A stretch of 64,000 nucleotides of DNA from Glandiceps talaboti (taxonomy: Eukaryota; Hemichordata; Enteropneusta; Spengelidae), in the NCBI RefSeq assembly GCF_964340395.1, contig NC_135563.1, forward strand, positions 5,611,922 to 5,675,921. Reading direction: 5' to 3'. Positions within the stretch are counted from its first letter, which is position 1. The number at the start of each line of letters is the position of its first letter. Of this stretch, positions 1 to 64,000 are shown piece by piece. The notes beneath the pieces are model-generated. The model had not been told where the DNA came from. It searched no databases and was given only the letters and a program-made list of their open reading frames with translations. A program made the position numbers and the translations under genes.

Positions 1-911
1 CTAAAAATAACTAAAGGTACTTAGTACGAACTATTGCAATTATTTTGACATGTCCTTCCGGTGATTCTCATCCCCAACTCCGCTTTATTACATGACCGTA
101 ACGCTTTAGTTATACCGGTATTTCTATTATAAACGCCTACGAATGTAAAGGTTATTATATTTTGACTGTGGGATTTAACATATAGACTTAATTCCTGCCT
201 TTAGGGACCGGTCAGTTTCTTCGGCCTGGGGAGAGGGGGTGCGATGGATTGGTATGGGTCACCCTGTTTTTGAAACTGGCAGTAGGGGAGGTCATCCTGT
301 TTTAAAAGTGGAATGGGGAGGGGGGCATAGTGTTTTGGGTCGTGATGGAAGAAAGAAATCCATTTCTGCAATGGCATATAACCTTGTCTTATTTGTTATT
401 GTCATATTTTTCTTTATTATTACTTCATATAAGAGTTCAAACATAACTATGCATATCCATGTATTACATACCTAGCTACCACACTAGTTACATAGCATGT
501 CATGTAAATACTTTGCTGTTTCACAATCAGTGCATGCTTCACTTACATTTCACTTGGGGCAAAAGTGAACTTGAAGGTTTCGTAATAGTAATCTTCCTAG
601 ATATTTTATAAAAAGTTAATCTATTATATTATTCTACTCTTCAGTATGAAGGGATTAATACACTTTCTATTTCGGACACTACTGTATATGCTATCGACAC
701 TACAAATCACCACATCTCAGATTCCAGTTTCTATTATACACAGTAAGTATGGCCACCTAAAGTTCCCTAATATGCATGCCAGTGACTTTACTCAATCTGC
801 AATTATAGTAATGCCACTATACCAATATTACAGGCCAATTTTTATGTGACATGGGAAACTCACTTAAATTAACTTTAACTTTTCGAAGCTGTGAAATATT
901 ACCACAAAGGC

Positions 912-2022
912 TATTAGAGGATTAGAGGCCCGCTTCATAACTGGTTAACAAGCTTTTTATCAAATCGCCAAATGCAGGTTGTCGTCGAAGGTCAAAGTTC
1001 GCAGAAAGTACACGTAGACTCTGGTGTTCCTCAGGGCACTGTACTCGGCCCACTGCTATTTTTATGCCACATTAATGATCTCCCTGACAGTGTGAAATCT
1101 CAAGTTCGTCTATTTGCCGATGATTGTTTGCTGTACAGGACCATAAGATCTCAAAAAGACCATCACGTCATGCAAGACGACCTAATTGAGCTGGAGAAAT
1201 GGGCAACATCGTGGGGAATGCGTTTTAATACTAAGAAATGCCACATCCTGAGTGTTAGAAGCAAAAGCTCATATTTCTACAGCCTGAACAATCACATTTT
1301 AAAACAGGTAACACATAATCCATACCTTGGCATTACTCTATCAGAGGACTTGAAATGGAACACACACATTACGAACTTGTCAAAGAAAGCTGCATCTACA
1401 CTTGGCTTCCTCAGGAGAAATCTAAAACATTGTAATAAGATCAACAGAAAAACGGCATACATTTCACTAGTACGTTCAACAATGGAATACGGGGCAGCCA
1501 TATGGGACCCCTTCACCCAAGCAAATATAGACAAGCTGGAACGCACCCAAAGACAGGCAGTAAGATTCATATCCAACAATTACAGATCCAGAGAACCAGG
1601 TTTCATACACAAAATGCTACAAGAAAACAATATCCAGCCATTACAGGAACGGAGAAGAGAACTCCGCCTCACTCTCTTGTTCAAAGTTGCTGAGGGTCAA
1701 ATACCGGCCATACAACCTGATGCATATCTCACACCACAAAGACAAAAGCGTGCCATCAAACCAACGAAATTCGGAGATTATTTACATAACAACCCCGTGG
1801 AAAAATACGCTACAAACAACACTCGCTGCTACCAGATACAGGAACTCATTCTTTCCAAGAACTATCACTGACTGGAACAAACTATATAACGACCTGGTAA
1901 CATCAAGATCGGTGGGTGCCTTTAAAGCATCCATCCAGCGGAACTAAGGGACTGTTTGCCCTCCTCTTACATTGATCATATGCCAGAAATTGGTTCTTCA
2001 ACGTAATTGAACTGATACTGAT
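912..2022 (+). mobile_element. 5'-truncated non-LTR retrotransposon (LINE, CR1/L2-like)
   Basis: This is the 3' end of a LINE: the C-terminal part of the reverse transcriptase followed by a short 3' UTR that ends in the simple sequence 'actgatactgatt' rather than poly(A). Tails of short repeats are known for CR1/L2-type elements. The 5' side begins in the middle of the RT domain, the usual result of incomplete reverse transcription. The boundaries are placed by comparison with the uninterrupted repeat copy near 18.44 kb, where the flanks read 'aaaggctatta' then 'ataacctaaaa'. Here those two blocks are separated by the LINE, with ATTA present at both junctions. Confidence 0.85.
915..1949 (+). 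pseudogene. LINE reverse transcriptase C-terminal fragment, frameshifted
   Basis: The reading frame opens with an IRGPLHNWL-like block (about 918-945). It continues through the RT block SGVPQGTVLGPLLFL (near 1020) and the catalytic FADD box (near 1110-1130), then the thumb-like KKCHILSV and YLGITLSEDLKW blocks. It runs to a stop at 1871 in one frame. The conserved LINE C-terminus, YRNSFFPRTITDWN (near 1835-1875), lies in the next frame and ends at 1947, so one indel near 1820-1840 separates the two parts. The endonuclease and the N-terminal half of the RT are missing. It is a dead fragment. Confidence 0.85.
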
Positions 2023-2917
2023 TAATAACCTAAAATTTTCTTACTAGAGCCAAGGGTCCTCCAGATCGGCTAGGGGGAGAACTCCCTCACCCTAGAGGTC
2101 AGTCATGCATTCAACCAACAATCAGATGCACCAGCCTTTTTACAGGCATAATAATGGTATTAAAGTTTACTTAAAGATGTTCACCCTATGCTAATTTTAG
2201 ATGGTATTGTCTTTTAAGTATGTGATAATTTGCTAAGATAGTCTAAATATTGGCTAAAGTAAAGTAACTCCAAATCTCCCTTACCAATGATACTACCATT
2301 AGATGTGCTGATCTTTACTCTAATGATGTCATTAATTATTTAAGAACATATTTCAATCCTATGTAAGTTATAATGAATAGTTTCTGACACTTGATGGTGC
2401 TCTCTTCTAAAGCTTGGAGGTTATTGCCTGGAAGGGTCCAAATAGCCTAAAAATGAACCTTTAAGAGTAAAAATCCTCCAGGACATCTAGGGGGAGACTC
2501 TCTAGGACCCCCCTCCACAATGAGAAGTGAACATATCCCGATCCCAAGCTCTCCCCCTACCTTTTACTGTCAAGATGCTATTAAACTTCTTTTTCTTATA
2601 TTTCAACTCTATGTAGTTGCTAATGATATGTTCGTGCTGTCTTGTAAAGTTTGGAAATTATTGCCCAAAGGCTTTCTAGGCAATTACGCGAGTCCTCATA
2701 CTAGACTATAAGATACGTCTTGTTGTTAAGCCCTATCAGGCTTCTAAAGTGACAGGAGTTTGTGACTGTTGTTTAGGTTATTTGTTACGTGAATACGACA
2801 GGCATAAGTACAATTACGGAGAGTGGAGAGTCCCCCCTGTCTATGGTACAATAGACGCCAGTGGAAAGATACACAAACGCGCTCCGCCTTGTTGTTCATC
2901 TTTCCATCGGTGCCTAT

Positions 2918-3075
2918 TGTATGTATGTATGTATGTATGTATGTATGTATGTATGTATGCATGTATGTATGTATGTATGTATGTATGTATGTATGAATGC
3001 ATGTATGTATGTATGTATGTATGTATGTATGTATGTATGTATGTATGCATGCATGCATGCATGCATGCATGCATG
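2918..3075. repeat. (ATGT)n microsatellite with GCAT variants
   Basis: About 158 bp of ATGT tetramers pass into ATGC tetramers near the 3' end (3046-3075) and then a poly(A) run. The repeat is open in several frames on both strands (YVCM / HTYI translations), so the ORFs that cover it are artefacts. Confidence 0.97.
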
Positions 3076-3079
3076 TAAA

Positions 3080-4610
3080 AAAAAAAGATTTAATAAGAAG
3101 AGGACAAGTTACAAAATCCAAGTCTGTGAAATGTTGAGTGTAACCAACAAAAAATCAGTATTGCAAATCTAAGCACGTAAAGGATTAACCCTTTCATTGG
3201 TTCAAGTTGATCATCACTGTGAGTGCCTTTTGGTCTTTGTCGTTGGTTCCTAATTTGCTGACAGGAGTGCATTAAAGCCAACTAATTACCCACTATTAAC
3301 TACACTATTTTATTGATTTCGTCGGAAGTGACCTGTATTGGTCTAATTGCATGCATGCCAGGAATAATGGTTATTTTTGTATAACTGCTATGGCTTTGGG
3401 GATGTGGACGAATACAGACAAATGAACGTTTAACAGGCTACTCGCAGTGGCGGCGCTTTCCTTCAGAAATACAGACATCTGGCAGTGACTTAACATACCG
3501 TATAATTCTTTCCCTACATCCTTTAAGATTGATCGACATGTGTGTACTTGACTTGTAAGTTATCTCTGTTCATACGGATGCACTTTGCCCGTGCTCTAAG
3601 GCAATTTACTGGCCAAATTCACAGCGGGGCTGAACTTTGTTGACCAGGATGGTTTGGTTCCATACTCTAACGTAGACTCGACAATGTGAAAATAAGGTGT
3701 AATGAATAAAACATACATACACCAGATTCAGACAACCCTTGAGCATTTTAGAATAAATATCCTCTTAATACCACTCCATTTGCCTCTATACACTGGATGA
3801 TGCCCAGTATACATTTAATGAACGTCAATCGAAACATCTTTCACTTCAAATTGCTATTCGCTATATGAAACTATATATCCACTTTCTTCGTTTTCTGATC
3901 ACATAAAAACAACCCTTCTCTCTTAACTTTAGCCATTCAATGAACAGTATAAACACTCAATTTGTTGAAAAACCATCAAAACGTTTCAATCGAAAAATTC
4001 AGTTTCATATCAGTCAAGCTCTTTGGTCTTTTTAAGTATTACAATTTAGAAAGAAGTCATCCATCAATTTCAAAATAACGTTAGTGTATTTATCACGGAA
4101 TAACATCTTCGATTTGACGAATACAACATTTGAGACAGTCATTACAAAACTTTAAGGAAGTCTGCACATCGGGTAAAATTTGGTGGGTACCATGAAGTAG
4201 GGCTGTCATACACTATGTTGTAAGGTTCATTAACATGTTTTTGTATACTTCTTCAGCTTTACTGAGATTTGGAATAGGTGGTTTTATGCAGCTTAAAGAG
4301 GACGAGACGTTCAAACTGAGACCACAATCTTTCCTAAGACGTTCATTTCAGCAAGTTGTTTACATGTCACTGTAAATGACAAAATGTTCTAACTCTAGAT
4401 ACTGAAAATTAACCACACGTACACATTTTTACAAAATCAACCACATGTACAAATATTATAATCTGATAAACTAAGAAATCGCTTTATACTAATACAGAAT
4501 CTCATTTCAAGTACACAAAATAAATGCCACTGCAAACTGCGCACACTCACTGATGACCAAATATCATTGTTACTTTAGATAGACTGTATATAGTGATAGA
4601 TTGGCTGTAG
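3080..4610. other. Intergenic, no recognised gene
   Basis: AT-rich single-copy-looking sequence. I found no open frame with recognisable motifs, no paired splice sites around a convincing exon, and no repeat matching elsewhere in the window. Confidence 0.5.
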
Positions 4611-4612
4611 AC

Positions 4613-7410
<2,798 letters not shown>

Positions 7411-7731
7411 CATCATCAGTGCAAATAAATTGGGACTCCTTAATAAACGATCAGAACTGATTTCAAAGTGCCGCCATGAAAACAAATACATTCTTTCATT
7501 CCACCATGTCAAACCTCAACGCGCATCACATCCGGGTACCAGTTCTTCTGCGAGTTCGAATTCCATCACTTGAATTTCCGTTAAAATTTAGTCGTCCGAA
7601 GATCGCATTCAAGCGTGAAACTCTGAGTAACGGCTCCGTACCATAACTTGTGTATTTTGTGTAATACAGCTCTACTTCTCAGTATTGAGCGCTTTTCCTT
7701 CAGTTTATGACTTACCTCTTACACTGAATTA

Positions 7732-7732
<1 letters not shown>

Positions 7733-7807
<75 letters not shown>

Positions 7808-7810
7808 ATA

Positions 7811-7877
<67 letters not shown>
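7733..7877. repeat. (TA)n microsatellite with TG-containing interruption
   Basis: A long TA dinucleotide run with a short 'tgtatgtatatatg'-type interruption near 7799-7820. Confidence 0.96.
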
Positions 7878-7879
<2 letters not shown>

Positions 7880-8090
7880 TATCGATGGCGGTGTCACCAA
7901 TGAAGGCTGATTAGGTTTTTAAAATGTTGTATTTAAACATACATTCTTCCCAATATGAAATATTGAGTATATGTAATATATATATATCCTATCGATGGCA
8001 GTGTCACCAACAGAGACTCATTAGGTTTATAGAATGTTGTATTTAAACATACATTCTTCCCAATATGAAATATTTAATATATGTAAAATT
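7871..8090 (+). repeat. Tandem duplication, 110-bp unit x2
   Basis: The block 'tatatatcctatcgatggc' occurs at 7871 and 7981. The 'gttgtatttaaacatacat' and 'tcccaatatgaaatatt' phrases follow in both. The offset is exactly 110 bp with scattered substitutions, so the duplication is fairly recent. Confidence 0.93.
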
Positions 8091-9450
8091 CAATTTAAAT
8101 AAATTAATCAATATCTTGGCGATCCTTCTTTTCAGGGTGCACAAATTATACTGCACAATTCTGTAGATATATGACAATTTGCCATCATTATTGGAGAACA
8201 TATCAAAATGATGCCTATGAAATGTGTTGTGCGCGGTCGGAGTAATGTCCGCTGATAACAAAAATACCGATATGTATTATTTTTCATCTTATATCGGTTG
8301 TTTTTGTGGAAACGATGCGACGCAGTTGTCATTTCAGAAACTCTTACTTCAGTCTATATGTCTTTATCTGAGGACCGCGTTTTTAGTTCGGTAATACTGT
8401 GTACCGTCACTATCATCCTGCTGTACTTAATTCCAGATCGGCTTTTACCAGAAATTCATCAACGCTGTTCTAATATTTCTATTAAACAGATTTCCTTTTC
8501 AAATATACGTCTCTCGTAATATGCTGTATACCTTTTCTATTTAAAAAGCTTACTCCCAAAAAGTAACTATTAGTAGACCAGCTAAACTCTTTTCCGTATT
8601 AACAAAAGTTTGTTTGCCATCTTAAAAGCCAACAGAGTAGTCTGGGAACGCTTCCTTTTGTCTGTGTACATTAAGAACGAAGAAATTTCATGAATTTATC
8701 CGCTATTAGTGTACCTTCTTTGTCAGGAAGATTGCAAAATCCGGTAAAATAGACTCTGAAAACTGCTAAAAGGTAGAGTACAAATGCCTCGTTAACAAGA
8801 GTCATTTACTGGTAATACCAGGCATATTACTTATTCCTTCTCCGTCCGCAATCAGGGAAATTTCTAATTCTATTTTTGTTGAGTGTTACAGCAACACAAG
8901 GTAGCTACAATTTAAATATGGAAGTGGAGTTCAAAGTTCATTACTGGAAATCCATCACCATTATACAGTCTACTACATCTTCAATGTCATTTGTGACGTC
9001 ACAAAGAATCGATCGAATATTTCCTATCAGTTGCTTACTTTAGTATTTTGGGGAAATAACGGTCGTTGTCTTATCGTTTCTTTTGATAAGCAGAGATGTT
9101 CTACTTAATTTGCATATGACTCTCAGGATACATCTTGTAGTTTGCCGCACATTGATAGATTTAAGTGTCTCAGTCTGAGCGTGCTCATATACTTAGTACT
9201 TTGTTCTGCTCATCCAACAGGAGAAAGCCTTATCAAAGAATGCGATGTCATATGTAAGAAAGCCGACATTCAAGAAACTCCGTCGTAATATTCCGCAATC
9301 GCATTCATCCATACAATTTATGAAAATACGTGACTGGTTGTGTTCAATTTTCATTCAAAGAAATTGGATAATTTGTTTGAGGCGAAATTATGCAGGGGAA
9401 GAGAATATCCGGACTCGACTATAAAAACTTTGAAGTTGTAGTGTTCAAGT
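8091..9450. other. Intergenic, no recognised gene
   Basis: No motif-bearing ORF, RNA gene or repeat recognised. Confidence 0.45.
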
Positions 9451-9639
9451 AATGTTTTTTTTTATTATTTATTTATTAATCTTCATATACATACATCATT
9501 TCAGTGCATTAGCACTGTTCTCCCAATGGAAACTGTTGCAAGATTACGTACACAGAAAAAAACACACAAAAAGGGACAAACCAGGACAAAAAGTTACAGA
9601 AGCACAGTGTACTTTAAAAGATATTCACTTACATTACCA

Positions 9640-10223
9640 GACTACATTCTTAAGATGTCTTTTAAATATCAATGAGTTCGGAGCTGATCTTATGGATATG
9701 GGGTAGATTGTTCCATAGAACAGCACCACTATAGTGAAATGCCCGTTTCCCATATTCAGTTTTAACTGTAGGGATGTATATGTTACCTTGACTGGCCTGT
9801 CTTGTGTTATAAAGATGAATTGGTTGGAAATATTGAACATTTCAGAAAGGTAACTAGATGCATTACCTGTTACTGATTTGTAGACGAGTGTTGCCAGTTG
9901 GCACTTACATCTAATTTGAGGGCTGACCCAACCCAAGTTTTCATATACCCAATCCGTACCAGTATCACGGGGAACTTCTAGGAGCAGTCGACCAGCTCGT
10001 TTATGGAGGAGTTCAAGTGTCTTCAAATACTTTTGATTCGTATTACACCATACATTCGCAGCATAATCGAAATGGGGAAGGACTAAGGTATTGAACATCA
10101 TCTTCCTAAGTCTCAACGGCAGAAAGTGTCTGATTCTCGCCAGTAGACCAAGTTTTAGAGAGATTTTAGCAGAAATTTAGGAAATATGTGTTGAAAATTT
10201 CAATTTTGAATCCAACCAAACCC
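9640..10223 (-). pseudogene. LINE reverse transcriptase C-terminal region, broken
   Basis: The minus-strand translation starts at GVWLDSKL (10200-10223), meets one in-frame stop (an AAA-to-TAA-type change in the HIS*ISAK block), then continues as ARIRHFLPLRLRKM. It goes on to NTLVLPHFDYAANVW, the typical region C-terminal to the RT thumb in non-LTR elements, and LLHKRAGRLLL. The upstream coding part, with TVEQVFDFKYLGVW, is at 15085-15190. The RT catalytic core is not present on either side. It is a dead fragment. Confidence 0.82.
10215..10223. repeat. Target-site duplication, left copy (ACCAAACCC)
   Basis: Nine bases immediately outside the left inverted repeat recur exactly at 15076-15084 outside the right one. 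The sequence belongs to the host LINE (Gly-Val-Trp codons on the minus strand), as expected for duplication of target DNA. Confidence 0.9.
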
Positions 10224-10389
10224 CAATCTGATTAAAATCTGATGTTAGATAGGCTGGTTTTCCTGTATTTACCTTTATTCCATCGTTATTGCGTCTTTTA
10301 CGTTAGTTTTTTATTTTCCTGGACGAACGCCTTTCCAACATCTGACACAGTATACTTGGATTTCACGTGTAAGTCTCGCCTTGCGAGCG
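10224..10389 (+). repeat. Left terminal inverted repeat (166 bp)
   Basis: Exact reverse complement of 14910-15075 over its full length; the same 50-residue open translation appears on opposite strands at the two ends. Beyond the repeat both ends keep a related CCAATCAGA block (10392-10400 and, inverted, near 14892), possibly a CCAAT promoter element used by each internal gene. Confidence 0.97.
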
Positions 10390-10552
10390 AGCCAATCAGA
10401 GTGTTCGTTTCAATAATCGCCTGAGGTCAAATTGGAGGCATCGGAAACGCACAAACAAACAGCTTCCGTTGTAAACAACCCAGCGATCGTGCATAGCGGA
10501 GCCCAGATGCATATAACGACTAACGTGAACAGGAGATAAATACCAAGTAGTG
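10390..10552 (+). other. Putative non-coding leader exon of the plus-strand transposon gene
   Basis: A CCAAT-containing stretch follows the left repeat and ends at a consensus donor, GTAAGT at 10553-10558. It contains only short open frames. It could be a 5' UTR exon that splices to the acceptor at 11430. Predicted from splice consensus only. Confidence 0.35.
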
Positions 10553-11430
10553 GTAAGTAAGCTGCTTTCCATTTACCAATTTCTTTTTGAATAACTGTTT
10601 CCCGTATTTGTCATAGAGAGTTTTGAGGCATGGGCCAGACAGCGCGCCTAATGAACTGCAGACCGGCCGTGTCTCCGTTCCTTGCCGCATCACGGCCCGG
10701 GGTATCACGGTCTCATGCTTAAAATGAACGTCACGGCAAACGGAGACGTAGCCTGCATCGACTAGTCGGTGCGCTGTGTCTTTAGCCAAGATTTGTTACG
10801 TTTCACTCATCTATTTCCAGATTATATTTGGGCCAATACTAAGTTATTGACAAGCTACACACCCTATGCCAGTTGAAATTTGCATGTTTTTTTTATGACA
10901 TTGAAAGATTACAAAATCGCTTCTATATTGATATGACATATTTTGTGAATATGTCAAAAGAACCACCGTGAATTTACGCTATTGTTATGTCGTAAATGAA
11001 GACCAAATCGCTTAGGAAACAAAGATATTTTAACAAGATAAGAAATCGACCTCCATTACTGATAGGTTTTGTACACATCAACAGTGATTACAAATGCTAG
11101 CGAAAACGGTAATTAATAATGGTTAGTTAATGTGGTGCCATAAAACATTGACAAGTTGATCACATTACAGTGATTATGATAATGTGTTACCATATTGAAT
11201 GATTATCAGTTCATCTTCAATTTCCAAACTATATCGACTTGTTGCAACAAGTGAGGAAATGTTTTGGCAACAGGGAACTATTATTGTGGGAACAAAATAA
11301 TACTACACACAACGCTACTGTTACTCAGTATTTACTGTACCATATTTGAAGTATAAATAGTATTATTAGTACTGGTAAACTGTACACTACCTTATCATTG
11401 TATTTGAAATAATTTCATTTCTTTTGACAG

Positions 11431-11714
11431 AAAACCTGCGTCTTACTGTATTATATAGAATGTTTTCAACTCCACCCAAGAAAGCCCCAGACCCACTGAA
11501 TACATGTGTGGTATGTGGGTTTGACTTTGAAGATTACTTTGTCAACAAACAAGGAAAAGAAGTGAAGGGTAATCGAAGGAAAAAGAAATTAAAGGATGAT
11601 GAGTTGATGACTTTGTCAACATGTGTGGCTGCAAGCCACTATAACGTACATGTGCATGATTTATTTTATCATCTATTTTGTGACCATACATTTTCCTGTC
11701 CTGTTTTATTGTAA
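11431..11714 (+). pseudogene. Plus-strand transposon exon, CxxC-containing fragment
   Basis: An acceptor (tttcttttgacag, ending 11430) opens an exon whose first good ATG is at 11460. The predicted peptide begins MFSTPPKKAPDPLNTCVVCG, has a CxxC pair, then a Lys/Arg-rich block (KGNRRKKKLKDDE) and a few more Cys/His residues, and stops at 11714. It looks like the N-terminus of a DNA-binding protein (zinc-finger-like pair plus basic stretch), and it could be the remnant of the element's transposase gene with the rest deleted. I do not recognise the family. An internal donor may end the coding part earlier. It converges on the helicase gene about 360 bp away. Confidence 0.4.
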
Positions 11715-13626
11715 AAAAAATTAAAGTTGCTGTTAACTAAAGAAGGTAGTGGAGATGTCATAATTGGTTAATTCCATAAAAAAATATACACAAGGCCGAG
11801 GTATCTGTTTGAAAATTTATTGTGTATTTTTAAAAAAAATGGATGGAACATGGTACACAAAGTAAATTGTTTGCATCTTTTGTAAAAGAAATAAAATCGG
11901 TCAAAAATACATGTTCTGTCTTATAAATATGTTGGATTCAAGGAAAAGTTGGTATGGTGGGTCAAGCATGTACAATGTAATTGGATTCAGTAGTACATGT
12001 ACTATAGTCTTCTAGGTGAACAGATACTGAGGAAATCATAAATGAGACAGGTACAGGTGTGACAGCAGGAATTAATCCTCACAGCTAATACTACAGCTTT
12101 CCAAGGAATCAACAACAGCATCTGACTCCAGACTACCTGACTCACTTGTGGCATCATCACTATCAGTTTCAGCAGCATAATGAATAAGATGGTTCTCAAT
12201 ATAATTTGACGTTGACAGACACTTACCACATTTACAATTGTTTTGGCACACATCACAACAATCGTGTTGTCCAGACTTACTTTTTATATTTTCAATATCT
12301 TTGTCTGAAGCAAAATTTTCAAATAATTTGAGTCTTCTGCATACAGAATCATTGACTATATACTTTTTTCAATTCTGGGCAACAATCACGCAACATTCTC
12401 CCATGATAGAGTAGAACAGAATGTGAAGATTTATTGTCTCTCCCAACCCTGCCAGCCTCTTATATGTAGCTTTTAATATCCAATGAAGGTCCATAGTGTA
12501 TGACATGATGCATGTCCTTCATGTCAACACCCATCCCGAGGACTGTTGTGCAGAAAATTACACGAAACACTGATTCGGAATCTTTGGTTATTTCTGACAA
12601 ATGTGAACTTGTGTATCCGTCTCACTATGATACATTCCAATGAACTGATCTGATTGTGGGTATTCCTCCCTAAAATAATGATATAATTTGGCTGTTGCAT
12701 CAATTGAGGAATAATAAATGACAGTTCGTGGAAATACAGCACCATCTTCTCGCAGTTTATCTACCATCCAAAAGAAAACCGAGGGTATGTCACTTGGAAT
12801 TTTGATAACAGCATATCTAACTCTCCTTGATCTTGTATTGTAAGCGTTTAGAAGCAGTGGCAGTAAGTGCTAGTACTCGGACATCGGGGAAAAATGAACG
12901 TAGTTCCCCAACATGTGAGAAGTATTCACGGAATGCTCCTTCTTGAACTCTTTGGCTGTTTTTTTTTTACCGACATCTGCTTTTTCACCCCTGAAAAATG
13001 ATAATAAATTTAATAAAATACAATAATCGATGTGGATAAAGGTTAAAAAAATGACATCTGCATAATAGTGCTAGTTTTTCAGTCAGTAAATATAAAAAAT
13101 TGTAACATGTTATTTTTTATTTATTTCATTTAGAAAACCTACAACAATCATGAAATACTTTGACTTTCAACTTTTTAAACTTCCTTTAAATTAATTACTT
13201 TTAAAGCATCCTAAACTGTGTAGCATTTCTGTTCAACAACATGTAATGTGGGTAGTTGGTTCGTTACATGCTAAAGTTTTCTATGGGCGGTGGATCATCT
13301 CTTCCAAATTTCAACTCATCCCACTCAACTTGCCCAAACTCTCTGCAATATAATTGTGCATATTATGTGACATCGTCGATGGTAATACATTTTGGAAGGT
13401 CAAAAATCATGCAAAACCACCACCTTTTGCTACAATATGCTGGCACATTTGAACATTGACTAGCCACTTATGTAAAATCGTTTAAATTTCAGTCTATGCA
13501 CTTAATTCATTTAGACTTTTACAAGTGATGTTGGGGCGAGTTAATAATAGGACAAGATGAAATAAGAGGAGTTGAAATTGGGGTAAGATGAATCGCAATC
13601 TATTTTATGTCTTGAGCAACACTTAC

Positions 13627-13818
13627 CATTTTGGAATGGTATGGACTTCATCAACTACCAACAACACAATTTTGTCACTTTTTTTTAATTGTTTCAATTT
13701 TATTTTGCTGTTTGAGGTAATCCTCTGGTTAGCCATAGAGGTACGTTGGTAACACGTTGCCATCAACAAACTCACTGGCTAGTCCTGCAGACTGTCCCCT
13801 TTCCGTCAACATTGATAT
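13627..13818 (-). other. Helicase pseudogene exon 3 (DEVH box)
   Basis: Opens ISMLTERGQSAGLASEF in frame with exon 2, matching the RecQ block after MKDQ. A TAA interrupts it at 13729-13731. A frameshift in the A-run at about 13679-13687 must be bridged to read IVLLVVDEVHTIPKW. The exon ends at GTAAGT (13626-13621), splitting the Trp codon. Confidence 0.8.
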
Positions 13819-13967
13819 CTAAAAAAAATCAACATTCAGTGACTTTAAAATTGACATAGTGTACAGTGTGTCTTAATCAAGCACCAGAAGTTGAACCGGT
13901 AACAGTCCTATTACAAATAGGTCAAGAAAATAATACTAATTAATTGTCTTCGAGAGAGAAAGCTTAC

Positions 13968-14174
13968 CTGGTCCTTCATAAGGTATACAAGAGGTGAAAC
14001 CACCAATACAGTTCCCAGACTTGCCAACATATGTGGGTACATATGGTAAATCAAAGATTTTCCATATCCTGTTGGAAGGATTGTGAGGACATCATTCCCT
14101 GAAAGGAGGAATTGTAATGCCTCCTTTTGTGAAGACTTCATATCCTCCACTGCTACTCCAAATTGTTGAGAAAC
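13968..14174 (-). other. Helicase pseudogene exon 2 (motifs 0, I, Ia)
   Basis: 207 bp, phase 0 at both ends, acceptor CAG and donor GTAAGC. Contains Walker A with an intact GKS and the MKDQ block typical of RecQ. This exon has no lesion. Confidence 0.88.
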
Positions 14175-14741
14175 CTGTGAAGAATGGAAATGAGACAGTA
14201 AGACACAGTATACATAAGGTAGAGCACAGTCTTGCTAACGTGGCTAAAGTAATACCTGAACTATGACAGATGGAATCAGATAATCGTTTGGGGTTTTAAA
14301 AAAAAGAAAAAAGTAGTATTTCATATTTGGTGACACGATCACTAAAGGTGATCGCAATATTTTTTATTTGCTTTTAAATGTTGTGTCTATTTTGGCATTC
14401 CTTTATGAACGTCATTTTCGGCCAGATACATACTAGGCTTTATATGCATAAATCAAATTTAATAACAGAATTCTTTTAACATAAGTTGACAATTGATAGT
14501 TTCAACAATCATGCGTAAGAATTAAATATGTCAAGTTGACCATGGAAGTAATGATTTGACCGAACACTAGCTAGGTAGCGGTAGTTGGTTTGTTATTGTG
14601 GAAGTTACTTGTGTTTGCCTTCGTACTACTACTAGTACAAGATTTTACATGCCGTTAACTTACAATTCTCAATAGCTTCTAACTTGTAGATATTCGATAC
14701 AAGAGGAATTAATAATGAATGAAAAATGACCATTAACTTAC

Positions 14742-14822
14742 GTCAATTATACACTCCGACTCTTCGTTTGTTTGCTGAGAAACGTTAACATCGTCTGCGT
14801 CCGACGCTGTCGCCATTTTCAT
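14742..14822 (-). other. Helicase pseudogene exon 1
   Basis: 27 codons, ending at donor GTAAGT (14741-14736). The short acidic N-terminus shows no domain. The start lies about 90 bp inside the right inverted repeat, so the promoter must overlap the repeat or the CCAAT-bearing gap beside it. Confidence 0.75.
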
Positions 14823-15075
14823 AATGTGATGAACGTGCGCATGCGTACAATGTCGGCAGCCTCGCTCAAAATTGCCTAAGAGAGAACATTTCTGATTGGG
14901 TGAGCTCTGCGCTCGCAAGGCGAGACTTACACGTGAAATCCAAGTATACTGTGTCAGATGTTGGAAAGGCGTTCGTCCAGGAAAATAAAAAACTAACGTA
15001 AAAGACGCAATAACGATGGAATAAAGGTAAATACAGGAAAACCAGCCTATCTAACATCAGATTTTAATCAGATTG

Positions 15076-15084
15076 ACCAAACCC
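15076..15084. repeat. Target-site duplication, right copy (ACCAAACCC)
   Basis: Exact match to 10215-10223, immediately outside the right inverted repeat. Confidence 0.9.
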
Positions 15085-15190
15085 CTAAGTATTTGAAATC
15101 AAATACTTGCTCTACTGTATTCGAATTTGCAAAACTGAATTTAGTTTTACTCTTTGAGAAGTACCGTTATGTTAACTTCTGTAGCTCATA
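15076..15190 (-). mobile_element. LINE segment displaced by the transposon insertion
   Basis: The minus-strand reading gives SKTKFSFANSNTVEQVFDFK then YLGVW, which joins the LDSKL segment at 10200-10223 across the transposon. Upstream (plus-strand right) of about 15190 the LINE similarity fades, giving the 5'-truncation point. Confidence 0.75.
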
Positions 15191-16262
15191 AGTTATGGAA
15201 GTCAACCATCACGTGTTTATCGATCGACCTCTGAATCTTTGACGCCGGTTATTGTGAACCAGTTGATGTAGAAATCGGACATGAGAGATTCATGCACGAA
15301 ACCTGCGAAAGATTAAAGTATCAACCAATTGTGACTGTGTATTATTTTCATGTAATTGATATGATCAGGAGAAGAAGTAAAGGAAATTATTTGTCAAAAC
15401 CAATCAGGGCAGGACTAATGACGTTCGTGATGTTTGGACAGATGTCGCCAAAAAAATATAACGAATTGTTACCTTAGTATGTAACAGCCATCATTTCGAT
15501 ATGACGGGCACCACTCTTAATCACATTAAATGCATATAGTGTGATGGTCCGTCCTTTGACGCAAGGTTATCATCAGTTAGAACTTGTGATAGCGTTACGT
15601 TCTTTGTACCAGTGGTGATTGCACATTTTTTTAAAAAGAAGTAACCCGTTATTCATTTACACGGTGGGAAATTAGGTCCTTTCATCAAGCCGCCTGATTT
15701 CTGTATCACATACATTTCTAAGTCTGGACAATGCGAAAGTTGATGTTCTGCTCTATTCTGCCATATGACCTATACGATTAACACGATGAAGACATTTTAA
15801 ATTATAATTTCAAAAGCAATTATACAAGTTTAAACAAGGTATAAACATTGCCTATAGCAACAATACGAATCATGTTATACATACTGATAACCTTTTTAAA
15901 GTGAAATGGATTTTGTTTTGATGCTGGCGCTTCGAGTGTTTTATGCATATTTAATTATGCATTTTGCATAGCGATGGGGCAGGCTAGCGTAAAAACTCAA
16001 GTAGCTGATAGAAAGTTTATTTCTTTGCCAACAACCAGAACTGAAAAGTTGATCATCGAAACTTTACTTTTACTTGACTGAAAAGCTGCAACTATTTTGA
16101 TTCCCATTGCAACAAATTAACGGGTACAAGTTATATCATTAGTGTGTTAAAACATAGAAGGTAACAGTAACCATAGTGTAATAAAATCAACCAAAATGTA
16201 AGAGGCTGACATTTATCAACAAAGAACTTCCTGATTAAAAATATGGTAACATTTTGCTCTAC
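15191..16262. other. Intergenic, no recognised gene
   Basis: A 61-codon ORF (15292-15477) shows no motif. No repeat or RNA gene recognised. Confidence 0.45.
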
Positions 16263-16639
16263 GGCCTAATAAAAAAATTGTGTGGTTCCGATTACGCTCA
16301 AGTTTAGAATAGGTGGGTAGATTATTTTGTGGATATATTTTTATCACATGTGAATGTCTGGTTCATGTAGTTAAGTTTTCGCCGTTGTTTTCAAAATGGC
16401 CTCTGTATTAATGGTTTCTTCCCATCAGTTGTACAGGCATTGCAGATTGGAAGAACACGTTTATATTGTGTTTTTCATTTGATGTCGGTTTCCGCATCCG
16501 CTATTTATGACGAGACTTCACAATGTTTGCGATTTTATTATTTTTTTCTTGCAATGAATGTGTAAAAAAAAAGTTTAGGGTCGGCAGTGAAAACTAGATG
16601 GGGTCGGGTAACCGGAAGCAAACAATTTTATTTTAGGCC
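16263..16639 (+). mobile_element. Small inverted-repeat element (MITE-like), copy 1
   Basis: The ends are imperfect ~34-bp inverted repeats: GGCCTAATAAAAAAATTG at the left, and at the right, read inverted, GGCCTAAAATAAAATTG. Both then run into a TTCCGRTTAC block. There is no coding capacity. Related copies lie at 28881-29232 and, inverted, at 31754-32140. I could not fix a target duplication. Confidence 0.75.
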
Positions 16640-17784
16640 TAACCATAAATGATATAGACAAAAAGTACACATTTTGACCTGAATAGTTATGTCTCTATGT
16701 CTTTCATTTTCACTACATCCTTCGTGGTTTATACATGTACTACTAAATTTGAATTCCACATGCTGTCCGGAAGGTTAAATGTTCATTTGGTTATTATCTA
16801 CACTCACTGTCATTATTGGTTTTCTGTATATGTGCGACTGGTGCTGTAGAAGGGCAAACACCGAACACTGGGCAGGACATACAATACAACACAAAATCAC
16901 AGTGATTAGGCCTAGAAAAAAAGGAATTGTTTCTGATCAGCGCGTTCACCACTTAAATACCCTCGCGTCGGTCTTTTTTACGTCTTTGTCCAGCCCAAGC
17001 AGTCTGCAGATCTGGGGGAAACACAAAAATAACCCTCCCTACAGTGAAGACAACTGTAGAGCCAATCGTAAACAGTCAAATGACACCTGCCCCACATACA
17101 CACTTGCTCTAAAGTACTAAATAAAAAGTACAGTAACTGCCATAAATAGTACATTGAGTTATAGGTTTGTTGAGACTCAAAAACAATCTCGTCGTCGCAC
17201 CACTTTAGACAGAATGTCCTGACCTGTTTTTGTGACCTTAAAACATTGAATAATTTGACAATAATATAACCGAATGATGTAGAGGCAGAACATGTACCCA
17301 CTAATGCAGACAGTCTACAGGTATATCCGGGTAGTTCGTCTCATCACTGATTTAGAACAGATTATGTCGTTGATAATGAGTTGTAATTTCCTCCCTCGTC
17401 TCCACAATTTGTAACCTATTATTATCCCGTATATTTAGAATTTGACATTTTCTATAATGTTTAGATCTGTCTCAATACCATAATCAATATCGACGTCATT
17501 TTAAAGGCAAACTCATACATTTTGTATGCAAGTCCAAGATGGATGGCTATCGCTTTACAAACCCCGTTAATGATATATTCATGGTTGCATGAATAGTCAC
17601 GAGATTGAAAGTCAATATTGCCAAGTATATTAGCAAAATCAAAGAGCATACCATGTGTAGTTAATGAATGGCTGATATACGGCAGCATGTAGAAATGATT
17701 TGGTATAATTGATATATGTATGAGCGATGGGGAAGGTTGACAAGGATCTTTTGATGAGTGTTATCGCGATAGTGAAACTGTACT
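16640..17784. other. Intergenic, no recognised gene
   Basis: Two overlapping ORFs of about 110 codons (16779-17120 plus, 16978-17301 minus) have no recognisable motif. No repeat seen. Confidence 0.4.
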
Positions 17785-19170
17785 TTGAACCGGTAAGTTT
17801 CTTCGGCCTGGGGGTGGGGGTGGGGTGCGGTGGATTGGTAGAGGGGTCATCCTGTTCTTGAAATTGGCAGTAGGGGGGTCATGCTGTTTTGAAAATTGTA
17901 GATAAGGTGGTCATTATATTTTGGATTGTGATGGCAGAAAAAGTCCTTTTCTACAATGGCATATAGCCTTGTCTGAAATGTGGTACATGTAAATATTTGT
18001 TCTTGTCCCTGTTTCTTACAGCAATTCATTAATGTTAGGGCTCCACATGAGAGTTCAAATATAACTACACATATACATATACATGTATTACCTAGCTACC
18101 ACACTAGATAAAGAACATGTTATGTAAATGCTTAACTATTTCACAATCAATGCTTCACTTATATTGCACTTTGGGGCAAAAGAGAACTGAAGGTTCTACT
18201 CTTCAGTTTTAACTTGTCAGAAGGCAGTAATACACTTTCTATTTAATGTTATCAGCAATACACTAGGTATGATCATGAACACCTAAAGTTCTCTACCATA
18301 CCAATGAATTTACTATACATGCACTATTAATGCTCCTATACCAATGTTACGGGCCCATGTTTATGTGACATGTGAAACTCATTTAAAACTTATATTTACG
18401 TTAGCTTTTCAAAGCCTGGAAATAGTACCTCAAAGGCTATTAATAACCTAAAAATTGCCTTACTATAGACATAAAAAACTCCAGATTTGCCAGGGAGAAA
18501 TCCCCCAAGGACTCCCTCACCCCCAGAGGTCACTCATGCATTCAACCAACAATTAGATGCACCAATTATTTTACTGTCATAATGGTATTAAACGTTTCTA
18601 AATATTTTCACCCTATGCTAATATGAGATTACATTGTCTTTTAAAGATGTGAAATGTTTGCCAAGGTAGTCTAAAATTGCCTTAAACTCTCAATCTCCCC
18701 TACCAATGATACTACTATTAGATGTGCTGACCTTTACTACATGTGTATAATGATTCCATTTAACTTTCTAAGAACAGATTTTAACTCTATGTAAATTATA
18801 AGAAAGGTTTCTGATACTTCATGGTGCTGTTTTCTAAAGCTTGGAGGTTAATCCTTGAAAGGGTCTGAAAGGGCCTAAATTGACTTTAAGAGTAATAAAC
18901 CTCCAGAGCTTTCAGGGGGAGACCCTCTCGGACCCTCAATGAGTTGTGTACATGTACATATTCCCTTCTCAAGCTTCCCCCTACCTTTCACTGTAAAGAT
19001 CCCTTTGGAATATATATATATACCCTATGTAGTCAATAATTATATGGTAGTGCTATTCCGGGATCTTATAAAGTATTTCAGTCACGATCAAAAATTACCT
19101 GTCATGTGAATATGATATATGGGGGAAGGGGTCATCGTGTTTTAGAATTAAGTTATAGGGGGTCAGCCTG
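17785..19170 (+). repeat. Interspersed repeat, copy B (uninterrupted)
   Basis: Counterpart of copy A at 190-2740, same orientation. It keeps the continuous sequence around 18430-18460 where copy A has acquired a LINE. The 'gggtcatcgtgtttt' phrase near its end (about 19128) resembles the phrases near its start, so the unit may contain internal direct repeats. Confidence 0.75.
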
Positions 19171-21008
19171 TTTTCGGTTTTACAGATAAGGTCTTCAGTG
19201 ACGTTTTGTCGGCCACCAAAGATAAATCTACCGACACCCCCCCCCCCCCGGCTGGAGAAGGTGACCAGACCCTTAGATTAAGGGAACGAGTTGTTAAGTT
19301 TACCCTCAAGGGTCCACGGATGATTATCCTTATGTCTTCATTATTCATGGAGTGATCAGAAGTTCGTACGATTTTAGTTAACTCAGAACTCAGTTTGTTG
19401 TCTAAGAGTGACGTCATTAACAGTTGTATTGCAAGCGCGCGCTATTACTACAGCACATACCATCTGGAAATGAGTTTTGTGCATACAAGTCGCTGGGCTA
19501 TATGTGAAGGAAAAAAAACGTGCTGAAAATTAATAACCCCGATAAATTGTGCCTCCGCAGTACTGAGATCCTGCCGTCTCTAATATGAGTAATGGTGCAA
19601 CGGGTCATGTCAGAATGGCCTTTCACGAAGATCTCACTAACCTCGGGAGTGAGAAGTCAAAGTTGGGGTCTGTCGACATACGTCATTAACCAGTGAGATT
19701 AATTTGACCTGACACCAGGTAGAGGTCATCAAAACATGAATGTTAGGTCGTCGTACAGTACTAAGCAGAGCCTGATTGTTTGCACCAAGGTTATCGTCTT
19801 GGGATATCACAAGAGTGGTGTGATTTATATCAATTTTCGTCATGTCACAGATTTTTAATAGCATAGATTTCAAACTTGATAGTGCATGAAATATTAATCG
19901 ATGTTTCAATAATTTCATTTGCGTTTATCATTCTTCAACTTAGAAAGTTTCATTTAATCTTGTAATGGTAATCTTGTAATTAAGTTTTTAGCATATAAAA
20001 TGAGTCTACAAGTAACGAAGGAATTGGAAGGTTATTGACATTTTCGAACAATTACCTTCGGTACTAGATTATATAGTGGTCTCCAAACTGATATGAGATA
20101 AAACTGTCAGACATTTTTGCATGTCCTTAGTCAGTGAAATGTTTAACATGTATTCGTTAGTTTTCATATATGTACACAGCATAGTACAGAGTTTTATATC
20201 TATAAGGCGTGTACATTTACTCGTATTCTCATTTCTTAGTCAGACGTTGCTATTGTATTGTTTTTATGTATCAATATAAGTTTTATTAGTCCAGCGTGAT
20301 AACATCTTTTCAAACCCCTAAGGAATATAATTATCTGAATGGCATCTTTACGGCAAGTTTTATTTGGATCACTTTTGATATTTCTGAAATTATTGTTTTT
20401 ATTTCAGTTGTAAAGTTTGAGGCTGATAATTACGGGAGATTTGTGTTACTAAGAGTGGGTTTAACAGGGAGTTGTTCGAAGCAAATTCATGTTAATGCAT
20501 TTTTTATGTTAGGGTAGCTTCACTCTTTGTCTGATTCCTATGACCCGTCTGACCCTACATTTCTTGACTTCCATTCAATCCAACAAAAATAAACGCCCTC
20601 TATGACGAAGTCAAGAAAACACAACATGACTGATGGTAAGATGTCGATGTCACAAGCGCACATCTCGGCAAATCGTTTTCGAATCTCCAATGGTTCACTG
20701 CTAGTATCCTTCAGGCATCAAGTTCAATTGACAATTCCAAGGCATCGCTAGGATCAACACTGTTAAATATGCGCTTTTGATTTAAAACATCATCAACAAG
20801 TACACACATTTACTTTCTCTTGTTCTTTTATTGGACTGACAGCCACACCGTTTATCTCCGTTATGGAAGATAATACTATGCATATTCATAACGGAAGCAC
20901 TAAGATTCATACACATCAAGTTCTCTATTTCCACTTTTGATTGAGAAACAGACATGTTTCGAAGAAATCACTTGTCCTTCTTCAGGGAAGACGTTGAGTA
21001 GCAATATC
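19171..21008. other. Intergenic, no recognised gene
   Basis: Short ORFs without motifs on both strands; a C-run at 19240-19249. Nothing else recognised. Confidence 0.4.
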
Positions 21009-21063
21009 GGTCTGTCTGTCTGTCTGTCTTTCTGTCTGTCTGTCTGTCTGTCTGCCTGTCTGT
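21009..21063. repeat. (TCTG)n microsatellite
   Basis: About a dozen TCTG units with two single-base variants. Confidence 0.95.
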
Positions 21064-21900
21064 GTTCAATATCTCCCTCAAATGAAACACCGTTCACCAC
21101 ACGTTTTACGTTACATTGTATTAAAGCAGTGATCAGCACTATGTGCATAATTGAGGACATTTATTATGATAAAGTATGTCATTTATAATGAACTTGGCGG
21201 ATACCTTGATAAGGTCATGACATGTGAGTCGCAAAGTGTAACTTGCACATTATGGACTAATTTGCATATTTTCCAATTACAGGGGGTTTCATCAATCTCC
21301 GTGGACACATATACTTCCTATTATAAATAGGATAGTTTGGTTTTCAGGCTCTATGACAAATTCATTTTTTGGAGGACTATTTATTGCGAAATCAGCTAGC
21401 CTAATTTTCATATCTTATAATTTGTTTGCTTCTATTTTAATACATACAGTTACTATCAGATTAAAAGATATTGCTTAATGTACAAATTGTTTACACAGTT
21501 AAGCTTTGCAATATAGTTTTAAAATATTTACAAGTTAAGGTTTAATCTCATAAGTAACTAATGTTTTCCAATAACTGGGCAAAAGCTGTCAATGTATTAG
21601 TGGTAATCCCACATAGCTCAGTACTTATATTGATTGATTATGCCATGGTGCACATATCAATTGCATTTGGTTGGTGTGCCATGGATATCAATGGCATTTA
21701 TATGTATCTCACAATGCTGTTGCTATCATGAGAGAGTTCTGACACGAGTGGGCGCAATATGCATGCAATGCAATGAACTGGTCATTTTCTGTACAACTAT
21801 ATATGCGCACATGAACAGGAGCAAAGAGTCAGAATAGTTCATGTTATTGACCTTACGGGAGGCATTCAGTTCACATACTGTTCGGTCACGTATGTGACGT
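21064..21900. other. Intergenic, no recognised gene
   Basis: ORFs at 20937-21188 and 21634-21837 have no recognised motif. No repeat seen. Confidence 0.4.
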
Positions 21901-22384
21901 GATGCCATGTCATGTCATGTCATGTCATATTATGTTATATCATTTAATTTGTGTGATGTGATGTGATGTGATGTGATATGACGTAGTGCTGCGACACGAT
22001 GCTATATGATATGATATGATATGATGCGATGAGATGCGATGCGATGCTATGTGAAGTGAAGTGGCGTGATGTGATGTGATGTGATGTGATCTGACGTGAT
22101 GTGATGTGACATGATGTGATGTGATGTGGGGTGAGGTGGTTTGATGTCATGTGATGTGCTGTGAGGTGGTGCGATCTGACGTGCTGTGATGTGATGTGAT
22201 GTGGGGTGAGGTGAGGTGCTGTGATGTGATGTGATGTGATGTGATGTGATGTGACGTGATTGTTGTGTGATCTGATGTGATGTGATCTGATGTGAGGCGA
22301 GGGGTTTGATGTGATGTGTTATCATGTTATGTCATGTGATGTCATGCCATGCCATGCGATGTGATGTGATGTCATGTCATGTCA
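21901..22384. repeat. Pentameric GTGAT/CATGT satellite, ~480 bp
   Basis: The block is built of degenerate five-base units: TCATG at both edges, TGATA and GTGAT in the middle, and GTGAG/GTGCT variants. The edges (21906-21930 and 22320-22382) share the 'catgtcatgt' variant, so sub-families are arranged in blocks. The HITSH-type minus-strand ORFs are by-products. Confidence 0.93.
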
Positions 22385-22780
22385 GTTGATATCAACCAAA
22401 TCGTCAAATCATGTAACTGTACAGACACGGTGATAAATAGTGCATAATTGAACTTTGTATAGCAGTATAGATGAATTAGCAAGAATGCCATGGTAGGTAA
22501 TGATGAATGGTTGAGTTTAGTCATCACTGTGTAAACCATTCAGGTGAGACCGACAGCCACGCCATCATCTCTCAATCTCAGTAAAACCTACCACGCTTCA
22601 TTGAAAAAAGGCAAAGTATTGGTAGTTCTCAAAAAAGACAACACGGGGTGGTATAAATACTTTTTACAAACTCAAAATGGTTACTTCTGGGATAATTTTT
22701 TTGAGTATATTTTATCGTTTTAAGAGAAAACCATGATAACAATAATTAATCAATTGTTATTACGTTACCGGGTCATAAAT

Positions 22781-22819
<39 letters not shown>

Positions 22820-23915
22820 TATGAATGTCAAAGCCTTATAGCTGTAAATATTTAACTACATTACCTCTCCTACACCCTTCTGTGGAAGCTGAATACTGTT
22901 GAGTCAGTACATTTAGTGATGAAAAGGTGAAAAAAAGACGTTGAAAAAAATCATGTTGACTATGTCCATCAACTAATATTATCAGAGTGTGTGATACCCA
23001 TCAAGCTTAACGAGAATACATGCATAGGATATCTTATATCACAGTGCCAATGAAAGTACATATAGCTATCATTATCTCGATATGAAATTACTCGCATGGA
23101 ATGGAAAATGAAGGCACATCCCTTCTCAAAAGATTCGAATCGTAAGTCTCAGAGGACGACAATCCTCTATTATTGTACAAATAACAGAGAAGGTCATTAC
23201 AGTTCATACAATCTGAAATTATCATCTAGATAACCAGACTGACATCATATGTGTACAATTATGTATAATATATTTAAACTCAAAAGCTGCAGTAAATAGC
23301 GCGGTACTTTAGCTGCAGACATCGAATCTATGCCATTCCAATTATTGTGTACTAAAGTAAGTTTTTGAACATGGGAAAGGAAAACTATTTGAAAGCTTCA
23401 AAAATGACATTTAAGTCCGAATTTGACAGAATGGATCAATAATTATGACGTTAAAGTATTATTACAACTCAACATTTCACTCTGAAGGTCAGAATTGTAT
23501 ATTTCTAATGAAATATTCTATACCTGTGTAACAATTCACTCTAATATATCTCAAAAGGATATTAGAATTACTTAAAAGTTAGTCATTATGTGACTAATGT
23601 ATATCAAATGTCGAGTATAAAGTATTTGTAGAGACGGGGAAAGAAAGTAATAATGAACCAATCTGTCAACTGAAATTGAAACATTGCCTGTTATATTAGT
23701 AATGTAGGTACCTTTCAGGACGTAAGGAGATAATTGGTTAGATCCAAGACTAGTTACAGCAATTTAGGATAAATGCCAAGTGTTTCATATAACTGTCACC
23801 ATCATGCAGTTCACAATCTGGCTTCACAGTTAAACATTTCATCGGCCTTGGGAAGAATGTCTACCATACCACCTACTACAGATAAGTGAGAAGATAAATC
23901 AGATTATTCATTACT
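22385..23915. other. Intergenic, with one short (ACAG)n run
   Basis: (ACAG)n lies at about 22785-22819. Otherwise single-copy AT-rich sequence with no recognised gene. Confidence 0.45.
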
Positions 23916-23975
23916 GTATGTATGTATGTATGTATGTATGTATGTATGTATGTATACATACATACATACATACAT

Positions 23976-24006
<31 letters not shown>

Positions 24007-24111
24007 TCCGTCCGTCCGTCCATCCATCCATCCATCCATCCATCCATCCATCCATACATACATACATACATACATACATACATACATACATACATACATA
24101 CATACATACAT
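23916..24111. repeat. Compound, palindromic tetranucleotide microsatellite
   Basis: (GTAT)n at 23916-23953 meets (ACAT)n at 23954-23993 at a GTATAC centre, forming a near-perfect palindrome. It continues as (AC)n, (CGTC)n, (CATC)n and (CATA)n up to 24111. The many overlapping YVCM/HTYI frames are artefacts. Confidence 0.95.
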
Positions 24112-24480
24112 GCGTCAGCAAAAAAACATATCGTGTTGGCGTCGTTAAGAGTTCGGAAAGTGGGCGATGGCGGTAGATTTGTTTTAATTTGTTTGTCTTG
24201 TTTCATCTCGATCTTATTAGTGTAATTGAAAAGTTTCAAATATCGAAAGTGGGTCTGCTAAGGAAATGTCAGGAGAATGACGGATATGAAAACTAGGGAG
24301 CGTCAGATGAAAATTGCCATTAGGAATCTGTCGAACATCAAAGAAGACCGAACAGGATGGTATGAAGCACCCATCCTGAAAAAAACACACAAACGACTTC
24401 ATTCAGTTGAAGACCGGTGCCCCGTGAATGTAAGGTCATTGTGAACAGATCTAGAATATCCTTGTCTTTATCTCTGTTCC
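24112..24480. other. Intergenic, no recognised gene
   Basis: No motif-bearing frame or repeat recognised. Confidence 0.4.
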
Positions 24481-28750
<4,270 letters not shown>

Positions 28751-28880
28751 ATTCCTGAGATGAATTTCAGGTTAAATACTTAGTCTTTACTCAGTTGAGA
28801 CTGGTTCTCCTGAATCGCAATCTTTATACCACTAAATATTGTGTTTGACAAATGTCAAATACTAGACAAACTGATTGTGG

Positions 28881-29232
28881 TTAGGCGGGGAAGAAAATAA
28901 TTGTGTGTGTCCGATAACATGGCCTCAGAAAATAGGGTAGGTAGGTGTGGATTTCATTTTATTTCATTTTACCTTTGTTTTTTTGTTTTTGAAAAATATT
29001 TCTTCGATCCCAAAAACGAACAAGATGTGGGTCAGAAATGAGAAATACCGCATCTGTAATAGTTTGATGACATATGTACAGACATCGCTGGGGAAAGAAA
29101 ACAGACGTGCATGAAAGCCAAGAAGAAAAAGAATTTTCTTATCTTTTTTTTTTAATGTTAAAAATGTTTAGGGTCGAAGGTTTAAACTAGGGTCGGTTAG
29201 GTTAACGGAAACACGCATTTTTTTATTTGGCC
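28881..29232 (+). mobile_element. Small inverted-repeat element (MITE-like), copy 2, diverged
   Basis: Same orientation as the copy at 16263. The left end has AAGAAAATAATTGTGTG then a TCCGATAAC block and a 'tagggtaggtaggtg' block. The right end has 'gtttagggtcg', 'ctagggtcgg' and a final TTTTTTTATTTGGCC. More decayed than copies 1 and 3. Confidence 0.6.
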
Positions 29233-31753
29233 TTCTTCATTCAAACGTACGGAGGTTTATTTTCTTACTGATTAAAATTAATTTGACGTTAAGAATATTC
29301 TTTTTTGATTGATGGAAGATATACGACATCTTAAAACATGACAAAAATCACTCAATTTACATACATGTCACCTATCCTGACAGTAATTAGCTGAAAACAT
29401 GGCAGAATATTGTGTTCTTAGTACCCTAGGGACGTAAAGAACCTAGCTGAACTTTCCTCGTGGGTAAACGCCATGTTGTCTGGAATACATTTGCTGGATC
29501 GATGCGACTTGATCGCAAATGTATAAAAACTTCAGCGCTGAATTTAATGCTTACAGCATTAGATATAAAGTGCACGTAAATACACTTACTTTGACGACGT
29601 GAATGAATCGATTCCGTCAATACTTGGGTTTCGATAAAGCATCATTTTTACGTGTCAATATTGTGTGTTTTCATTTCTTGACTATTATCGGATGACAAAA
29701 TGTGCCATTGCTAAACTTCGTAGAACACTATAATGGATTTTCGTAAAATAACAAAATCAATTTCACCTGCCTGCCTCGTCGTTCTATTAAACCTTCCCAA
29801 GTTGGCAGATTTCATTGGTAAAAAGGCATTAAATTAGATGAAAGGCAGGAGATTGCCTTCTAAAGTTCGAAAGTGAAGCTTAATTGTTTCTCACTTTACT
29901 TTAGATAGTACATCAGTCATTCATCACCACGTGCAGTTGAAACCCCGATTTTCTTTCATCCTCATTTATCTTGCCGTTCATCAAAACATCCCCCTGACCC
30001 CCCACCTGCGTAGATCCGATAACACTGCTTGTTCACCGGAAATAAAGCGCCAGTCATTTTCCTTTACTGACGTTTATTTCCGATTAATCGATCTCAGATC
30101 AATTTAGGAGTCCATGGAAATGCTAACAGGCTTTATTTCGCAAACAATCCCAAGCTGAATTTCATTAAACCTGACATATCGAATCTTTTTCATAAATAAC
30201 GAAAACATCCACTGTTCATCTGGAAAAAAAACTTTGGGTTATTAAATTTTCCAACAGACGAAGTAGGTGGGTTTTGTTGAAAATGGAAAATAGCAAATCT
30301 GCTTTAAATCGAAGACGATGGGATACTAGGAAATGTTCGCTTTAATTTTTTTTCATCTCTTCCCCAGTCTCTCAAATGTAAAGGTCAGAGACCAATGTGA
30401 ACAAACTTTATTGAACTAGCACGTCTTGTATATACATTTCCTGACATCCGACAATTGATAGACAGCTTGTCACATGAAAGTTTTCTTGCTGGTAAAAGTA
30501 GTTAAAAAGTTTTATCATGTCATGCCGGGAGAAGACAGTTATGTATTTCTGAATACGATACTTGGAGGGCCTAAACTTGTAACAGTTGCGCATGCTCATT
30601 GTAGTGTTGCTATTACCCGGTTATATCGCGCGAGTGATGAATCTCCTTTTTTTCAAGCCACGACGAATTCAATGGAGAGCTTTCTGTGTTCAGGACAATA
30701 CTTTCACATGGTTTGGATAATTGAAAGTTTTTCGAAGGTGTCGCAGTGTCTACTAGTGTCTCTGTCTGAATATGTAACTGTCAATAAGTTGTGTCAGACA
30801 CACGTGATGTGCATAAGCCTACATCAAATGACAGTTCTGAACATCTTTCAGCAACCCATGCATCTGTAGTAGTTCGCATTGAACGAGTCTGTGCGCTCTG
30901 CCTCGTCACGTTCTTTGGCTGTCAGAACTGATTAATTTTTGCAGTGTTTTTGTAAGTAAAGATCATACATCAAGGTCTGCTCACAATTGACCATCACTAA
31001 TGATGCGTTGTCTAAAAATTAAAACACGGCAATGCATGAGTAAGAGTTACGCAAGTGAAAATGAAACATTTCTCGAAATAAGCAATCCCCTTAAGGTTCC
31101 ATGTTTTAAAAATTGAAACATTGGTATAGATTAAACACCACGGGATATTCTATTTTTAAAAAGGAGGGGGTCCACCAAACATGAGACAGGGAACGTGTAG
31201 TTCGACTTAGTATGTATGGAGGCGAGCACAATCAAGCTATAAGTAGGTACCAAAGATTAAAAAAAATAATCAAGTTATATCATATAGAGTTGTATACAAT
31301 TTATCATTCCATTGCCTTCTACTTTGTAGCAAACCTTTTTCCAGAAGTAATCCGCGTGGAAAACATTCGATAACGCTTTTAGTTACTTCGGGGAAACGAG
31401 TTGTGCCCGTTGGGAGACGTTCCAATGAGAACTAATACATCGATGTACACGGTGAAGTGATGCTTAACAAAATCCCCGGAGATTTGTGCACTGTATCAAT
31501 TAGATGTGAACGGGCACCAAAACTTATCGCGTAAATTGTAAATCATGGCACGCATGATGCTAGATAATTTACTAGCATATTCATCATATCTCTCATGGTC
31601 AATGGTTAAATTTACGAATTCACAGGCTGTGAACATGAATTTGATAACTTGATAACGGAAGAAGTGCTGCAAATTGAATATAACTTGATTGTAATGATGT
31701 GATTGCTTCGAAGACATTGTCCGTACAGTAAGATGGGAAACGGAGCCAGGCGT
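29233..31753. other. Non-coding stretch, no recognised gene
   Basis: The longest open frame is 30474-30869 (131 codons, plus). It has no family motif and no convincing splice partners, so I do not call it. No repeats recognised. Confidence 0.4.
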
Positions 31754-32140
31754 AGGACTAAGAAAAATATTGTTTGGTTCCGGTTACCCGACCCTACCTA
31801 GTTTTTCACGCCGGTCCTAACTTTTTTTTACGTATTCGAGAAAAAAATAATAAAATAGGGAAAAGTCTCACAAGAAATAGTAAATACGGAAACTGATCAG
31901 ACATCTACTTAAAAAGACAATATTAAACTATTCTTCCAATCTGTAATGGCAGTACATCTAATGAGAAGACACCAATAATTAATTAATAAACACTGAGGCG
32001 ATATGGAAAACAACGGACAACAAAACTTCCTGAACTAGACACTCACGTATAAAAATAAAGATATATATATAAAATCTACCTACCCGCCCTATTCTAAAAT
32101 TGAGCGTAATCGGAACCACACAATTTTTTTTTATGCCTTA
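31754..32140 (-). mobile_element. Small inverted-repeat element (MITE-like), copy 3, inverted
   Basis: Inverted relative to 16263. The left end reads 'ttggttccggttacccgacc', the partner of 'gggtcgggtaaccgg' near 16597. The right end reads 'gcgtaatcggaaccacacaa', the partner of the left end of copy 1. The middle is diverged. Confidence 0.75.
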
Positions 32141-34780
32141 TGAGGGACGCGTTCGTGATTGAATGTTCTAGTAGAAAATATATAACAATATATCATATAG
32201 ATTTATGTTTTCAAAATATATCTGAGAGAGTCAGAATAATAAGTACCTCATAATACCCTGACACAGAATATACATTATATTTCAAATACAACGTAAGATC
32301 GTCAAAATTTATTGCTAAGCATCACGAGTCATACTACGTGTTAGCCAGACAGGAGATGTGCATTATGCGATTCTTACAGATAATATCACCAGGGACATCA
32401 ATATAAACGATTATTTATTACATTCAGAAACATTTCACGGTTAGCAAATGCCTGTAGGTCTGTACTATAATGGAGGTGAATTGGTATGCCGAATCACTTC
32501 CAGCAATATAATTATGTTAATAAAATAAGTTAGTTTGACGTCGGTGATACCATCAACGCACATTCCCTTTGTAGCTTATTTCTACATCGTAACTTCCGAG
32601 TCGTAAAAATTTGGTGTCAATGGTAATTCACGCCATTATAATTCTAGCTTCTGCTAATGGAAGCCATAATTTATCCGATGAAGCGAAGCTATCAATCAAT
32701 ATACCATCCCTAGTGGCGGACTGTAATTAAACAGAAGCGATTGTGAGGGGAAGAAATCGCTTATTGCAAAATTCATCATAGGGGTATTTTTAATAAACAT
32801 ATCAATTTGAAAATGCATATGGGCTGTCAAAGTGGTAACCCTACTGGGATTGGACGAGTTCAGGCCAACCACAACAAATATATACCTTCTTCAAAGAAGA
32901 CGACCACGAAACGATTACTTTTTTAAGACACCTGCGTTTGCAGTTCATCTAGCATGACGAGATAAACCAGATTCAGAGTCCCGGGGAGACTTACGACGAG
33001 TCCCTGAAGAGGATGCCTAAATCGAAGTCTATCAGTTGAACTGCCAAGTTAACAGACATTGTAGGATACTTTGCAAAATAAATAGTAGATAGCGTTTCAA
33101 CTCAAATTTGTTGTCATACATTGTACGAAAACCAAGTTAAAGCCAGTGATTTTGACATAGCTATCAGTTAAATCGTAAGTTTGAATGGATATATTTTGCA
33201 CACGGTGCTGTTCAAGAAATTATCTTCTTCATCATGTTTCTTTGCCTTTCCTTTTCCTCTATCTTCTTTTTATTGGATTCCTATAACAAGCCCCCCCCCC
33301 CCTACTTGAATAACTTGTAATGCAAAAAAATGCTCTGTTCGTGAACAAGTGTCGTCGCGTCACCACCATGACTATAGATGACGTCGACAGTCCGGACATT
33401 TACTTATTCTTGCCAGAGAGGGCGCTGTTCCGCAAAATATTAAGGGCGGGCGAAAATAAAAAGAATCTTTATTCTGATGTCGGAGCTGAAATTCTAGGTC
33501 GGTCAGGTAATGGGAAACATTTTTAACAAAATGAGTCACTCTAACAGATATGGTTGCGTACAAATGTATGTGTGGCGCAATATAAATTCACCTTTTCTTA
33601 AATTCGGAACTTTTGGCATCTTCATGGCAACATACAAACGTACAACTCGGCAATAACTGAAGCCTCGACACAGTCCAGTCCATTCTACTTTTACTGACAC
33701 ACGAAATAGTTGAAAAAGGGCGGAGGGACTCATAGGCGAACAAAACATATATCCCGCTTCTGACGATTGGGAAGGGGCGAGGAGAGCTGAAAAAACAAGT
33801 TTAATAGTTTACTCATCCATATTTTCCGACGCTCTTCACAACTTTCATCACAGGAAGTCCAGGAACCGGAACAAAATAAACAAACGAACGAACTATATAG
33901 CTTCCATTATCTATACATGTACATATGTATAGATGGGCTTGTATACTAAACTATGTTACAATATATCATTATACATACAGATCTAGACAATAACAATATA
34001 GTTATTCATGTATATATAGTGTATCTGGTATTTTTATTTACTCATGTATTTACTCATGTATACTTATACGGACTTTGAAACAACATATTTCATCGAACAA
34101 AAATATTTCAAATCCTTCTCACTCAGCACACATAGCTTTATTACAACTGTGGGCAGAAAATCAGTGAGAAAAAATGAAACGCCTTAAGATTGATTCGTTG
34201 TATTCTAGTCAAGGTACGGCGATCTAAAAGTTGCAAATTCAGGTGCAACACAAGGACTAATCAAACGTTACTATAGTACACTAAAGCCTTTTCCTAAATC
34301 ACAAAGCTAGGCAGAGAAGTCTGCGTGTTCCCAGTTCATATTCATCAGAGAAAAGAATCCTGTAAGGTACATCTAGATTTAGTCAAAGAAAGGAAGTGCT
34401 TTCAGAGGTGAAACCACTCATTTTCTTCTACCATTCTCGTCTCATGTTTTTCATTTTCAACCATCTAAATGCCTTATAATGGAAAGTGTCTCTGTCTTCC
34501 TTGGTTATTAGGCATGAGGTGGATCGAGTTTCATCCCTTTCTTTGACAGTGTTCAAACTGCTGTAACACCTGAATAAAAAAAAACCTATACAAACTGCAG
34601 AGAGAATGTATTTCATTTTGTAGCAAATTATCAAGAGTGGTGATATTGGAATTGTGCATGACTAACCAGCGTGTATAGTAAGGTTAGAAGTTAGTTACAG
34701 AAAACAAAGGTCAAGGTTAGGTTATCTGAGACGTCCATAGGGTCATACCGAATACAAAGGTCAGGGGTCACATCTATCTT
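32141..34780. other. Non-coding stretch, no recognised gene
   Basis: C-run at about 33292-33301. ORFs near 33320-33750 on both strands lack motifs. Nothing else recognised. Confidence 0.4.
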
Positions 34781-34789
34781 GGACTACAC

Positions 34790-35320
34790 AGGCGACATTG
34801 AACCTCCTGGCACTAGGATGTGCACATCCTAAGTGCTTGGAAGAGGAGCACAGTCACATACCAACCATGTATTTTCACAGCCCTGCTACAAAGCTGCAAA
34901 AAGTATGCCTATTACATGGCTGTAGCTCATGTGCATATCATCTGCGTCAAGACTTTTGCACATCCCTGTATCATAGATGTGTACTGCACACACAATGCAT
35001 AGTTGTGCACATCCATGTACAAACTATAGTAGAATCATACCCTGTAGCAGCCCTGTTGTTCACATCCAATCAGCATTCCTAGCACAGCTGGTACATGGCT
35101 GTGATAATTAATACCTGTTACAGCAATGCTCACATGGCTAGGACAAAGCTGTGGGGGGAAAGCTCTTGTACATATGTTATAAAAAACATATGCTGCATTA
35201 CCATTTTTCACATAGTATGTTACAGCAGTGTGCTTACCAGAGCTAGTACAGGGATACTTCAAACACAGCTAGTAGTAGTAGTAGTAGTAGTAGTAGTACT
35301 AGTAGTAGTAGTAGTATAGT
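34790..35320. repeat. Degenerate tandem repeat and (TAG)n run
   Basis: Recurring phrases around 'tacatggctgt', 'gcacatcc.tgta' and 'cacagctg' suggest an old, strongly diverged tandem array. The array ends in (TAG/GTA)n at about 35270-35316. The long overlapping ORFs here (for example 34798-35082) follow the repeat and I do not regard them as genes. Confidence 0.5.
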
Positions 35321-37144
35321 ACATTCCCTGTGGTTCTAGAACTGGTACATTTATGTGCACAACCCAGTCCTAGGTACATGACTGTTTACAGAATATACCA
35401 TTCTTTGAATGTAATGTCATATAGAATACAAAGGTCAAGGGTCATAGCTTGGGTCAATGAAATTTCCATCAATTATTTACCAGTAGTAGTTAAAGGGTTT
35501 GTATAATGATAATCAAACAACTAGCTCTGTGTTCTCTGTTCCTATGGCTACCTAGTTGAACCCTTTACAAAACTTTGAAAGCAGGTGGTGCATGCAGTAT
35601 TTAGCCCTACTAGCTGGATAATCTGAATAGCCACATCATTCATTCATTCATTCCAGCTTTATCTCATTAAGGCAAATACACTCACACAAAAATACAAAAA
35701 CAACATATACTGCTACAATTATCATTATTGTATTATACACTAAGTACATACATGTAAGCTATTAACATACACAGAGTGTTCTCCACAACAGTTTGTCCAT
35801 TTATTTATCACACAGGACATTAAGTACAATTTTTAAAAACCTGGGTGTCAATCAAACTCTGATATGCAAATAGTGTTCCAATAGTGACCAATCGACTGAT
35901 AGAATCAAGAGATGACATCATTATTAAATACTACTAAAAATATGTTTTGTTCTGATGACAAAAAACAGCCTGGATAAGGCCAATCTGCACGGTCTTTCAT
36001 TGTGTCTATTCTTACTAGTCACAAACTTACTTATAAACAATTGACTAAAGAATTGTATAGTGACAAATCTTGCAGTCAAAGATACAGATTATCATCTAAC
36101 CATTGGCTTTTGAATCTAGCGATCATTACCAATGTCTAGTCAAATGGCTCAAAATCTGGTGAAAATTCAGCTTGACCATATGCTGACAAAAATGTGCAAC
36201 GTGGACATCAGCAGTATATCCCATCACACATTGCCAGGTGCCTGTATTTGGGTAATTTATTCAAGAAAAACATGACCCTGATATGCAAATTATATTTAAA
36301 TTGTATGTGCCATCTTCAAGTTTGAAAAAAAAAACAGCTGGTGGTGGTGGTGGTGATGGTGGTAATTTAAAAGTTAGCATAGAAAATTGTTCTGCATATA
36401 CATTCATTTGACTAGACGTGAGTGGGAGAGAGATATCAAAGCCATGGATAGCATCTAGACTATCTAAGATAGGTCCAAATAAAACACATTGCATCTTTTT
36501 AAGAGTTGTGACATCCTTGATAATTTTGAGTTATTTTGGTTAAATTTCAGATTTGGAACTTATTTACACAAGCTTTTTCTCCAAACACGTTAAAAAAAAA
36601 AAAAAAAAAAGTTTTCAGGGAAAACTAAAGTTGAGGTGATCACTGAATAGCACACCATTTTTTTTATTAAAAGTAAAAAAAATGACTTTGAAAATTTTCT
36701 AATGGCACTACAGCATACATGAGTTGTGTTATCTTGGTAACAAAGTGTACAAAATCGACTTCTGTGTTAAAAAAACTTAAGTCACAACATTCGATTACTT
36801 TTGACAAGAAATATACAATCACCAGACGAATAAATTATTAAATTAAATCACAAAATGGCAACTATATTATGTGCATAGCCTATCACTGCACATTCTACAG
36901 TATTTCAATTTCATATGCATTTGCTCATATCATGGATTACTTGGTATAAAAAGCAGAATTTGAAGATACTCATTTCAATTTCATAATTTCTGTAAGTTAG
37001 TAAAAAGATATTTTACATTGTTTATGCATTCGAGAATGAAACTACAACCCATCTCAGTAAACTGTTACAAATGACCATGTATGCAATGCTATGGATACTA
37101 TTAAGTGTGCAAAGTTAGGTATGAAAATCTTTTCGGTTACTAGT
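35321..37144. other. Region downstream of the ZDHHC16-like gene
   Basis: A (GGT)n run at about 36342-36363 and an A-run at 36592-36610. No gene recognised. Part may be 3' UTR of the palmitoyltransferase gene. Confidence 0.4.
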
Positions 37145-37150
37145 TTTATT
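37145..37150 (-). terminator. Candidate poly(A) signal AATAAA for the ZDHHC16-like gene
   Basis: AATAAA on the minus strand about 400 bp after the stop codon at 37551. Position only; other AATAAA sites lie further downstream. Confidence 0.3.
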
Positions 37151-37550
37151 TCTATGTTCGACACATACACACACAGTTGATAGAATTAATATCTAACAAC
37201 TCAACCAGATTTTACAATCTTAGATACAAATGTTTTCTGATAAAATTTAGCACTAGCAATTGATTTAAAAATTGTACCTTGCATCACAGAAATAGACATA
37301 TTCTTTCCGCATTTTACAATTACTCAGAGACAGAGTGTGTGTTGTAACAGTTGAGTGAGGCTAACTGTGATGTAGCAAGCACAATGGAAGAAATCTGTAT
37401 TTTTCTCACCAAAACATTGTATATTCCTGTACGTGTGAATCCTCTCTGACTAAAACATTGCATATTTGTCTGCTTATTTTGAAGTAAATGTTCAAGTTCA
37501 CTATAAAAGCTCCCCCTTGTCTTTTTTCTTCTCCTTCTTCAGGTTTCATG

Positions 37551-37659
37551 TCATACATGGCAATTGCCATTGCTTGTTTTACTATAGTTAAATTGCCACT
37601 GGTATCCATTGCCATCTGAAGGATGCCCTGAGGGCATGGCTATATGACTCCAAAATGTC
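37551..37659 (-). CDS. ZDHHC16: ZDHHC16-like terminal exon
   Basis: One base completes the Arg codon, then [20 protein letters not shown] and a short tail to TGA at 37551-37553. It aligns with the family end (R.WL..VLLPS.H.P.GNG.W). Acceptor TTTTACAG. The intron before it is about 7.75 kb. Confidence 0.88.
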
Positions 37660-40600
37660 CTGTAAAACAAACAAAATGAATTCATTTTGAGTTTTTTATG
37701 TAATTCTTTGTGTCTAGGGACACTTTGTCAAGTTTGTGAAATACAGGTGTGGGTGAGGGTGGGGATTGATATATTATTTGTGATCCAATTCTGTTGACAC
37801 AATGCATAACCTCTCATTCTTAAATTCCATCACTGGTACTCGCACACATTGTATCACACTCTCATCTCAGACTTCAATTGGTTTGCCTCGTCAAGTCCTG
37901 CGTTATTGATGAAGTGGAGTTTTGCAGGAACAGCAAGCAATCTCGTCTACATCATTTGGGACTGTTTTTACTAATTCACCAATTTCCAGTATTGCCTTTT
38001 CTACTTCTGTGCTATTGTTGATAGCCATTTGCCTCAAACGCATAGTAATCTACACATCGTCACTGGGGATCATTTCACCAAAGTCGTCCATCTCAATTAT
38101 TGACATGTGTAGCTGTGTGCTATCGTTGAACAGCAGTGACTTGGAATGTATGTTAATCCATACAATCCTATATTTTGGGACTAGTTTTACGCACTCAACG
38201 ATATCTAGAACTGAAGTCTTGCACTATTCGTAACGAGGGCAATGGTCAGAGTTTTTATAATAATCTACCCTTTACAATTTCAGGCTAATTTTCCAAAGTA
38301 GTTCATCAACATTTTGCTTGTCATATTATCGAAGTGCAATCACTTCAAAGCTATGATTATTCACAAATTTGCATTTAGGTACATTTTTTTCACAGTACTT
38401 CATCTCTCTCCCTTCCTTGCCTTGTCATAATATTGACTAGTAATGGCTTAAAAGCTATGGGTATTTACATATTAGCATTTAGGTACATTTTTTTCAAAGT
38501 TGTTTCATCTCCCATCATTGCCTTGCCTCGTCATGCGCTATCATTGAAGTGCAATGGCTTGGAAGTTATGGTAATTCACACCATGTCAGTTGGGACTGTT
38601 TTCTCTAATTCAACCATTATCAGTATTGCTTCATACAGGGTCATCCATTAGGCTGTGATAGATACAATACACAGTAATTGAAGTGTAGCCCACAACAGCT
38701 CTCGCCCTGATTGACACATGCTGTTGAACATGCCAATTACCACAGTCAACTGTAACCACTACATGTATGCAAGGTCATTGCCATTGCCAGATGTAGTTAC
38801 ATGACAGTGCCTCAATGGCAACGCAAACCTTGAACTTCACAGTATGTTACTGTTAATGTTCTAATCTCTGTGATGAACCTATACTGTTCGCCTATTAACA
38901 CCGCCATCAAAGAATCAACGATCTGTTCATGATTTGAGCCAACGAAGTGAACAATCACTGACGTTGATTGACACATTTCCTTTCTACTTCATCTCTGACA
39001 ATTCACTCAAGACTTTACTTTGTATTACTGTTAGAAGTGATTCCTTTAGAGCTTATCATAACATGATACTGCCTAGAGACAGTGAAAAACTAAAAACCAT
39101 TTTATGAGCTGATATAAAGTAGATCGATAGATAACACACGATTTTTCCAGTTCAACTCCTGGATTATTTCTAGCTGTCTTACTTGTAAGACATATAAGCA
39201 TAAGACAGAATCGGTAAGTCGTGATTGAGAACTTTTCATTTATTTTTGACTAATTCTCATGCTGTCTAACTGTATAAAACAAACACAACATGGAAGGGAG
39301 TTTAGCAGAGGATTGCCTTAGGTTTCAACCCATGGCTTAATTCAGGCTGTCTGATTGCGTACCTGTGCATTCTTTATAACAAATCATGGTATTTAGTGAA
39401 AAGTGCTTTCCATCTATATTATCGGATTAAATGTGGTCGTTTGACTCTTTAGACACACAGGTAACATGGAAAACTATTTAGCAAGAGAGTGCTTTTTGGT
39501 TTTATCCTGGGATTAATTGTCACTGTCTGGCTTTGTAGACACACATAACATTAAACAGTACTTTGTGGACTTGAGTGATATTATTAAAACTGACTATAGG
39601 GCAGATGTACAACCAAATTTTTGTTCACTTCTAAGCTACTATATCCGTAAATGTCAAATTCTTTTTAAATGCTTAAACGGATTTCAATTTTCAATCCATC
39701 TAATTTTTTGACTTTTCATCGATTTTTATTGAAGTAGTCCATTCTAACAAGGAACAGTGGCTATAATGCAGCTTGGCAGGCGGAGGATTAAATTTGAATT
39801 TGTAAGCAAGCTAGGGAGTGTAGGTCAGGGCAATGTGCATTTATAGGCAAGTTAGGGACTACAGGGGCAAGGTTGTGGACTGCATGGGCAGGATACGTTC
39901 TAAGAGTAATTGATATTACTGTATTAACTCAGGATGCAGCTATTCGTCAGATTTCATTCACTAGTCCTATACCTTCCATAAAAATTCAAAAATATGATAC
40001 AGGCTTGCAAAATACTACAAGGACAACTGAAGCTTTTGTACCAAGAGAAAACAATTTTCATGTCAGGAAATATTTCAAAACACTACAATGAGTCAATCGG
40101 TAAAGAAATATCTAAGTTTGACCTGACAAAGAATTTCTCAATGATGCAACTCTAAGAAGAACAAAAATTTGAAAACTATTTGATGATTACGTTTTTTAAA
40201 TAACTTTCTTCTTCATCCTTGTTTTTTCCATAGCCTTTTACTTTTTATTTTTCATATTCTCAGCCTGTACGTATTCAAATTCATTGTCAAATTCAAGTTC
40301 AAATTCACTTTCTGTAGCGTACATAATACACTTAGTGAGTCTCTTGATTCAAAAGAGATGCAATACATTCATGAAAATATACAACAGACGAATTTGACTG
40401 GAATGATGACTACACAAAATAAAACACATTACAGTTGGCTCATTTCACGAAAATTTAAATTTTTTGTAACGTTATATTTACTCTTACATTGTTGATTACA
40501 ATGAAGCGTTCACTAGTCTGTTTAGTGTGCTGTTGAGACACATCGTTAGCTGGTCATACCTCCCAGCCCTCGTATACTCTGCTTGTGTTGAGAAAAATTT

Positions 40601-43600
40601 CATACGATTCACGTATTTACACCCCTAAAAGTCATTATCATAGTTATCCAGCACCCATGGGGTTAAATTTACATAAAACATACATAAATAACATGTAAAT
40701 TAACACATCACATGGCGTACCGCGTGTATATTTACATACTGATTCATTCGAATAATGATAGTCTCACTAGTTATCATAGTTGAAGAGACTGCACGCTGTC
40801 ACCGACCAGGCTATTGAGTGTAAATATTCAATTGTTACGACAGAAAGTACGACCAGCTAATGATGTATCTCGACAGCACAGTAAACAAGCTCAGCATTCA
40901 CATATGGCTGTACTGAATAAAGTTTTATTCACTATACAAGTCCTCATAAAATATGAATTTCGGGTGAAAACTGAATGTAATGTTGTATGTCATTATATTG
41001 TGAAATCTTTTTACACTGAAAACAAGTAAATAGCTACATAATGTAGCAGATGTTTGGTTTAGTAACTCAACATCTGCCTAACGTACGGTTCAGTTGCGCC
41101 CATATAATTTTACATTTTAGTTCTGTATAAATATTTATAAAGCCTACAGGCTATATCGTTATAGTATCAAATAAATTTGATTGAACTATTTTGGGTTTAG
41201 TTGTGATCATATAATTTTACATAATTTAATTATGTATATGTACATTTGTAAGTCATACAGGACATATCATGTACCGGTAGTATCGAATTCACTACAAATG
41301 GTTCAACTATTTGAGTAGTCTTGTGAAAATATCAGTCATCAAGGTATTCTGAATGTAGTTCATACCATGCTTGCAAGCCATAGCACATATTTCTGCAGAA
41401 GCAACGAAATATGAAACTCTGGCTGCTTTACATTGTACCATTCAGTAGTTTGTAAAAGTAATAAATATTCATGAGCAATAACATCACGACGATCCACCCA
41501 ATCAAACAACATAGTTATTCAAAACACATTTCATAATATGTACCCGATGCATGCAATGTGTGACGTTGGTTTGTCACTGAAATAAATAAATGACTTTAGA
41601 AGATGCCACTGTGAGTGAATTTCAATTTTATAGGGTCATGCCCTTGAAGCAATGGTATATTCTGACTGTATCAAGGGTGTGTAAACAGGCATAGCGTGGA
41701 CAGCAAGCATGGACAGTTAGATGCACTGAACTTGCTGTGTTATGTGAACGGGTGATTCTAAAGAACTGTGTAACGTTACTAGTCTCATTAAAACCACTAG
41801 GATAACAAACATTTGAAGGAGTTCAAGAGTACAAAACAAGAATTTGGTAAATTTAGTACTTCAAAAATATGAGCACCGCACTGAGTAGTATGAGGTGCCG
41901 TGAATACAGTCCCAGGCCTGGAGTACACTGTGCTAAAGTGTCGTACAAATAGATTTGTGGTGTACATGTACATGCTTTGTAGAGTTCAGTCCAGGTTTAG
42001 TTCCTTGTAAAATCAAGAAAAGTGTCATCAACAACACTTCAATAACTACAGGTTGTGCATGAACTCGCATGAATCGGCCGGTTTCAGCTTGTTGTAACCT
42101 TACTTGTATGCATGGCTGTTGTGTAACTTGACAACTACAAACTTGTAATCTAACAGTACACAGCATCAGTCCATGCTCTAACAAAACATATTCGTTACTT
42201 CCACAGACAGGCAAGACATATAAGCAATTATCTTCTGTTCATATCATTCCAAGCTTGTCCATACGCTGACAAAATCAAATTTTGGCTACAAGAACCCAAG
42301 CCATTTTCAGTTTTCAGTGTACATATCATACTATGGCATCGTGTATCACGTGATATACATGAGACAATATGATTGGTTGTAATAATATTGGCCACTAATT
42401 AACAGCTGTAAGATCTTGTTATACATAATTGACCAATTTTCAGTGAAGATATCTTTGGTTATTTGATGAAAAAATATCCAAGCTGCAGCTAGTGCAGGTT
42501 TAAATCACCTATCTAATAACGTTAGCGCAGGCTTTGAAATTCTGGTGGCATAAACTAATTTCAAAAAACAAAATAAATCCACAATCTGCCACTAGGTGGC
42601 AGTAGTTGCTACTTGGATTACAGTAAGTCAGTGTGCGGCTCAAGCCCTTGAAAGCACCATTGGCACTATATGACCTGTGGTTGCTTTTATAGTTAGGAGA
42701 ATTACCCAAGGGTCTAGCAACTAGAATGGTACTTTGTAAAATATGGACAGCCAATTTCAAGATTTTATTTGACAGTCAGATTGAAGGGTAAAGTATATCC
42801 CAACACAACACAAACTTCTGTATTACATGTATACATAGTCTAGCTGCTAGACCTTTGAGCCATTCTGCTAAGTTATAAAAGTGATCAAAGGTCACATAGC
42901 ACCAAAGGCAATGTCAAGGGGATGCCTGTCTCAGAGATAAAGTCAGAGATACTGTCATCCCCCTCAGCATTTGTTTGACAACCTTCAGAGAACAGAGATC
43001 TGAGGTCTTACTACATAATGTACTATGTAAACAAATGGCATGATTTTAAATTTGCCATTGCAATTGAATCTATTCAATCGCCAAGCTACTCAGTGACTGT
43101 AACTTGTAAGTTAGCCTAAATACTAGATTTGAGTCTCTATATATGCAATGAATGTAAGAAAAAAGATGGCAGCCATGTCCCATTTCATTTTTTATGTGAT
43201 ATGTGCAAAAGAAATCCACACAGGGGAAAATTTTGAGCAAGATATGAAAGGTGTGTGGGGTGTGTAGGTGTGTGTGGATGGAAGTGGGTGTGGCTGTGTG
43301 GGTGGCTGTGTGTGTGTGTGGGTGGCTGTGTGTGTGTGCATGTATGTGGGTGTGTATGGGTGTGCATATTTGTGTATGTGTGTATATGTGTATGTATGCA
43401 TGTCTGTGCATGTGTATGTGCACATACATGTATGTGTGCATGTAAATACTAGTATGTGTATGTGTGTACACGCATTGTCTATGTGTGTCTGTGTGAACAT
43501 TATAAATGTATTGAGGCAAATGGACAAAACCCAATGAAGCAGTATCTTTCATATATGTATGTGCCAATAGTGCTAATAGGATGTTAAGATGAGAAATAGT

Positions 43601-44141
43601 TGCTATGACTGCATTACATTAGATTAGATTATGGCAGTGAAACAAACTACACTATATACATGTGCTACATAAGGTTACAATATTACACACATAAACAATA
43701 CTATAATGCTAAATAAAATTATGGAAGTGAAATAAACATCGCTTTGCTGTATAAAATTATGGCAGTGAAATAAACAACGCTATGCTGCATAAAATTATGG
43801 AAGCAAAACAAACAACACCATGCTAAGCTACAAAAAGGTATGGCAGTAAAACAAACAAGACTACATGTACACAATGCTACATACAAGTTTGACAAGCACA
43901 ACAGAAAAAACAAATACTAACTAGTTTCAGGAAAGGCTGGCTAACCATGCATGGATGACTTATTCCTTTGAGACGATGTATGACTTATCGTATGTAATGT
44001 GATAATTTTTATATGATTTCTGCCATTTGAGACCATCACCAAGAGGCAAATGAGATGAAGGAAATAATGTATGTCTCCAAAATTTCCTGGAAGAAGAAAA
44101 ACCCAAATGATACGATGATCAGGAAAGTATGTCTGAATGTA

Positions 44142-44176
<35 letters not shown>

Positions 44177-47100
44177 GTCTGTCAGTCTGTCTGCCTGCCT
44201 GCCTGCCTGCCTGCATGCATGCATGCATGCATGCATGTATGCATGTATGTATGCATGTGTGTATGTGTGTATGTATGTATGTATGTATGTATGTATGTAT
44301 GTATGTATGTATGTATGTATGCATGCATGCATGCATGCATGGATGCAATTTGTTTGAAATCGTAGTAGCTTCAATCACCCAGGACTTTGCCATATGAAAG
44401 ATTGCATCTAGTCCTTAGTCAGCCATCCTATTTTCAAGGACAATCTCATATTTTCCTATATATGAAGTTTAACAAAGTATTTGGTGGCCATATTGGATTG
44501 TAAAATGGCATAATTTTGATAACATTTTGACCTCAATTTCAAAAAATTTGCATGGTATGTCCCTTGCTTTTTTTCTTGACTTTAACTGAGAATAGGTCTC
44601 TGGAACAAAGTAATAGCAATAATTACTACATAAGAACACATCATATTTCAATTTTAGTTTAAGCACATTGCCTTGTTTGGGGACTCACTTATTTATGATG
44701 TCACAATGATGACAAAAATAAGACAGAATGACTATAAAACTAGATTAAGATGAAATGATATATTAGAAAATAAATCGGTGTTTTGTGTTGTTGTGTGTGT
44801 AACTGTTGAAAGATGAGGTGATGTTATCATACTAAGACCAAATGAATACAAACTACCTTTTACATTAAAGATCCGATGCTGTGATTACAAAATTCTATTA
44901 TCGAAATGAAACTAAATCATCTACCTTTATGGTTGTTATGGCAACATATATACCCTAGATTGGACATTTGTTTTGGATGACGGATTTCCCTAAATCATGC
45001 TATTTCGAAGGTTGGAGTCTAATTTGTTAAATTCAACATCAATTTACTGAAGATCATTTTGGTCTTTTTTTCTTTGGTCTCAAAGGATATACTTGACTTA
45101 TCTAAATTAGTATATCTTACTTCACATCTACCATTTCACTGTCTTAATCTCATGAAGCATAATCTCTCAACTTAATCTACAATTAGATTCTTTATCTTTA
45201 CTATCATACTTACATTATCACATTTTACAATCTTGAAATATATACTCATTTAATGTTGACCTGATAAAATCATTCAATGCATGGTTTTCTTGCAAGCAAA
45301 TTCACTGAACATAGACACTACACACATGAACATTTGGAGGGTCAAAGGTTAAAACATGAGGTCAGAGGTTACAAACACAGAGCTGATTTTTACTTTGCAT
45401 AAAGTATACCCACCTATTATACCCCAGTCCTAGAAATCTTCTCCAGTTTTCAAGCGGACCAAAGTCATATGGATTTTTATATATCTACAGGGTTGAAACA
45501 GAAGAAGAATATTCAAGATATCATGAAGCCATGTCACATTCAGGTTGTTTCCTATACATTTGTATACATGGCCAGTGAGACTGTGGTGAAAACACATTTT
45601 ATACTGCGATGAGTGCCACAAATGCTGATATCTACAAATGCAGTAATGTTATGCACCAATCTTTACTAAATAATGTTCTTACAGTGAGCATGATTGATTG
45701 ACAACTACATCAATGAAAGGTCCCAGAAAAGCATCATTTTCATGACGTCTTGTTTCATATTTGTGCAAAGTTTGAATGGGGTTATTATGCATGGCACATG
45801 ACATATAGATGAATACAAGGACATTAATTGGTATATGGAAACTATCAAAGATTGCCTAAATTTCCTACAAGATGGACTATTCAAGCCGTGACATGATACT
45901 AAAACTACAGTACGTGCTACTCTTGTACAATTTCAGAACCTCAGTAAAAGCAGAGAATGAAATGGTGTGAAGAGATAAAGACATGGATTACATGTAGGTG
46001 GCTTTAATCTTTCCATTTAAATCATGTAATAAATATGTACAAAAAACAGCTATAAATTATTTCTTAATTTTTCACAGAGATGGTATTAACAAACTAAAAA
46101 GTTTTGAACAATATAATGAACTTACAAGTCCTAATTTTTTTAGTCTTTTTGTTTCACTTCTATTGATATGGGCTTCTACACTGGTTTCTCCTCTAGTTAT
46201 TAATCTGACATGCCACATAGTGAGTGCACCCAATGCAACCACAACGCCAGAACATAAGAAGAACTCCAGCAGGATACAACTGTGGAAAGTCTTATCGAAT
46301 AAAGTCACATATCTTATCACTTCTGCTCCGGCCTCTTCATTAATATTGGAATGTTCCTAGGGAATTGAATAAACAAGAATTTAACAAAACTGTGATGGGG
46401 GGGACAACACATCAATGTTGTCTGACTCACAGAGGTATTTCATAAATAATACTGACAGTATATTGAGCTTCAGGGAAAGTTATCTGTGATGATTATGAAG
46501 TCCAGTAAAGTACTGAGAACAGTAGTACGGTATTCATAGCTAACAATATGACACCGTCTAAAGGCTCTATTATACAGTTAGAAACACATTTGATGATGTG
46601 ACACATTAAGAGAACTTTGCTGACTTGATTTCCATATCAATTACTAAACTCAGAAAAATTAGACATAGAATGAAAATGTTACCCTATGGATATGAATACA
46701 GTAAGTTCTTTAATTATATGCATAGACATGTGGTTTGTTGATGAAATTGAAAACATAGAAAATTGAAGAGTTATGTCCAATATGAAGTACATGTATCATG
46801 ATCAGATAACTTCAATATAATACATTGTAGCCTGTAAATTACAATTCTGGCAAACAACACCATTCCACCTACTCATGGTTCCAGTGAAATTGGTTATTTC
46901 AATATATATTTTTTTATGTTTCCCAATTGAATTGCTGTAACGAGGCTACACAGGCTATCAAAGTTTACTGCAAATGAACATCACAAATGACCAGACACCA
47001 AGGATGGATAGTAGTTTGTTTTACACACTGAATACAGGATGGGTGGAATAGTTTATATTGAACACGTGGATATTACAGCTTTTAAGGCGCCATGACAGGA

Positions 47101-50100
47101 CACATATTTGCATTGCTACGTGGAAAGAAATGCTAGTTAATGCCACAGAAATGGAGCATGATGGATAACGATAAAGGGAAATATTGCTGGAAGAAAATAC
47201 TGCCTATCTGAAAGTTAAATGACAAACAAATCCCTTCCAATCTGCTAAAGCTATTTATTGCATTTGGCTAGAAAATTTTGCTTCCTCTAATCATGTTGCA
47301 TCCTGGGTAAAATGATGACAACTCATTTTTTGCTTTCTTACTAAGCATGCTAAGGGGTCAAATCAGATGATCACATTGCACCCTGGGAAAAATGATGACA
47401 ACTCATCATTTTTGAGTTTCTTTACTAAGGGATCAAATCACATAACATTGTATCATGGTAAAAAGGTTCACAACTTCCAACTACATAAAATGAGATGTGA
47501 TTGCATTGCCCAGTTGACTTATGAAACATTTTAGTCCAAACTCTTCTTTGTTTGTGAACTCATGAAAGCCATCTTATTTCTCATTTTTTTCTCAAATATT
47601 CAAACATTATTTCACCCTTAATTATTATTATTTCTTTAATTCAGGCCACCAAGATGTCCCATCAAAATATAAAAAACATAGACACAAAGAAAGAGACAGA
47701 TAAAATAATATTAAACTAGCAAGTATCTTGTACTATACATGACAATCCTATACTTTCTCCAAAAGATTGAACGAAAGTATGTATCAGAGTCTATGCAGAT
47801 TCGAATTAAAGTATTGTGGCTCTCAACAATACGTCTGTTAAATGTATACAGCAACTTTCGGTGGAGCGATGAAAAATTCATAATATCACTGGATACACAG
47901 ATATTACTAATGCTGACTGCACCTCTTAGGTCAAATACTAATCGCATTGTGTTATGCAGAAATGCAGAAATATCTTCATTAGCCCAATTTCAGTCAATTT
48001 AACATTTTGGAATTCACCCAGAGGTGACTGAAAGTGAACACACGATTTCTATCAGTCACCTGGATGGTACAATCTCTTTTCAGGTACTACGCATTGGTAC
48101 TCAGGTACATGAAGGTATATTACACACACAGTTGGCTTTGACCTCGAATCTGAATATACCCATACACATATACACGTATGATGGAAAATACAAATCTCTA
48201 ACATATATACATATATTCTAAGTTAAGAGTTTAAAGACTTGATATTTGTTATACATGTAAAATATTACATCATTGTATTGTTTATAATTTATATATTAAA
48301 CAATGATGTAATTTGTCAGGTTTGATATGTCAATTGCAAGGTGTGACCTTTTGAAAATGCAGCAAAAAATTGCACACTAAAAAGTGTAAACTCAGCTTGT
48401 GCCCATTAAACGATCAATTTCTTGTGAAAGGCTGAAATATGAGCACACTTTAATAGTGAAAAGAAATGAAACGTGACAAGGTCAAACTCTGGTTCAGCAG
48501 TTTTAAGTAGATCGTGATAATGTATGAAAGGTGTTCATTTTCTCCTTGAAATAACTGCATCAGAATATTTGCGAATGGAAAATTCAATGCACTGAAATTG
48601 CATGAATGTTTATAAGTGTCCGTAAAGCCTTCAGTTTATCGTCATAGATATCAAAATGAGTGCTAGCATTTAAGCACAAAGATGAAGTGAGTGAAGAGTT
48701 CAAATCCTTAAGTAAAGAGTTCAAATCCTTAAGCTAATGTTTGTCACTCAAATGATACATCAGTTCTTCAATTAGCTCCTCCAAGTAATTGAATAAAACT
48801 GCTGTTACAGTAAATGACTAAAAGACTCCATGTTTTCAACAAGATTTTCTGACAGCAGATCGGCTAATTTGCATATGATTCGAAAATTTTGTAAGTTGAT
48901 AGATTACTGTACTTTAGCTGATAAGATAGAATAAAGGCCTGTGTCCTATAAACTCTTTGAAGGGGGGGGGGGGGGGATTTAGAATGTAGTTCTTCAGAAT
49001 TAACCAATAAAAGTGATTCCATTTTGACAAACTGATTTATATCGATGCAAATGTTTATCAGGTAAGTAAGCTGAAGTAACGGAGAATATATTGTTCAGAG
49101 AGAAACATTAATGCTGAATAATTAAATCATTGCATAATCAAGGTCCATAGTAGCTGGATCGAAACGTCGCATTCGTTTCCAATTTACCGTTCCAAAGTTA
49201 CTGTCCTAAGCTGAGATAAGTTTAGAACCAAAATATATACATTCACTAATAGTACAAATAGATTGAAAATTCATCATTGTATACACTACATTAGTCACTC
49301 ATTTTTTAAGCTGATGATTGACAGGAGTACCACCACCACCACATCATGTAGTCTACAATACTACATGGTACTATAGTTGCTTACAATTTTATAAATATCA
49401 TTGCCTCCAACAAATGTGTTAGTGATGGAGATATATGAAAGTATTCCACAGCTGTGGTTTTTGCAAAATCATCCCGTCATGTGATCAGTGATGACAGATA
49501 TATATAGAGTTCTCAGATACCAAAATTCAAATATGCCATATTCTGATTCCCAGTCTTGTAGACATTTTCAAAAAGTATCACAAAGAAGGCACCCCAGATT
49601 AGGAAACATCCTGTTTAATAAATCACACAACAATGTATGAGACAGTCACTAAAATGTGTTCCTGATACCTACTTCATCTGAAACAAAATTAGTAAAAAAA
49701 AAATTTGGACTGGTTGAAAATGCACAAACTTTCACCATGGAATGTATATTTTTCTTTTCAAAGGAGGCTAACAGTGCTCGACTGTCATGGCCTTCACTTC
49801 TGGTGTCAAAGTTCCTTCCAAACAGCACTCCTAGTGGACAAACTATAAAATCTTTTGTCTTTCTTAAAACCAGAATATGGCATTTTGCAAAATTCATCTT
49901 TTGTAGACAAAGCTGTAATAAATCTACCGATTTACTGTTTTTTTTATACCCCTGTAAACTTTCATATTTACCTTACTACAAAATTCTGTAAATTTTTTTA
50001 TCTGAACTGGTTCCTGGAGAGTGCCTAAAGTGTGCATTAGTGAGTCTGCATTGCAATGAACTATAATGTCATACAAAAGATGTATTGTTACTGTACTATA

Positions 50101-53100
50101 GATTACTTGCCTTGGTGTGCACACATACTAGTGGTATTTTCACTGTAGTGTGTAATACCGAAAACATTATTGCATACCTGCATGATCACGCTGTATGATT
50201 TTTGTGATATTTATGGAAATCTGCCATTTCAGATAAACATATGTAATAATAACAGAACCCCATGCCATGCAAATTTCAGTGTGAGTACTCATATCAGGGG
50301 TACTTGCATTCACTAAGCTCATGAAAGTATGGGCACAGAGAACACGGCAAGTACTCATGCAAATACCCCGAGTACACCACACTTGCACTCACGTGTCTTG
50401 AAGTTCTGTCATATTATTGCCTACATATTTTCCCATTTTTTTCTTTCCTTCATGAAATAAGTGAAAATAGCTGGAAAATGTTCAAGTTTCTAGTATCCCG
50501 GTACATATAGCAATCTCACTGTAATGATAGGTACCCAGAGTCTGTAGAGTTCTGTGATCGATATTAATAGCATTTGTAGTAAGAATAAAACAAACAATAC
50601 AGGACAGAAAGCAGTAAGCTATACAACACCATAGGAAGAGATGAGGAATTTATCTGACGACAAGAAAATGGAAGCAATAATAAGCATACATTATTATGGC
50701 AGGGGGAACATCGCTACAATGGGTTTGAGGTAAACAGAGACAAACACCAAGTTTTAACAAAAGCATCTATGAAGCTTTTATGCACGATAAAATGGAAATT
50801 TCACACCAGTTTGGATAATTTACTTACGAAACAAAATTCTGGCAACGACCTCATAATATCCTGCTACCTAATAATTAACTTTTCATGTATCAGTGTAAAT
50901 TCTGGAGATTTAGCACACAAATACTTCCTAGGCAATAGATATATATTTAAATAGAAATAAGTTTTCATAAAAAACACAGTCCCCCTCAGATACAACAGCT
51001 ATAATAGTGCATCAAAGAGTCTTAAGTATATGGCATATGTGATAGCTTACCAAATTTTTGGAACAATCCGTAATGTGCTGATGGAAAGTGAACTATGGCG
51101 GTGAGAAATTTGGGTTTTGAACTTGAGTGCAAATTATCCTTATACAATGTTAACAGACACAAGCAGGCCAAGGTCAAAGTTCAACTACATGGCCCTATAT
51201 CACTGCCTCATTTTGAATAGTGTTGCACTGTGAAAAGTTGGTAATACACATTCAGGAATAAATGGTTGATTTTAACCATTACCAGCTGATATTCAGTATA
51301 TTTTCTTTGAAAACCAAGGACGGATCAAAAATATAGTTCCAATGATCCCATGTTAGTATACATGAGTGCATTGTCTGAGGCATAAGCTTATCTTCAATGT
51401 TATCGGCTATCTAATTTCCTTTATGAATGAAGAGCAAAAGATTACATGAGGGAATGAATTTTGATGGCTCCCCAGTGAGTGAGCCACACACTCCAGATAG
51501 GAAACACAACTTCTTCTAATGGTGGATGATACCATTATTATTCTGGGATATCAACCACCAATATGCAGTAACATACAGATTTGTCACTGCAAATATGTTT
51601 GTCATTATGCCAAATTTGCATATCTTGCAAAACAAATTGACATGCATCTGTCTTATAATGTATGTCACCTTTGTACCAGGTTTGATTGAAATCAGATTTT
51701 GCATGTCAGAGAAATAACATAATGGACAGACAGACACATGGACAGACGGATGCACAGACGGATGGACAGAACCCATTGTAATAGCCCCTCGGGGGGGGGG
51801 GGGGGGGGGGAACTAACAACTACAGTACATATTACTTCTGAATCAATAGTTGCTACGCTGTCATGACTTCCATGGGGACAAAGTTATATATAGATGCTTG
51901 AAATGTGAACAAAATGAACATTACGAGAAACATGCACAGTACATGATCACACTGAAGTATGGCAACCATGTCACCAAGATGATGAAAAATGGTTTCAATT
52001 GTTTTCTTGAAAAAAACTAAATGTTCGCCAAGTCACATATGTGAGTGACCAGCTGGCAAAAAAAACTTATGATGCATACAATGCATCTGGGTATCTTTGT
52101 CAGCATTTTTACTTAGCTGGAAAATGTAAAAAGGGGGATACCTCATGTTGATGTTTGGACACAGGATTCAAAGACCAGATTCCATGCAGAAAACCTCCTG
52201 GGTGCTGAAAAGTCTGCCAAAATGCCAAAGCCTGTAGCAAGTCACAGTGAGAGAGAAATCAAGATGCCAGGACAGGTTAGAGGAAAAAAGTGAACTTAGC
52301 CACCCTTATACTATTACTACCACCACCATCACCACTTGGTTAGAGAGGAGGAGAGGGAGAAGACGACAGGCCTTGCATTATCACCTCTTAAGACAGTGCT
52401 AAAATGTTTGTATTGTTATTCTTGTAATAATTTTACACAAAAATGACTGCAATTTACAACTTTATTTTTGAAGATGTTGTTGATTCAACCGGTATGAAAG
52501 AAACGGTGATACTGATCTGTAGATCCATGTTTGGAAGATTTAGATTTCATCACACACTCAGTCACACTACATACCCGCCTCACTTTGTGACATTAGAATC
52601 AACTGACTGATTAGAGTGAACATACCAAGTACCATCCATATTATCTCCTCCATGTTCCATACAATGTTTGAGACTTTGATCGAACCCCAATCTAATGGAC
52701 AAAATTATCAATGTATGGAAGAACAGGCGATATGCTGTCACGTTGTAGTTTTCTGATGTCATATTATCCATTCCGAACTTGTTCTGTTTTAATGGAACCT
52801 CTAAAACCCAGTAACAATTGCAGACATCTGTTATCTTCATCAGGGACAGAACTTGATAACTACACAAATAACAGATGTCACAGTGCGGGTAAACTTAAGA
52901 AATTCTGCATCCTCGCTGAATAGCATTATAGTAAACATCTGATAACTGTGGAGGGTTGAACAGTCATGAAGACCATCTTTCAGCACTAAGTACGAGACAG
53001 TGATTTTATTTCTTGTTTCAATTTTTGATACATTTGTTTTTGTGTAACTGCATTAGAGGGTGATACTAAGGTTTTTTAGCATTACCATAGTTACTCTTTT

Positions 53101-53606
53101 CAGTGCTTAGCTCTACATCATTGAAACAATCCAGGCTTGCAAAGTTGATATCAGGTGCAAAAATTAAAAGGGCTTTAACATTATGTAGAAAAAACAAAAC
53201 ATAATAATAACCATTATTCACAAACTACATGAAGCCATGGAGAAAACCAGAAAAGCTGTTTTTTTCCCTTTTATGGTACACATTTCCTTTTTCGTACAAA
53301 CACATTTATCAAGGGTCTAGTGTGATTGTGTTTTCACTGATGTGAACATCATGCAACTGTCTTAAGAGGCAGATAATGCAGTGGTGTGTTTTAGAGAGGA
53401 AAGACACACTGTGGGAGTCAAAACAGGATAAAACCAGCATCACACTGCAATTTGACATGCATTCACTTCTAAAGGGGAATATAATTACAAGATTACACAT
53501 CTAATTGCTAATATTACAGGTATACAGCTTACAGTTTAATTATTGCAGTGAACACTACTTCCTACCTTGTTTCATTATGTCAAGCGATACATTTTCATAC
53601 ACATTC

Positions 53607-53642
<36 letters not shown>

Positions 53643-56600
53643 GTATGTGCATGTGTGTGATGTTGTCACTCACCAAGTGTCACCACAGACTTGTGTTAGT
53701 GCTAAATAGAAAGCCAAGCTTAGAGAAATACTTCCCACAGATGTACTGTCTTGACATCACAAAATTAATGACAATTTGACCCAGTCAAAGGTCAAAGACG
53801 TTTCCATTACTCCATTCATATGAATAGAAATCAACCTAACTGCCAATTACTAATACTAAATTGGGCTGAGGTTGAATTGTGTTCACCTCCACATTCAATT
53901 AGACAACTGAGGGGTGTGTGCAGTATTAGGGTGTGGGTGGAGTTGTCTGTGGGCATGTATGTATGTTTGTATGTATGTATGTATGTATGTATGTATGTAT
54001 GTTTGTATGTATGTATGTATGTATGTATGTATGTATGTATGTATGTATGTATGTATCTGTCTGTGAGGGTGCAATGTGACGATGTGGGGTGTTGTGCTGT
54101 GTGTCTATGGCTGGTTATAGTTGAGTAGGTGAGTATGGGTGTGTGCATGTGTGTACACTGTACATGTAATTAGTCTCTGCAGTGTTTCAAGTAGGTCAAT
54201 ACAAAAGCTGTTGCAGAAAGTACAAAAAAGAAATCAGCTAACTGAAATCATACTATGGAAATCCCTGGTCTACATGTACACATAGTCTTATTCCAGTGGT
54301 TGTCATACCATATTCCATACTGGATACACAAAAGACAAAGTGTTTGACTATCTAAAGATACATAGGACCCCTTGCACAGTGTAAATACCACTTGAACTAA
54401 GAGGCTTGAAGAACACACTAACTGTCTTTGCATTCATGCGTGTGAATACATCTATCAATAGTCACATTTTTCTATATTCCATGTAAAAAATCCAACTTAC
54501 TCAAATTACCTGCAACCATAGACCGTGGAGTTTCAGTCCACAGTCTATGTTGCTACAAACAAGCACTACATTTCTGATACTCAGTAAATGGTACATTATA
54601 TGTCTGATATTGTATTACTACTGAGGTGTTGTCTATGATATATGATATACTGTAGTGTAAGACAACATATTTGAGAAGAAAACTTTCATATTGTTAATGT
54701 TAATGTTATATGAGTTTAAAGTGTAGTGCTTGGATCAAATGACATAATGTAGCCATGACTTTATTTTGTAATGAGAATGGCCATGGTAACTTTCCTATAA
54801 TTTCTCTCGTTTTAGTTGTTATTTGATTTGATCCAGTGGTAACAACAGTACTTTGAATTTTAGAAGAATGATAAGTTTCTTTCAAATTTAGATATTGCTA
54901 TTAGTACATACACACCTCATACTGGTTTGGACAAAGATTTCAGAGGTTGACATTTTAGAAAGCAACTCTATGCTTGGGTCACATCGCATGACTACCTCAG
55001 TATTGTCCATGATATCAACCTCCAACTTTGTCATCAGTTGATACATAAACAAACAGTCCCAAGTCGCTACAATATCACTGAAAATATATCTCACAACTTA
55101 CTTTATTGAATAAGGAAAGTCTATTACTGACAATAAATTTATAACCAGTAACTAGATTACCATAAAGTTACATATAAGCACTGAGTAGGTAAGACTATGG
55201 ACTTAATGAAAGGTTAAAATATCAACTTAGCTCTTTGAAGCCTAACACCCTACATAGGATGTATGTTAATTATATAGAGTTACAGAAACCAAGTCATTGA
55301 AGGGTTAATCATAGTCGAAATTGCAACAATCACACATGTATACTAGCACAAGGCAGGTCAGACTTGAGGTTGGCAGACAGGCTGACAAATTGGTTATATT
55401 TTAAAAACTGAATTACCAGAAGTTTACAGATACAGGCATGGGGTAAAGGTGGGGACTTGGGGTTGATGGACAGGCTGGCAAATTGGCTACACTTTAGAAA
55501 TAACCACAACTTTACATACAGGCATGGGGTGTACATGGGGCTTGGGGCTGACAGACAGGCCAACATATCAGTTACACTTTAGTTACAGCATTATCACAAG
55601 TTAATTACAGATACAAGCATTGAGGTACTTGGGACTTGGGACTGATAGACAGGCTGAGAAAACAGTTCCACATCAGTAACTGAATTACCACAAGCTTACA
55701 TTTGTACACTCACAGAGACAATTATGGTATAGGAACATGTACTAGGTGGGGTTTTGGACTGAAAAACACCTGTCCAATCAGTTACACTGACTTTAACCAA
55801 CTACCAAATCTACCACAGACTTACAGGTATTTACATGGCAGGTTTTTAAGGCTGCAAAAATTGACTTAAAAACTTAACTCACCTTAGGTTGGTACTCCAA
55901 TCCCTAAAACAGGAAAAAAAAGAATAGAGTTTTACTTAATGTGTATAAAATTAGTTGCTGCTTTGTTTTTAAAAAAATACAGTAAGCAAATATTATATTC
56001 TGAATCTACACACAAATGTATGGTGAAGTATTCATTTTGCCAAATACATAAAGTCAGAATTCTCCATTGATATGACTCTGGTAATCAAGGCTCCAGTTTA
56101 CTATACTACACCATACACCCTACTTATGTACAGTTTATGAATACACATAAGCAAACTAAAACTATTGTTGTTCAATGTGGTAGATTACACCATAGACACT
56201 CCACATAGGGTCTATGATTTAATCACTCTATGATCAAGATAGTGCAAACACTGGATGTGCAAAAACAGTACGCTGCAAGTTTATGGAAATAACTTTCAAA
56301 CAGCTGCCCTACTGAGACTATAAACCAATGGCCATTTAATACATTATCACTGTTGCATCACTATATTGTGACAACAGTTTTAGTTTGTGTCTATCTTAGT
56401 AAACCGAGAATGTAATAATTACCAAGCCATTACAAGTTATATACATTCACTTGCATTGTTTTAGTTAACTTAATTAAAATATCGAGCCCTGTGATATAAT
56501 AACTAAAGAGAAGCACTATATGAATAATCATGAATTATTAGCAACAGGTACAACCAATAACATGTGTTACTATGCAATACAGGGCTCAAAATCAATTTTT

Positions 56601-59600
56601 TTTTCTTTGGTAGTCACATTGGGTTACTAGTTTCTGAAATTGGTAGTGCAAGGAAGGTGACAATGCAGTAGTCTATTTTCCTGAACTGAAAAGAGAGTAC
56701 TCCATAAGCATGGAAATATCTAGATCTCTGTTATTGAAATGCCTTTATGTCTCTAGGGCTTCTGTTTTCTAAATTATCACACAATTGGCCTACCAGCTTC
56801 AAATTGTGGTAGCCCCATGGCAAGAATGGGTGGTCTGTGGACCTAGGACTACCATTTCTTTTGAGCCCTGAATACCATCTTGGCAACACTTCCCCAGCAG
56901 TGACAAAGTGAAGCCAGGAGGTGAAGATGAGCACTGAAAATATGGAATCTTATAGTCTAGTTTTTATACATGCAAACTTGGGTTTATAGTTTGCATTATA
57001 CAACCAATGTTTTTATTAGGGGTGGTAAGTAGGATATGTAAATTTCACCGAGTTCCAATGGTATTTTACCAGGGTTTTCCACAAAAGTAGTATGAATGAA
57101 ATCTTTCCAAAACATTTTACCAGGACCCCCATCCCCACCCCCCATCCCCTTACTAGAGATCTTAAACCTTAACAAAGACTCTGCTAACAGAAGCTCTTCT
57201 TACAACTTATTGAAAAATAGAAATTAAGTGGTGAATCTATTGTTACATTGTCATATTTAGTGGTGTAAAAATATAGAATAAGATTGAACAACTTCATTTA
57301 TACTTACAGGAGTATCAAAGAATTCTTGATAAAATAGTGGCCATGCTGAGATACTAACATAGACTGTACCAATCCACATAAATATACAAAACTGTAGGAA
57401 ATACCTGTGATTATAATGACCAACACAGTTATTAAGCCATGCTGTATTACCTTGGTCAAGGAAAAGATGTCATTACAAACTAACACTTCTAGAGTGATAA
57501 TCTTTGTTTATTCATTCTTCATCCAAGAATGATATAGGATTTGAAGAAACAAATTAAAGTGGATGGGTTATAACAAGATTCTCAACTCTAAAGGTTTTTA
57601 AAACATTGACTTATTTTCACCCTCCTCACAGAGCACCATCAGGTCAGCAAAGGTATTCAGTGTGACTATAGCGTTTTGATTTCATGTTCACATTGTGATA
57701 GTTTTGGTCAGTCACATGTGTATGATAATAACATTGACACCTTGTAATAAACAGGGGGGAAACTTTTTATCTTTGTATATGTGTTCCCCTGGTATTGTTC
57801 ACTACTTATAGTACAGTGTATATGTAATGTTTAATACCCCTGCTATTATTCACTCACTGCAATACAATATACATATATCCCCTGGTATTGCTCAACACTT
57901 ATAGTACAGTGTACACATATAAATACCCCTGGTATTTTCACTCACTGCAATACAATATACATATCGTCGCATCAGTGCAGTAAGGTCATATCTGCTATGC
58001 TATACAACCTTACTGCACTGATGCGACAACATATCCCCTGGTATTGTTCACCACTTACAGTACAGTCTACATGAATAATACCCCCTGGATTTGTTCACTC
58101 ACTGCAGTACAATATACATATACCCCCTGGTATTATTCACCATCTACTATACAGTATATATCCCTTATACAAAGGATACGACAATGGTGGTCCATCTTGA
58201 GTACACATCTATTACATACACTACAATGATGGGTTCGAGGTGGTTTTGGTGATAGACACTTTCTGCACACAGATGTAATGCCTATACTTTTTAGATTACC
58301 CTGCAAGACAGAAACATTTCAACAAATATCAAATATGTTCAGTGTGTATCCTGCATAGACAACATCCTGTTTAGCACTTTCCATGGAGTGTAGTGTATAT
58401 AATGTTCTCTGTTTGATTTATTTTGACAGATGTAAGGCTTGCGAGTGCTCTAAGGTCTAGCACTGATCCACCAAACCATTTCATCAAAATGATCAAACTT
58501 GAAACCATTTATAACATATGCCTGCGGGCATGCCTAGTGGTTGCACATCGAGCATGCCTGGTGGTTGGTTGCACATGGTATGTTCTGCATTACAAGAATC
58601 ATTTGGTTTGTTCATATTAAGTTCTGACAAAGCTATATTAATATTACAAAGAGGCGTTTACTCTAAACATGTTTTCACAAATTCTCACTTCCAATACTTA
58701 TTTCATATTTTGATGTAGAATCAGGCATGGGTGGAATTGTGGTCATATATGGTGGTCCACCATTGATACAAATCAGATGTATGGTACTGTGTTAGGGGGT
58801 CTAACCATAATATCATTTTAAATCTAAAACCAACTCCCTAGCTTACCAGTTACAAACACATGTGTCTATTGTACAGTCAGTTTTCTACTTTCCTGCCCAT
58901 AGAAACCAAAGTTCTAAACACAACTGTTGGTAGTTGTACAAAACACAGCTGATGTCATAGTAATTAAGTTTTTGGCCTTAATTTTCACTGCACAGTCAGA
59001 ATCGTTAACAGCATTATTTTCTTGTTAAAGAATTGGCAGCAATGCAGTGAAATTTGTCAGGTCAAGAATAACATATAGTTACAGTTGACAGTGGCCAATT
59101 GCCTACAGGAAAATATAAGGAATTCATAAAACTGTTGTAAAAAATATATCACAAAACAGTTCTATCAACAGTCTACCAACATTCAGTCAAGAAATGTTGG
59201 CCAGAAAAAACATGTATTGTTATGCAAATTTCTTTTAGCTTGGACAATCCAAAGGGTGGCCCCACTATCACCAATCACGAATCACCTTGGGTGACCCGCA
59301 AACACATCCCACCCAAACTTCCCCAATCCTCCCCCACCCACCCCACCCCTCCCCCACCCAAGTCTCAGTGACACTCTAATAATGACATGTTGAGAGAGAA
59401 AAAATACAACAATATATATAATAACAAGACAGTGGTCAACATATCCTTACCTCTGGAGGCTTTCCAGGTAATGTTGTCACCCCCTTGTAGTAATGAAAAA
59501 TTATATTCATTAACAAATAATGTCCAAATATTAGATGAAACAAAACCCAGTGTACACCACATGTAAATACATAGGGTAGAATATAGACATAGAATATCAT

Positions 59601-61547
59601 GACTACTGTAGTAGTAAGACACACCACTAGGACAACAAAGACCTGTGAAAATACAAAGATAAACATCCATGGTTAGCGTGGGTATTCTGGTACTGATAAA
59701 AGACTCATTGTTGGAAGAATTAAGTGCTTTGAATTACATCTTTTGGGCTGGGCTTACTTTATTCACCTGCTATTTGTGTTTGGTGTATGTGTATTCCAAC
59801 ATAGTCTTTGGGTTCAACATTTACATGTATTTACTTGAATGTGACTAGTTTGCTAGCTGTAGACTGTGGCACCATGGAGGTGTGTTCCTACCTCCAAGGT
59901 GGCACATACTACAAATAATATTCAGATTTGTTTCCAATACTTCAAGATCTCTCGAGTATTTTGCACTCATACAAATAGACAGCCCACTGTTCTCTGTACA
60001 GAGAATAACACTTTGTGTTATTGATAATTTGGAACAAAATTATTAATATTATGATATTATTGCATTATTATGCAAATATGTACATTTTGTTTCTGTTATA
60101 TATCAGGGTTGCTAGGAAACAGCAATCTATGATGGCAAGGTGTGAACCTTCTCTTGTTATCACTTTATACATGTAGTATGTATAAAAACCTCTTGGCAAC
60201 CATCCATCTGTTGTCAACCTGAATGCAAACCTTGTGCTATGACTCCAACTATCCTCAATTATCTGTATTAATGAGAAACAATTTACTTTAAGTCTGCCAT
60301 AAAAATGTAGCATTCAAGGCCAGTCAATTTTACAAATGTATCATTTCAATTATGAGTTTACTCTATACCGATGATACATGTAAGTGACTTTTTTAAGACT
60401 AATACGTAACTAGTAGTATCTTTACCACACATGAAATGGTGATGAGAAGATATTAAGGCTGATACAACATGACAACTGTTGTCATTGAAACAGATTTCAA
60501 TACCAGTATTTTTTATCCAACTGTGATTGATTCACATTATGTTTAAAATACAATTTCTGGTAAGGCTAAAACCTTTAACATAGACTAAAAGACTTTTTTA
60601 TCAAACGCAACTTTAAAGTGGCCATCTGGATAAGCAAATATTTATTTATGGATTTCTAATGTATCACACAAGTTTATTACGGCTTCCTACTTGAATAATC
60701 AATGTGAAACAACATTGACTAAGTCTGTGTTTGTAACTGATTGCAAAAAGTTATAAGATGTGGAAAAAAATATTTGTTATTGTACGTACAATAACAAAGA
60801 TCTTACACACTTATTAATCTTTTGCAATTTATTGAGTTACAAACAAGGACTTGGCATATGTTGTTCCATATTGATTTTTCAAGTAGGAAGGCATAATGAG
60901 ATTGTTTTATGAAATCCAAAATAAATATCCAGTCATCATCCATATGGTTACTTTATCAATATCAAGTCCATTGTAGTTGGACTGACTGCAGTGTCTCATG
61001 ACAAGCTCATTCATACAATTTGGTTAGATTAGAATCGATTCTGAATGGGGTATGTGTGTGTGTGGGGGGGGGTGTAGTTTTTTCCCTGTGCTTTCAATGC
61101 AAATATTATGTGAAATGTTGCTGGTCATCAAAGCAATTTAAGGCAAGTGTAGATCAATGTAAACTTGAGGAATCAGACAATCGTATTAATTTATATTACT
61201 ATTTTTGTCAGATCCCAACAAGTTCGTTTGGGTCTCAACACCTAATGTAAAGATTGCTTTAAACACAACATAACAATACTCCCCAGTATGAGAAAATTAT
61301 CATCTATTGTACAGTCAACACACACACTCTAAAATGTTGCAAGAGTTACGTAGTGCAAAAAAAATAACAGACATGTAGTACTCACAGGTCCAAGGCGTCT
61401 GACAACACTGTCAACAATAAGAATAACGGGCTGCATTGCAGTATCAAGACACAAACTACTGGACGAAAATGCATTGGAGTATAACGACTGTGCTGTTAAA
61501 CACACGACGTCCACGCGTTGACGCATCTTTGTGCATAGACGAGGCAT
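37551..61547 (-). CDS. ZDHHC16: ZDHHC16-type palmitoyltransferase gene (spliced, ~24 kb)
   Basis: DHHC enzymes transfer palmitate from palmitoyl-CoA to cysteines of membrane proteins; ZDHHC16 of vertebrates acts in the ER. Coding exons: 61386-61547, 59451-59642, 58180-58300, 57308-57441, 55883-55903 (probable micro-exon), 46126-46356, 45414-45484 and 37551-37659. All have GT/AG borders and compatible phases, giving about 346 residues (339 without the micro-exon); the human protein is about 377. Order: TM1 and TM2 in exon 2; the Cys-rich zinc domain with DHHC in exon 3; [15 protein letters not shown] and TM3 in exon 4; TM4, the TSVE (TTxE-like) motif and AHIN in exon 5; the NPY PaCCT-like motif in exon 6; a short C-tail in exon 7. 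The start is fixed by an in-frame TAA nine bases upstream of the ATG. No inactivating lesion was seen, so it looks functional. Confidence 0.95.
37935..38645. repeat. Degenerate ~105-bp tandem array
   Basis: The phrase 'at(c/t)(c/t)acac...ttgggact..tttt' recurs near 38048, 38155, 38359, 38461 and 38573, spacings of about 102-112 bp or double that. One strand reads as related ~35-residue units (for example SLLFNDST and PLHFNDSA on minus) but with stops, so coding is not supported. Confidence 0.65.
39130..39560. repeat. Degenerate ~100-bp tandem array
   Basis: Repeated blocks of the type 'ggattaat...gctgtctgactttgtagacacac...aacatgga' near 39170, 39255, 39340 and 39510 with strong divergence. 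Confidence 0.55.
41085..41310. repeat. Diverged tandem duplication, ~110-120-bp unit x2
   Basis: Both halves share 'catataattttaca', 'gtatcaaataaattt'/'gtatcgaattcac' and 'caactattt'. Confidence 0.55.
43245..43500. repeat. Impure (TG)n tract
   Basis: About 250 bp of TG-rich units (GTGTGTGG, TATGTG, TGCATG). Open on both strands as VCVC / THTH; artefactual ORFs. Confidence 0.9.
43629..43875. repeat. Tandem array, ~38-bp unit
   Basis: 'attatggaagtgaaataaac..cgct.tgctg.ataaa' repeats about five times, best preserved from 43717 to 43800. Confidence 0.75.
44130..44345. repeat. Compound microsatellite (TCTG)n-(CCTG)n-(CATG)n-(TATG)n
   Basis: Four tetramer families that differ by single steps follow each other, consistent with stepwise mutation of one array. 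Confidence 0.95.
44452..44640 (+). repeat. Interspersed repeat, partner of 28451-28750
   Basis: Same orientation and order of shared phrases as the 28.5-kb copy, without the microsatellite expansion. Confidence 0.7.
45414..45484 (-). CDS. ZDHHC16: ZDHHC16-like exon 6 (PaCCT-like NPY motif)
   Basis: 71 bp. It reads [20 protein letters not shown] then GYN and a split Arg codon. The NPY...NW..FLG pattern is the conserved palmitoyltransferase C-terminal motif. Acceptor TAG, donor GTGGGT. Confidence 0.92.
46126..46356 (-). CDS. ZDHHC16: ZDHHC16-like exon 5 (TM4, TTxE-like motif)
   Basis: 77 codons, phase 0 both sides, acceptor CTAG, donor GTAAGT. It starts [20 protein letters not shown] and contains the [21 protein letters not shown]4. 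[14 protein letters not shown] follows, matching the RGETSIERHIN block of ZDHHC16 closely enough to assign the subfamily. Confidence 0.95.
47285..47465. repeat. Degenerate ~75-80-bp tandem repeat x3
   Basis: 'ttgcatcctgggtaaaatga' and 'tgacaactcat' recur near 47297, 47377 and, weakly, 47446. Confidence 0.6.
51580..51810 (+). repeat. Interspersed repeat with (GGACAGAC)n-like part and poly-G end
   Basis: A 'gtaccaggtttgattgaaat' block is followed by 'gcatgtcagagaaataacat'. Then come GGACAGACGG-type units (51723-51770), 'atagcccct' and a run of about 20 G. The pattern looks like a SINE-like unit with a simple tail, but no second copy lies in this window to confirm it. Confidence 0.5.
53955..54056. 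repeat. (ATGT)n microsatellite
   Basis: About 100 bp of ATGT tetramers with two TTGT variants. Confidence 0.96.
55330..55860. repeat. Degenerate ~105-bp tandem array next to the micro-exon
   Basis: About five units with 'acaggcatgggg', 'gacttggggctgacagacaggc', 'cagttacactttag' and 'ttaccacaag.ttaca' recur between 55340 and 55850. The array ends within 30 bp of the micro-exon donor. Confidence 0.8.
55883..55903 (-). CDS. ZDHHC16: Putative 21-bp micro-exon (GLEYQPK)
   Basis: A strong polypyrimidine acceptor (tttttttcctgttttag) and a consensus donor (GTGAGT) bracket exactly seven codons in phase 0, between exons that are also phase 0. It would insert seven residues in the cytosolic linker between TM3 and TM4, a region of variable length in the family. 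No transcript evidence. Confidence 0.6.
57122..57151 (-). other. G-rich tract downstream of exon 4 donor (G-quadruplex-prone)
   Basis: On the transcribed-sense (minus) strand there are four G-runs of four to six (GGGG-AT-GGGGGG-T-GGGG-AT-GGGGG). They lie about 160 nt downstream of the exon 4 donor. Confidence 0.7.
57308..57441 (-). CDS. ZDHHC16: ZDHHC16-like exon 4 (end of zinc domain, TM3)
   Basis: 134 bp. It reads [18 protein letters not shown] and then the [19 protein letters not shown]3. Acceptor CAG at 57444-57442, donor GTAAGT. The last zinc-domain Cys and the NHRYF block are intact. Confidence 0.95.
57780..58160. repeat. Tandem array, ~94-bp unit, interrupted by a hairpin
   Basis: 'cccctggtattgttcac.actta.agtacagtgtata' alternates with 'cccctg.tatt..tcactcactgcaatacaatatacat'. 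The unit is repeated about four times. The hairpin at 57961-58034 interrupts one unit. The array ends about 20 bp before the exon 3 donor. Confidence 0.85.
57966..58027. repeat. Perfect 21-bp hairpin inserted in the tandem array
   Basis: Arms 57966-57986 and 58007-58027 are exact reverse complements (GTCGCATCAGTGCAGTAAGG plus one base), with a 20-nt loop. Flanking 'catat' on both sides could be a target duplication. A microRNA-like precursor cannot be excluded. Confidence 0.9.
58180..58300 (-). CDS. ZDHHC16: ZDHHC16-like exon 3 (Cys-rich domain with DHHC)
   Basis: 121 bp. It carries [20 protein letters not shown] then [11 protein letters not shown], supplying the zinc-binding Cys/His set and the catalytic Cys of DHHC. 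The donor GTATCC is weak and splits the following Pro codon; the next exon restores CCA TGG (Pro-Trp). Confidence 0.95.
59287..59360 (-). other. G-rich tract downstream of exon 2 donor (G-quadruplex-prone)
   Basis: On the minus strand at least seven runs of three to five G occur in about 70 nt, beginning about 90 nt downstream of the exon 2 donor. Confidence 0.75.
59451..59642 (-). CDS. ZDHHC16: ZDHHC16-like exon 2 (TM1 and TM2)
   Basis: 64 codons, acceptor CAG, donor [26 protein letters not shown] forms TM1; the [20 protein letters not shown] region is TM2. It ends TTLPGKPPE, the family's conserved TTPPGxPP block before the zinc domain. Confidence 0.95.
60625..60934. repeat. ~300-bp imperfect palindrome (foldback element)
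   Basis: The left half (60625-60785) and the reverse complement of the right half (60786-60934) share, in order, 'ctggat', 'atttatttatggatttc', 'cttcctacttga.taatcaat', 'ttgtttgtaact', 'attgcaaaa' and 'ttgttattgtac'. The centre is an exact TTATTGTAC/GTACAATAA. It lies in intron 1 of the ZDHHC16-like gene and looks like a palindromic MITE. Confidence 0.85.
61386..61547 (-). CDS. ZDHHC16: ZDHHC16-like exon 1
   Basis: 54 codons from ATG at 61547 to donor GTGAGT. The sequence [16 protein letters not shown] followed by [14 protein letters not shown] matches the family N-terminus before TM1. Phase 0. Confidence 0.9.
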
Positions 61548-61900
61548 ATTCTTTTACGAAGAAAAATTGCTAAAACTGTTCGATGTCGAATAGCTATCAA
61601 CAAATAACGGTACACTGAAGCTTTACTATCAATGTCACCTCCATTGTTGTCCGATTTATGGACGGAAATCACTTCCTGGCATGAGAGGACAATTTTCCAT
61701 GTTTAACGGCGATACTCTATATTCAAATTCTTCAAAACAACTTTAGTACTGTACTTAACACTTTCCCTTTGTTGGTTTAGGAAACAGCTATCGCAAATAA
61801 TGAACTGGGCGAATACAATCACGTGTAAACAGAGATTTCGGTACAGGTTTCAGACGAGAAAGAAATCATTTTGAAAAGTGAATTCTGGGTATTTTCAAAG
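61548..61900. promoter_or_regulatory. Candidate bidirectional promoter
   Basis: 353 bp between the ATG of the minus-strand ZDHHC16-like gene and a plus-strand Kozak-type ATG. No canonical TATA box is obvious near either start. CpG dinucleotides are denser across 61490-62110 than in most of the window. Inferred from gene arrangement, not from motifs. Confidence 0.45.
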
Positions 61901-61981
61901 ATGGCTGCGCCCATTGGTCATATAGATGGAAGAACTCGTACGGATCGAGGAATACCTGCTTTGCCCCCGATCCTAAGTTTT
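61901..61981 (+). CDS. Putative first coding exon of an unidentified plus-strand gene
   Basis: ATG in a strong context (AAAGATGG) opens 27 codons, MAAPIGHIDGRTRTDRGIPA then LPPILSF, ending exactly at a consensus donor GTAAGT (61982-61987). I could not find a convincing second exon before the window end and do not recognise the protein. It could belong to a gene continuing beyond 64000. Confidence 0.5.
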
Positions 61982-62901
61982 GTAAGTTTCTGTTGCAATA
62001 GAGTTGTACCCTCCCACAAATCTACACACTAGAATAGCGGGATTTGGGTAGTGATAGTACATGTACATGTACAGAAACCGTCCGCGCATAAGCAGAAGAA
62101 GTCGGTCAAATTTGTAAGCCTATGGTATGGGTACTACCATTTGATTACGGGGTGGGCGGGGCTGTCACCGATAATTCCATGGACCCAACTATAATTTTTT
62201 TTGTATCCACCATGACACCATGGTGTTTTCGAGAGCACATAGACAGCATTTTAAATATATATATGATTTTATCATTTGAATTTCACTATTGTCGTCGCAT
62301 CATGTCGCGTCGTGTTGGATATGTTGGAAATGAGACCGGAAAGGCATTTTTCTTCTTTGTCATTATAATAATTCAAATTTTCATTCCTTAAATGACAAAA
62401 TAAATTTTTGCACATTTTGACCTCTGATGATAAACTTCCTCTTGGAAAATTTCTTGGTGATGTGCAGTCCTCCAGCAGTTGGCTAAATGACTATTGTATT
62501 CACTATATTTCTGTATGTTATTTTTGTATGCTTTACCATGCTTGCTATGGTATGTTGTTATGCAATAAAGACGGATTAATTGATTGATATTACAGACAAC
62601 CCTAGTCCAGTCAAAGGGACACATATTATTGCTTAGATTGCTGTTTTCCTAAGAAAACATCACACGAATCATGCTACTACAAATCTATCAGTTTATCCCT
62701 CTATACAATAAGATAACTAGTTATCCTATTGTGTATAACACAAATTGTTCTTTCTGTGGAGGTAGGGGAAATGTATTCAAGTCAAAATGTTGTCAATTCT
62801 AGACTCTAGACAAGAAAAAAAAAACAATCTAAGAAATACTACACTATGAGTTCAATGTCTGTCAATCAACGTTTTGTTTTATTCCTTCGATAGTTGTACA
62901 T

Positions 62902-62970
<69 letters not shown>

Positions 62971-63340
62971 TACATACATACATACATACATACATACATA
63001 CATACATACATACATACATACATACATACATACATACATACATACATACATACATACACATGCCTCCTTTATATCAATGGATGCATTTTACAAATTTACC
63101 CCGTCGAAGTAACTATCAGGAAAAAGCATTGCGACAAAAGTATACTGCCGTAAAATAGAAAGATGACGTACGTATGTCCTTGGTATCACCATGGAAGTAT
63201 AACTTCCATGGTATCACTCTGCAGGTGCATGTAAATCAATACAAGTAGGTATGTTATTTATATGACGTAATGCATTGTTGCCCACTTTTGTCTTGACTAC
63301 ATCATGACTATTGATTGATTTGTGTTACTAGTATTCCTCC
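61982..63340. other. Non-coding interval with (CA)n and (CATA)n
   Basis: (CATA)n/(CA)n compound microsatellite at 62897-63060. An 'aataaagacggattaattgattgat' block near 62565 resembles a retroelement 3' end but is too short to call. A small palindrome, ACCATGGAAGT-ATA-ACTTCCATGGT, lies at about 63190-63214. Confidence 0.5.
62897..63060. repeat. (CATA)n-(CA)n-(CATA)n microsatellite
   Basis: About 160 bp of CATA tetramers with a CA core at 62920-62965. Confidence 0.96.
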
Positions 63341-63350
63341 ATGGAGGAAT

Positions 63351-63504
63351 CATGAGAGGTGCCTGGACTCCTCGGCTTAACAGCGTGCGTCAATATGTTG
63401 GCATAGCGTGCTTAACAGTGCACTCAATGTATCCAAACTCATTCCAATGCCTGCAGTATATCTACGTCCTTGCTATCGATAATGTGGTTAAACGTCTTGG
63501 AGTC
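63351..63504 (+). CDS. ZDHHC16-like paralogue, first coding exon (partial gene at window edge)
   Basis: ATG at 63351 leads to VRQYVGIACLTVHSMYPNSF and then VLAIDNVVKRLGV, ending at donor GTGAGT (63505-63510). The minus-strand gene has [19 protein letters not shown] and [14 protein letters not shown] and breaks at the same codon in the same phase. It therefore looks like an intron-keeping duplicate in head-to-head orientation rather than a retrocopy. The next exon (TM1, VFVVL...) is not found before 64000. An acceptor-like 'gtgttactag' at 63322-63331 leaves open an upstream exon. It could be functional or a decayed fragment. Confidence 0.7.
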
Positions 63505-64000
63505 GTGAGTATAACCATTTGAGTCACAGTTACACACATTTACGTCTATATTGTCCGGTCGTCGACAACAATACAGACTCCCTTTGTTTAATCTATTTTG
63601 AATAAGAAAGGGTTTGTTTCAGTTTTCGGAAGCCATGTGGTAGGACTACTAGAAGGAATTACAAAACGATTTGGAGGAGGAAAGCCATGAATTAACAACA
63701 CTAAACACAAAGTTAAACTCAAAACGATAACTAAACACCTCACACTTTCACAATTTGAAGAATCATAGACATTTGAATTCCAATGATAAAATGGTATAAT
63801 TGTATCACATTCCCTCTAACTTAAACTCTTAAAGACGAAATGTAACCGTCTATGTATGTGCATAATATGCAAGCCCGCAATACGCACAATAGTTAACGTT
63901 ACACTCAAAACCATCTACCGTTTACATTTTGTGACTGCAAATCGAACTTTTGCCATGTACACGAACTGTTGCCATGGGGGTGAAAATGCTCATGATGTTA

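Follow-up and report, generated by a model that had tools for sequence, protein, structure and literature searches.

Features of the element and state of its helicase gene

The window, that is, the whole stretch of 64,000 nucleotides of Glandiceps talaboti contig NC_135563.1 that was analysed, contains a young but disabled DNA transposon with a broken RecQ-type helicase gene. The following features were assigned to it:

10215-10223, no strand: left target site duplication ACCAAACCC, identical to the right copy
10224-10389, plus strand: left terminal inverted repeat of 166 bp, starting CAATCTGATTAAAATCTGATGT, 100% complementary to the right repeat
11460-11714, plus strand: 84-aa open reading frame, ORF1 (MFSTPPKK...TCVVCGFDF...FVNKQGKEVKG), which may be what is left, after truncation, of the first coding exon of a transposase gene
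12069-12990, minus strand: helicase pseudo-exon 4 (LALTATA, GMGVD, EAGRVGRD and RecQ zinc motif), carrying a 53-bp deletion as well as a stop and frameshifts
13627-13818, minus strand: helicase pseudo-exon 3 (DEVH), frame broken; the DEVH end is missing in L009 and L012
13968-14174, minus strand: helicase exon 2 (Walker A, TGYGKS), with a PF00270 match (E 2e-8) and GT-AG boundaries
14742-14822, minus strand: helicase exon 1 (MKMATASDADD...), its ATG being separated from the right repeat by 87 bp
14910-15075, minus strand: right terminal inverted repeat of 166 bp, 100% complementary to the left repeat
15076-15084, no strand: right target site duplication ACCAAACCC, identical to the left copy

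The inverted repeats and the 9-bp duplication given in the preliminary description were thus both recovered without a mismatch. The first two bases of the element are CA. When the element and one copy of the duplication were removed, a LINE-like peptide (...FDFKYLGVWLDSKLKFSTHIS) was restored across the junction, the interrupted host sequence having been called a LINE by eye. Because the empty site is restored in this way, the insertion in the window is well beyond chance, and the analysis supports an element of the cut-and-paste type, as originally proposed.

The helicase gene had been described as a spliced gene starting about 90 bp from one repeat. Its ATG does lie at position 14822 on the minus strand, and the Walker A, DEVH, LALTATA, GMGVD and EAGRVGRD motifs as well as exons with GT-AG boundaries are present; however, the motifs do not lie in one frame. 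The sequence CCDVCQNNCKCGKC was also found among the helicase exons of this copy, and in Pfam two of the nine stretches scanned matched PF00270 (E 2e-8) and PF00271 (E 6e-7). In the frame joined to exon 2, the DEVH exon of the window copy has a stop. This copy is further damaged by a frame break within a poly-A run, a loss of 53 bp following LALTATA and a 7-bp deletion; in addition, a TAA stands in frame immediately ahead of EAGRVGRD, and 1 bp is inserted upstream of the zinc motif. Among these changes, the 7-bp deletion and the stop just before EAGRVGRD, together with a later frameshift, are common to all six long copies found in the genome. In view of these shared inactivating changes an intact helicase was rejected, and a working one is not supported for this element; 6/6 long copies carry the helicase as a pseudogene.

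Recent copies and diverged relatives in the genome

A search of the genome with the inverted repeat and the helicase, which had been suggested as a check, revealed the six long copies and a number of diverged relatives. The long copies differ by only 0.06-0.67% in substitutions and carry six different target duplications, and the copies have multiplied recently. Since the helicase damage is common to all of the long copies, they moved after the helicase had died. Both ends were read for 15 insertions, comprising the six long copies, seven hand-chosen short copies (L014-L020), L058 and L059, which have common flanks and were counted as one insertion, and L057. A 9-bp duplication was found in 11 of these insertions and a 10-bp duplication in three, while L057, which has two ends but lacks a matching duplication, was scored as the single miss; L053, L056 and L060, each with a single end, were left out of the count. 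The duplications of the long copies, L014-L020 and L058/L059 were read by eye from the flanking sequence. The end search also revealed, among the matches listed, very many short genome copies with the same ends and without the helicase; the counts were equal, 1618 forward and 1618 reverse, and we take them only as "very many". The short copies L014-L020 were picked from a scan for repeat copies in which 40 of 246 candidates were scored.

The same end sequence adjoins diverged RecQ genes in L057, L058/L059 and L060 and a relative of ORF1 in L053, and the helicases next to these ends in other elements are 58-67% identical. In the relatives L051 and L056, exon C is open, and the dN/dS value for their helicase exons was 0.094, with synonymous sites near saturation and with the test comprising L051 vs. 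L056 only, as comparisons with L060 were invalid and were left out. The helicases of L051 and L056 are under purifying selection; neither is shown to be bounded by repeats, L051 being a helicase without repeats and L056 having a single nearby end in the wrong orientation. The best PDB chains for these two proteins were BLM and RECQ1 (E 3e-18 to 2e-16), and their SF2 motifs and RecQ zinc motif place them in the RecQ family, the CRR...CCDxC segment of L056 being aligned with BLM at only 4.8 bits.

The left-hand reading frame and DUF6589 loci

ORF1, on the plus strand, converges on the helicase. Four of the five other long copies contain it at 98-100% identity, whereas in L012 it is broken; the identity is 95% in C1:30198041. 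ORF1 also shows 40-52% identity over 43-54 aa to reading frames at C19, C11, C12 and C4, among which the C19 and C4 relatives have further exons in common. ORF1 may be the remnant of a transposase gene that started near the left repeat. No Pfam transposase match above the cut-off was obtained for ORF1 or for its C19 and C4 relatives, and neither inspection by eye nor motifs pointed to a DDE core in L052 or L055. A single profile comparison of ORF1 with the DUF6589 protein type gave a P value of 0.009 but a probability of 4.5%, which is a weak link. The full-length copy with a transposase that the preliminary description proposed to look for was not found in the family of the window element, and none of the copies seen contains a transposase core; deletion in all of them is a possible explanation.

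DUF6589 (PF20231), which we take to be the Academ transposase, gave 20 matches in the genome, corresponding to 16 loci after grouping. A RecQ match was located within 10 kb of nine of these loci, in a convergent orientation in 9/9 cases, which suggests that a two-gene arrangement of DUF6589 and RecQ in this orientation recurs in the genome. The nine pairs are not fully independent, as C8:27.97/C9:0.41 (helicases 99% identical) and C20/C26 (identical scores) are apparent near-copies; C13, with its RecQ match 27.5 kb off, was counted as a miss. These loci, for example L064, resemble the window element in a similar C-terminal Cys cluster and in converging genes, whereas their helicase is 33% identical. 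Neither the repeat end of the window family nor the ends of the L064 element itself were found in L064. When compared with a helicase of the same genome that is linked to DUF6589, the L051 helicase scored 105 bits, vs. 66 bits against its best PDB chain, BLM; L064 showed an equally good score of 105 bits against E. coli RecQ. Around the 12 window-type helicase loci, there was no DUF6589 match within 10 kb (0/12), and among the papers searched there was no mention of DUF6589.

Classification and origin of the element

The AcademH lineage reportedly goes back to Kojima in 2020, and terminal inverted repeats are among its criteria. According to one source, AcademH, the Academ lineage that encodes a helicase, generates 9- or 10-bp duplications, AcademX, which encodes a nuclease, generates 3- or 4-bp duplications, and the author related this difference to the helicase and the nuclease (PMC10045372). 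These values contradict the initial impression that Academ is not an obvious fit for a duplication of 9 bp. In the window family, duplications of 9 or 10 bp were found in 14/15 insertions, a RecQ-type remnant in 6/6 long copies (a pseudogene in the window copy) and inverted repeats of 166 bp with 100% complementarity. The family differs from AcademH in that every copy seen is without a transposase core and the helicase is dead in the six long copies; from AcademX, which would belong to the same superfamily if the AcademH assignment holds, it differs in that neither the short duplications nor the nuclease was seen. There was no nuclease among the Pfam matches of the nine reading-frame stretches, all copies being defective, and no literature was found that links Academ with a Cys8 zinc finger, or with an XPG nuclease and target site duplication. 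Membership in AcademH is probable rather than proven; within a class of helicase-carrying transposons that has been described before, the window family appears to be a new one.

Mutator-like elements (MULEs) typically combine repeats longer than 100 bp with a 9-bp duplication, and the ends of the window element would suit an ancient RecQ capture of the Pack-MULE kind, with the helicase as cargo of copies that are moved by a MULE transposase. The duplications of IS256 and MuDR are given as 4 to 10 bp in the same source (PMC10045372). The genome contains 31 matches to the MULE transposase (PF10551), one of them 3.9 kb from the nearest helicase relative (C1:30196767). However, this is the only one of the 31 near a RecQ match, on the same strand and outside the common stretch, compared with 9/16 for DUF6589, and the window-type helicases are apparently resident and under purifying selection between two lineages, unlike cargo. 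By coordinates, 0/31 matches fall inside a long copy, and PF10551 had no match in the nine scanned stretches; with defective copies a MULE parent is conceivable, and we consider this origin unlikely.

It is quite improbable that the element represents a separate superfamily that has not been described, is not related to Academ and has a transposase of its own besides the RecQ helicase. The missing Pfam transposase match in ORF1 and its C19 and C4 relatives and the missing core in the family would agree with this, but the duplication length and the helicase fit AcademH, and the loss of the core is explicable by deletion. We give as little weight to a lineage that stands apart from both AcademH and MULEs, with an unseen transposase and a RecQ helicase that shapes the staggered insertion of 9-10 bp.

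If a non-autonomous element had captured a RecQ gene of the host just once, this would account for the many short copies without the helicase and for L051. Palindromic short copies are, however, a usual by-product of such transposons, and the diverged helicases beside the same ends elsewhere make a single capture very unlikely, so it was rejected. The RecQ gene is probably resident, as first supposed. KolobokH or another Kolobok with RecQ has a negligible probability and was rejected, since the source on Kolobok describes a RecQ accessory gene, on the complementary strand in Kolobok-1_CCri, but TTAA-specific 4-bp duplications and 5'-RR and YY-3' ends (PMC9587614), whereas the window family has 9-10-bp duplications and the element starts with CA.

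The reading that we favour, with a probability of roughly 75%, is that the window element derives from a two-gene DNA transposon of the AcademH kind, of which it is a non-autonomous copy. In the intact ancestor, two converging genes would probably have run inward, one for a transposase from the left repeat and one for a RecQ-type helicase from the right; in the window copy, the transposase gene would be cut down to a possible first coding exon, beside the helicase pseudogene. Since the copies spread recently, they were presumably mobilised in trans by a transposase made elsewhere. By analogy with the chemistry of known DDD/E transposons, this enzyme would bind the inverted repeats, excise the element and insert it at a target staggered by 9 or 10 bp. 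In intact relatives, the helicase would presumably unwind DNA when the element is excised, or do so at the staggered target or the gap in the donor as insertion and repair proceed.

If the family does form a separate lineage, RecQ would have been recruited independently, with a duplication of the same length. The recurrent pair of DUF6589 and a convergent RecQ gene may help to annotate transposons that are filed as RecQ or "unknown function" genes. The present family adds a eukaryotic genome with a very recent multiplication of an AcademH-like family whose helicase was by then dead. Such a spread would mean that a copy can move without encoding the helicase, which would be either supplied in trans or dispensable.

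The insertion and its copies in the genome

The terminal inverted repeats of the window element (10224-10389 and 14910-15075; 166 bp each) are perfectly complementary, and both ends are flanked by the target duplication ACCAAACCC, in agreement with the repeats and 9-bp duplication of the preliminary description. When the element and one duplication copy were removed, the empty site rejoined a minus-strand peptide, ...FDFKYLGVWLDSKLKFSTHIS, which by eye reads like a LINE reverse transcriptase. This restored peptide, together with the flanking duplication, indicated that the element is a genuine insertion. The split LINE-like remnant occupies 9637-10200 and 15085-15170 on the minus strand, and a second one, with a FADD motif, lies at 918-1868 on the plus strand (both by eye). 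Long simple-repeat arrays occur at 2918-3077, 4616-4723, 7023-7329, 21892-22382, 28533-28686 and 62897-63058.

The genome search with the repeat that had been proposed earlier covered 590 Mb in 47 contigs and gave at least 71 matches (40 of 246 candidates scored), recovering six long copies and short repeat-only copies. The repeat pairs of the long copies, in the window and on C14, C10, C19, C4 and C7, enclose 4707-5302 bp, and pairwise substitution divergence is 0.06-0.67%. Each long copy has a distinct target duplication; five of these measure 9 bp and the sixth measures 10 bp. The seven short copies fetched are built from repeat pieces, mostly near-palindromic, with duplications of 9 bp (five) or 10 bp (two); overall, 14 of the 15 insertions with both ends read carry a 9- or 10-bp duplication. 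The exact 22-base end CAATCTGATTAAAATCYGATGT had 1618 forward and 1618 reverse genome matches as printed, against none in either direction for the same pattern read backwards. In the C7 copy (L013, 577-853 and 5391-5667), partial extra repeat copies of 116 bp lie outside both inner repeats, and the target duplication sits at the outer ends.

A decayed helicase gene and its association with the element ends

The internal helicase gene noted earlier was recovered as minus-strand GT-AG exons encoding the SF2 motifs, but it is damaged. The C-terminal exon (exon C) is open in the relatives L051 and L056, whose helicases have BLM and RECQ1 as best PDB matches. Measured against L051, an imperfect yardstick for damage because its frame is broken close to the C-terminus, all six long copies have in exon C a 7-bp deletion, a TAA directly ahead of EAGRVGRD and, ahead of the zinc motif, an insertion of 1 or 2 bp. 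The window copy has an additional 53-bp deletion in this exon, and in two long copies (L009 and L012) a 233-bp stretch is missing, and with it the DEVH end of helicase exon 3. Because copies inserted at six sites have damage in common, inactivation of the gene probably preceded the spread of the long copies.

The same ends also accompany helicases in diverged elements. L058 and L059 are duplicates of a single insertion, whose repeats measure 136-138 bp and whose target duplication is ATCAATACT. Their helicase contains a single stop plus a break in frame close to the C-terminus, and its exon C is about 84% identical to that of L056 and 65% to that of L051. Helicase pieces at L057 and L060 adjoin the same end sequence (exon C 58-62% identical to L051); both ends of L057 were examined and a matching target duplication was not found, and L060 has one element end only. 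The related end at L056 is wrongly oriented for bounding its helicase. Between L051 and L056, neither shown to be repeat-bounded, exon C gave a dN/dS of 0.094; at a pS of 0.705, the synonymous sites are close to saturated. The joint occurrence of helicase and ends in several diverged elements argues against a one-off capture and favors the earlier view of a resident gene over random cargo.

ORF1 and the search for a transposase

The element contains a second gene:

11460-11714, plus strand: ORF1, 84 aa, converging on the helicase gene

ORF1 is 98-100% identical in four of the five other long copies and broken in the fifth (L012), and a counterpart on C1 is 95% identical. ORF1-like ORFs on C19, C11, C12 and C4 show 40-52% identity over 43-54 aa; the C11 relative (L053) is some 0.8 kb inward from a transposon end. 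Those on C19 (L052:2714-5002, minus strand) and C4 (L055:4917-7474) belong to multi-exon genes whose further exons are mutually 52-57% identical. In hhalign, one exon shared by these two gives a weak, nearly end-to-end alignment at 22% identity (P 0.009, probability 4.5%) to the N-terminal region of a gene for a DUF6589 protein. ORF1 may be a remnant of a transposase gene. No inverted repeats were recognized around the L052 and L055 genes in the 9.9 kb fetched, and these may be transposase-derived host genes. A long open frame at L054:2-1021 resembles a C2H2 zinc-finger protein by eye; a decayed relative of ORF1 lies 4 kb away.

DUF6589 (PF20231), which we take to be the Academ transposase, had 20 genome matches, which we grouped into 16 loci, and a DUF6589-linked helicase used as query gave 60 RecQ matches. 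A RecQ match lay within 10 kb of nine of the 16 loci (chance per locus about 0.002), in convergent orientation in all nine. These sites, with RecQ 1-5 kb off, are at C8:27.97, C8:16.39, C9:0.41, C1:35.77, C10:9.17, C8:24.54, C14:11.02, C20:14.91 and C26:5.14 Mb; they are apparent two-gene transposons or their relics, and one (C9, L064) was read in sequence. Yet DUF6589 was near none of 12 loci with window-type helicases, and the pairing thus shows that convergent two-gene loci exist in this genome and does not identify the transposase of the window family. A Mutator-like element (MULE) as parent of this family is a rival explanation. Of 31 MULE matches, the yardstick for the DUF6589 loci, one had a RecQ match at a distance of 10 kb or less; it is near L051, whose helicase is the one most closely related to that of the window, and this lends the MULE reading some weight.

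Classification and proposed mobilization

According to PMC10045372, target duplications are 9 or 10 bp in AcademH and 3 or 4 bp in AcademX, a difference related there to helicase versus nuclease. The preliminary description had held that a 9-bp duplication does not obviously fit Academ; the AcademH lengths contradict this and remove the main argument for a distinct lineage. On the two criteria compared, the family matches AcademH in duplication length (14 of 15 insertions) and in its helicase gene, here a pseudogene in all six long copies, and the window element is most likely a further member of this described type. It is improbable that the family forms a lineage of its own, moved by a transposase not yet seen. 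KolobokH also carries RecQ, but was rejected because Kolobok duplications are TTAA, against 9-10 bp here (PMC9587614).

Under the AcademH assignment, the six long copies would most likely have been mobilized in trans by an AcademH-type transposase recognizing the shared ends, and the RecQ protein of intact relatives would probably open DNA during excision, insertion or the repair of gaps. Copies whose helicase gene is dead have multiplied, so the helicase need not be encoded by the copy that moves.
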